45,929 bases of DNA from positions 1 through 45,929 of the forward strand of contig JAJQEU010000088.1 in the NCBI GenBank assembly GCA_021201535.1, read 5' to 3'. The position numbers were made by a program, and so were the translations under genes. This document shows positions 1 through 45,929 of the stretch, piece by piece (the first letter of the stretch is position 1; each line of letters starts with the position of its first letter). The DNA comes from Clostridiales bacterium (GTDB lineage Bacteria; Bacillota; Clostridia; Lachnospirales; Lachnospiraceae). The notes beneath the pieces were generated by a model, which worked only from the letters and a program-made list of their open reading frames with translations, did not search any database and was not told the DNA's origin.

Positions 1-110
1 ACACCGCCCCGCCGGATACCCGTCACCCGGTTTCTTTTTTTCTGATAACGTTCCCTGATACCCGGCACCCGGTTCACCAGCACACCGTACAGTTTCTCAG
101 TTCCCCTCAT
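1..110 (-). CDS. N-terminal fragment of next polysaccharide-cluster gene (partial)
   Basis: An open frame begins at an ATG at 110 and runs off the window edge, giving about 36 residues starting MRGTEKLYGVLVNRVPGIRE. A GAGG-type ribosome binding site lies a few bases upstream (GAGGAAAGAATC before the ATG). The fragment is rich in basic residues and has no membrane helix or catalytic motif. The phrase LYGVLVNRVPGIRERY resembles the beginnings of proteins I associate with Lachnospiraceae polysaccharide loci, often glycosyltransferases, but this is a weak recollection. It lies 102 bp after the ABC ATPase gene and is probably co-transcribed with it. Function cannot be assigned from this piece. Confidence 0.5.
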   Translation of the reverse strand, partial: MRGTEKLYGVLVNRVPGIRERYQKKRNRVTGIRRGG

Positions 111-125
111 GATTCTTTCCTCTGC

Positions 126-230
126 AATCCCGCCGCGGATTTTTACCCGATCATCTTCTCAATCCCGCCGTGCATTCTCACCCATTCACCTTCTCAATCC
201 CGCCGCGCGTTCTCACCCGTTCATCTTCTC
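126..230. repeat. Three tandem 35-bp repeats spanning the end of the ABC ATPase gene
   Basis: Three adjacent 35-bp units lie at 126-160, 161-195 and 196-230. Each starts AATCCCGCCG on the plus strand and ends with TTCTC; they differ at a handful of positions. The unit at 196-230 contains the last codons and the TGA stop of the ABC ATPase gene on the minus strand. The other two are imperfect copies of that gene end, each with its own in-frame-like stop. This looks like local tandem duplication of the gene's 3' end, placed just before the next gene. Confidence 0.85.
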
Positions 231-1955
231 ATAAGCACTGCAGACCTCGTCCGGTTCGCCGATCATGCGGAGTTTGCTTTTTTCAATCCAGACGACCTTC
301 GTACAGTTTTTCCGGATCACGGAGGTAGAGTGCGAGACGATCAGCACCGTCGACCCGCCGTGAATCATCTCCTGTATTCTGGCCTCGCTCTTTTTTCTGA
401 AAAACATGTCTCCGACGCTCAGGACTTCGTCCAGGATCAGTATCTCCGGCGTTTCTCTGGCTGTGGCGATGGCAAATCCCAGACGGCTGACCATGCCGGA
501 AGAATAGTTTTTGACACGCTCTTCCATAAAGCCCTCCAGCTCCGCAAACTTCACTATCTCATCATACTTCCGGTCTATATAATCCCTCGTGTAGCCGATC
601 AGCGCCCCGTTCAGATAGACATTCTCCCTGCCGGTCAGTTCCATATCAAATCCCGTTCCCAGAGTCAGAAGCTGAATCTTGCTTTTATCCACGGTAACGC
701 TTCCGCCGGTCGGTACCAGAACCCCTGAGATGATTTTCAGGATGGTGCTCTTGCCGGAGCCGTTCGTCCCGATGATACCGACTACCTCGCCCTTTCTGAC
801 ATCAAAGCTTATGTCGTCCAGCGCACAGAAGTATTCAAAGGACCTCTGCCTCTTCAAAGTGCGTATCACCAGTTCCTTGATACTGGAGGACTCATCCTTC
901 TCTCGCTTAAACTTCATCGTGATATGGCTGACCCGGATATCGATGTCGGCGTCGTCGTCCGGTGCATCGCTGTCCTCCCGGACGGCAGTATCCTCAGCTG
1001 CTGCCGGTGAACCTGTTTCTCCCTCTGTCTCTTCGCCCGCATTTTCCATTTGCCGCCCGCGGCGTTTTTTCCGTCTCTGTTCCCTGACCAGATGTACCTT
1101 GATCAATGACAGAATTATAAGCAGGAGTATCAGGGCGATCAGAGCGATCAGCGCAGCGAGAGACGCCCCGGACCATTCTGTATTCTGCAAAAACGGAAAC
1201 AGTGAACTGATTCCCTCCTCCGGCTCGGGAATCCCGGCATCCTCCGCCAAAGACGCGGGGCGGTACACATTCACCGTATATTCCGCCTGATTCCCATCCT
1301 CATCCGTGCAGGTGATTAAAATCTCGTTATCTCCCTCTTCCAGAGCGGTGTCAGATATTTCAACCTCCACATCGGACGGCGTGCAGGTAATTTCGGCTTC
1401 CGTCACATCCGGCTGCACATAGACCGTATATTCTGTCTTATCACTGTCAAAACCCGGTATCCCGACGCCGTTGATCGAGATGCTCTCCAGCAGACCGCCG
1501 CTCTCCGGCTGCCCGTTCACGTTCACCGACACATCGTCAGCTGTACTTTCCCACCCCATGCTGTCGGTGACGCTGATATCTGTGACGGATATGGCGGTTG
1601 CTTCCGTGGTAAGAGGGCTGAAATACAAATAAATGACATAATCGGTATCACCGACATCATCTACCTCCACTTCCACCTCGCTGTCACTCAAAACGATCCC
1701 GCCCTGCACATACTCCAACACCTCCGGATCATAGCCGACCACATAAGAAAAGGAGTCCATCTCCGTATCGGAGGTGATATAGATGCCGATCGGATAGCTC
1801 TCTCCCACTTCCCATGTATAGCTCTCCGATCCAAAGGAGACTTCCTCTCCCGCCGCGCTCACCGGCTGCGGAGTCAGAATCAACCATAAAATTCCGACGC
1901 AGAGGAAGAGGCTGAAAATCTTCCCCGCTCTCTGACATTTTTTCTGATTTATCAT
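213..1955 (-). CDS. Polysaccharide ABC exporter ATPase fused to secreted beta-sandwich region and membrane helix
   Basis: 580 residues. The C-terminal part (about 340-580) is an ABC ATPase of the Wzt/TagH type that powers polysaccharide export with the permease encoded just upstream. Walker A is GTNGSGKST (396-404), the signature YSSGM (484-488), Walker B ILILDE (505-510) and the H-loop SH (541-542). Unusually, it is preceded by a signal peptide (1-35), a cohesin-like beta region (about 38-148), a cadherin-like beta-sandwich repeat (about 155-232, with the PGFDSDKTEYTV pattern), one membrane helix (264-286) and a charged, acidic linker (290-340). The predicted topology is N-terminus outside, ATPase inside. 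Wzt proteins with carbohydrate-binding domains normally carry them C-terminally in the cytoplasm. All parts lie in one uninterrupted frame. The ATPase assignment is secure; the role of the outer region is unknown. Confidence 0.88.
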   Translation of the reverse strand: MINQKKCQRAGKIFSLFLCVGILWLILTPQPVSAAGEEVSFGSESYTWEVGESYPIGIYITSDTEMDSFSYVVGYDPEVLEYVQGGIVLSDSEVEVEVDDVGDTDYVIYLYFSPLTTEATAISVTDISVTDSMGWESTADDVSVNVNGQPESGGLLESISINGVGIPGFDSDKTEYTVYVQPDVTEAEITCTPSDVEVEISDTALEEGDNEILITCTDEDGNQAEYTVNVYRPASLAEDAGIPEPEEGISSLFPFLQNTEWSGASLAALIALIALILLLIILSLIKVHLVREQRRKKRRGRQMENAGEETEGETGSPAAAEDTAVREDSDAPDDDADIDIRVSHITMKFKREKDESSSIKELVIRTLKRQRSFEYFCALDDISFDVRKGEVVGIIGTNGSGKSTILKIISGVLVPTGGSVTVDKSKIQLLTLGTGFDMELTGRENVYLNGALIGYTRDYIDRKYDEIVKFAELEGFMEERVKNYSSGMVSRLGFAIATARETPEILILDEVLSVGDMFFRKKSEARIQEMIHGGSTVLIVSHSTSVIRKNCTKVVWIEKSKLRMIGEPDEVCSAYEKMNG

Positions 1956-2009
1956 AATCTGCCTCCAGATATGAGAAACATTTATATGTTGTTCTCTATC
2001 ATTCGTCTC

Positions 2010-2795
2010 CTACAGTTTCTCCATGATACGGTGCCGGTTTCTGTTAAAGCAGCACTGCCCGATCAGATACATGCCGAGGCCGAAGCAGACCATTTTCAGG
2101 ATCTCCGGAACCGCGGGGAATGAGTGCTCCAGCACCAGACAGCGGAATCCGTCAATATATACATACAAAGGATTACATCGAATGATCCGCTGCATGATCA
2201 GCGGCAGGCTTGAAACCGGATAAAAAAGCGCGCTCAGATACATCCAAAGTGTCAGAACAACGTTGTATAAGTGATTGACGTCCCCGAAAAAGACAAAGGC
2301 TGTCGACAAAATGTCAGCCATGCCCATACAAAACAGCATCTGCCAGAACACAATAAACGGGAAAAAAATCAGATATACACTCAGCGTCAGGTCTGTTACA
2401 ATCACAAAAAAAACATACACGATGCCAAACGCGATCAGCGAATACAGGAAATTGACAAATGCCGTATAGATCCGTGCCAGGACAAAAATCTGCATCGGGA
2501 ATTTTACCTTGATCAGCATCATTTTATTGTCCACGATCGCGGTCATGGATGTGTTGGTCGAGGTTGTAAACAGCGTCCACAAAACCGAACCGCACAGATA
2601 ATAGATCGGAAAATATTCTATGGATCTCCGAAACATGGTCGAAAAGATCAGGGATATCACAATCATCGACAACAGCGGATTCAGCACGCTCCATACGATA
2701 CCCAGTTTTGATCTGGCATATTTTCTTTTTATTTCTCTGGACGTCAGTTCCCGGATCACAAACCAGTATTGCTGACGCCGTTCCTTTTTATCCAT
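2010..2795 (-). CDS. ABC-2 type polysaccharide exporter permease (Wzm/TagG-like)
   Basis: 261 residues from ATG 2795. This start has an AGAAGAGAAG purine-rich site and overlaps the end of the upstream gene by 8 bp, suggesting translational coupling. A longer reading frame exists upstream but has no better start. The N-terminus REIKRKYARSKLGIVWSVLN is the amphipathic interface segment typical of ABC-2 polysaccharide permeases. About six hydrophobic helices follow, ending with the conserved-type NPLYVYIDGFR stretch. It should pair with the ATPase encoded downstream to move a lipid-linked polymer or oligosaccharide across the membrane. The exported glycan is not predictable from this sequence. 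Confidence 0.9.
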   Translation of the reverse strand: MDKKERRQQYWFVIRELTSREIKRKYARSKLGIVWSVLNPLLSMIVISLIFSTMFRRSIEYFPIYYLCGSVLWTLFTTSTNTSMTAIVDNKMMLIKVKFPMQIFVLARIYTAFVNFLYSLIAFGIVYVFFVIVTDLTLSVYLIFFPFIVFWQMLFCMGMADILSTAFVFFGDVNHLYNVVLTLWMYLSALFYPVSSLPLIMQRIIRCNPLYVYIDGFRCLVLEHSFPAVPEILKMVCFGLGMYLIGQCCFNRNRHRIMEKL

Positions 2796-4275
2796 CTTCT
2801 CTTCTACTCCGCATTCTGTTTTTTCGCTGATAAAGCAGGTATTTGTATCCGGCATATCGGCGCAGATGTCTCCCTACATGTCTGCCGCCCCGGACAGCGC
2901 TCCCTTCATACCAGGCGCTCTCCTTCACATGGCCTTTTCGGATCCCGAGCAGCCGAAGCGCCTTACTGACCGGATAGTTGTCCCGCAGCTCTCTCTGTGA
3001 CAGCTGCGCCGCAATCTGTTGTCCGCTCTCTTCCAGGACGTCGTCGGAAAACTGCAGTCTCCCGAATACTTCCGCCTCCTGTCTGGTAGGTTCTGCCATA
3101 AACAGTTTGAACAGGCGGTACACGGTGCGATGATTTTTCTCCTGATCCATGTGAGACAGATATGCCTTCATGTCTGTGCCGGGCGCCTTTTGCCCCACCG
3201 TTTCTCGGATCCGGTCCGCACGCGTCCCGATATAGTACAGGATCCGGTCCGTTTCCGCCTCCATGAACGCCCTGCGGTCGGGCGCAGTCTCCGCGAATAC
3301 CGGACGAAATCCTCCTTCTGTCTCCTCATATCCGAGCGTCATGCCGTGCGGTGCACTGAACACGCCCTCGAACAGACAGTTGCTGAAATAAACCTTTTCC
3401 CTCAGTCCGTTCGACGGAGAAAAATAATAGCAGTGATAGTCCTTTGCGGAAACACCGCCGGGAAGCTCATAGAGTCCCCAGTAATATCCCTCCAGCCGCC
3501 GTCCGACACCCGCGCCCGCGGATGGCAGAGCATCCTCCGCACGCAGATACCGCAGAACCTCATTCAGCACCTTCTGCATGGATCCCACCCAGCCGCTGTC
3601 AACCAGCGCAGCGGAAACATCTTCCAGCAGGCCTTCCTGACGGAGGTAGCCGGCCAGAGCCGGCATTGCCTGCTCCGAGTGCTGCCGGACAAGATCACAG
3701 AACGGCTCACACTGCTCCAGCCTGTGCCGGACCCGTCCAAGCTCTGCATAAGGGATGATCTCCCTCTCGCGGCCGTCTGACGCCAGCAGAGACAGGATCT
3801 GCCTTTCCTCCTCCGACGAAAGTCCGGCACGGCACAGGATTTTGTGCAGGGTAACGTCGATACCGCCCCGGCAGATATAATCCATTGCCTCATCCATATC
3901 CAGATGGAACACAGGAATCCTCACTGAGTAGCGGGAGCAGCACAGATAACGACATTGGATGGGCAGCCCGAACCTCTCACAGTAACAGGAGGCCGCGCGA
4001 TACATCAGGTATCCGTCCCTGGCCAGGAAATACAGTCTCTTTTTCCCGGAAATCACCGCTTCGCGAAGCACCCACAGCACAAAAGAATCCAGTGCCGGTG
4101 CGAGAACACAGTCGGTGACCGTCTCGAAAGCCTCCCTCTGCCCTTCATCCCGAAAAAAGATCTTCCCTTTCTGCTCTCCCTCCGCCGGTGTCTGTACCGA
4201 CAGGCGCAAATCCGGGTTTTTTTCCAGATATCCCATGTATTTTTCGAGTCTTGCTCTCTGTGAGTCTTTCCACAT
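2788..4275 (-). CDS. HAD-like hydrolase-related protein of polysaccharide loci (uncertain)
   Basis: 495 residues, soluble, with no signal peptide or membrane helix. The segment KKRLYFLARDGYLMYRAA (about residues 78-95) resembles the core of COG5610-type predicted HAD hydrolases found in capsule and teichoic acid clusters; I am not certain of that match. A second conserved-looking phrase is ALVDSGWVGSMQKVL in the middle. The ATG at 4275 has a good GAGGAAAGAG ribosome binding site, yet the gene then overlaps the upstream glycosyltransferase by 131 bp. An internal ATG at 4236 would still overlap. Its position between a glycosyltransferase and the exporter suggests a role in building or modifying the glycan, but this is inference. 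Confidence 0.6.
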   Translation of the reverse strand: MWKDSQRARLEKYMGYLEKNPDLRLSVQTPAEGEQKGKIFFRDEGQREAFETVTDCVLAPALDSFVLWVLREAVISGKKRLYFLARDGYLMYRAASCYCERFGLPIQCRYLCCSRYSVRIPVFHLDMDEAMDYICRGGIDVTLHKILCRAGLSSEEERQILSLLASDGREREIIPYAELGRVRHRLEQCEPFCDLVRQHSEQAMPALAGYLRQEGLLEDVSAALVDSGWVGSMQKVLNEVLRYLRAEDALPSAGAGVGRRLEGYYWGLYELPGGVSAKDYHCYYFSPSNGLREKVYFSNCLFEGVFSAPHGMTLGYEETEGGFRPVFAETAPDRRAFMEAETDRILYYIGTRADRIRETVGQKAPGTDMKAYLSHMDQEKNHRTVYRLFKLFMAEPTRQEAEVFGRLQFSDDVLEESGQQIAAQLSQRELRDNYPVSKALRLLGIRKGHVKESAWYEGSAVRGGRHVGRHLRRYAGYKYLLYQRKNRMRSRREDG

Positions 4276-5083
4276 GCATCTCTTTCCTCACCCGCAGTTT
4301 TATCCGGAACAGCAGTCCGCGCGGAACCAGACCCACGATCAGCGGTTTTATCACGCTGAAACATGTCCTGACATTCAGAATTTTCAGTCTTTGAAATCCC
4401 TCTTTTCGAATGCGGACTTCCTCGATCCGGTATCTGTATTTTCTACGCCGGTATGTATTGTCATCCTCCCGGTACTGAAAATAAAATTCCTGGAGGTTGT
4501 ATCCTCGTTTTCCTGCAGCGTGAAGTCTCATAAACAGTTCGTAATCCTCTCCCCGGTGCATCGGCCGATAGCCTCCGCTCTCTGTCAGAACCTCCCTGCG
4601 AAACATTACCGACGGATGTATATACGGGGAATAGCGCAGAAAATCTTTTCGGTCCGGCACTTCCGGCATCAACCGTGTCCCCCAGACGCCGTCCTCACGG
4701 ATCAGTTCCGTGTTGCATCCGACCCAGTCATATTCCGGATGACTCTCCAGGAACTCATACATGCGCTGCAGGCGCTCCGGCCTCGAAATATCGTCCGCAT
4801 CCATACGGGCCAGGTATCTTCCCCTCGCCATGCCGCTGCAGACATTCATCGACCGGGCCAGCCCCCGGTTTTCTTCACTGCGGCAATATCGGATCCGTCG
4901 GTCCGCCATCGCCATCTCACGGATCACAGACGCATACGGTTCCTCCGATCCGTCATCATACAGAATCAGCTCCCATTCCTGAAAGGTCTGGCTGAGAATC
5001 GACCGTACCGATTCCCGAAAATACTGACGGGAGTCAGGATTATAGACGCTCATCATAACACTGATTTCAACATTTGTCTGCAT
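4145..5083 (-). CDS. Glycosyltransferase family 2
   Basis: 312 residues from ATG 5083, chosen because GGGAGG lies 5 bases upstream; a longer frame starts at 5116 with a 4-bp overlap to the upstream gene. The GT-A fold signature is clear: VEISVMMSVYNPDSRQYFRE at the start, ILSQTFQEWELILYDDGS, and the DXD-like metal site ARMDADDISRPERL near residue 95. The phrase GGYRPMHRGEDYELFMRL is the usual acceptor-side ED motif. It should add one sugar to a lipid-linked precursor at the inner membrane face. The last 40 or so residues lie in the overlap with the next gene and look unlike a normal family ending, so the C-terminus may be an extension caused by a lost stop. Confidence 0.88.
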   Translation of the reverse strand: MQTNVEISVMMSVYNPDSRQYFRESVRSILSQTFQEWELILYDDGSEEPYASVIREMAMADRRIRYCRSEENRGLARSMNVCSGMARGRYLARMDADDISRPERLQRMYEFLESHPEYDWVGCNTELIREDGVWGTRLMPEVPDRKDFLRYSPYIHPSVMFRREVLTESGGYRPMHRGEDYELFMRLHAAGKRGYNLQEFYFQYREDDNTYRRRKYRYRIEEVRIRKEGFQRLKILNVRTCFSVIKPLIVGLVPRGLLFRIKLRVRKEMHVERLTESKTRKIHGISGKKPGFAPVGTDTGGGRAEREDLFSG

Positions 5084-5112
5084 CATTTCCTCCCATCTGT
5101 CTTTGAATCGCC

Positions 5113-6291
5113 TCATCCGCCTTCGATCAAAACATCCGTCTCGTGATACATCTGTTCCATAACATAAGCTGCGTATTTTCTGTCAAACTTCTCCGCGGAA
5201 GTTCTGCAATTCTTACGTATCACGGATTTCTCCTCCGGCGTCAGTCTGTCCCACTGCCGGAAAGCCGCAGCATAATCCTCCGGCGAGTCCGGGCGGCACA
5301 GCCAGCCGTTTTCACCCGGCAGGATATACTCTCTGGTACCCCGGTTATCCGCCGCTACCACAGGTACCCCGCAGGCCAGCGCCTCCAGCGCCGCCATGCC
5401 AAGCCCTTCACGCCTGGACGGAAAGAAAAACAGATCGGCCGCGCCATATATCTCTTCCGGCGCACTGCAGTACCCCGGCAAAATCGCCGTACCCTCCAGA
5501 TCATGCCGTCTGACCCATTGCTCCAGATTTTTTCTGACAGGTCCTTCCCCATACACAAGATAACGGAAGTTTTTCAGATCTGCGCCTTCCTCCCGCATAC
5601 GCGCCAGGGTTCTGAGTATCGCGATATGATTTTTATTCCGGTTTATCTCTCCTACAGAGAGGAACAGAATCTCATCCTCGCTGACACCCAGACGTTTTCT
5701 CACTTCCCGCCTCTGCTCATCCGAAATCGGGCGAAACTTTTTCAGATCCAGCCCCACTCCGGGGATATGATATACACGGCCATCCTCTTTTAAGCGAAAT
5801 GCAGACGCACTCTCAAAATCCTCACGGTTGATCACCACCAGAGCGTCCGTATGGCGGGCAAGTATCTTCTCCGCTGTATGAAAGATCAAATAGTCTTTCC
5901 GCGCACAGCCCCGGTAAAAATGAAACCCGTGAGCTGTATAGATCACCCGAACCCCCAGATCCCGGCAGCGGCGCCCTGCCAGCCTGCCGATCAGTCCGCC
6001 CACCGGTGTATGGCAGTGAATCAGCTGAATCTGTTCTTTTCGAATCAGTTTCTCCGTCATCCGAAGTGCTCTCGCATTCTGTCTCAGACAAAACAGAGAT
6101 TTTTCAATCGGTATCGGGTGCATTCGTACACCCCTTTGCGCAAGTTCAGCCGTGTCAAACTCATAGATCGGGACGTCACAGTTTGACGCGTAATGCACCT
6201 CATATCCCATATTCTGAAGGATCTGTACATCCTGCATTTCAAATTTCATAAGAAATCCACTCACCGTGGCAATAACCAGAGCCTTTTTCAT
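5113..6291 (-). CDS. Glycosyltransferase family 4 (GT-B fold)
   Basis: 392 residues. The N-terminal Rossmann domain starts KKALVIATVSGFLMKFEMQD, of the EpsD/CapM type. The C-terminal donor-binding domain carries LFLSVGEINRNKNHIAIL and the E-x7-E region FPSRREGLGMAALEALACGV, followed by NGWLCRPDSPEDYAAAF. It transfers a nucleotide-activated sugar with retention of configuration, most likely adding the second sugar of the repeat unit after the priming transferase. It starts 6 bp after the LCP gene stop, with a GGCGGAG-like site overlapping that stop, and so belongs to the same operon. Confidence 0.9.
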   Translation of the reverse strand: MKKALVIATVSGFLMKFEMQDVQILQNMGYEVHYASNCDVPIYEFDTAELAQRGVRMHPIPIEKSLFCLRQNARALRMTEKLIRKEQIQLIHCHTPVGGLIGRLAGRRCRDLGVRVIYTAHGFHFYRGCARKDYLIFHTAEKILARHTDALVVINREDFESASAFRLKEDGRVYHIPGVGLDLKKFRPISDEQRREVRKRLGVSEDEILFLSVGEINRNKNHIAILRTLARMREEGADLKNFRYLVYGEGPVRKNLEQWVRRHDLEGTAILPGYCSAPEEIYGAADLFFFPSRREGLGMAALEALACGVPVVAADNRGTREYILPGENGWLCRPDSPEDYAAAFRQWDRLTPEEKSVIRKNCRTSAEKFDRKYAAYVMEQMYHETDVLIEGG

Positions 6292-6297
6292 CTCCGC

Positions 6298-7791
6298 CTA
6301 CTCTTCCACCGAGACGATTTCATCATTCTCGACCGCTTCGATGAGTTCTATGGCATACTCTACGGTCTCCTGATCCGGCTCCATCACATAGACCTGCCTG
6401 CTTAAAGAATAAGTGGATGCCGTCGTTCCCGTGCCGTCGACACTATATGTCTGCACATCCCAGGAACCGCCCGCCGAGATCTGGTTACGCACCAGTGTGG
6501 ACAGATCCGTATAGGGCATATTTGTCTCAAAGCTGCCCTCCAGCCCCGACATGATATCGGAAAAATTATATAATACAGACGGCGTCTGCAGCTTCTGGAT
6601 CACACCCGTGATCACAGCCATCTGGTTTTCGCCCCTCTGGCGGTCACCTTCGGCAAAGGAATACCGCTCTCTTGCGAAAGCCAGTGCCTCTATGCCGTTC
6701 AGTTCATTTTCACCGACTACGTAATGGAAATCCGGTTCGACGTCAAACTCATACTCAGAGACAACGGTCACACCTCCCAGTGCGTCGATCAGCTCCTCAA
6801 ATCCGCTGAAATTGACCCTGAAATAATAGTCCAGCTCCACGCCGTACAGCATCTCCAGCGTATCCATGGACACTTCCACGCCATACAGGCCCGCATGGGT
6901 CAGCTTGTCCTTTACGCCATCGGAAATCGATAACGGTACATAGTAATCGCGCGGTGTTGATATGAGCAGCATCTGCCTGGTATTGGTGTTTACGACAGCG
7001 ATAATATTGACATCGCTGCGGCTCTTCGTTGAGATCGCGCCATAGGTATCAATTCCGCTGATATACATAGTAAAAACGCCGTAGCCGCTGATGCCGGCCT
7101 CCGTATCCTCATCCGTCTCCGTCGTCTCCACCTCGTAACTCCACTCATAGGATGCAATCTCTTTTACCTGATCCTCAAAATCCTCATATCCGTCCAGTTC
7201 AGAGATCACTTCCACATATTGTTCACTCATAACGATGGCGCCGCACTCCTGACTGAGCAGGGCATCCGCCAGGTCGTCCATTCCCGCGTAAGTCTCCACC
7301 TGAACGATACTGTCCAGCTCCGTATTGATCTGAACCACTGCGTTGTCCGTATCTTCCCTCTCGATCGATTCCAGAATGCCAAAGACATAACCCTCCGTAT
7401 CCGCGATCGACTCCGCCGGGTCGTCCGTCAGCACATAGACGCCCACGCTGGCAACCTCTTCCGTCGTATCCGTGATGTCCTGCAATGTCGTGGTAAGAGT
7501 TCCCACGTAGTATCCCGCGGCCAGAAGCAGCGCGCTGACAGCCAGCGCGATCACCGCGCCGATCAGGAAACGAACCGGCCGTATCTTTTTCTTCATCAGT
7601 AAGCGGCAGACAACAATCAGAACCGCCAGCACCGCCATGCCGGCGATCAACATTTTTTCCGGCACAAGAGCTGACTGATGCAGAATATATACCGCCGCCG
7701 CTGATATGACGATCTGAATCACCGTTATGATCCAGCCTGCGGCAGTCCATGCCGGCCGTTTTCTGTTATTCTTATTTTCTCCTGATACCAT
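6298..7791 (-). CDS. LytR-CpsA-Psr (LCP) family cell wall glycopolymer ligase
   Basis: 497 residues from ATG 7791, preceded by AGGGAAAG; an upstream ATG at 7824 would add 11 residues and overlap the upstream gene more. Three hydrophobic helices (about 16-37, 46-65, 73-95) precede a large outer domain. The LCP core shows DVNIIAVVNTNTRQMLLIST, PRDYYVPL, HAGLYGVEVSMDTLEMLYGV and the arginine-rich ALAFARERYSFAEGDRQRGE that binds the polyprenyl pyrophosphate head group. LCP proteins transfer glycopolymers from undecaprenyl pyrophosphate to peptidoglycan or another wall acceptor. Three helices rather than one is typical of the CpsA branch. Its presence suggests the polymer made here is attached to the cell wall. 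Confidence 0.92.
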   Translation of the reverse strand: MVSGENKNNRKRPAWTAAGWIITVIQIVISAAAVYILHQSALVPEKMLIAGMAVLAVLIVVCRLLMKKKIRPVRFLIGAVIALAVSALLLAAGYYVGTLTTTLQDITDTTEEVASVGVYVLTDDPAESIADTEGYVFGILESIEREDTDNAVVQINTELDSIVQVETYAGMDDLADALLSQECGAIVMSEQYVEVISELDGYEDFEDQVKEIASYEWSYEVETTETDEDTEAGISGYGVFTMYISGIDTYGAISTKSRSDVNIIAVVNTNTRQMLLISTPRDYYVPLSISDGVKDKLTHAGLYGVEVSMDTLEMLYGVELDYYFRVNFSGFEELIDALGGVTVVSEYEFDVEPDFHYVVGENELNGIEALAFARERYSFAEGDRQRGENQMAVITGVIQKLQTPSVLYNFSDIMSGLEGSFETNMPYTDLSTLVRNQISAGGSWDVQTYSVDGTGTTASTYSLSRQVYVMEPDQETVEYAIELIEAVENDEIVSVEE

Positions 7792-9207
7792 GTCTTTCCC
7801 TGTCTCTCCTCCTGCCTTTATCATGTTCCGTTTCTCTGATCATGCTATGTATATCTGAATTGATCCAGTAATTGTCGTCCATTCCCTCTGTATTCTCCTT
7901 CTGAAACAGAATTCGAATCGTCAGGATCAGAATCTTTATATCCATCCCGTAGGAATAATTATATATATAATAGAGATCGTATTTAATCTTATCTTCCGGC
8001 TCTGAATTGTAACGACCGTAAATCTGTGCATATCCGGTCAGTCCGCCCCTCACCCGCAGCCGCTCGGAAAACTCGGGAATACGCTCGGTGTATGCCCTGA
8101 TGAACTCCATTCTCTCCGGTCTCGGTCCTACCAGGGACATCTCTCCCTTCAGAATATTGACCAGCTGCGGCAGTTCATCAAAGTGAATATTTCGTATCAC
8201 TTTACCGACTCTGGTCACTCTGATATCCAGCTTTGTCGTCAGCTGTATTCCGTCTTTTTCCGCGTCCGTCTGCATACTTCGAAATTTATACATGCGGAAC
8301 GGCTTTCCGCCCCGCGTCACTCTCTCCTGTGAATAGATAACGGGCCCCCCGTCGTCCAGTTTGATCGCAATCGCAATAACCGCCATCGCCGGGCTGAATA
8401 AAGCCAGCATAAAAAGTGAGACCGCGATATCCGTCAATCTCTTTGCAGCCGCCTGCATACCCGTGATCTCAAGCTTCGGATAACGCAGCAGAAGCTTATC
8501 GTGCAGCTGCATGACAGAAGCATTCTGAATGTAGATATCCGACACCTTAGGGACACTGTAACACTCAATCCCCCGGCTCATGCAGAATTTAATCATGGAA
8601 TTCCTCACATCCACGGGAATATCTCCCAGAAACACAATCGAAGAAGTCTGCACGGCATTTGTAATGGCTTCCAGGCCGACCGAATACTCCATCGACCGGC
8701 TGATTTTAAAAAACAGGTTTATCGTATTATTGATCCTGGTGAACTCTGTCTCATCCTCACGGTTTCCGTATATAAAAACAGCTTCCCTGCAAAACTGGAA
8801 CTTCTCATAGATCCTGTAGCAGAAAAGAATCCAAAGCAGTCCGATCAGGCTCTCCAGAATCACGGACAGCATAAAAAGAAATACCACTCGTTTCATGAAA
8901 AGGGAAGTAAAAATCACCGCAAAACAGCCAACAATAAAGTTCAGACAAACCGAACCCAGAAAAAATCCGAAAATAAGATCTAAGATCCTCCTCTCCCCGA
9001 TCCGAAAAGATTCGAAGCAGAAAAGAAGTACAAAAAAAACAGACAATAGCACAGGCAAAGCAGATATATCGCTGTATCGCTAACATCAAAACGCATCATA
9101 TGCCATATATCATTCAGAAAAAGGACGGTATAGGCCAAACCATAATATAATAAAAACATTACTGCAACGGAAGACCACTTTACAATCAAAAATTTATTAC
9201 TGTTCAC
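7772..9207 (-). CDS. Polyprenyl-phosphate sugar-1-phosphate transferase, split by a frameshift
   Basis: The catalytic part is clear: KLDDGGPVIYSQERVT, GGKPFRMYKFRSM and HFDELPQLVNILKGEMSLVG with PRPE, the bacterial sugar transferase (WbaP/CpsE) signature. This enzyme primes polymer synthesis by loading a sugar phosphate on undecaprenyl phosphate. The frame holding it (7772-9058) opens only at a TTG inside a membrane helix. The missing N-terminal helices (NSNKFLIVKWSSVAVMFLL and onward) lie in another frame from a GTG at 9207 with GGGGCAGAA upstream. The two join cleanly if one T is added to, or the ribosome slips back one base on, the eight-T run at 9032-9039. The gene is either phase-variable, translated by a -1 shift, broken, or mis-sequenced. 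It heads the operon. Confidence 0.85.
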
Positions 9208-9299
9208 TTCTGCCCCACTTCTCACGCAAATATCCGTAAAAATATCAGATTGTTCCTATTCACGTGAAATTTCATGATCATTATGTGATTTCCGCTAAA

Positions 9300-9328
9300 A
9301 TCATACACTTTTCGAAAGCATTTGTCAA
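9300..9328 (-). promoter_or_regulatory. Promoter of the polysaccharide operon
   Basis: On the minus strand, TTGACA (9323-9328) and TATGAT (9300-9305) are separated by exactly 17 bp. Transcription would begin near 9293, about 85 bp before the first gene's GTG start at 9207. This is the best sigma-A type match in the left half of the window. Confidence 0.8.
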
Positions 9329-9368
9329 TCCTTACAAATCTGATTCATATCTTTACAATTCTTTACAA
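9329..9368 (-). promoter_or_regulatory. Three phased 9-bp direct repeats, likely regulator sites
   Basis: On the minus strand the motif TTGTAA(A/G)GA occurs at 9360-9368, 9350-9358 and 9329-9337, all in one orientation. Start-to-start distances are 10 and 21 bp, so all sites face the same side of the helix. The last copy abuts the -35 box of the operon promoter. This layout suits an activator or repressor. The adjacent divergent helix-turn-helix gene is an obvious candidate regulator, by inference only. Confidence 0.55.
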
Positions 9369-9399
9369 AATCGATAAAAAAGATAAAAACTGATACCGG

Positions 9400-9427
9400 T
9401 TGACTTTCCTTTTCTTTCTGGTATTAT
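9400..9427 (+). promoter_or_regulatory. Promoter of the helix-turn-helix gene
   Basis: TTGACT at 9400-9405 and TATTAT at 9422-9427 with a 16-bp spacer. They lie just ahead of an AGAGAGG ribosome binding site (about 9439-9445) and the ATG at 9454. It is divergent from the polysaccharide operon promoter. Confidence 0.75.
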
Positions 9428-9453
9428 AAAAACAAAAAAGAGAGGTGCCTGCC

Positions 9454-9807
9454 ATGAATGAGACAGAAAAGAAAACCATAGATATTTTTCGCCGGAATCT
9501 GCTGGCGCTCCTGTCTCAGGAGCCCGGCATTTCCATGCGGCGCCTGAGTCAGGACATTCATGCATCCGACAGCTATATTCAAAAGGTTCTGACCAACAAA
9601 ACCAATCCGTCTTTCGATAAGATTGATTCTCTCGGTGCATATTTTCATCTTCAGGGATGGGAGTTGTTTTATGATTTTGAGGACACTGCATCGGATTCTC
9701 TCGCGATCATACAGCTGATCAATACACTTCCGCCGGCTCTGCTTCCTCTTGTAAGAGAATATATGCAGTTTCTCCTGGATCAGTATAACCGCATCAACAC
9801 TCTATAG
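9454..9807 (+). CDS. Small helix-turn-helix (XRE-like) regulator
   Basis: 117 residues from ATG 9454, chosen for the AGAGAGG site upstream; a GTG at 9445 is in frame but lies on the ribosome binding site. Residues about 10-60 form a helix-turn-helix of the Cro/CI class: ISMRRLSQDIHASDSYIQKV is the recognition unit, followed by NPSFDKIDSLGAYFHL. The remaining C-terminus is short, helical and leucine-rich (LPPALLPLVREYMQFLLDQY), perhaps for dimerization. It is transcribed divergently from the polysaccharide operon and shares its control region, so it may act there or on itself. The ligand or signal is unknown. Confidence 0.8.
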   Translation: MNETEKKTIDIFRRNLLALLSQEPGISMRRLSQDIHASDSYIQKVLTNKTNPSFDKIDSLGAYFHLQGWELFYDFEDTASDSLAIIQLINTLPPALLPLVREYMQFLLDQYNRINTL

Positions 9808-9857
9808 GGAGAAAATCTGCCGGATACAGAGTATCAGCTGCTCCGGACTCTCCTTTT
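9808..9857 (+). terminator. Probable terminator after the regulator gene
   Basis: Two nested stems, GGAGA with TCTCC (9808-9812, 9849-9853) and CCGGA with TCCGG (9820-9824, 9842-9846), are followed by TTTT. The loop is long, so this is a modest candidate. It lies directly after the TAG stop. Confidence 0.45.
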
Positions 9858-9893
9858 CTTTCATATGAAAAGAAAACAGATGAAAACCGACTG

Positions 9894-10397
9894 CTATCGG
9901 ATAATATTCCCGATAATACCATAAGAAATAATCGTCATGATCACTGCTGCCAGACAGATTCCGCATAACTCCGCCACAATCGCTTTTTTTACATCCATAT
10001 CCAGCAGCGCAGCGACCAGAGAGCCTGTCCATGCTCCTGTCATCGGAAGCGGGATACCTACAAAGAACAGCAGACCGATAAACTTATAGTTCTCTATCTG
10101 TCCTCTTCGGTTCATCGCCCGGTTTTCCAGCTTTTCCACCAGAGGCGCAAACAGCTTTGTGCGTCTCAGCGCCGCAAATATTTTCTTAATAAAGATCAGG
10201 ATAAACGGAATCGGAATAAAATTCCCGATCGCGCTGATCAGTATCCCCTTCCACATCGTGACATCCAGAAGACTCGCCGCCAGGATGCCGCCCCTCAGTT
10301 CCAGTATAGGAAAGAGGGAAATAATAAACACAACGGCCTCACGCGATACATGTTCGCCCAGTGGGCTGTTGACAAACCAGTTCACAAGACTTTGCAT
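9894..10397 (-). CDS. COG2426 small membrane exporter-like protein
   Basis: 167 residues, strongly hydrophobic, with about four to five membrane segments. The phrases FPILELRGGILAA, GNFIPIPFILIFIKKIF and FVGIPLPMTGAWTGSLVAAL match the family called small multidrug export protein (COG2426, Pfam PF06695). These proteins resemble DedA proteins and are widespread in Firmicutes, but their substrate has not been firmly shown to my knowledge. The gene starts 22 bp after hisC and is probably the last gene of that transcript. Confidence 0.85.
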   Translation of the reverse strand: MQSLVNWFVNSPLGEHVSREAVVFIISLFPILELRGGILAASLLDVTMWKGILISAIGNFIPIPFILIFIKKIFAALRRTKLFAPLVEKLENRAMNRRGQIENYKFIGLLFFVGIPLPMTGAWTGSLVAALLDMDVKKAIVAELCGICLAAVIMTIISYGIIGNIIR

Positions 10398-10418
10398 AAT
10401 CGGTATTCCTCTCTCACA

Positions 10419-11480
10419 TTATCTGTGTTTCAGATAGTTCTCCAGAAAATCCAGAAATATATCCATCTCCTCATCCGTCCCGACCGTGATGCGCAGATAA
10501 TCATCGATCCGCGGTTTCGGGAAATATCTCACATAAATATCCCGCTCGCGCAGCGCCTCAAACAGTTCCTTCGCCGGACAGCTCTCATGCGAAACAAAGA
10601 TGAAATTGCTTTTGGAGTCGCGGAAAGAAAATCCGAGCTCTCTCAGGCGTATTTTGACGCGCTCTCTGGTCGCGACGATCTTCTGAATGGTTTCATCAAA
10701 ATAAGCTCTGTCCTGTATGGACGCCACGCCCAGCTCCAGAGCCGTCTGGTTCATCGTATAGGAGTTGAACGAATATTTGACATCATTCAGATATCGGATC
10801 AGCGCCGGGTTCGCCATGGCAAAACCGATGCGCATGCCCGCCAGAGACCGCGATTTGGAAAAAGTCTGAACCACGATCAGGTTGTCATACTTTTCCAGAA
10901 GAGGCAGAGCCGATACCGCGCCGAAATCCACATAAGCTTCATCCACGATCACGATCACATCCGGATTATGGCGCAGAATATCCTCAATCTCCTCCTGCGG
11001 GCACTCCACACCCGTCGGCGCATTGGGATTCGGGAAAATAACGCCGCCGTTCTCCCTGTAATAATCCTGCGCAACGATATTGAAATCCGCGTCCAGCGCC
11101 GGCGTCTCATAGGGAATGCGAAAGACATCCGCCCACACATCGTAAAAAGAATATGTAATATCCGGAAATAAAATCGGTTTCCGACTGTTAAAAAAAGTCA
11201 GAAAACACATCGCCAGAACGTCGTCCGAACCAACGCCGACAAACACCTGCTCTTCGGAAAGTCCCTTATCCTGAGCGATGGCTTTCACCAGCTTTGACGC
11301 GGACGGATCCGGATATAAACGCATCCGGTCCGGATCCATCTCCCGCAGCGCCCGCTCCACGCCGGGAGCGGGCGGATAGGGATTCTCATTGGTATTTAAT
11401 TTGATCATTCCGGGTTTATTCGGCTGCTCGCCCGGCGTATACGGGGTCACACGCCGAATATTTGATTCCCATGCTCTCAT
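10419..11480 (-). CDS. hisC: Histidinol-phosphate aminotransferase
   Basis: 353 residues, the normal length. It is a fold type I PLP aminotransferase: KLNTNENPYPPAPGVERAL near the start is the HisC substrate signature, VDEAYVDFG binds the cofactor ring, and QTFSKSRSLAGMRIGF holds the PLP lysine (SKS). It converts imidazole-acetol phosphate and glutamate to histidinol phosphate, the seventh step of histidine synthesis. HisC enzymes can also transaminate aromatic keto acids. The start has AGGAGATAGAT upstream. The rest of the his operon is not in the window, though a PHP-family histidinol-phosphatase-like gene lies at 30112-30915. Confidence 0.93.
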   Translation of the reverse strand: MRAWESNIRRVTPYTPGEQPNKPGMIKLNTNENPYPPAPGVERALREMDPDRMRLYPDPSASKLVKAIAQDKGLSEEQVFVGVGSDDVLAMCFLTFFNSRKPILFPDITYSFYDVWADVFRIPYETPALDADFNIVAQDYYRENGGVIFPNPNAPTGVECPQEEIEDILRHNPDVIVIVDEAYVDFGAVSALPLLEKYDNLIVVQTFSKSRSLAGMRIGFAMANPALIRYLNDVKYSFNSYTMNQTALELGVASIQDRAYFDETIQKIVATRERVKIRLRELGFSFRDSKSNFIFVSHESCPAKELFEALRERDIYVRYFPKPRIDDYLRITVGTDEEMDIFLDFLENYLKHR

Positions 11481-11566
11481 ATCTATCTCCTGTCATGCAA
11501 GCCGCGACCCTTCACCACGAAAGGTCCGTCAGTCGGCCGTACATCCTGAATCTCCATCAGCTCTGT

Positions 11567-12403
11567 CTACAGCCCGGCAAGAGTCTCTGCCGCCTTGTCC
11601 AGATAGAGATTGTCCGCCTTATGGAACAGCCCGGCATCCGCCAGCTCCGCGTAGGACGGATCCAGAGGCATCTTGCCGAGAACCTCCAGTCCCATCTGAG
11701 CCGCCGCCTCGTCAATATGGCTCTCACCAAACACCTGTATCTCTTTGCCGCAGTCCGGACAGACGAGATAGCTGTAGTTCTCTATAAGGCCGAGGACGGG
11801 AATATCCATCATCTCCGCCATATGATATGCCTTTTTCACGATCAGCTGCACCAGCTCCTGCGGCGACGTCACAATGACAATGCCGTCCACAGGCAGAGAC
11901 TGAAATACAGTCAGCGGCACATCTCCGGTTCCCGGAGGCATGTCCACAAACAGATAGTCGAGATCGCCCCAGACCACGTCAGACCAGAACTGTTTTACCG
12001 TTCCGGCAATGACCGGCCCTCTCCAGACAACCGGCGCTTCCTCATCCTCCATCAGCAGATTGACCGACATGATTTTGATGCCGTCCGGAGACTCGATCGG
12101 ATCGATGCCCAGCTCCGTCCCCGTTGCCGGGCCGTGAATGCCGTACATTTTCGGAATGGACGGCCCGGTGATATCTGCGTCCAGAATGCCCACGGCATAA
12201 CCTTTTTTCCGCATCGCCGTCGCAAGCGAGGCGGTCACAAAGGACTTGCCCACGCCTCCCTTTCCGCTGACGACGCCGATCACTTTCTTAACAGATGAGT
12301 ATGCGTTCAGTTCCTCCAGCAAACTCTGCTGCCCTTCGCAGCCGCCATTCTCCTGTGCGGAACAATTTCCTGCGCTCGCACATCCGTCACAACTACTCGC
12401 CAT
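11567..12403 (-). CDS. Mrp/Nbp35-type Fe-S cluster carrier ATPase
   Basis: 278 residues from ATG 12403, chosen for the AGGAGG site 8 bases upstream. The N-terminus is cysteine-rich (C5, C8, C14, C22), giving C-x2-C-x5-C. This recalls the N-terminal cluster site of Nbp35. Next comes the deviant P-loop VVSGKGGVGKSFVTASLAT (about 44-62), then DADITGPSIPKMYGI and DYLFVDMPPGTGD, typical of Mrp/ApbC. A second CPDC pair lies near the C-terminus and is the conserved cluster-binding pair of the family. The protein should bind and pass on [4Fe-4S] clusters in the cytosol. Its neighbours (hisC, mtnA) give no specific target. Confidence 0.92.
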   Translation of the reverse strand: MASSCDGCASAGNCSAQENGGCEGQQSLLEELNAYSSVKKVIGVVSGKGGVGKSFVTASLATAMRKKGYAVGILDADITGPSIPKMYGIHGPATGTELGIDPIESPDGIKIMSVNLLMEDEEAPVVWRGPVIAGTVKQFWSDVVWGDLDYLFVDMPPGTGDVPLTVFQSLPVDGIVIVTSPQELVQLIVKKAYHMAEMMDIPVLGLIENYSYLVCPDCGKEIQVFGESHIDEAAAQMGLEVLGKMPLDPSYAELADAGLFHKADNLYLDKAAETLAGL

Positions 12404-12493
12404 TTCATTTTCCTCCTGATTTGTCACTTATATTTTACAGTCAGACCTGCGTATGCAGGGATTCAATATATGACCTTCTGTCCTGTATGATTC

Positions 12494-13585
12494 TCATTTT
12501 TTCTGCGCAGCATTCTTTTTCGCAAAAATTTCCCTGAGGGACTCCGTATACGGCGCCCGTGCGATACCGTACTCCGTCACAATTCCCGCGATCAGCTCAT
12601 GATCCGTCACATCAAAGGCGGGGTTAAACACCTTCACACCCTCCGGAGCCATGCGCTCCTGATACCACATCTCGGTCACCTCCTCCGGATTCCGCTGCTC
12701 GATCCGGATCTCATTGCCTGTCGGCGTATTCAGATCGATCGTCGAAGTGGGGGCCGCAATATAGAAAGGCACATGATAGAGCTTCGCGACAGCCGCGACG
12801 ACAGATGTCCCGATCTTGTTCGCCGTATCGCCGTTGGCCGCCACGCGGTCACAGCCGACAAAGATCGCGTCAATCCAGTTGTTGCGCATCACGGTCGCCG
12901 ACATATTGTCACAGATCAGCGTCACATCCACGCCGGAAGACTGCAGTTCAAAAGCGGTCAGCCTGGCTCCCTGCAAAAGAGGTCTGGTCTCATCCGCAAA
13001 AACGCGGAAATGGTAGCCCCTCTCCTGCCCCAGATAGATCGGAGCCGTGGCGGTTCCGTACTTGCTGGTCGCCAGCTTGCCGGCGTTGCAGTGCGTGAGA
13101 ATGCCGTCGCCCGGCTTTACGAGCGTCAGACCGTACTCCCCGATCGCACGGCACACACGGATATCCTCCTCCTGAATCTCAACAGACTCCTCCTTCAGGA
13201 GCTGTTTGATCTCAGCCACGGATTTATCCGCATTCTTCAGAACGACCTGTTCCATCCGGTTCAGCGCCCAGGAAAGATTCACCGCCGTCGGGCGCGAGGA
13301 ATCCAGGTAATCCTTCTGTTTTTTGAATTCCGCATAGAAAGAATCATAGTCATCGGCCATGATTCCCTTCGCCAGAACATAGATACCGTAGGCTGCCGCC
13401 ACGCCGATGGCGGGCGCGCCGCGAACCTTCAGCAGATAAATCGCGTCCCATATCTCCTGCGCTGTCTTTAAAGCAATGATCTCCGTCTTTGCAGGCAGCT
13501 TCGTCTGGTCAATGATCACGACCGCGCTGTTCGCATCGTCTAAAGAGACGGTATCGTAATCCATAATGTTTTTTGTATTCTGCAT
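12494..13585 (-). CDS. mtnA: Methylthioribose-1-phosphate isomerase (eIF2B-alpha family)
   Basis: 363 residues, full length. Family marks are [40 protein letters not shown] (active-site Cys in HCNAG), CDNMSATVM and [20 protein letters not shown] (catalytic Asp in GCDR). It isomerizes 5-methylthioribose-1-phosphate to the ribulose form, in methionine salvage or in the dihydroxyacetone phosphate shunt that disposes of SAM by-products. No other mtn gene is nearby. The N-terminus (about 30 residues) and the AAQKK tail are ordinary. An AAGGAG site precedes the ATG. It follows glmS by 53 bp and may be co-transcribed. Confidence 0.93.
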
Positions 13586-13638
13586 AATTTCTCCTTGTGA
13601 CAGTTCCTTTCTTCACGTTTACGCGCTGACACACACAG

Positions 13639-15504
13639 CTACTCCACCGTCACGCTTTTGGCAAGATTCCTCGGTTTATCCACGTCCAGGCCGCGCGCCA
13701 GACTGGTATAGTAGCCGAGCAGCTGCAGCGGAATGACCGCCAGGCTGGCCGCAAAATGAGGATCTGTCTTCGGGATATACACTGTAAAATCCGCCGTATC
13801 CTCAATCACATAATGTCCGTAGCTGGTCAGCCCCATCAGGTAAGCGCCCCGGGCCTTGCATTCCACCATGTTGCTGACCGTCTTCTCATACAGGTCATCC
13901 TGTGTGAGCACGCCGATGACTAAAATATGATCCTCAATCAGGCTGATCGTGCCGTGTTTCAGCTCTCCGGCCGCATATGCCTCTGAATGAATATAGGAAA
14001 TCTCCTTCATCTTCAGACTGCCCTCAAGACTGACCGCATAGTCCAGCCCCCGCCCGATAAAGAAAATATCATGCGCGTTCGCGAACTTGGACGCAAACCA
14101 CTGCAGGCGCTCCTTCTCCGTCAGAATCTGGCTGATCTTATCCGGAATCGTCTGAAGCTCCTCCAGCATCTTTACATACGGCGCATCCTCCAGCGTCCCT
14201 CTCACATATCCGAAGTGCATGGCCAGCAGATAGGATGCGATCAGCTGTGTGCTGTATGCCTTGGTCGTGGCAACCGCGATCTCCGGACCGGCAAGCGTAT
14301 AAAATACATAATCCGCCTCCCGTGCGATGGATGAACCGACCACATTCACGATCGCCAGCGTTTTGATGCCGTTCTTCTTTGCCTCCCGCAGGGCGGCAAG
14401 AGAATCCGCCGTCTCGCCGGACTGAGAAATCACGACAACCAGGCCATTCGGATCCAGGAGCGGTTTCCGATAGCGAAACTCCGAAGCCAGCTCCACACGA
14501 ACCGGAATACGCGCGAGGTCCTCGAACACATACTGCGATGCCATCCCCACATGCCAGGCCGAGCCGCACGCCACGATGCAGATCTGTGAAATATCCCGGA
14601 TCACCTCATCCGTAAATCCCACCTCAGACAGATCGATGCGGGGCACTCCCTCCGCATCCTTCACAACAGAACGGATCGTGTCCGCGACTGCCTTCGGCTG
14701 CTCATGGATCTCTTTCATCATAAAATGCTCATATCCGCCCTTCTCAGCAGCCTGAGCATCCCACGTGATCTCCACAGGTTCTTTGAATATCTCATCTCCG
14801 TCGATATTATAAAAATGTACATCCCCCGCCGTCAGCCGGGCCATCTCCATATTTCCGATATAATAGACATTTCTCACATAATTTAAAATAGCCGGTACAT
14901 CGGAGGCGACATAGGACTCACCCTCCCGCACACCAATGATCATCGGACTGTCTTTTCGCGCCACCCAGATCTCACCCGGATAATCCCGGAACATCACCGC
15001 CAGAGCATAGGAACCGCGCACGCGAACCATCGTCTTGGCAAGCGCGTCGATCGGTCCGACCTGGTATTTATGGTAATAATAATCCACCAGTTTCACCGCA
15101 ACCTCGGTATCTGTCTGAGAATAAAAGGTATATCCCTTGCGGAGCAGCTTATCCTTCAGTTCCTGATAATTCTCAATAATGCCGTTATGTACGCCGGCCA
15201 CACCCGGGGCATCTGTAACCAGCTTCTCGCTGCTGTGCGGATGGGCATTGATCTCGGACGGCTCCCCGTGGGTCGCCCAGCGCGTATGTCCGATACCGCA
15301 GCAGCCGATCATCGCATTCCCGTCATCCGTCTTCTCCGCCAGCTTCCGCAGACGTCCCTTTGCCTTTACCACCTCAATGTCTCTGTCTCCGTCCCGAACC
15401 GCGAGCCCCGCAGAATCATAGCCGCGGTACTCCAGCCTGGACAGGCCGTCCAGCAGGATCGGCGCTGCCTGTTTCTCTCCGATATATCCGACAATTCCAC
15501 ACAT
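13639..15504 (-). CDS. glmS: Glutamine--fructose-6-phosphate aminotransferase
   Basis: 621 residues from ATG 15504; the frame is open 40 codons further up, but the start MCGIVGYIG places the catalytic Cys right after Met, as the class II amidotransferase mechanism requires. The glutaminase half shows GHTRWATHGEPS and NAHPHSS. Two SIS domains follow with ACGSAWHVGMAS and ISQSGETADSLAALREAKK. The C-terminus is the conserved-type DKPRNLAKSVTVE. The enzyme makes glucosamine-6-phosphate for peptidoglycan and surface sugars. I looked for the glmS ribozyme in the 232 bp upstream and did not recognise its conserved core or cleavage site. Confidence 0.96.
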   Translation of the reverse strand: MCGIVGYIGEKQAAPILLDGLSRLEYRGYDSAGLAVRDGDRDIEVVKAKGRLRKLAEKTDDGNAMIGCCGIGHTRWATHGEPSEINAHPHSSEKLVTDAPGVAGVHNGIIENYQELKDKLLRKGYTFYSQTDTEVAVKLVDYYYHKYQVGPIDALAKTMVRVRGSYALAVMFRDYPGEIWVARKDSPMIIGVREGESYVASDVPAILNYVRNVYYIGNMEMARLTAGDVHFYNIDGDEIFKEPVEITWDAQAAEKGGYEHFMMKEIHEQPKAVADTIRSVVKDAEGVPRIDLSEVGFTDEVIRDISQICIVACGSAWHVGMASQYVFEDLARIPVRVELASEFRYRKPLLDPNGLVVVISQSGETADSLAALREAKKNGIKTLAIVNVVGSSIAREADYVFYTLAGPEIAVATTKAYSTQLIASYLLAMHFGYVRGTLEDAPYVKMLEELQTIPDKISQILTEKERLQWFASKFANAHDIFFIGRGLDYAVSLEGSLKMKEISYIHSEAYAAGELKHGTISLIEDHILVIGVLTQDDLYEKTVSNMVECKARGAYLMGLTSYGHYVIEDTADFTVYIPKTDPHFAASLAVIPLQLLGYYTSLARGLDVDKPRNLAKSVTVE

Positions 15505-15736
15505 ATGTTCGTTTTCCTTCCCTGCGTCTGTATCAGTCTGTATCGCGGAAAATGCTTTCTCATCATACTTCAAAACAGAATCTTCCGCATGTTTATAAAC
15601 CAAAGTCAAACTACAATTTAACACAAATAAACCGGTTAATCAACACCCCCTTATCATTTTCCTTCATAATTATGTTTTCAGACGGTGAGCGCAGTAAGTG
15701 CACAGATCTGCCGGATTGTTCCGATTTTTAACTAAT

Positions 15737-17038
15737 TCAGCTCAACTCCCCGATTCGCGATACGCCGACATAAATCTGTGAAATTTTGTACCAGGTCGGG
15801 AAATCTACCACTCCGTTCGCGGGCAGATCAAAAATGCGCTGAAACGTCTGCACTGCCTCGCGTGTCCTCTCCCCGAAAATTCCGTCCGCAGATACAGTCG
15901 GAATCGCCGGATAGGACCTGGAAATCACGGCGAGCTGTTCCTGCATCTGCCGCACTTTGGCTCCGGTGGATCCGACGGTGAGATCCGTCCCGGGCCAGGA
16001 GGACGGGATACCGGATATTTCCTCCGCCGTGTTAATATATATACTGCTTCCGTAATAATAGCGCAGGATCTGAATCGCCGAATAGCCACGGTCGCCCAGA
16101 TATTTGGATCCCCACTGCGACAGCCAGTTCGGGCAGGAAACCTGCTGCCCGTCGCAGTATTGCGCCAGAATCGGCTGAACCACATTCGGACGCGACAGAT
16201 AATTGGTAAACATCTCATCCACGATCTGAGAGATGGATGAAAAAATTGTCCGTCCGTATGACCATTTCTGATCGTAGGCCGTGGAACTCGTCACCGTGAA
16301 ATCGAATCCTTTTCCCCTGTACCATTCGCTGTACACGCGGTTTAAAGTGAAGGACTGAATCGCGAGGATATTCGCCCGCAGCGTCGCGTCCGGCCAGGTC
16401 GAATAGATCTCGCTGGACGCCACATTTTTTATATAATCCTTATAACGCACATAGTAATCCTTCGCCGTGGCATCCGAAGGCACACCGTCATGCACCACAA
16501 TGTATTCCGGTATCACGACCCTGCTCAGGACGATCTCCCCGCTCTCGTTCATCGGCTTGACCTCATCCTCGGCGATCTTCGGAGGAAAATCCCCCCAGAG
16601 CGTGTTGGGCGGAACGACAATATTTTCCTCACCCTCCTCACCAGAGACCTCCAGAGGCTGCATGATCACGGGCTGGATGGAGAGCTCATCCGGAAAAACC
16701 TCCACGTCCGCGATCTCCACCGGTCGGTAGCCATCCGCCTCCACCCGTATCGTGTATTGGGCGTAAGGCTGCGGCTGACCGGGCTCCATGGAATATTCCG
16801 GCGGAGGCGCCTGCAGAGTAAGGGTTTCACTCTGACCGGAGCTGTCTGTCCGGATGTCCTCCAGAAGAGAGGTGCCGTCGTATATTCGAATTCTTGCGTT
16901 GGTGACCGGCTGAATGGCGATCGTCGAAGTGACGTCGACGCGCAGGGTGCCGCGATCTGTGGATTCAGATTCCCGCGGTGAAACCGCGGTCTGTTGTGAA
17001 GAAACATCCTGTTGTAAATCAGAATAAAAATCCCGCAT
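15737..17038 (-). CDS. SpoIID-like protein with C-terminal peptidoglycan-binding domain
   Basis: 433 residues from ATG 17038, chosen for GCGAGGACTTCTT upstream; no ribosome binding site precedes the ATG at 17062. Order of parts: a carboxypeptidase-regulatory-like beta domain (about 35-120), a central SpoIID/LytB-like region with LRANILAIQSFTLNRVYSEW, SSTAYDQKWSYGRTI and ILAQYCDGQQVSCPNWLSQW, and a PG_binding_1 domain at the end (GSTGAKVRQMQEQLAVISRS through DGIFGERTREAVQTFQRIF). No signal peptide is visible, which is odd for a wall-active protein. SpoIID itself is a lytic transglycosylase of engulfment; whether this relative is catalytic is not clear. It may act on the wall or spore cortex. 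Confidence 0.8.
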   Translation of the reverse strand: MRDFYSDLQQDVSSQQTAVSPRESESTDRGTLRVDVTSTIAIQPVTNARIRIYDGTSLLEDIRTDSSGQSETLTLQAPPPEYSMEPGQPQPYAQYTIRVEADGYRPVEIADVEVFPDELSIQPVIMQPLEVSGEEGEENIVVPPNTLWGDFPPKIAEDEVKPMNESGEIVLSRVVIPEYIVVHDGVPSDATAKDYYVRYKDYIKNVASSEIYSTWPDATLRANILAIQSFTLNRVYSEWYRGKGFDFTVTSSTAYDQKWSYGRTIFSSISQIVDEMFTNYLSRPNVVQPILAQYCDGQQVSCPNWLSQWGSKYLGDRGYSAIQILRYYYGSSIYINTAEEISGIPSSWPGTDLTVGSTGAKVRQMQEQLAVISRSYPAIPTVSADGIFGERTREAVQTFQRIFDLPANGVVDFPTWYKISQIYVGVSRIGELS

Positions 17039-17089
17039 AAGAAGTCCTCGCAATATCTGCATTTACACTATCCTATGCGGATATAATAC

Positions 17090-17128
17090 AAAAAGAACCG
17101 GCAAACACCTATATTTTTTTGCCAGTTC
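17090..17128 (-). terminator. Intrinsic terminator or attenuator before the SpoIID-like gene
   Basis: On the minus strand an 11-bp stem (17118-17128 with 17095-17105, one G-U pair) is followed by TTTTT at 17090-17094. It lies about 50 bp upstream of the SpoIID-like start and about 130 bp beyond a first terminator after ilvE. It may be a second ilvE terminator or control read-through into the SpoIID-like gene. Confidence 0.65.
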
Positions 17129-17260
17129 TATTTCCTTTTTTGGCGTCTTCTGTGTCTTTTTTGCAAAACCACTGGTCAATATGATTCTGTTCCCGCTTCG
17201 AAAAAATATAGCACTCTGGTGATATTTGATCCCTGTTTTTCTCTGATTTCAAAAATCCTC

Positions 17261-17285
17261 GATAAAAGCAGCCAAAAGAGGCTGC
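17261..17285 (-). terminator. Intrinsic terminator of the ilv operon
   Basis: On the minus strand GCAGCC (17280-17285) pairs perfectly with GGCTGC (17268-17273) around a 6-base loop, followed by TTTTATC. It sits 62 bp after the ilvE stop. A longer alternative stem using 17276-17330 is also possible. Confidence 0.75.
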
Positions 17286-17346
17286 CGCATAACGGAATTT
17301 TACCCGTTAAAGCGACAGCCCCTTTAATAAATATACATCAAATGGC

Positions 17347-18372
17347 TCACTCCACTTCGTATATCCAGCCCTCCGGCGCCTCCAGCCTGCCGTCCTGGAT
17401 ATCCACGAGCGTTGCGCGCAGCTTCGCCAGCACCGTTCCCATCTCGCTCATGCCGCTGGGCACGCAGATGTCGGTACCGTGATCATAAATCTTACCCACA
17501 GGAGAGATTACCGCTGCCGTGCCGCAGAGGCCAATCTCGACAAACTCCGACAGTTCATCCTTGTATACCTCTCTCTGCTCCACTTCCATGCCCATATAAT
17601 GCTCCGCTACATACATCAGGGAACGACGCGTAATGGACGGAAGAATGCTGTCCGACTTCGGCGTCACCAGCTTACCATCCTTCGTGACAAACAGGAAGTT
17701 CGCACCGCCGGTCTCCTCCACCTTCGTCCGGGTCGCCGGATCGAGGTACATATTCTCGGCAAAGCCCTCCTCATGTGCCTGCACAATGGCGTGAAGGCTC
17801 ATGGCGTAATTCAGTCCGGCCTTGATATTGCCGGTACCGCGCGGCGCGGCGCGGTCAAAATCAGAGACCTTGATATACAGCGGCTTCACACCGCCCTTAA
17901 AATACGGTCCCACCGGCGTCGTCAGCACACGGAACATATACTCATCCGCCGGCTTTACACCGATCACCGCATTGCTGCCGAACTCATACGGGCGGATGTA
18001 AAGCGTGGCTCCCGTCCCATAGGGCGGTACATAACCGATATTTGCCTTTACCGTCTTTTTCACCGCTTCGACAAACTGATCCTCCGGGTAAACCGGCATT
18101 TCGAGTCTGCGCGCGGAATCTGCCAGGCGGCTCGCGTTCAGATCCGGGCGGAAGAGAACTACTTTGCCGTCCACCGTCTCATAGGCCTTCAACCCCTCAA
18201 ATACAGTCTGCGCATACTGAAAAACACCCGCACACTCGTTTAATACAATATTGGCATCCGGCGTGAGGGTTCCGTCATCCCATTTCCCATCCTTATACAT
18301 GGAAACAAATCGCATATCCGTCTCGCGATAAGAGAAGTCAAGATTTTCCCAGTCGATATTTTTCTTTTCCAT
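17347..18372 (-). CDS. ilvE: Branched-chain amino acid aminotransferase
   Basis: 341 residues from ATG 18372, with AAGGATCAGA upstream; the longer frame to 18423 has no start signal. It is a fold type IV PLP enzyme. FEGLKAYETVDGKVVLFRPD, the lysine region GTGNIKAGLNYAMSLHA and ETGGANFLFVTKDGKLVTPK are typical. It catalyses the last step of valine, leucine and isoleucine synthesis, and the first step of their breakdown. It is the last gene of the cluster AEC transporter, ilvB, ilvN, ilvE and is followed by an intrinsic terminator. A 288-bp gap separates it from ilvN, so it may also have its own promoter. Confidence 0.95.
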   Translation of the reverse strand: MEKKNIDWENLDFSYRETDMRFVSMYKDGKWDDGTLTPDANIVLNECAGVFQYAQTVFEGLKAYETVDGKVVLFRPDLNASRLADSARRLEMPVYPEDQFVEAVKKTVKANIGYVPPYGTGATLYIRPYEFGSNAVIGVKPADEYMFRVLTTPVGPYFKGGVKPLYIKVSDFDRAAPRGTGNIKAGLNYAMSLHAIVQAHEEGFAENMYLDPATRTKVEETGGANFLFVTKDGKLVTPKSDSILPSITRRSLMYVAEHYMGMEVEQREVYKDELSEFVEIGLCGTAAVISPVGKIYDHGTDICVPSGMSEMGTVLAKLRATLVDIQDGRLEAPEGWIYEVE

Positions 18373-18460
18373 TCTGATCCTTCTTTCTGTCTGTATGATT
18401 CTCTGTTCTGAACTGCTGCGCATCGCACCTTATGACAGGTTTTGATTCAGCTCCTGACGG

Positions 18461-18483
18461 AAATGACTGTTCCGCAGTCATTT
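18461..18483. other. Perfect 9-bp hairpin in the ilvN-ilvE gap
   Basis: AAATGACTG (18461-18469) and CAGTCATTT (18475-18483) flank a 5-base loop. It lies about 90 bp upstream of ilvE in the 288-bp spacer. Neither side has a long T run, so it is a weak terminator at best. It could be an mRNA processing or stability element. I see no T-box consensus in the spacer. Confidence 0.5.
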
Positions 18484-18660
18484 TATGTTCGCAGCCATTT
18501 TATATATGAAGGATAACCATTCATTTTGCAGGTTCTGATGTGATTTCCTTCATTTTTATCGTCTATCCACCTACATTTATACCGCAAAACGAATTATTTT
18601 ACCAGTCTTTTTTCATATATATCGTAATTTTTTCACATAAATTTCGCTTATGATCGTATT

Positions 18661-19161
18661 TTACCGGCAGGAGGTGCTGATCGACTCGATCGCCACCCCG
18701 CCGCCGCGGACGATCTCAACCGTCGAAAATCTGGCCTTAAGCAAACGGATCAGTTCATTGTTCCGTCGCTCGGTCAGCATACACTCAAGCAGAACACTGT
18801 CTGTCCCGATATCCACCACCTGCACGGAAAACACCTCCGCGATGCGGAAGGCCTCCGCCTTATCCGTCTCAGAACATTTTTTCACCTTCGCGAACATGAC
18901 TTCTTTCATGTGAATCGGCGTGTCCGTCAGATCCATAACCTTGATAACCTCCACCATGCGGTTCAGCTGCTTTTTGATCTGTTCAAAGGTCAGATCATCA
19001 CAGGTGCTGGCGATCGTCATCCGGGAAACACTCTCATCTTCAGTCGTGCCCACGGTGAGGCTGTTTAAATTATATGCCTTTCCGGCAAAAAGACCGGAAA
19101 TCTTTGTAAGGACACCCACATCATTCTCCACATAGAGGGCGATCCATCTGTCTTTCATCAT
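18661..19161 (-). CDS. ilvN: Acetolactate synthase small (regulatory) subunit
   Basis: 166 residues from ATG 19161, chosen for AGGAGG seven bases upstream. An N-terminal ACT domain (WIALYVENDVGVLTKISGLF through SRMTIASTCDD) binds the feedback effector, usually valine. A second ferredoxin-like domain follows, with FSVQVVDIGTDSVLLECML. It activates the catalytic subunit IlvB and confers end-product inhibition. It follows ilvB by about 100 bp. Length and layout match the common IlvN/IlvH form. Confidence 0.93.
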   Translation of the reverse strand: MMKDRWIALYVENDVGVLTKISGLFAGKAYNLNSLTVGTTEDESVSRMTIASTCDDLTFEQIKKQLNRMVEVIKVMDLTDTPIHMKEVMFAKVKKCSETDKAEAFRIAEVFSVQVVDIGTDSVLLECMLTERRNNELIRLLKARFSTVEIVRGGGVAIESISTSCR

Positions 19162-19263
19162 ATTATTTCCTCCTGATCTGTATGTTAGGAACTGTCGATC
19201 AATCACTGATGCATCCTGCACCGCCTAATACACAAATCGCAGATCCTGAAAGCCTCGCCGTAG

Positions 19264-21015
19264 TTACCGAACAGACGAGTTCAGTATCATCGTACTCATC
19301 GGTTTCCCGCCCGGCACCATCGGCAGAACCAGTTCCTCCGTAGCGATCATAAACTCGATCAGCGTCGGGGCGTCCGTATGCTCCTTTGCAGCCAGAAGCG
19401 CGGGTACAATATCCGCTTCGTTCTCTACCCGGATACCGTGAGCGCCATAGCTCTCAGCCCATTTGATAAAATCGGGCACGTAGGGAGGGCAGTTCTCATT
19501 CGGCCCCTTGCAATGCGCCGGACAGTCTTTCCTCCTGCGCAGACAGGTAGCCGAGTAACGTTTTCCATAGAAAAGCTGCTGCATCTGGCGCACCATGCCG
19601 AGATAATAATTATTCAGAAGGCAGATCGTGACCGGTGTATGCTGGATGATGGCGGTCGCCATCTCCTGCATATTCATCTGGAAACCGCCGTCCCCGGTGA
19701 TGCAGACCACCGGCCGGTCCGGATGTCCCATCTTTGCGCCCAGCGCCGCCGGGAAACCGAATCCCATCGTCCCCAGTCCGCCGGAAATGATCATCTTCTT
19801 TTTCAGATCCATCTTCAGAAACTGAGTCGCCCACATCTGATGCTGGCCGACATCCGTCACATAGGTCACCTCGTCCGGATAGACCTCGTTTAATCCCTCC
19901 ATGATCATCTGCGGCGTCATACCCTTGTTCCGACGCATCTCAAGAGGGTTCTCCTGATCCCATTTCCGGATCTGCTTCATCCAGTCGGAGGTATCCTTCG
20001 GACCCTTCCACTCTGCCTCGACCCATTCCGCCATCTGTGCCAGCGCCACCTTCGCGTCCGCCACGATCGGAACATCCACAACCACATTCCTCGAGATTGC
20101 CGCGGCGTCGATATCCAGATGGATGATCTTCGCCTTCGGTGCAAACTCGGTCAGGTCGCCGGTCACACGATCATTGAAGCGAGTGCCGATGGAAAACAGC
20201 AGGTTACACTGGCTGATCGCGATATTCGCCGCGTATTTTCCGTGAAGGCCGCTGCAGCCGATGTACCATGGATGATCCGACGGGAGCGCCCCTTTTCCCA
20301 TCACCGTCGTGATGACGGGGATATGCGTCAGTTCTGCGAGACGGGCAAGCTCCTCGTTCGCCCCCGCGATATTGACCCCGCCGCCGGCAAGAATGATCGG
20401 ACGGCCGGCACTCTTTAACAGCTTCGTCGCCTTGCGGAGCTGTCCGATGTGAACGCCCTCATTGAGCTTATAGCCGCGGATATCCACACATTCCGGATAT
20501 TCCGCCGGTCCGTTGGCGGTCTGAATATCCTTCGGCAGATCAATCAGCACCGGTCCCGGTTTCCCGGTGGATGCGATGTGAAACGCCATCTTCAGAATCC
20601 GGCCCAGATCCTTACGGTTACGGACCGTCACACTGTATTTTGTGATATGCCGCGTAATGCCGACAATATCCACCTCCTGAAAAGCTTCATTTCCGATCAG
20701 CCCGAGAGCGACCTGTCCGGTAAATACCACAATTGGGATGCTGTCATAGAACGCGTCCGCGATCGCCGTCACCGTGTTCGTGGCTCCGGGTCCGCTGGTC
20801 ACCAGGCAGACACCTGTCTTCCCTGTTTCCCGGGCATATCCCTCCGCCTCATGAACCAGCGCCTGCTCGTGGCGCGGCAGCACCAGATCAATATCGCTGT
20901 TCCGGTACAGCTCGTCAAACAGGTCGGTCACCGTACCTCCGGGATATGCAAAAATCTTTTCAACGCCCTCCGCTTCGAGTGCGCGCAAAAACAGTTTGGC
21001 TCCTGAAATTTCCAT
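19264..21015 (-). CDS. ilvB: Acetolactate synthase large (catalytic) subunit with Cys-rich insertion
   Basis: 583 residues. It is a ThDP enzyme: FAYPGGTVTDLFDELYRN with RHEQALVHEAEGYARETGK holds the catalytic Glu (HEQ), SGPGATNTVTAIADA is the family signature, and GDGGFQMNMQEMATAI ending in NNYYLGM binds ThDP and Mg. It condenses pyruvate (or pyruvate and 2-oxobutyrate) to acetolactate or acetohydroxybutyrate. Between LFYGKRYSAT and PDFIKWAESYG, canonical IlvB has a short loop. Here there is an insertion with C491, C498, C502 and C509 (C-x6-C-x3-C-x6-C), suggestive of a metal or cluster site. I believe relatives in Lachnospiraceae share it. It works with IlvN downstream. Confidence 0.95.
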   Translation of the reverse strand: MEISGAKLFLRALEAEGVEKIFAYPGGTVTDLFDELYRNSDIDLVLPRHEQALVHEAEGYARETGKTGVCLVTSGPGATNTVTAIADAFYDSIPIVVFTGQVALGLIGNEAFQEVDIVGITRHITKYSVTVRNRKDLGRILKMAFHIASTGKPGPVLIDLPKDIQTANGPAEYPECVDIRGYKLNEGVHIGQLRKATKLLKSAGRPIILAGGGVNIAGANEELARLAELTHIPVITTVMGKGALPSDHPWYIGCSGLHGKYAANIAISQCNLLFSIGTRFNDRVTGDLTEFAPKAKIIHLDIDAAAISRNVVVDVPIVADAKVALAQMAEWVEAEWKGPKDTSDWMKQIRKWDQENPLEMRRNKGMTPQMIMEGLNEVYPDEVTYVTDVGQHQMWATQFLKMDLKKKMIISGGLGTMGFGFPAALGAKMGHPDRPVVCITGDGGFQMNMQEMATAIIQHTPVTICLLNNYYLGMVRQMQQLFYGKRYSATCLRRRKDCPAHCKGPNENCPPYVPDFIKWAESYGAHGIRVENEADIVPALLAAKEHTDAPTLIEFMIATEELVLPMVPGGKPMSTMILNSSVR

Positions 21016-21063
21016 GAGATTTTCTCCTTATTATATTTTTACTCCGATTGCAGAACGACTCTG

Positions 21064-22014
21064 TCAGATCCAGCCGACGGTTCTCAGTATGAATATCCAC
21101 GCGGTCAGCGTGACAGATGCGAGCAGCGTCGTCGCCACGACGATGCTTGCCGTCAGCACACCGTCGTTATGCATGTTCTTCGCCATGATATAGCAGCTCG
21201 GGGTCGCCGGTCCTGCCAGCATGACGGCGAGTGCGACCATTTTTTCTCCGGTAAATCCGAGATACGCCGCAATCGGTATGAAGATCGCTGCCTGGGCGAT
21301 CAGCTTGATAAAGGACGCGCCCAGCGTCGGCCTGATTTTTTTCAGCGCCTTTCTTCCCTCAAAACCCGCGCCGAGTCCGATCAGCGCCAATGGGGTTGCC
21401 ATCTTGGCGATGTTCTCCACGGTAGAGTTGACCAGCGTGGGCAGCGGATTGCCCAGCAGCGCAACGATCATACCGATGACAATCGCGATGATGATCGGGT
21501 TTTTCAGGATATTAATGCCGGCTTTTTTGATCCTGCCGGTATCGCGCTCGCCCTCCGGATAATCTCCCTCGAAGGTCAGAACGATCACAGAATATATGTT
21601 ATACAACGGGACGGCGCCGATGATCATGAGCGATCCCATTGCGGATTCTCCGTAAATATTTTGTATAAAGGCAAGTCCCATGACTGCCGCACTGCTGCGG
21701 AAGGCCGCCTGCGTAAACGCGCCCCGTAGGGAACGGTCTTTCAGCGTCAGCTTTGCTACCGCCCAGGATCCCCAGAATCCCGCAGACGTGGCGACTGCGC
21801 AGAACAGGACATATTTCCAGTCAAAAATCTCCAGAATATCCACGCTGGCCAGATCCTTGTATAAAAGCACCGGCAGCGTGACGGTAAAATTAAACTTGTT
21901 CGCCACTGTGACAAAATTGTCATTCAGCATGCCGATCCGCCGCAGAAAATATCCGACCACCATCACCAGGAAAATCGGAATGGTCACATTCACACTGAAT
22001 AAAAAATTACTCAT
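21064..22014 (-). CDS. AEC (auxin efflux carrier) family transporter
   Basis: 316 residues from ATG 22014 (AGGAGGGC upstream; the adjacent ATG at 22017 is too close to it). About ten hydrophobic helices in two inverted halves. VTIPIFLVMVVGYFLRRIGM near the start and KNPIIIAIVIGMIVALLGN in the middle, with the C-terminal ASVTLTAWIFIL, are typical of the PIN/AEC superfamily. Bacterial members move malate, malonate or other organic acids. It sits 48 bp upstream of ilvB, so a link to branched-chain keto or amino acid export is plausible, but the substrate is not predictable from sequence. Confidence 0.88.
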   Translation of the reverse strand: MSNFLFSVNVTIPIFLVMVVGYFLRRIGMLNDNFVTVANKFNFTVTLPVLLYKDLASVDILEIFDWKYVLFCAVATSAGFWGSWAVAKLTLKDRSLRGAFTQAAFRSSAAVMGLAFIQNIYGESAMGSLMIIGAVPLYNIYSVIVLTFEGDYPEGERDTGRIKKAGINILKNPIIIAIVIGMIVALLGNPLPTLVNSTVENIAKMATPLALIGLGAGFEGRKALKKIRPTLGASFIKLIAQAAIFIPIAAYLGFTGEKMVALAVMLAGPATPSCYIMAKNMHNDGVLTASIVVATTLLASVTLTAWIFILRTVGWI

Positions 22015-22082
22015 CATGCCCTCCTGCTCTGTGCGAAGATCCGCAAGCGGAGCATAAATAATGACAGGTAAAAACTCCCCGT

Positions 22083-22571
22083 TTATCTCTTCTCATATTT
22101 GTAAAAGTAATATTCCAGATCAAAATACGTCTGCTCCTCGCTGTCCGCCGTGATCTGCCACTCCGGTTTCTCATCGAGATTCGGGAACCAGGCGTCCGCT
22201 TCGTAGGTATAGTTGATCTTCGTAATATGAGCCACATCGCACTCATCGACCAGCTGGCGGTATATACTCTCGCCGCCGATCACATAGATATCCTCAGACG
22301 GATAGTTCCGCAGTTTCTCATGCAGCTCGTCCATACTGTGAACGATCACGGCGTCCCTGACTCTGTAGGATGGGTCCTGCGTCAGAACGATATTCACGCG
22401 GTTCGGCAGAGGACGTCCGTTCGGAAAACTCTCCAGCGTCTTACGTCCCATCACAACGACGTTTCCGGTCGTTGTCTCGCGGAAAAACTTCATATCCGCG
22501 GGAATCTGTACAAGAAGCTTGTTGTTCAGGCCGATGGCCCAGTTTCTGTCTACAGCAGCTATCAGATTCAT
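22083..22571 (-). CDS. folA: Dihydrofolate reductase
   Basis: 162 residues, typical length. MNLIAAVDRNWAIGLNNKL is the family start; the acidic substrate residue lies in IPADMKFFRE (Asp 26); VVVMGRKTLESFP and DIYVIGGESIYRQL bind NADPH. It reduces dihydrofolate to tetrahydrofolate, restoring the cofactor oxidized by thymidylate synthase, whose gene lies directly upstream. The two genes are separated by about 240 bp that contain a large palindromic element. Confidence 0.96.
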   Translation of the reverse strand: MNLIAAVDRNWAIGLNNKLLVQIPADMKFFRETTTGNVVVMGRKTLESFPNGRPLPNRVNIVLTQDPSYRVRDAVIVHSMDELHEKLRNYPSEDIYVIGGESIYRQLVDECDVAHITKINYTYEADAWFPNLDEKPEWQITADSEEQTYFDLEYYFYKYEKR

Positions 22572-22592
22572 TGTGTCTCCTTTTTATCGGAC

Positions 22593-22726
22593 GGTGGTTT
22601 TGAAACTCAGCTGTGGTTGTATGGCACGGGCAGAAAAATGAATTCAACCGGAGCGCAAAAAGCGTTCCTCTTTGAATTGTTTTCTTTGCCCGTGTGCCTG
22701 CGGTATGAGTGAGTTTCAAAACCACC
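22593..22726. repeat. 134-bp nested palindrome between thyA and folA
   Basis: A perfect 17-bp outer inverted repeat (22593-22609 and 22710-22726) encloses a second pair, CACGGGCA with TGCCCGTG (22625-22632, 22687-22694, continuing into GGCA with TGCC and GAAAA with TTTTC). A central pair GGAGCGC with GCGTTCC follows (22650-22656, 22662-22668). All share one dyad at about 22659.5. Transcribed from thyA toward folA, it would fold into one long hairpin. It lacks the T run expected of a terminator. It may be a MITE-like insertion, an RNA processing site or a small RNA. Confidence 0.85.
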
Positions 22727-22815
22727 TGATTGTACTGTTTCGGTACCTGGACTGACTGTTGGTTCAGTCTTTACCCCGGCATGATTGTATATAACAGGGC
22801 CGGAGCTTCGATTAC

Positions 22816-23664
22816 TCAGACGGCCACGGGAATATTGGTAATCTGCGGGCCGGTCACATAGTCAAGGAGTTTCACGTCATCCCGGGTGAATTTATAAAAA
22901 TCATGTATATCCGGATTCAGCCAGAAGGTCGGCGCCGGATGCGGTTCCCTGGTGATCAGCTCCTGTACCAGAGGAATATGGCGGTCGTATATGTGAGCGT
23001 CCGCGATCACGTGGACCAGCTCGCCTGCCCGCATATCACAGACCTGCGCCATCATGTGCAACAGCACGGCATACTGGCAGACGTTCCAGTTGTTCGCGGT
23101 CAATACGTCCTGCGAACGCTGGTTCAGGATGGCATTCAGGGTGAGCTTCTCATCCTCCGGACTTTTGGTGACATTGAAGGTCATGCTGTAAGCACAGGGA
23201 TACAGGTTCATCTCGTGGAGATCCTGATGCACGTAGATATTCGTCATGATCCGGCGGCTGTAGGGATTATGCTTCAGATCGTAGATCACGCGGTCCACCT
23301 GGTCCATCATGCCTTCTCTGTACTGATGCTTCACGCCCATCTGGTAGCCGTAGGCTTTTCCGATGGAGCCGTCCTCATCCGCCCACTCGTCCCAGATATG
23401 GCTGTTCAGTTCATGAATATTGTTGGATTTCTTCTGCCAGATCCAGAGCATCTCGTCGGTACAGCTTTTGATCGCCGTCCGTCGAAGCGTCAATGCCGGA
23501 AACTCTTTTGAGAGATCATAGCGGTTCACCACGCCGAATCTCTTGATTGTATAAGCACTGGTGCCGTCCTCCCATCTCGGGCGGACCTTCTCCCCCTCCG
23601 TACCGGTGCCGTTATGAATAATATCGCCGCACATGGCGATAAATACTTCATCTGCGTAACTCAT
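22816..23664 (-). CDS. thyA: Thymidylate synthase (divergent active-site flank)
   Basis: 282 residues, GGAGGGACGT before the ATG. It methylates dUMP to dTMP using methylenetetrahydrofolate. ThyA marks present: the catalytic Cys 157 in LYPCAYSMTF, QRSQDV with the conserved Asp (186), an Asn at 194, and DAHIYDRHI (His/Tyr for dUMP). Usual ThyA has PPCH followed by QFYV; here the His after Cys is Ala and the Gln is Thr. This belongs to a divergent branch, and the overall length and order of motifs remain normal. It is followed by folA, the functional partner. A weak promoter (TTATTT, 16 bp, TATCAT) may lie around 23770-23800. Confidence 0.93.
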   Translation of the reverse strand: MSYADEVFIAMCGDIIHNGTGTEGEKVRPRWEDGTSAYTIKRFGVVNRYDLSKEFPALTLRRTAIKSCTDEMLWIWQKKSNNIHELNSHIWDEWADEDGSIGKAYGYQMGVKHQYREGMMDQVDRVIYDLKHNPYSRRIMTNIYVHQDLHEMNLYPCAYSMTFNVTKSPEDEKLTLNAILNQRSQDVLTANNWNVCQYAVLLHMMAQVCDMRAGELVHVIADAHIYDRHIPLVQELITREPHPAPTFWLNPDIHDFYKFTRDDVKLLDYVTGPQITNIPVAV

Positions 23665-23820
23665 ACGTCCCTCCGTGCCTTAAAGCATTCATCAGATCGT
23701 AAACTCCGCCACGCTCAGCTCACTGCTGCACGGCTCTTTGCCTGCGACCATATCTGATTTTTTATGATAACACATTTTTTTTTACAAATAAAGTGGTTAC
23801 CGAAAAGTATTCTTTTTTAT

Positions 23821-23849
23821 TTGACGAATATGACGCCATGTGCTATACT
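23821..23849 (+). promoter_or_regulatory. Promoter of the small membrane protein gene
   Basis: TTGACG (23821-23826) and TATACT (23844-23849) with a 17-bp spacer. The AAAGGAG ribosome binding site follows at about 23875-23881. Confidence 0.8.
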
Positions 23850-23890
23850 CGACTCATCTTGTACATATAAACTTAAAGGAGTTTTTTCAT

Positions 23891-24121
23891 ATGAGTCAGG
23901 CAAAGGTTGACCGTTATAAAGAACAGAAAAAGAACCGTCAGCAGGAAATTAAAAAAGAAAAACAGAGAAAAGTACTGACAAGAGTCATCGGCGCAGTCGT
24001 TGTCGTTGCGATCGCCGTCTGGGTGGGGTATTCCGGCTACAGCGTATACCAGTCCAACAAGGGCATCGAGACCGTGACTGTCAACACATCCGGTATCACG
24101 GATTATCTGAACGGACTGTAA
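23891..24121 (+). CDS. Small single-span membrane protein, unknown function
   Basis: 76 residues from ATG 23891, preceded by AAAGGAG. The first 33 residues are highly charged and helical (KVDRYKEQKKNRQQEIKKEK), then one membrane helix (about 34-52, VIGAVVVVAIAVWVGYSGY) and a short outer tail ending TSGITDYLNGL. Positive charges before the helix predict the N-terminus inside. It has its own consensus promoter and a strong terminator, so it is a monocistronic, genuinely expressed gene. I do not recognise a named family. Confidence 0.8.
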   Translation: MSQAKVDRYKEQKKNRQQEIKKEKQRKVLTRVIGAVVVVAIAVWVGYSGYSVYQSNKGIETVTVNTSGITDYLNGL

Positions 24122-24139
24122 GACACAGAAAAAGCAGGT

Positions 24140-24187
24140 AAAAGACTGCGGAATGAAAGAAGACTCTCATTCCGCAGTCTTTTTATT
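24140..24187. terminator. Strong bidirectional terminator
   Basis: A 15-bp or longer perfect stem (about 24141-24156 with 24168-24183, core GACTGCGGAATGA) with A's on the left and TTTTT on the right. It ends the small membrane gene on the plus strand and, read backward, the gpmI/FMN_bind-like transcript on the minus strand. Confidence 0.9.
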
Positions 24188-24280
24188 TCGATAGATTTGA
24201 AGCAGATTGTACCTGAATGTGACTGGTCATTCCCTGACCGCACAGGGTCTGCCCCGGCAAAGCGAGGGTTATTGCTGTGC

Positions 24281-24742
24281 TCAGCCTTCATCATCCTCCG
24301 TCTCATTTTCCTCCGCTCTCGCTTTATCCAGCGCACTCTCCACCGCATCCAGCAGAATCGTCGCAGTATACTGATTCTCCACGGTATAGGAGATATTCTC
24401 CATCGACTGATCCTCATAAATCTGCTGGCTGATCGTGTCCATGGAATCCTGCAGAAGCGGGTACATCGTTGCAATCGTTTCGTCCAGATTTACCAGGGAA
24501 ACCGAGCTGATATGATCTTCATCGACAACCACCTGTACATCCAGTGTCTGCCCATCCAGCTGAATGGAAGAAGTATAAACGCCCGCATTGTATATGGCCG
24601 TCTCCTGTGCATCCTGATTTTTCCTGTCCGATCCGAACATAAATACCAGAAGGAAAATCAGAACAATCGCCAGGACAATAAATATGGCGGTATATATGAC
24701 TTCCTTCATATGCAGGACAATGATCCTTGTCTTTGAACTCAT
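24281..24742 (-). CDS. Membrane-anchored FMN_bind-like protein
   Basis: 153 residues from ATG 24742, chosen for AAGGGG nine bases upstream. One membrane helix (about 16-38, YTAIFIVLAIVLIFLLVFMF) anchors an outer domain. That domain has the strand and helix pattern of FMN_bind domains (GQTLDVQVVVDEDHISSVSL, then a helical part ending ATILLDAVESALDKA). The flavin-accepting S/T-G-A-T motif expected just before the last helix is absent: the sequence there reads TVENQYTATI. So it may be a non-flavinylated relative. The C-terminus is acidic. It starts 69 bp after the gpmI stop. Confidence 0.6.
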   Translation of the reverse strand: MSSKTRIIVLHMKEVIYTAIFIVLAIVLIFLLVFMFGSDRKNQDAQETAIYNAGVYTSSIQLDGQTLDVQVVVDEDHISSVSLVNLDETIATMYPLLQDSMDTISQQIYEDQSMENISYTVENQYTATILLDAVESALDKARAEENETEDDEG

Positions 24743-24810
24743 GCGCAATTTCCCCTTTTGCCTTATTTGTAAAGCATATGCGGATATGGGGAAATTATAC
24801 GGAGTTTTTA

Positions 24811-26364
24811 TTATAGGCAACTATCCTGTTTGACGAGCAGCGAGTGCCCCGTCATCTCCGCCGGCTGCCGAAGCCCCATCAGTTCAATCAGCGTCGGCAC
24901 AATATCCGCCAGGCAGCCGCCCTCCGCCAGCTTGCAGGAAGGATCGGCATTCACCAGAATGAACGGCACCTGATTCGTTGTGTGTGCGGTATGCGGTTTC
25001 CCCGTCTCGTAATCAATCATCTTCTCAGCGTTCCCGTGATCGGCGCAGACAAAGAGTATGCCATCCACCTCCCGGATCGCGTCGACCGCGTCGCCCACCA
25101 GGCTGTCCACGCGCTCCACCGCGGCGATGGCCGCCTCGAGCACGCCGGTATGCCCTACCATATCCGGATTCGCAAAGTTAATGATGATCACGTCATATCT
25201 GTCGGATTTGATCGCCTCGACCAGATCCATACCGACCTCGGGGGCACTCATCTCCGGCTTCAGATCGTAGGTAGCAACCTCCTTCGGGGATGCCACAAGC
25301 AGACGCGCCTCATCCACATTCGGCTCTTCCACGCCGCCGTTGAAGAAAAAGGTCACATGCGCGTACTTCTCGGTCTCCGCCAGACGAAGCTGCTTCTTTC
25401 CGGCTTTCGCCAGAAACTCTCCGAACGTGTTGACAATATTTTCCTTCTCAAAAGCGATGATCTTGTTCGGGATCGTCTCGTCATAATCCTTAAAGCAGAC
25501 ATAAGTCAGCCTCAGGAACTCTCTCTCAAATCCGGTAAAGGCATCATCACAGAATGCTCTGGTGATCTCCCGTGCACGATCCGGGCGGAAATTAAAGAAG
25601 ATTACGGAATCATTCTCCTTCACCAGGGACAGCGGCTGTCCGTTCTCGTCCGTGATCACCGTCGGGAGAACGAACTCATCCGTCACGCCCGCGTCGTAGG
25701 AATCCTGCATTGCCTGCACCGGACAGGTCGCCTGCACGCCAACGCCGGACACAAGGGAATCATATGCCTTCTGCACGCGGTCCCAGTTCGTGTCGCGATC
25801 CATGGCGTAATAGCGCCCGGACAGAGAAGCGATCCGGCCTACGCCGATTTCCTTTATTTTTTCACAAAGCTCTTCCACGTAGCCCTTCCCGGACGCCGGC
25901 GGGGTATCCCTGCCGTCCAGGAACGCGTGTATATACACGTTGGAGAGACCGTTTCGTTTCGCCATCTCCAGCAGGCCATACAGATGCGTGTTATGGCTGT
26001 GCACGCCGCCGTCGGAGAGCAGCCCCCACAGATGCAGATCGGAATCATGTTTTTTGCAGTTCTCCATCGCTGCCAGGAGAGCCTTATTTTCAAAGAAATC
26101 CCCGTCCTGAATGGATTTTGTGATGCGGGTCAGATCCTGGTAAATGATGCGGCCTGCCCCGATATTCATGTGTCCGACCTCGGAATTCCCCATCTGGCCG
26201 TCCGGAAGGCCTACCGCCAGGCCGGAGGCATTGCCCCGGACAAACGGGCATTCTCTCATCAGGCGGTCCATCACCGGCGTTTTGGCCATGGCGATAGCAT
26301 TGCCCTCCGGGTTATCATTGAGACCATAGCCGTCCAGAACCATTAAAACAACTGGTTTTTTCAT
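24811..26364 (-). CDS. gpmI: 2,3-bisphosphoglycerate-independent phosphoglycerate mutase
   Basis: 517 residues. It is an alkaline-phosphatase-superfamily metalloenzyme with two Mn sites. [19 protein letters not shown] holds the first metal Asp; the phosphorylated Ser lies in [15 protein letters not shown] (about 60-74); [24 protein letters not shown] and [11 protein letters not shown] complete the site. It interconverts 3- and 2-phosphoglycerate in glycolysis. It is downstream of gap, pgk and tpiA on the same strand, an arrangement common in Firmicutes. AAAGGAAAATATAT precedes the ATG. Confidence 0.96.
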
Positions 26365-26483
26365 ATATATTTTCCTTTATGTTTTTAATTGATAACAGAC
26401 GAACCCCAGACACAGTCCGACAAACAGGCGTACATTTTATAAAATGCACATGTTTTCGATCTGTCCCTGAGGTTCTTCCGACT

Positions 26484-27230
26484 TTAATAATTTACAATCG
26501 AACCAAAGTCAGCTTTGAGAGACGCTCCGCCCACCAGGCCGCCGTCAATATCCGGCTTGCCAAACAGCTCCGCCGCATTGCCCGCGTTCACGGAACCGCC
26601 GTACTGGATACGGATAGCCTCTGCGGTCGCCTCGTCATAAACCTCAGCGATGCACGCACGGATCGCGCCGCACACTTCCTCTGCCTGATCGGCCGTCGCT
26701 GTCTCGCCCGTCCCGATCGCCCAGATCGGCTCATAAGCGATCACCGCTGTCTTCGCCTGATCGGCCGTCACGTTCTGGAACGCGATTTTGATCTGCATGC
26801 GGATCCACTCGATGTAGATGCCCTGCTTCCTCTGGGTCAGCGTCTCGCCGCAGCAGATGATCGGTGTGAGGTCATGCTCAAATGCCTTCAGCACCTTTTT
26901 ATTCACGGTCTCATCCGTCTCCGCAAAGTATTCTCTCCGCTCAGAATGTCCGATGATGACATATTTCACGCCCGCGTCCACCAGCATGGCCGGAGCGATC
27001 TCGCCGGTGTAGGCACCCTTCTCCTCGTAGTACATATTCTCGGCGCCGATCTGGATATTGCTGCCCTTCGCAGCCTCCATCGCCGGGATAATATCGATGG
27101 CCGGTACGCAGAAAACCACATCCACATCGTCATTCGCCACCAGCGGTTTCAGTTCATTCACCAGGGCAACCGCCTCGCTCGGGGTTTTGTTCATCTTCCA
27201 GTTGCCCGCTATGATCATTCTTCTTGCCAT
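26484..27230 (-). CDS. tpiA: Triosephosphate isomerase
   Basis: 248 residues from ATG 27230, chosen for GAGGAG seven bases upstream. Catalytic residues are visible: Asn and Lys in AGNWKMNK, His in [10 protein letters not shown], and Glu in [11 protein letters not shown]. The phosphate-binding loop is [10 protein letters not shown] and [10 protein letters not shown]. It interconverts dihydroxyacetone phosphate and glyceraldehyde-3-phosphate. It lies between pgk and gpmI with modest spacers (about 166 and 119 bp), as part of the glycolytic cluster. Confidence 0.97.
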
Positions 27231-27397
27231 ATTCAATCTCCTCACTTTCCGTCTGCTTCATTTGCAGGGTTCCCGTCACACATACGGGTTATATGCACAA
27301 AACGATTCATATATTCATCTGTTTATCGTTCACCTGCTCCGCACGCCTGGTACAGCCGCATATGCAGCCATTCCGCACACGTCTGCACACAAACCGT

Positions 27398-28609
27398 TTA
27401 CCTGTCGTTCGCCGCCGCTACACCCGGAAGCTCCTTGCCCTCCAGGAACTCAAGGGAGGCGCCGCCGCCCGTGGAAATATGCGTCATCTGCGCGCCGAAG
27501 CCGAGCTGGTTGACAGCCGCCGCGGAATCGCCGCCGCCGATAATCGTCGTCGCGTCCGTCTCAGCCAGAGCCTTCGCCACCGCGATCGTGCCTGCCGCCA
27601 GGATCGGATTCTCAAACACGCCCATCGGTCCGTTCCAGACCACGGTCTTCGCGGACTTCACGGCGTCGGCGTAAAGCGCCTGTGTCTTCGGTCCGATATC
27701 CAGTCCCATCTTGTCGGACGGAATGGCATCCGCCGCAACGGCCTCGACCGGGATCTCCGCGTCAATCGGATCCGGAAAAGCGTCCGCAACGATCGTATCG
27801 ACCGGAAGCAGGAGCTTCTTGCCGAGCTGCTCCGCCTTATCCATCATTTCCTTACAATAATCGATCTTCGTCTCATCCAGCAAAGATGTGCCGGTCTCAT
27901 AACCCTTTGCCTTCTGGAAGGTGTACGCCATGCCGCCGCCGATGATCAGGGTGTCGCATTTCTCCAGGAGGTTGGAGATCACGTTTAGCTTGTCAGCCAC
28001 CTTCGCGCCGCCGAGAATGGCAACAAAAGGCCGCTCCGGTGTCTCCACCGCGTTGCCGAGGAAATCAATCTCCTTCTGCATCAGATATCCTACCACCGCT
28101 GTGTCAACAAGCTGCGCCACGCCGACATTCGAACAGTGAGCTCTGTGTGCGGTACCGAAAGCGTCGTTCACAAACACATCGCAGAGAGAAGCCAGGTCTT
28201 TTGAGAAAGCCTCGCCGTTCTTCGTCTCCTCCGGGCGGAAACGGGTGTTCTCGAGAAGAATCACATCGCCGTCCTGCATCGCCGCAACGGCCGCCTTCGC
28301 ATTCGGTCCGACCACCTCCGGATCTGCCGCAAACTTCACTTCCTGTCCGAGCAGCTCGGAAAGACGCGCCGCCACGGGAGCCAGTGTCTTTGTCTTTTTG
28401 TCCTCCTCCGTCTTAATCTTGCCGAGATGAGAGCAGAGAATCACTCTGCCGCCGTCGGCGATCAGCTTTTTGATCGTAGGGAGCGCCGCCACCAGACGAT
28501 TCTCGTCCGTGATCACGCCATCCTTTAAAGGTACGTTGAAATCACATCGGCAGAGAACCTTTAAGCCTTTTACATTGATGTCATCTACTGATTTTTTATT
28601 TAATCCCAT
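27398..28609 (-). CDS. pgk: Phosphoglycerate kinase
   Basis: 403 residues from ATG 28609, with AAAGGAG eight bases upstream. Family marks are [59 protein letters not shown] and [11 protein letters not shown]. The C-terminal [18 protein letters not shown] is the ADP/ATP loop. It makes ATP from 1,3-bisphosphoglycerate, right after Gap in the pathway and in the gene order. A strong terminator and two further stem-loops lie between gap and pgk, so pgk level may be set separately from gap. Confidence 0.97.
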
Positions 28610-28638
28610 AATAGAAACTCCTTTATATATCATCCAGT

Positions 28639-28716
28639 CGAGCAGGAGGCAGCTTTTGCCTCATACTCGCCGCGCGGGGTGCGGGCAGCTCAGCTGTCAT
28701 AGTCCTCTCGCACCCC
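28639..28716 (-). other. Two stem-loops in the gap-pgk spacer
   Basis: On the pgk-sense strand, a GC-rich hairpin (GGGGTGCG with CGCACCCC, 28709-28716 and 28676-28683) is followed by a second one built of CGAG/CTCG (28666-28669, 28639-28642) and GAGGCA/TGCCTC (28657-28662, 28646-28651). Neither has a T run. They lie between the gap terminator and the pgk ribosome binding site. A role in mRNA processing or pgk translation is possible. Confidence 0.6.
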
Positions 28717-28726
28717 TGTGCATCAT

Positions 28727-28757
28727 AAAAGGGTCCGGTCCTTAAATGACCGGACCC
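28727..28757 (-). terminator. Intrinsic terminator after gap
   Basis: On the minus strand a perfect 10-bp stem, GGGTCCGGTC (28748-28757) with GACCGGACCC (28731-28740), is followed by TTTTATG. It lies 77 bp after the gap stop and probably yields a separate abundant gap transcript, with partial read-through to pgk. Confidence 0.85.
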
Positions 28758-28833
28758 TTAAGAGTCTTTGCGTCAGGCTGTATCCAAAAAACCTATCGCG
28801 ATTACGTGTCTGTACAGCCGCTTTGATCTGAAA

Positions 28834-29847
28834 CTATGCCAGTTCTGCGAAGAACTTGATCGTGCGAACCATCTGGCTGGTATAGCTGTTCTCATTGTCA
28901 TACCAGGAAACAACCTGTACCTGTGTCGTGCCGTTATCCAGCGGAAGAACCATCGTCTGGGTCGCGTCGAACAGAGAACCGTAGGTCATACCGATGATAT
29001 CGCAGGAAACGATCTCATCCTCGTTGTAACCGAAGGACTCATTGGCTGCCGCTTTCATCGCTGCGTTGATCTCATCAACCGTCACGGCGCCTTCTACTAC
29101 TGCGTTCAGAATCGTGGTGGAACCGGTCGGAGTCGGTACACGCTGAGCAGCGCCGATCAGTTTGCCGGAAAGCTCCGGGATAACAAGACCGATGGCTTTC
29201 GCAGCGCCCGTGCTGTTAGGAACGATATTCACCGCGGCTGCGCGGGAGCGTCTCAGATCGCCCTTCCTCTGCGGTCCGTCCAGTGTCATCTGGTCGCCTG
29301 TGTAAGCGTGAATCGTGCACATAATACCGGTCTTGATCGGTGCGAGATTATTTAAAGCCTGTGCCATCGGAGCGAGGCAGTTCGTCGTACAGGAAGCAGC
29401 GGAAATAATGGTATCTTCAGCTTTCAGGATATTCTGGTTTACATTGTAAACAACGGTCGGAAGGTCATTGCCTGCCGGAGCAGAGATAACGACTTTCTTA
29501 GCGCCTGCGTTGATATGTGCCTGTGCTTTGGCTTTGGAGGTATAGAATCCGGAGCACTCCAGAACAACGTCAACATCCAGCTTACCCCACGGACAATTGT
29601 TTGCGTCCGGCTCAGCGTAGATCTTGATCTCCTGTCCGTCAACCGTGATGGAATCCTCACCTGCACAAACAGTGTCTGCTTTTGCGTATTTACCCTGAGA
29701 AGAGTCATACTTCAGTAAGTGTGCCAGCATCTTCGGGCTGGTCAGATCATTGATCGCCACGATCTCATATCCCTCTGCGCCAAACATCTGTCTGAAAGCC
29801 AGACGACCGATACGGCCAAAACCATTGATTGCAACTTTTACTGCCAT
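28834..29847 (-). CDS. gap: Glyceraldehyde-3-phosphate dehydrogenase (NAD)
   Basis: 337 residues. [20 protein letters not shown] is the NAD fold; the catalytic Cys lies in [17 protein letters not shown]; the catalytic His in [33 protein letters not shown] binds phosphate; [17 protein letters not shown] ends the protein. It oxidizes glyceraldehyde-3-phosphate to 1,3-bisphosphoglycerate. TAGGAGGAATGACAA precedes the ATG. It is the first gene of the glycolytic cluster. A TATAAT at 29866-29871 (minus) lies close upstream but has no convincing -35 box. Confidence 0.97.
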
Positions 29848-30037
29848 TTGTCATTCCTCCTAGAAATTATATTAGGCTTAACCTGTCATATTAAGATATT
29901 GGATAAAATACCCAAGCCTTTACTATTTTAACCAATTCAGGCAGATTTTTCAATAGTTTTCCATGATATTTTAGATATTTTCGATTATCAGAGAAAATAC
30001 AATTTTACGGCCGGAGTGAGAACATTTTACCCCGTTT

Positions 30038-30066
30038 TTGACAAACAGGTAAAAATGATGTATGAT
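30038..30066 (+). promoter_or_regulatory. Promoter of the PHP phosphatase gene
   Basis: TTGACA (30038-30043) and TATGAT (30061-30066), spacer 17 bp. Transcription would begin about 40 bp upstream of the ATG at 30112. Confidence 0.85.
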
Positions 30067-30111
30067 GATGCCGCGTTTTTAAAGCTCATTTGGTTCTCGG
30101 AGGATTTTTCC

Positions 30112-30915
30112 ATGTTATGGGATACACATTTGCACACATCTTTCTCCGGCGACAGCGTCGCTGCCCCGGAGGACGTGATACAGAAGGCAATCGATCTGGA
30201 ACTTGACGGCATCTGCGTGACGGATCATCTGGATCTGGATTACCGGGAGGAGCCGGATCTGTTTCTGCTGGATCTTGACACCTATGTTCCGACCATCCGC
30301 CGTCTGAGTGAAAAGTACCGGCATACCATTCCCATCCGGACAGGCATCGAGCTGGGACTGCAGCCGCATCTCGCAAAAATCCACCGCGACCTGCTGGCAG
30401 CCCATGATTTCGATTTCGTCATCGGCTCCTCCCATGTCGTACACGGCGTCGATCCCTATTATCCGACATACTATAAGGGGCGCACGGAACGGGAAGCCTA
30501 TCTGGAATACTTTACATCCATTCCGGAAAACATCCGTGCCTTTGGTGATTTCGATGTCTACGGACACCTGGATTACGTTGTCCGCTACGGTCCGAATCAA
30601 AATGCGGATTACAGCTATGACGCTTACCGTGACATCATTGATACCATATTAAAGCTTCTGATTGAAAAAGGAAAGGGACTGGAGGTCAACACGGCGGGCT
30701 TCAAATACGGACTCGGACATCCGAACCCGACAGAGGATATTCTGAAACACTACCGAGAACTGGGCGGTGAGATTCTCACGATCGGATCTGACGCGCACCG
30801 GCCGGAGGATATTGCGTATGCATTCCGTCAAATCCCGGAGATTCTGAAAAGCTGCGGATTTTCGTGGTATACGGTATTCAGGAACCGGAAGCCGGAGTTC
30901 AAAAAATTGCCGTAA
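30112..30915 (+). CDS. PHP-domain phosphatase, histidinol-phosphatase type
   Basis: 267 residues from ATG 30112, preceded by GGAGGATTTTTCC; the upstream open frame covers the promoter and so is not coding. PHP metal-binding motifs are in order: WDTHLHTSFSGDS, GICVTDHLDLDY, RTGIELGL, VIGSSHVVHGVDPY, DVYGHLDYVVRYG and ILTIGSDAHRPED. Members of this HisJ/HisK-like family dephosphorylate histidinol phosphate. With hisC present at 10419-11480, a role in histidine synthesis is reasonable, though PHP proteins of this form sometimes act on other phosphates. It has its own promoter and is followed by a separately promoted gene. Confidence 0.85.
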   Translation: MLWDTHLHTSFSGDSVAAPEDVIQKAIDLELDGICVTDHLDLDYREEPDLFLLDLDTYVPTIRRLSEKYRHTIPIRTGIELGLQPHLAKIHRDLLAAHDFDFVIGSSHVVHGVDPYYPTYYKGRTEREAYLEYFTSIPENIRAFGDFDVYGHLDYVVRYGPNQNADYSYDAYRDIIDTILKLLIEKGKGLEVNTAGFKYGLGHPNPTEDILKHYRELGGEILTIGSDAHRPEDIAYAFRQIPEILKSCGFSWYTVFRNRKPEFKKLP

Positions 30916-30959
30916 ACGCTCCATTCATGACTTCTGAGCCCTGATATCGCATAAAATAA

Positions 30960-30988
30960 TTGCATCTGCACACAATATCTGTTATGAT
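30960..30988 (+). promoter_or_regulatory. Promoter of the Mop-domain gene
   Basis: TTGCAT (30960-30965), 17-bp spacer, TATGAT (30983-30988). An AAAAGGAGAGC ribosome binding site follows, just before the ATG at 31078. Confidence 0.75.
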
Positions 30989-31077
30989 AGGGAAGCCATG
31001 CGAAACACTGCACAGAAGCGTTTTTTCATCTGTACTGTTCGAATGACGACCCACACACTATAAAAGGAGAGCAGATT

Positions 31078-31491
31078 ATGATCAGTGCAAGAAACAAACT
31101 CAAAGGAACGATTACAGAAGTCAAAGAAGGCGCCGTGAACGGCATCGTGAAGCTCGCGCTTCCCGGCGGCAACAAGGTCAGCGCCACCATTTCCATGGAG
31201 TCCATCAAAGACCTCGACCTGAAGGCAGGCAAGGAAGCCACCGCCGTTGTCAAGGCGACTTCCGTCATGATGGCCAACAGTAAATTAAAGATCAGCGCAC
31301 GGAACCAGCTGACCGGCACCGTCTCCTCGATTGAGGAGGGCGCGGTGAACGCCATCGTAAAACTGGACGTGCCGGATGGCATCGGCATTACCTCCACCAT
31401 CTCCATCGAGGCCGTACACGATCTCGGTCTGGAGGTCGGCAAGGAAGCGACCGCGATCATCAAGGCGACCTCTGTCATGATCAGTGCCTAA
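31078..31491 (+). CDS. Tandem Mop-domain molbindin-like protein
   Basis: 137 residues made of two similar halves of about 68 residues, beginning ISARNKLKGTITEVKEGAVN and ISARNQLTGTVSSIEEGAVN, each with the KEATA(V/I)(V/I)KATSVM ending. This is the Mop (molybdate/tungstate-binding OB-fold) repeat, found alone in clostridial molbindins and at the C-terminus of ModE and ModC. Such proteins bind oxyanions as oligomers and may store or buffer them in the cytosol. The gene stands alone, with its own promoter and a strong terminator; no mod or Mo-cofactor gene is in the window. Confidence 0.92.
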   Translation: MISARNKLKGTITEVKEGAVNGIVKLALPGGNKVSATISMESIKDLDLKAGKEATAVVKATSVMMANSKLKISARNQLTGTVSSIEEGAVNAIVKLDVPDGIGITSTISIEAVHDLGLEVGKEATAIIKATSVMISA

Positions 31492-31534
31492 TCATTATTT
31501 AAAAATGTGCGTTCTCAGGTGCACCACTTTCAAA

Positions 31535-31561
31535 AAGAGGACTGCCGCAGGCAGTCCTCTT
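31535..31561. terminator. Bidirectional terminator between Mop and CocE-type genes
   Basis: A perfect 12-bp stem, AAGAGGACTGCC with GGCAGTCCTCTT, with a 3-base loop. A-rich sequence lies on the left and mixed T's on the right. It is better as a terminator for the minus-strand hydrolase (AAAAA at 31532-31536 gives a T run), and also ends the plus-strand Mop gene. Confidence 0.8.
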
Positions 31562-31636
31562 GTCAATAGAATATTTGTTCATTAGAATAAGCAATTGCAG
31601 GATACGATTCCATTGACAGATTCGTTTTATACCAAA

Positions 31637-33817
31637 TCACACTTCCGGTATCACCGGTATCTGCAAATAGGAAGGATAACTTTCTCCCGTATAAATCGTA
31701 TTCAGCGCACCCTCGCTATAATCATCCTGCGGATCAATTAGTTCCCCGGCACTGTTCTTCGGCATAATCACAAATTCCAGCCTCCATCCCCGTTTCAGTC
31801 TCGCCGTTGTTGGAAGAATTTCAACCTCCGCCTCTGTAATCTCGCCGGGATTCAGCTTCTGCACATCCTCCTTCCGGTGCGTATGATACGGCCGGTACTC
31901 AGTCCGCAGAGACTCGTCCTGTTTTCTGTGAGAGATTTTTAATCCTCCTTTTCCAACAGGAGTAGCCGGATTCAGATCCATGACAAACGGAATTCTGCAA
32001 CCTTCTTCATCCAGAACATATATATATGTCAGTACCGACATATCATTGTGAGTAGAGGAGACGAAAAGGTTCGCTTTGCAGTATCCGGCGATGGTCATAT
32101 CGCTTTTCAAAGGTTCTGTCGCAAACCGGGTCTCTTTCTCCTGATCAGCCGGATAGATAACCTGTCCGTCCGTTGCGGGAGTATCAGAAAGTTTGTGAAT
32201 TTCACTGTTCTCATTTTCCACATTTAAATATAATTTTCTGTATTCGGTTCTTGCAATCGGCCATTCATTTTCATCTTGCCAGTAGTAAGAACTGTAACCT
32301 GAACGTATCATCATGTGAATGGGTTTGAGCTGATCCAACTGTGTGTCTTCACCCTTCAGCCAGTGATCAAAGAATCTCTTATGTCTACTGAAGATGTGTT
32401 TTCCATACATCCAGTAATGTACGCCGACCTCAGACATAATATCCATATATTTATTCTCAATCGGTGTAGAAGAGTTGATGAAAATCTCACTGGTTCCTCT
32501 GGTATGGATGAATGCCTGTTCCAATGAGAGTGCGGTAAAATACGGAATCGAAATGTTCTCCGGATTTCCTTTCATAGCTATTTTTGAGTTTTCGTTAAAT
32601 ACCTCCGGTTCATCAAATTCATTTGCTGCAGCGACAACCGCCAGGTCATCACCCCGGAATTCTCCTTCACAGATTTTCGGGGTAAAGCCGAATTTATTCA
32701 GCAGACCGCCGAATCTACAGTAATCCCTCATGGGATCCATATCTCCGGCCAGCGGGATGAAGGCTTTCAGATGCGGTGGACATAAAGATGCTACATTAAA
32801 GGCGTTCATGGCATAGAAGGAACCGCCGTAAGTGCCTACATTTCCATTGGACCATTCCTGCGCGGCTGCCCACTCGATTGCGTCATAGTAATCTTCCGCC
32901 TCCGGGCGTCCGAACTGACAGTACTCACCGGGCGTTTTTCCCAGACCGCGGGAATCCGCGTGTATCACGACATATCCGTCCGGAACCCAGTCCATAACAT
33001 TCGCGCGCTCAAAGGTTTCGCTGATGTGTGTCAGCATCGGGTTCGGCACGGAGCCTGACGGAGGGAGTCCGGGAACCGCCGGGGTCGGGTCTCCTGCAGT
33101 CAGAGACGCGATGTGGAAGCTGATGTAATCTGTTTCTTCCGTGATGCCGCGGAAATATTCATCCTCCAACCGCGCGTGAAGCTCGGTTTCTTCCTCCGAG
33201 GTCTCCTTGCCTACCCAAAATGCTTTACCATACCCTCCGAAACTGATAATAACGGGATAATGTCCCTCTTTTTCCGGTTTAAAAATGTCCGCAAAAACAT
33301 AGCCGCCGTCCCGCATCGGAATTTTGACGTCTGTTTCTTTGATGATGCCGTAAATGGCGCGTCTCAGATAGTTTCTTGCTTTCGCGGGCGAAGCCAGCGT
33401 GCTGCCCAGTTCTGCCATAATCTTTTTCACGATCTCGTCTTCTGTGAAGAAATTTTCCGGCTGATTTAAATACAGTGTTTTCCTGTATTGATGGCATACA
33501 TCACGCACTTTATCTGTGATGTGGATGCCCTGTTCAATCTGATCTTCGGGGTTCAGGCTCAAGAGCAGCCGCGCCATATTGGTTACTTTTCGGTTGATGA
33601 TTTTGTCCGGGTTCCCCGCAACCTCAATGGATAAATCAGCAGGCGTCAGCTTCGGCATGGCCAGAGAGGAGCCGAGAATGAAACCACCGATAGAAAAGGT
33701 AACTGTCTCGCCTTCCTGATAGCGAAACGTACCGATTTCGTCCGTCCGTCCGGACTGTGTCTGTGTTTCGTAGTCCAATCCACAGATTGGAGTAATTAAA
33801 AATCTTCCGGTTGCCAT
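31637..33817 (-). CDS. CocE/NonD family alpha/beta hydrolase with unusual N-terminal domain
   Basis: 726 residues, CGGAGGAAAAACAT before the ATG. The C-terminal part, from about residue 160 (TDVKIPMRDGGYVFADIFKP), is a CocE/X-Pro dipeptidyl peptidase-like hydrolase. The nucleophile Ser 333 lies in GTYGGSFYAMNAF, the oxyanion region in HADSRGLGKTPGEY, and FFDHWLKGEDT leads into a jelly-roll-type C-terminal domain. Substrates of this family include esters, amides and proline peptides. The first 60 residues (GRFLITPICGLDYETQTQSG, then GETVTFSIGGFILG) match a small beta domain I know mainly from Gram-negative lipoproteins, yet there is no signal peptide. About 100 helical residues separate the two. 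Codons look more A/T-rich than those of neighbours, hinting at transfer. Confidence 0.85.
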   Translation of the reverse strand: MATGRFLITPICGLDYETQTQSGRTDEIGTFRYQEGETVTFSIGGFILGSSLAMPKLTPADLSIEVAGNPDKIINRKVTNMARLLLSLNPEDQIEQGIHITDKVRDVCHQYRKTLYLNQPENFFTEDEIVKKIMAELGSTLASPAKARNYLRRAIYGIIKETDVKIPMRDGGYVFADIFKPEKEGHYPVIISFGGYGKAFWVGKETSEEETELHARLEDEYFRGITEETDYISFHIASLTAGDPTPAVPGLPPSGSVPNPMLTHISETFERANVMDWVPDGYVVIHADSRGLGKTPGEYCQFGRPEAEDYYDAIEWAAAQEWSNGNVGTYGGSFYAMNAFNVASLCPPHLKAFIPLAGDMDPMRDYCRFGGLLNKFGFTPKICEGEFRGDDLAVVAAANEFDEPEVFNENSKIAMKGNPENISIPYFTALSLEQAFIHTRGTSEIFINSSTPIENKYMDIMSEVGVHYWMYGKHIFSRHKRFFDHWLKGEDTQLDQLKPIHMMIRSGYSSYYWQDENEWPIARTEYRKLYLNVENENSEIHKLSDTPATDGQVIYPADQEKETRFATEPLKSDMTIAGYCKANLFVSSTHNDMSVLTYIYVLDEEGCRIPFVMDLNPATPVGKGGLKISHRKQDESLRTEYRPYHTHRKEDVQKLNPGEITEAEVEILPTTARLKRGWRLEFVIMPKNSAGELIDPQDDYSEGALNTIYTGESYPSYLQIPVIPEV

Positions 33818-33832
33818 ATGTTTTTCCTCCGT

Positions 33833-33921
33833 TTCTGATGAAAGTATCTTATAAAAATGTTCTTACATCTCGAATCCTGATAGATATATTTTATTTTTTT
33901 CTGAAGATTTTTTCATCAGAA
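33833..33921. promoter_or_regulatory. 11-bp inverted repeat flanking the hydrolase leader
   Basis: TTCTGATGAAA (33833-33843) and TTTCATCAGAA (33911-33921) are perfect inverted copies with 67 bp between. They bracket the likely promoter region of the CocE-type gene. They could be paired operator half-sites that allow DNA looping, or the ends of a stem in the leader RNA. I could not pick a convincing promoter within. Confidence 0.5.
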
Positions 33922-34017
33922 TATGATACAATATTATGACACAGAAAATTGTACAAACATACAAACGATTTGTTCAGAAATGCCTACCTCTCTTGCACCA
34001 GGTTATACGAATATACA

Positions 34018-34109
34018 GGGTCAGACCCCGGAAAAAAAGTATAAACTTTTCCAGATTATAATTTATATAATTTTAAGAAAGTTTATAAATTCTTACCGGG
34101 GTCTGACCC
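34018..34109. repeat. 92-bp palindromic MITE/REP-like element
   Basis: Three concentric inverted repeats share one dyad at about 34063.5: a 14-bp GC-rich outer pair (34018-34031 and 34096-34109, containing GGGTCAGACCCC), ATAAACTTT with AAAGTTTAT (34041-34049, 34078-34086), and an AT-rich centre ATTATA/TATAAT. The unpaired spacers are both 9 bp. The GGGTCAGACCCC motif recalls REP-like ends associated with Y1 transposases in other bacteria. It begins 5 bp after the beta-galactosidase stop and could double as its terminator. No transposase is in the window. Confidence 0.75.
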
Positions 34110-34114
34110 CAATT

Positions 34115-37100
34115 TTACTCCGGCCTGATATGAAACCCGAAGGAGAAATGTGTCGCGTTCAGCTGATACTTCCGATCCAGCTGCGGTCCGCAGCTGCCGG
34201 AACCGATCCCGCTCTGCCGGTAGTCAAGGCAGAGGATCGTATGACCGGATTTCTCCAGCTCATAGTTGTGAGCTTTTTTCGTCAGCTCCTCCGCCGTATA
34301 CTCGGAGAGGTTGAAGGAAAACGGCGTCTCGTTGTAGACGCAGAGGCGGTGCGTCCGGTCGGCCACCGTCACATACTCGCAATTGTAATGGCTTCCGTTC
34401 TCCTGCGGACGGATGTAGTCCTCATGCATCGCGGACACATGCGCGTCAAACTGACCGATCCAGCTCGCCTGATGTTTATCAATGTAACTCTCATACGGAC
34501 CGTATCCGTAATACTCCACCCTGCACATATTCTTCGGCAGGCGCAGACGCAGTCCCAGTCGCGGCAGATAGGTCTCGATCAGCTCAAACCGGTCCTCTAT
34601 GCCGTGCCTGTCCTTTTGCACGGTCGGATGGTTGAAATACATGGCGTATTTGCCGCGCATCACCGCGTCGCGCTCCACCTCAAACTGCGCATGGATCGTC
34701 CCGTCCGGGCGGATGGTCCAGGTAATCTCAAAGTCGAGGAACTTCTGCCGGTACACGGGCGCCATTGCGGATTTTGTGACGATCTGAAGGCTGCCGTCCG
34801 GAAGCGACGAGAATTCACTGCCGTATGTCCTCGTCTGCATGCAGTCATAACCGGCCTTGTACCACTCCGTCTTGATCACACGGTCGTTGTCCGTCGGCGC
34901 GCGCCAGATATTCAGCTCCATCGGTTCATCCAGAAAGCTGTGGTTTTTGTATACGATCCTGCCGATTACTCCCGTCAGCTTATTATATGTGTAGGAAAAC
35001 TCCTCCCCGTCAATATAGACATAGCGGTCATCCTCATGGTAACGCACCGCCTGACGGTCCGTCGTCTCGGAAGCGAGGAACCCGGACAGTTTCTTTGTCG
35101 GCGCGTCGTTGAAGAATATCTGGTCAAAGCCGCGCTCCAGCCCCTCCTCGCGGAACGCATCCGCCTTTCGCTGGTGTGAGCAGATCATCACATAGGATTT
35201 GCCCTCCTGCTGCGGTATTTCAATGGGAAGCGTCACGGTCTTTTTCGTTCTCGGAGCCACGTCCAGGACAGCCTCATCCCGCACCTCACCCGAGGAGATC
35301 CGGTCGCCGTCGCAGTACACCGACCAGGTCAGATAGACTGCGTCCTTCAGGTTCAGGAAATCAAAATTATTCTGCAGGATATATCTGCCGGCCGCGATGT
35401 CCTCCGCCTTCACGCGCACCGGTCGATGTACATTCTTATACTCCTTCAGCCCGGTCGTCGGCGTGCGGTCCGGATAGACGAGTCCGTCCATACAGAAGTT
35501 GCCGTCATGGGGAAACTCGCCGGAATCCCCGCCGTAGTAGAACTTCCGATGTCCGTCATTCGTCGTGCCCATGTAAACGCCGTGGTCGCACCACTCCCAG
35601 ACAAAACCGCCGACAAAGGAATCATACATCTCCTCCAGCTCGTAGTAATCCTCGATATCTCCGGGGCCGTTGCCCATGGCATGGATGAATTCGCACTGGA
35701 TAAACGGTTTATCCGGTTTATTCTGCAGATAAGCATGCATCTCAGGTATGGTCGCGTACATGCGGCTGCGCAGATCGATGTTCGAGTAATCATTTTTGCC
35801 GCCGATCGGATTACGCGGGCGGTGCAGGGATCCCTCATAGTGTGTCAGCCGGGTGGAATCAAAGGACTTCGTCCATGCCAGGGCGTTCTCCAGCGTACAG
35901 CCGTACCCGGACTCATTTCCCATGGACCAGATCAACACGCAGGGACGGTTCTTGTCGCGGAGCACGCATTTCTGCACACGGTCCAGAATAGGCTGTTTCC
36001 AGTCCGGATTATCGCAGATAAACGGCGGGAACGGGTGCTCGGTCTTCTCCTCAAAAATATTCACATTATAAAGGTCCACCACGCCGTGCACTTCCAGATC
36101 GGTCTCGTCGATCACATAGAAGCCGTACTCATCGCAGAGCTCATAGAACTCCGGCGCGTTGGGATAATGGCTGGTGCGGATGGCATTGAAATTGTGCTGT
36201 TTCATAAGCGCCATGTCTTTTTTGACATGGTGCATCGTCACCGCCGATCCGACAAACGGATTGCTGTCGTGACGGTTCGTACCGCGGAAACGGATCTTCT
36301 CGCCGTTCAGATAGACAACCGTGTCGCATATTTTAATCTCACGGAAGCCGACGCGGTCGCGGATCACCTCTCCCTCCGTGGACAGCACCAGCGTGTACAG
36401 ATAAGGCGCTTCCGCGTTCCAGAGCGTTACATCCGACACGGAAAAGGAAATCTCCGAACCGTCCGCGCATCCCTCCGCCACCGTGCAGCCGCACGCGGTC
36501 ATCAGCTTATAAGAAACCGGGATTTCTCCGTCTGCAAATGTCAAACTGATTTTTACATCGGCGTCCCGGTAGTTATTTTTCAGTGTCGTCGTCGTAAAAT
36601 AATCCCGGATATAATTTTCCGGCCGCGCCAGAATGTAGACGTCGCGGAAAATACCGGAATTGCGGAACTTATCCTGATCCTCGAGGTAGCTGCCATCACA
36701 CCACTGGAGCACCAGAACTGCCAGCGTATTCTCCCCCTCGCGCAGCTGATCCGTAATATCAAACTCCCCGGTCGAGTGGGAAACCTGATGGTATCCGATA
36801 AACGCGCCGTTCAGCCACACATAATAACAGGAATCCACGCCCTCAAAATTCAGATGATATGTGGCGGTTCCCTCCGCCTTATGATAGTCAAACATCCTCA
36901 CATAAGCGCCGCACGGATTCTCATGAGGCACATACGGCGGGTCAAAGGGAAACGGATAGCGGGTGTTCGTGTACTGGTGCAGCCCGTAGCCGTGATCCTG
37001 CCAGTTCGACGGAACCGGAATCGTGTCAAACTCGTCCGTACAGTAGCCCTCCTCATAGAATATCTCCTGACAGTCATAGATGCTGCTGAAATACAAAAAT

Positions 37101-37255
37101 TTCCAGTCTCCGTTCAGAAGATAAAACCGATCCGTCTCGCGCCGTTTCCGCCAGGTCATGTCCTGATCGGGAGAAGTCGGGATGTAGTAAGCGCGAACCG
37201 GCTCCGAGTTCACATTCAGTGTGGTAATATCCTCATAATACCTGGGTATGATCAT
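34115..37255 (-). CDS. lacZ: Beta-galactosidase, GH2 family (LacZ-type)
   Basis: 1046 residues from ATG 37255, chosen for GGAGGAGGTACCC upstream; the frame is open 83 codons further but covers the promoter. The five-domain LacZ order is present. FEGVDSCYYVWLNGAFIGYH is the sugar-binding domain, FRGTNRHDSNPFVG starts the TIM barrel, the acid/base Glu lies in WSMGNESGYGC and the nucleophile Glu in FIQCEFIHAMGNGPGD. A beta-galactosidase small-chain-like C-terminal domain ends with FSFGFHIRPE. It hydrolyses lactose or beta-galactosides in the cytosol, since no signal peptide is present. No sugar transporter or lac regulator lies beside it. An inverted repeat in the leader may serve as operator. 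Confidence 0.93.
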   Translation of the reverse strand: MIIPRYYEDITTLNVNSEPVRAYYIPTSPDQDMTWRKRRETDRFYLLNGDWKFLYFSSIYDCQEIFYEEGYCTDEFDTIPVPSNWQDHGYGLHQYTNTRYPFPFDPPYVPHENPCGAYVRMFDYHKAEGTATYHLNFEGVDSCYYVWLNGAFIGYHQVSHSTGEFDITDQLREGENTLAVLVLQWCDGSYLEDQDKFRNSGIFRDVYILARPENYIRDYFTTTTLKNNYRDADVKISLTFADGEIPVSYKLMTACGCTVAEGCADGSEISFSVSDVTLWNAEAPYLYTLVLSTEGEVIRDRVGFREIKICDTVVYLNGEKIRFRGTNRHDSNPFVGSAVTMHHVKKDMALMKQHNFNAIRTSHYPNAPEFYELCDEYGFYVIDETDLEVHGVVDLYNVNIFEEKTEHPFPPFICDNPDWKQPILDRVQKCVLRDKNRPCVLIWSMGNESGYGCTLENALAWTKSFDSTRLTHYEGSLHRPRNPIGGKNDYSNIDLRSRMYATIPEMHAYLQNKPDKPFIQCEFIHAMGNGPGDIEDYYELEEMYDSFVGGFVWEWCDHGVYMGTTNDGHRKFYYGGDSGEFPHDGNFCMDGLVYPDRTPTTGLKEYKNVHRPVRVKAEDIAAGRYILQNNFDFLNLKDAVYLTWSVYCDGDRISSGEVRDEAVLDVAPRTKKTVTLPIEIPQQEGKSYVMICSHQRKADAFREEGLERGFDQIFFNDAPTKKLSGFLASETTDRQAVRYHEDDRYVYIDGEEFSYTYNKLTGVIGRIVYKNHSFLDEPMELNIWRAPTDNDRVIKTEWYKAGYDCMQTRTYGSEFSSLPDGSLQIVTKSAMAPVYRQKFLDFEITWTIRPDGTIHAQFEVERDAVMRGKYAMYFNHPTVQKDRHGIEDRFELIETYLPRLGLRLRLPKNMCRVEYYGYGPYESYIDKHQASWIGQFDAHVSAMHEDYIRPQENGSHYNCEYVTVADRTHRLCVYNETPFSFNLSEYTAEELTKKAHNYELEKSGHTILCLDYRQSGIGSGSCGPQLDRKYQLNATHFSFGFHIRPE

Positions 37256-37450
37256 GGGTACCTCCTCCTTTTTCGTTTTAATGTTTTTGTACCGATTAAG
37301 CCATAGATTGAAACCTTTTTTCATCTGTTCCGCTGTCCGGAACACAGGTAAATTCCGGAAACGACTGATTGATTGTAAGAAACTGTCGTGAAATAATATA
37401 TACAGGTTGTGCTGAATGATGTACATATTATTTTGCGGTAGTTCCCAAGT

Positions 37451-37479
37451 ATAATAGCCCCTCTCAAAGCGGATTACAA
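37451..37479 (-). promoter_or_regulatory. Beta-galactosidase promoter
   Basis: On the minus strand TTGTAA (37474-37479) and TATTAT (37451-37456) are 17 bp apart. Transcription would start near 37444, leaving a leader of about 190 bases. Confidence 0.7.
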
Positions 37480-37618
37480 GACGCCGGAAAAAGAAAGATT
37501 TCAATCGCTAACATCGCAGTCGAATATGCGCATTTCAAAGAACCCGCAAAAGATTTGCGCTCCGGCGGAGCAGATTGTCTCTTTTCAGATACCTCCCCCC
37601 GAAAAGCACAAGTTTCTA

Positions 37619-37647
37619 TTGAATTTTAAAACCCGCTGGGCTATGAT
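37619..37647 (+). promoter_or_regulatory. pyrBI promoter
   Basis: TTGAAT (37619-37624), 17-bp spacer, TATGAT (37642-37647). The pyrB ATG follows at 37788, so the leader is about 135 bases. Confidence 0.7.
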
Positions 37648-37787
37648 AGAAACGATAATGAAACATTGATAAGTAAACATAAATCATAGATTCTCACACC
37701 ATGACTAACGTACTCCCGGGACTTCATCATTTCAAGGACGATTCATTCGTACCCGGTCGAGTACAAAAGCGAGAAGAGGAGGTATTC

Positions 37788-38702
37788 ATGAGACATCTGA
37801 TCAGTCCTCTGGATTTTTCCGTCGAAGAACTGGACCAGCTTCTTCATCTGGCCAATGATATCGAGGAAAATCCGGAAAAATACGCGCACGCCTGTGACGG
37901 GAAAACGCTTGCCACATGCTTTTATGAGCCGAGCACCCGGACCCGCCTGAGCTTCGAGGCCGCCATGCTGAACCTCGGCGGACGCGTGCTCGGGTTTGCC
38001 GACGAGGCGAATTCTTCCGCGTCCAAGGGGGAAAGTGTAGCCGACACCATGCGCGTCATCTCCTGTTACGCGGATATCTGCGCCATGCGCCATCCGAAGG
38101 AGGGCGCCCCATTAGTAGCCTCTGAGAAATCCGCCATCCCCGTCATCAACGCCGGAGACGGCGGTCATCAGCATCCCACCCAGACCCTGACTGACCTTCT
38201 GACAATCTACAGTCTGAAGGGCAGACTTGATAACCTGACCATCGGCCTCTGCGGCGACCTGAAGTTCGGCCGTACCGTCCACTCCCTGATCCATGCGCTG
38301 ATCCGTTATCCGAATATCCGGTTCGTGCTGATCTCCCCGGAGGAGCTGCGCGTTCCCAGCAACCTCCACGACGAAGTTCTGGTTCGAAATAACATCCCGT
38401 TCCGGGAGACCGTTCGTCTGGAGGACGCCATCCCCGAGCTGGACATTCTGTACATGACGAGAGTGCAGAGAGAACGTTTCTTCAATGAGGAAGATTACAT
38501 CCGCATGAAGGATTTTTATATCCTGAACAAGGCGAAGATGGATCTGGCTCCGGAGGACATGCTGGTACTCCACCCCCTTCCGCGCGTGAACGAGATCTCC
38601 GTCGAGGTGGACGACGACCCGCGGGCCGTTTACTTCAGGCAGGCGCAGTACGGCGTATATGTCCGCATGGCGCTGATTCTCACCCTGCTGGAGCTTGTGT
38701 AA
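37788..38702 (+). CDS. pyrB: Aspartate carbamoyltransferase catalytic subunit
   Basis: 304 residues from ATG 37788, preceded by GAGGAGGTATTC. Carbamoyl-phosphate is bound by [15 protein letters not shown] (about 44-58); [12 protein letters not shown] carries the 80s-loop lysine; [17 protein letters not shown] and [11 protein letters not shown] bind aspartate; HPLPRVNEI is the late catalytic loop. It makes carbamoyl aspartate, the first committed step of pyrimidine synthesis. The regulatory subunit gene pyrI follows, so the enzyme should be an allosteric class B holoenzyme like that of E. coli. Confidence 0.97.
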
Positions 38703-38721
38703 CCGCTGTATAAACTCCTGT

Positions 38722-38839
38722 GCGCTGTTGCCGCAGCGCGCCAACATCTATGAAAATCGATGACAGCTCCGCATAAGTTCGATTACGGAAATCAGAGATT
38801 TCCTGTCTCACTTATCCGCTCTGCGGGCTCCCGTCATCG
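38722..38839 (+). other. Strongly structured pyrB-pyrI spacer
   Basis: A small hairpin GCGCTG/CAGCGC (38722-38727, 38734-38739) is followed by a long bulged stem: CGATGAC/GTCATCG (38758-38764, 38833-38839), AGC-CCGC with GCGG-GCT (38765-38772, 38823-38829), ATAAGT/ACTTAT (38773-38778, 38810-38815), and a tip GGAAATC/GATTTCC (38787-38793, 38797-38803). It ends 4 bases before the pyrI ribosome binding site GGAGG. It may tune pyrI translation relative to pyrB or protect the RNA. Confidence 0.7.
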
Positions 38840-38852
38840 CCGGAGGTATAAA

Positions 38853-39281
38853 ATGTTAAACGTAGGCGCGATCAGAGAAGGCTATGTGCTCGACCACATC
38901 AAGGCCGGCACAAGCCTCTCCATCTATCATTATATGAAACTGGACGAGCTGGACTGCACCGTGGCCATGATCATGAACGCCCGCAGCAATAAAATGGGGA
39001 AAAAGGACATCCTGAAAATCGAATGCGATCCGTCGCTCATCGACCTGGACATTCTCGGCTTCATTGACCACAACATCACGGTGAACATTGTCCGCGATCA
39101 GGAGATTGTCGAAAAAAAGGTTCTTGAGCTGCCGAAACAGATCAAAAATGTCATCCGCTGCAAGAATCCCCGGTGTATTTCCTCCATTGAGCAGGAACTG
39201 GATCAGGTGTTCTATCTGACCGATCCTGACAAGGAAGTCTACCGGTGCAAATACTGCGAGACAAAGTACAAGAAAAATTAA
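38853..39281 (+). CDS. pyrI: Aspartate carbamoyltransferase regulatory subunit
   Basis: 142 residues from ATG 38853, with GGAGGTATAAA upstream. The N-terminal allosteric domain starts LNVGAIREGYVLDHIKAGTS, and ILKIECDPSLIDLDILGFID lines the nucleotide site. The C-terminal zinc domain has the four cysteines CKNPRC and CKYC, which hold the domain to PyrB. It gives nucleotide feedback control of PyrB. Its TAA stop overlaps the stop of the convergent cysteine desulfurase gene. Confidence 0.96.
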   Translation: MLNVGAIREGYVLDHIKAGTSLSIYHYMKLDELDCTVAMIMNARSNKMGKKDILKIECDPSLIDLDILGFIDHNITVNIVRDQEIVEKKVLELPKQIKNVIRCKNPRCISSIEQELDQVFYLTDPDKEVYRCKYCETKYKKN

Positions 39282-40514
39282 AGCCTGAGCTTCTTCACCA
39301 GTCGTTTTATAGTATCTGTCGTGATATCCACTTCCTCCCGCGTATTCTCCGGCCCCAGCGTGATGCGGACAGCGCTTTGCGCTTCCTCCAGAGAATTGCC
39401 GATGGCGAGCTGTACGTGGGAGGGTTCGTCGCTGCCGGCGGAGCAGGCGGAAGCGGCAGAGACACAGATTCCTTCCATATCCAGCAGCGCTACCAGTGCG
39501 CCTCCGTTGACACCGCTGATACTGACGTTGATATTATTCGGCAGCCGCTGATGCGTGGAGCCGTTTATCTTTATCTTTGGTATCTCTGTCAGGAGACGTT
39601 TCATAAAGTAATTACGCAGTTGTGTCTCCCGATACATTTTTTCACGCAGCATCCGATGCGACATCCATGCCGCCATCCCCATGCCGACAATGCCCGGGAC
39701 ATTCTCGGTTCCCGCCCGCATTTTCTTTTCCTGGGATCCGCCACGCAGCAGAGGCTTCAAATCAATTCCCTCTCCCGCATACAGAAAACCGACGCCTTTG
39801 GGTCCGTTCAGCTTATGGCCGCTGACTGACATCAGATCGATGCCCAGCCGCTTCGGATCCAGCGGCAGCTGTCCGTAAACCTGCACAGCGTCGCTGTGAA
39901 ATAAAATGCCGTTCTGTCCGGCAATCCTCGCCGCCTCCGCTACGGGCTGAATCGTTCCGATTTCATTATTCGCATACATCACGGAGATCAGTACGGTCTC
40001 CGGGCAGACAGCCCGCTCCAGCGCCCTTAAATCCACGATTCCGCCCCTGTCAACCGGAAGATAGGTGACACGCGCCCCCTCCCGTTCCAGAGCTTCACAG
40101 GTGCGCAATACCGCCGGATGCTCGATCGACGTAGTTATAATATGGGGCTGGCGGATGTTCCTTTCACTTTTCTGATTCCGGCTGCCGCTATTTCGAATGG
40201 TGTCCTGACATTGCCCGCTTCGTTCCGTATCTTTACGTTTGCATTTTCTTCCCGCTTCACTTACCGCATATCGAAGAGCCCAGTTATCTGACTCTGTTCC
40301 CCCCCGAAGTAAAATAAATTGTTTCCGGTTCCACAGAAAGAGTGGCAGCGATCATTTTTCTCGCCTGTTCGACAGCCTGTTTGCTCTCCTCCCCCAGCTC
40401 ATAGGCGGAGGACGGGTTTCCGAAACTGGCGCTGTAGTACGGCAGCATTGCCTCCAGCACCTCCGGAAAGGGTCTGGTCGTCGCCGCATGGTCAAAATAT
40501 ATAGTCTGTCTCAT
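39278..40514 (-). pseudogene. Cysteine desulfurase (NifS/IscS family), frameshifted
   Basis: The N-terminal part starts at ATG 40514 (AAAGGA upstream): QTIYFDHAATTRPFPEVLEA and FGNPSSAYELGEESKQAVEQ, up to IYFTSGG. It then goes out of frame. If one G of the seven-G run (40299-40305) is removed, the frame continues TESDNWALRYAV and joins HIITTSIEHPAVLRTCEALE. The rest is intact: PLP lysine in SVSGHKLNGPKG, MRAGTENVPG, and the active-site Cys in SAASACSAGSD. A polar insertion of about 35 residues lies between the two parts. The intact enzyme would take sulfur from cysteine for Fe-S or thiolation pathways. It may be broken, phase-variable through the G run, or mis-sequenced. Confidence 0.8.
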
Positions 40515-40716
40515 CAGAGTTTCCTTTAAACTTTCAGTTCTCACCGAATTTTCCGCACATAGACTGTAATACCAGAGTTTTACTGTTCATGATTTACCAT
40601 CTGTATGTGTGATTCAAGGATACATTCATGTTCGCTTATGCATGCAGAAATTGCCTGTACCTGATTTTATAACAGTATGCTCGCGGTATCATTATCCTCA
40701 CACGGAGAACAAATCC

Positions 40717-42168
40717 TTGAAAAAAAAGATATTTTCCAACAGCAGTCTGATTTCCGGCACCCTGATCCTGACGGTCACGGGAATCATCAGCAGATGTATC
40801 GGTTTCTATTATAAGATATTCCTCTCCAGAGAAATTGGTGCGGATGGACTCGGAATGTATCAGCTGATCTTTCCGATCTTCGCGCTGTTCCTCGCCGTGT
40901 CCTCCGCCGGCATCCAGACCGCAGTCTCCCGCTTCTGCGCCTCCTGCCGGTCAGACCGGGAAGCAAACGGCTATCTGGTTGCCGGATTATCCGTAACTCT
41001 CACACTTTCCATCCTCTGCATGCTCCTGATCCGCGGAAACGCGGACTGGTTCTGTCAGATTATGATGGAGGGCATGGACGCCGCGGATCTGCTGCGCATC
41101 ATGACATGGGCCATCCCTTTCGCCTCGGTGCATTCCTGCATCAGCGGTTATTACTTCGGAAGAAAAAAAGCCATGGTTCCGGCCTTTTCCCAGATTTTTG
41201 AACAGACGATCCGTGTCGGAAGCGTATGGATGCTCATGCAGATTGCGTCAGCGCAGGGACGGACGCCATCCGTCTCTGACGCAGTATGGGGAATCCTCAT
41301 TGGAGAGGTCGGCGCCGTGCTTTACTGCGTAACCGCTGTCTGTTTTTCCGGCATGCGGGACAATCACCGCCTGCTGCAGGGTTCGAAACCAAAACCGGGG
41401 AGACGATCTCCATATGGAAAACACACACAGACAATACAGAAAGCAACAGAAACTGCCCGACAGCAAACAGAGAGCCTCAGCCTCAGACGAAGCCCACGCT
41501 CTCTGTTCAAATACTATAGAAATCTGCTGTCGCTGGCGATCCCGCTGACCGCAAACCGTCTGATCAGCAGTCTGTCCGCCAGCGCGGAATCCCTTCTGAT
41601 TCCATACTCCCTGCGGCTCTTCGGATACACGGGTACAGACGCGCTGAGCGTCTACGGCATCCTGACCGGCATGGTCTTCTCCACCATCATGTTTCCGGCC
41701 GTGATAAGCAACTCCCTGTCCGTGATGCTGCTCCCCTCGATTTCCGGCGCCTGCGCGCAGGGAAATCTGTTCCTCATCCGCCGGGCCGTACAGAGAACCG
41801 TCGAGCTATGCATTATACTGGGGTTTCTATGCACGTTCGGATTTCTGCTTGGCGGAGGCTGGATCGGCAGTCACCTCTTCGGCAACACGCTCGCAGGCAT
41901 CTATCTGGAAACCCTGTGCTGGATCTGCCCGTTCATCTTCCTCGGAAGCACGCTCGGAAGCGTCCTGCACGGATTGGGCAGAGCGGGCGCGACGCTGGCG
42001 ATCAACCTCTTTGCATCCCTGATCCGCATCGCGTTCATCTGTCTCGGCGTCCCGGCCATCGGCCTGAAAGCCTGCCTCTGGGGCATGCTGGTCAGCCAGG
42101 TCTTCGCGGCCGTTGTTTCCCTGCTGTGTATCCGGAATACTGCCGGGTCATCGTCTGCGCCGCATTAA
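40717..42168 (+). CDS. SpoVB/MurJ-like lipid-linked glycan flippase (MVF family)
   Basis: 483 residues from TTG 40717, with GGAG 11 bases upstream; the frame is open to 40609 but that part is not protein-like. About 12 to 14 membrane helices. The first is SGTLILTVTGIISRCIGFYY, and GADGLGMYQLIFPIFALFLA is the MVF signature seen in SpoVB-type proteins. A hydrophilic, arginine- and glutamine-rich loop of about 50 residues lies in the middle (41380-41510), longer than usual. It would flip lipid-linked precursors for wall, cortex or surface polymers. It overlaps tex tail to tail by 4 bp. Confidence 0.85.
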   Translation: MKKKIFSNSSLISGTLILTVTGIISRCIGFYYKIFLSREIGADGLGMYQLIFPIFALFLAVSSAGIQTAVSRFCASCRSDREANGYLVAGLSVTLTLSILCMLLIRGNADWFCQIMMEGMDAADLLRIMTWAIPFASVHSCISGYYFGRKKAMVPAFSQIFEQTIRVGSVWMLMQIASAQGRTPSVSDAVWGILIGEVGAVLYCVTAVCFSGMRDNHRLLQGSKPKPGRRSPYGKHTQTIQKATETARQQTESLSLRRSPRSLFKYYRNLLSLAIPLTANRLISSLSASAESLLIPYSLRLFGYTGTDALSVYGILTGMVFSTIMFPAVISNSLSVMLLPSISGACAQGNLFLIRRAVQRTVELCIILGFLCTFGFLLGGGWIGSHLFGNTLAGIYLETLCWICPFIFLGSTLGSVLHGLGRAGATLAINLFASLIRIAFICLGVPAIGLKACLWGMLVSQVFAAVVSLLCIRNTAGSSSAPH

Positions 42169-44309
42169 ATCAGCATCGTCAGACTGATCCGCTTCTTTAA
42201 CAGGTCCACGCTGAGCACCCTGACATCCACAATGTCGCCGACACTCACCACTTCCAGCGGATGCTTTACAAACTTCTGATCCGTAAGCTGCGAGATATGA
42301 ACCAGTCCATCCTGGTGAACGCCAATGTCCACAAACGCACCGAAATCAATCACATTGCGAACCGTTCCCTTCAGCACCATACCTTCCTTTAAATCCTTCA
42401 TTTCCAACACATCTGTGCGCAAAATCGGCTTCGGCATCTCATCGCGCGGATCCCGGCCCGGACGGCACAGTTCTTTCACAATGTCGCGCAGGGTCAGTTC
42501 ACCGACTCCGATCTCCCCGGCAGTCTGTCCATAATCCCGGATCCGAATCTGCTTCACACTCTGCATGGAAAAACTCTGTTTTGTAAACCCAAGGCGATTC
42601 AGCAATCTCCCGGCCGCCTCATAGCTTTCCGGGTGAATGCTGGTCGCATCCAGCGGTTCCGTCCCTCCTGTAATGCGCATGAATCCCGCACACTGCTCGT
42701 AAGCCTTCGGCCCCAGCTTCGGCACCTTTAAAAGCTCCCTGCGGTTTTGAAACCGTCCGTTTGCCTCGCGGTATACAACAATGTTTCTGGCAATCGTTCT
42801 GGTAATACCGGACACATGCTCCATCAGGGCTGCAGACGCCGTATTCAGATCGACCCCGACACGGTTTACACAGTCTTCCACCACGCCATTCAGCGCTTCC
42901 CCGAGCTTTTTCTGATTCATGTCATGCTGGTACTGCCCCACGCCGATGGACTTCGGATCAATTTTAACCAGCTCCGCCAGCGGATCCTGCACGCGGCGGG
43001 CAATGGAAGCCGCACTTCGCTGTCCGACATCAAAGTGAGGAAACTCCTCCGTCGCCAGTTCACTCGCGGAATAAACCGAAGCGCCCGCTTCATTCGTGAT
43101 CACATAGGAAACCTTCTGCGGGATCTCTTTTAAAATCCCGACAATTATCTGCTCCGATTCGCGGGAGGCTGTCCCATTCCCCACGGAAATCAGAGTGACA
43201 CCGTACTTCTGTATCAACTTTTTCACCGTATCCTTGGCAGCCTGAATTTTAAACTCATTGGTCGGCGCGGTCGGATAGACGACAGCCGTGTCGAGCACCT
43301 TGCCCGTCGCGTCCACAACCGCGAGCTTGCAGCCCGTGCGGAAAGCCGGATCCCATCCAAGAACCACCTGTCCGGCAATCGGCGGCTGCATCAGAAGCTG
43401 CTCCAGATTTTTTCCGAAAACCGATATCGCTCCCTCCTGGGCTTTTTCGGTCAGTTCACTCCGGATTTCCCGTTCAACCGCCGGCCCGATCAAACGGCGG
43501 TATGCATCCAGTATAGTTGTTTTCAGCACCGGCGTCGTATACGGATTCTCCCGGACAATAATCCTTCGCTCCAGATATTGCAGAATACGCTCCTCCGGCG
43601 CTTCGATGCTGACATTCAGCAGCTTTTCTTTTTCTCCGCGGTTCAGAGCCAGGACGCGATGTCCGGCCACTCCCGAGAGACGTTCCGTATACTGATAATA
43701 GGTCTCATAAACAGACTGTACCTTTTCATCCTTCGCTTTGCTGACAATCAGCCCGTACCGCATCGTCATCTCCCGGATGCGAATACGATAATCCGCCTCA
43801 TCCGAAATCCTTTCCGCCAGAATGTCGCAGGCGCCCGCAACGGCTTCCTCCACGGTATGTACCTCTTTTTCCTCAGAAAGAAAAGCTTCCGCCTCTTTCA
43901 CCAGCGGTTGCTTTGCCATCTGCAGCATCATCAGATCTGCCAGCGGCTCCAGCCCCTTTTCTCTCGCAAGGGTCGCACGCGTACGGCGCTTCGGGCGATA
44001 AGGACGATACATATCCTCCACGATTACAAGCGTTGCCGCTTCCTCAATCTGTTTTTTCAACTCCGGATTCAGCTTTCCCTGCTTTTCAATCGCCGAGAGC
44101 ACCTGCTCCTTTTTTTCTTCCAGATTTCGCAGATAGTTCAGACGTTCCATCAGTTTGCGAAGCACCTCATCATTCAGAGAACCGGTCGCCTCCTTGCGGT
44201 ATCTGGCAATAAACGGAATTGTATTTCCTTCATCAATCAGTTTTATCGCGGCTTCAGCCTGTGCAGGACGAATCTCCAGCTCCTGCGCAAGTGTTTTCAT
44301 AATATCCAT
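42165..44309 (-). CDS. tex: Tex-like S1 RNA-binding transcription accessory protein
   Basis: 714 residues. The N-terminal helical domain (DIMKTLAQELEIRPAQAEAA, FIARYRKEATGSLNDEVL) is followed by the YqgF/RuvC-like fold (VVLGWDPAFRTGCKLAVVDA), helix-hairpin-helix units (LNTASAALMEHVSGITRTIA) and a C-terminal S1 domain (LKGTVRNVIDFGAFVDIGVH). Tex binds nucleic acid, affects transcription and is widely conserved. Start at 44309 has AAGGAG ten bases upstream; a second in-frame ATG at 44300 is possible. It has a consensus promoter at 44385-44413. Confidence 0.95.
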   Translation of the reverse strand: MDIMKTLAQELEIRPAQAEAAIKLIDEGNTIPFIARYRKEATGSLNDEVLRKLMERLNYLRNLEEKKEQVLSAIEKQGKLNPELKKQIEEAATLVIVEDMYRPYRPKRRTRATLAREKGLEPLADLMMLQMAKQPLVKEAEAFLSEEKEVHTVEEAVAGACDILAERISDEADYRIRIREMTMRYGLIVSKAKDEKVQSVYETYYQYTERLSGVAGHRVLALNRGEKEKLLNVSIEAPEERILQYLERRIIVRENPYTTPVLKTTILDAYRRLIGPAVEREIRSELTEKAQEGAISVFGKNLEQLLMQPPIAGQVVLGWDPAFRTGCKLAVVDATGKVLDTAVVYPTAPTNEFKIQAAKDTVKKLIQKYGVTLISVGNGTASRESEQIIVGILKEIPQKVSYVITNEAGASVYSASELATEEFPHFDVGQRSAASIARRVQDPLAELVKIDPKSIGVGQYQHDMNQKKLGEALNGVVEDCVNRVGVDLNTASAALMEHVSGITRTIARNIVVYREANGRFQNRRELLKVPKLGPKAYEQCAGFMRITGGTEPLDATSIHPESYEAAGRLLNRLGFTKQSFSMQSVKQIRIRDYGQTAGEIGVGELTLRDIVKELCRPGRDPRDEMPKPILRTDVLEMKDLKEGMVLKGTVRNVIDFGAFVDIGVHQDGLVHISQLTDQKFVKHPLEVVSVGDIVDVRVLSVDLLKKRISLTMLI

Positions 44310-44384
44310 ATATAAATGACTCCTTAAACAATTCTGCTTTCAGCACGCTCAGTAAAACTCCCGGCTGCTGAGAGACATATTGCC

Positions 44385-44413
44385 ATTGTACCTTCCTTTT
44401 TACCTGCTGTAAA
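44385..44413 (-). promoter_or_regulatory. tex promoter
   Basis: On the minus strand TTTACA (44408-44413), 17-bp spacer, TACAAT (44385-44390). It lies between the hydrogenase stop and tex, so tex can be expressed independently of the hydrogenase gene. Confidence 0.65.
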
Positions 44414-44420
44414 CTCAAAA

Positions 44421-45875
44421 TTATGATTCAGTCATCATCGAAAAACCACTCATATCATAATTCCTTAAATTTTCATGGATACCTCTGTCGTCCGCATCCC
44501 CCATGAGCCGTTCCCTGCTGCGTCTGCAGGTCACCTGATCCTGATGGGCATTGGGACCGCCCACGCATCCGCCCTCGCAGGCCATGCCTTCGATAAAGTC
44601 TCCCGGAAGGCGGCCGATCTTCAGAAGCGTCAGCATTTTTTTACACTCGACGGCACCGTTGGCTCTGCACACCTTTACCTGAACCGTTTCTCCGGATTCC
44701 CTCATGCTCTGCAAAACCGCGTCACTCACCCCGCCGGCATTTGCAAACCGTTTTCCATAGACAGATGCCGTCTGTCCTTCACTGGCGCATGGCTGTAACT
44801 CTATATTTTTCGCACGCATGATCGCATGAATCTCACTGTAAGTCAGCACATAGTCCGCATTTCCCTCGATCTGCCGGTCTGTGATCTCAGATTTTTTTGC
44901 TGTGCAGGGACCGATAAACACCGTTACCGCATCCGGATCCATGGCTTTGATCATGCGGGAAACCGCGCACATCGGTGAGACCGTATCGGAGATACATTCT
45001 GCCAGCTGAGGATAATGCATCCTCACCAGATTCACGAACGCCGGGCAACAGGACGTCACCTTCTTTTCTCCCTCACGATACGCCTCACTCCATTCCTCCG
45101 CCTCGCTGGCCGCCGTCATATCCCCGCCCAACCCGACATCATAGAAATCAGTGAATCCCAGTTCTGTCATGGCCTGTTTCCAGCTCGCCATGGTAATATC
45201 CGCTCCATACTGACCCTCGGTAGCCGGCGCAGCCATGGCATATACACGTTTTCCGGTCTTTAAGGCATCGATCACCGGCACGATCGAGCTCTTCGTACCG
45301 ATTGCACCGAACGGGCAGCTGTGGATGCACTGTCCGCAGCGGATACACTTGTCTTTATCGATCACAGACAGACCATACTCGTCGTAGGTAATCGCGTCAA
45401 CCGGGCAGGCGAATTTACAGGGGCGCACCAGATGCGCAATCGCGTTATAGGGACACGCCTTCGCACACTGTCCGCACTCCTTACATTTGGAAGCCTCAAT
45501 ATGCGACCTGTATTTTCCCGGCGTGATTGCCTGAAACTTACATGCATGTATACATGCCTTCCCCATACAGTTCTGACAGTTTTCCGTCACCGTATAGCTG
45601 GAGATCGGGCAGTCCTCGCAGGCCGAGCTGATGACCTGTATGATATTTCCATCATCCTCCGATCCCGGCGCTTTCCCCTCCGCGAGACGGATGCGCTGTC
45701 GGATGATCTCACGCTCCCTGTAGATACAGCAGCGGAACTTCGGTGTCGGACCTGTGATCATTTCGTACGGAATCTGATCGCGCTTCTCCTCCAGTGTGCC
45801 CGCAAATGCAAGCTTCGCCACCTCATATAAGATATCATGTTTGATTTTGATTACATTCTCATCAGCAACCATCAT
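44421..45875 (-). CDS. [FeFe] hydrogenase, group B-like
   Basis: 484 residues, AAGGGG before the ATG. The N-terminal third holds ferredoxin-type cysteines: C100/C103/C108/C112, then C131-x2-C134-x2-C137-x3-C141 and C177-x2-C180-x2-C183-x3-C187, with C153 and C157 between. The H-cluster domain has the three signatures TSCCPAF (274-280), GPCTAKKSE (322-330) and EGMACEGGCVGG (429-440). TSCCPAF and GPC rather than the group A TSCCPGW-like and MPC forms point to group B. Such enzymes accompany many fermenting Clostridia; their physiological role (hydrogen evolution, uptake or sensing) is not settled. No maturation genes (hydEFG) are in the window. Confidence 0.92.
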   Translation of the reverse strand: MMVADENVIKIKHDILYEVAKLAFAGTLEEKRDQIPYEMITGPTPKFRCCIYREREIIRQRIRLAEGKAPGSEDDGNIIQVISSACEDCPISSYTVTENCQNCMGKACIHACKFQAITPGKYRSHIEASKCKECGQCAKACPYNAIAHLVRPCKFACPVDAITYDEYGLSVIDKDKCIRCGQCIHSCPFGAIGTKSSIVPVIDALKTGKRVYAMAAPATEGQYGADITMASWKQAMTELGFTDFYDVGLGGDMTAASEAEEWSEAYREGEKKVTSCCPAFVNLVRMHYPQLAECISDTVSPMCAVSRMIKAMDPDAVTVFIGPCTAKKSEITDRQIEGNADYVLTYSEIHAIMRAKNIELQPCASEGQTASVYGKRFANAGGVSDAVLQSMRESGETVQVKVCRANGAVECKKMLTLLKIGRLPGDFIEGMACEGGCVGGPNAHQDQVTCRRSRERLMGDADDRGIHENLRNYDMSGFSMMTES

Positions 45876-45922
45876 CAGTCATCCCCTTCATATTGTTAAT
45901 ATTTTAACGTTTTGTTGTATAC

Positions 45923-45928
45923 ATTATA
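45923..45928 (-). promoter_or_regulatory. Possible -10 box of the hydrogenase gene
   Basis: A perfect TATAAT on the minus strand lies about 48 bp upstream of the hydrogenase start. The -35 region would fall outside the window, so the promoter cannot be confirmed. Confidence 0.4.
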
Positions 45929-45929
45929 C

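Follow-up and report, generated by a model that had tools for sequence, protein, structure and literature searches.

Why should the ATPase subunit of an exporter, a protein that the initial annotation of this locus took to belong to a cytosolic class, begin with a signal peptide and two domains of extracellular type? The question is raised by one gene near the end of the 45,929-nucleotide stretch of DNA analysed here (the window), and it touches a step that is, to our knowledge, poorly understood in Gram-positive bacteria, namely how a glycan passes from its exporter to the wall-attaching machinery. The gene, its parts and the operon that precedes it are as follows.

7772–9058, minus strand: priming polyprenyl glycosylphosphotransferase (EPS_sugtrans above cut-off; TTG start uncertain)
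6298–7824, minus strand: LCP-family glycopolymer transferase (TIGR00350 above cut-off; the CpsA equivalog is the best match but below its cut-off)
5113–6291, minus strand: group 1 (GT4-type) glycosyltransferase, by profile
4145–5116, minus strand: family 2 glycosyltransferase, by profile
2788–4275, minus strand: conserved operon protein of 495 aa with no Pfam (E<=0.1) or NCBIfam (E<=0.001) match, given HAD as a provisional label
2010–2795, minus strand: exporter permease (ABC2_membrane, Wzm-like; PF01061, 73.2 bits), directly upstream of the fusion gene
1962–1966, minus strand: ribosome-binding motif GGAGG, 6 nt 5' of the fusion-gene ATG
213–1955, minus strand: fusion gene, 580 aa in one uninterrupted frame (ectodomain, membrane helix and Wzt/TagH-type ATPase)
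1854–1955, minus strand: signal peptide, aa 1–34 (hydrophobic aa 10–28, ending in PVSA), from sequence, hydropathy and a predicted helix at 5–27
1506–1850, minus strand: cohesin-fold domain, aa 36–150, from a sub-threshold profile match and fold comparison
1257–1487, minus strand: cadherin-like beta-sandwich domain PF12733, aa 157–233, from profile and model
1101–1169, minus strand: membrane helix core, aa 263–285 (predicted helix 263–308), from hydropathy and structure model
951–1100, minus strand: basic juxtamembrane stretch, then disordered acidic linker, aa 286–335, from sequence and model
213–950, minus strand: complete nucleotide-binding domain (NBD), aa 336–580 (GTNGSGKST, SSGM, ILILDE, SHS), with no C-terminal extension

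All the parts that the initial annotation had read in this single frame, from the signal peptide through the cohesin-like and cadherin-like regions, the helix and the acidic linker to a complete Wzt-type ATPase, were recovered, including the membrane helix without which its reading would have fallen. The NBD possesses Walker A, signature, Walker B and H-loop motifs and is related to those of Wzt and TagH. For the first outer domain, PF00963 (Cohesin) scores 16.6 bits on the window protein against a cut-off of 24.1, and among 16 fused genomes 5 reach E<=0.01 at the fused gene, 2 of them above cut-off; the structural model of this domain has a predicted cohesin fold. The ectodomain was modelled alone since fold comparison of the full model gave almost only NBD alignments, and the resulting rows span mostly residues 1–116, that is, the cohesin part. 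A PDB profile search with the ectodomain returned weak matches (8q2h, 0.0015; the cohesin entries 5nrm, 0.02, and 5nrk, 0.021). The second outer domain was assigned by profile, PF12733 scoring 36.3 bits with a cut-off of 24.2. This domain is not uniform across the fused proteins: of 19 that were scanned, 9 match PF12733 above cut-off and 3 below it, and 7 have no match at E<=0.01. Altogether, the cohesin-fold and cadherin-like domains are predicted to lie outside the membrane and the NBD inside.

The permease gene and the fusion gene, which comes after it, are separated by 54 bases, and the ABC-2 permease thus adjoins the ATPase within a glycan operon. From the content of this operon, we infer that an ABC exporter of a lipid-linked surface glycan has the product of the fusion gene as its ATPase subunit. 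The gene order GT4, GT2, 495-residue protein, permease, ATPase is kept in relatives whether or not their ATPase is fused, and the permease usually adjoins the fused ATPase in the relatives' glycan operons. The genes downstream of the ATPase differ between loci, GlfT2-type glycosyltransferases and DUF6270 being among them. Two permease genes follow the ATPase in genomes G610, G543, G708 and G304, and likewise the plain one of G702. Such a pair after the fused ATPase of loci L159, L161, L168 and L169 suggests a heterodimeric permease.

We then asked how widespread the fusion is. A species-level genome collection, scanned only where a stretch holds one of six exact 8-residue patterns, yielded 82 confirmed relatives, of which 80 loci were kept: 14 with the full fusion, 5 with the helix and no outer domain, 4 cut at the 5' end and 57 called plain by hydropathy and frame. 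The named isolate Mediterraneibacter glycyrrhizinilyticus (L055) belongs to the fused set and Coprococcus catus (L058) to the helix-only set. A close ATPase (E<=1e-70) was found in 117 genomes of a 397-genome sample of the window's family, and the fusion in 10, the window's included; the best 30 of these 117 matches were examined first and two more long frames (G007, G069) were read, while frame length (<=389 aa) decided for the others. G007 and G069 were rejected as fusions, their extensions being C-terminal. An order-level draw of 392 genomes gave 29 matches at E<=1e-75, 10 of them fused (4 already counted); all ten fall in the window's family, one being the single-contig genome G708. In the 9 matching genomes of this draw from outside the family, the frames measure 244–315 aa and hence none is fused. 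The long frame of L074 crosses the permease region, was taken as having a mis-set start and was counted as plain. With each distinct NBD counted once, and leaving out the near-copy L041 (98% identical to the window's protein), there are 26 distinct fused proteins including that of the window, so that the beta-sandwich module tethered to an exporter ATPase does recur in a conserved glycan operon. The possibility raised in the initial annotation that relatives encode the two parts as separate genes found no instance: ectodomain and ATPase were never neighbouring separate genes in the 35 + 17 loci read, where ectodomain similarity occurs only in the ATPase frame. This reading could miss very divergent ectodomains, and a simple gene caller lost the ATPase frame in L067 and L068, both otherwise read.

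The history of the fusion was approached with NBD trees built without the fused parts. Identical NBDs, the 5'-cut L053, L072, L105 and L118, the near-copy L041 and matches of <35% identity or <200 residues were dropped beforehand. In a quick, broad tree of 97 rows, 20 fused and 6 helix-only proteins (plus the doubtful L131) group together in a clade of 52 that has full support and lies among plain ATPases. In a careful tree of 68 rows, with new fused genomes added, the corresponding clade of 60 (support 100/100) contains 26 fused, 7 helix-only (the doubtful L131 counted here) and 27 plain proteins. The fused label changes 15 times on the careful tree, at least 9 of them forced by starred branches, and the helix-only label 7 times, at least 5 of them forced in this way, counts that by themselves cannot separate gain from loss. 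Several sisters are of unlike state: L159 fused and L160 plain (100/97), L054 fused and L060 helix-only (100/96), L139 fused and L140 helix-only (97/95). L140 retains the helix start FNVYFV of L139, and the linker motif of L054, of LExFxLFDDRE type, is retained in L060 and in the helix-less L050. A single fusion followed by repeated losses, rather than repeated gains, appears to fit these trees best. In a tree of the ectodomains, with 20 fused and 23 unfused rows, the fused ones do not form one clade (3 changes), which speaks against a strict single origin, though constraining them to a single clade is not rejected (p-AU 0.297). In or near Lachnospiraceae, a surface-protein gene of cohesin/cadherin type most likely gave rise to the fusion, in one event that losses followed. 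The acidic motif stands just before the NBD in L050 (5998–6900), L060 (4210–5259) and L054 (5971–7806). Because it is retained even in proteins lacking the arm, or both arm and helix, it may have a separate role.

Unfused relatives of the arm suggest what it once was. Ectodomain matches at E<=0.001 occur in 160 of the 397 genomes of the family sample, and 23 unfused proteins match the profile of the fused ectodomain, nearly all with a hydrophobic helix at either end of the chain. These proteins (L013–L039) resemble that of the window in their homologous ectodomain and helix, often with an acidic tail, but lack the ATPase. Among five scanned with Pfam, cohesin is above cut-off in 2 and below in 3, and PF12733 above cut-off in 2. 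Several adjoin a frame with a C-terminal dockerin. In the five such neighbours scanned, Dockerin_1 is above cut-off in L034 (E 7.5e-16), L036 (1.8e-15), L013 and L039 and just under it in L022, and PF12733 matches all five (below cut-off in L036); their N-termini are lost at the edge of the locus, so that secretion is not visible. L034 (3–1433 and 1483–3426), like L036, L013, L022 and L039, thus displays a two-gene surface system, a cadherin-like frame with C-terminal dockerin and a membrane-anchored cohesin/cadherin-type protein. The dockerin frames of L034 and L022 also give weak glucosaminidase matches, below cut-off. Since the unfused homologues are membrane-anchored and several stand beside dockerin frames, the arm appears to derive from a surface receptor for docking.

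What would such an arm do on an exporter? We tentatively propose, short of firm belief, that the window gene encodes an exporter ATPase with a flexible two-domain outer arm serving docking or hand-over at the polymer exit, inherited from a single fusion that several relatives have lost. The N-terminus would cross the membrane by means of the signal peptide, leaving the cohesin-fold and cadherin-like domains outside; one helix would span the membrane, and the flexible acidic linker would hold the ATPase on the inner face. As such exporters have two ATPases (stoichiometry TagG2H2 in PMC11466899), two arms could stand at the outer face beside the polymer exit. They could bind the glycan as it emerges, or else a partner in the wall or elsewhere outside the cytoplasm, such as an LCP transferase, and binding would raise the local capture or hand-over of polymer, while the helix would keep the ATPase at the membrane. 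The arm would be a flexible tether that gathers either a partner or the polymer as it emerges, rather than a rigid lever, because the linkers measure 27–197 residues (median 70, n=26 fused proteins) and the linker is disordered in the model of the window protein. It is not needed for export as such, since relatives with the same operon do without it; this, like the uneven second outer domain, counts against the proposal.

The window operon makes an LCP protein an attractive candidate partner. An LCP gene lies within 10 kb in 8 of 26 fused, 2 of 27 plain and 0 of 7 helix-only loci, counts taken over unequal flanks with some contigs cut near the gene (e.g. L056, L130, L142, L145). Across relatives, this linkage is not supported once kinship is allowed for: in an independent-pairs test, about 1.8 of 9 pairs differ, with a median p of 0.5, which is not significant.

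Another hypothesis is that only the membrane helix is useful, the outer domains being left over from the donor surface protein and no longer required. In the tree, seven relatives (one of them, L131, doubtful) keep the helix with no outer domain, a state for which starred branches force at least five changes, and L140 still carries the helix motif of its sister; the existence of helix-only relatives suggests that anchoring the ATPase is useful in itself or that the helix is lost last. Selection speaks against this hypothesis. The ectodomain dN/dS is 0.26 for window-L041, 0.19 for window-L040, 0.10 for L044-L045, 0.26 for L062-L065 and 0.26 for L068-L069, against 0 to 0.046 for the NBD in the same five pairs, values which are rough because dS is about 0.87 or more in four of the five. 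The ectodomain is under purifying selection, evolving faster than the NBD, and its residues G42, Y46, Y75, G85 and G208 are identical in all 15 aligned ectodomains (near-copy L041 included). Plain relatives, moreover, persist with no helix. We consider this explanation fairly unlikely.

The initial annotation had raised the possibility of signalling across the membrane, with the outer module reading polymer, wall state or a partner and altering the ATPase through the helix. A single chain does join the outside to the ATPase. Against a sensor stand the linker, which has a pLDDT of about 32 in the window model and varies from 27 to 197 residues across 26 proteins, and the helix-only and plain relatives that share the same operon. 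Owing to these variable linkers, a sensing role seems less likely than the docking or hand-over arm, and we regard it as improbable.

The same annotation had also suggested anchoring to an outer assembly, and in one form of this idea a dockerin-bearing protein would dock at the exporter through the outer cohesin. The cohesin fold of the first outer domain, the Dockerin_1 proteins beside unfused paralogues (L034, L036) and the presence of dockerins in some fused genomes would agree with it. Yet no dockerin was found at E<=0.01 in the window genome. At this threshold, dockerins occur in 8 of 25 fused genomes (1 of 9 in a first batch, 7 of 15 in a second, and none in the window genome), 6 of them above cut-off (G307, G610, G543, G708, G716, G717), though draft genomes may miss some. 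A near-absence of dockerins from fused genomes, which looked clean in the first batch, had to be rejected after the second. The fused genomes are no richer than tested helix-only or plain ones (3 of 8), which have dockerins no less often, and all three genomes with unfused pairs carry one (one below cut-off). In G543 and G610, the dockerin adjoins an unfused cohesin. Anchoring to some outer assembly is possible, but with 17 of 25 fused genomes, the window's among them, devoid of dockerin, continued dockerin use by the fused arm appears doubtful and docking of this kind has little chance of being its function.

Finally, the idea that faulty assembly or a frame error has merged two genes can be dismissed: the genome is a draft and the contig stops 212 bases past the fusion gene, but 25 further distinct fused proteins, including those of isolate L055 and single-contig genome G708, and dN/dS well below 1 across the fusion contradict it and confirm that the fusion is real and recurrent.

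A parallel can be drawn with known exporters. In O-antigen exporters, Wzt (7k2t, 8dne) carries a cytosolic C-terminal carbohydrate-binding domain past the NBD, whereas the window protein has no residues after it. The description of such ATPases as cytosolic in the initial annotation is nevertheless incomplete. According to PMC11466899, the NBD subunit of the type V exporter TagGH of B. subtilis has an extracellular SH3b-like domain at its C-terminus, joined on by one membrane helix and a flexible linker, an account based on AlphaFold; the subunit is named TagG in the table and prose of that paper and TagH in PDB entry 7dd0. A term search of PMC7078476 finds neither an extracellular domain nor SH3. 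As far as these sources go, B. subtilis TagH and the window protein are alike in tethering an NBD to an outer domain through one helix and a flexible linker. The former chain runs NBD, helix, SH3b-like domain and the latter cohesin and cadherin-like domains, helix, linker, NBD, and the outer folds differ. The window chain stops with the NBD at aa 580, its helix lying before it, and it scores under the TagH equivalog cut-offs (PRK13545, 197.3 against 538 bits; PRK13546, 181.8 against 320). Because the defining chain order of TagH fails, the protein is not a TagH member despite its similar tether; judged from sequence, its architecture is a mirror-image variant of the TagH tether with a different outer module. 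The TarH chains of Staphylococcus aureus (9cfl, 264 residues) and A. herbarius (6jbh, 270 residues) are too short for a helix and an outer domain. The C. perfringens cohesin modules (2jh2, 2vo8, 2w1n) are by title parts of glycoside hydrolases or a cohesin-like module and not of an ABC ATPase. A literature search, covering few subscription journals, found no ATPase of this kind described with a cohesin or cadherin-like domain, or with an outer domain at its N-terminus. More speculatively, one could imagine that a cohesin-type receptor built into the exporter motor couples export spatially to an outside partner, that B. subtilis TagH evolved the same solution independently and in mirror image, and that the arm-bearing, helix-only and bare proteins form a natural series here.

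These arm-bearing, helix-only and bare ATPases of one operon family are natural variants for testing what the outer module contributes. Arm-bearing exporter ATPases occur in some bacteria related to gut Lachnospiraceae. Because not every ATPase subunit of this class is purely cytosolic, the label 'ABC transporter ATP-binding protein' can conceal part of a protein.

Some further observations can be added. L044 and L045 lie about 44 kb apart on the same contig, so that one genome has two fused exporters, each in a glycan operon of its own. The related ATPases of L166 (1464–3239) and L167 (1901–3883) have a C-terminal extension of about 350–420 aa in place of the N-terminal arm. In the window itself, a 35-bp tandem repeat of 3.1 copies (125–231) takes in the last codons of the fusion gene, with the contig end just beyond.
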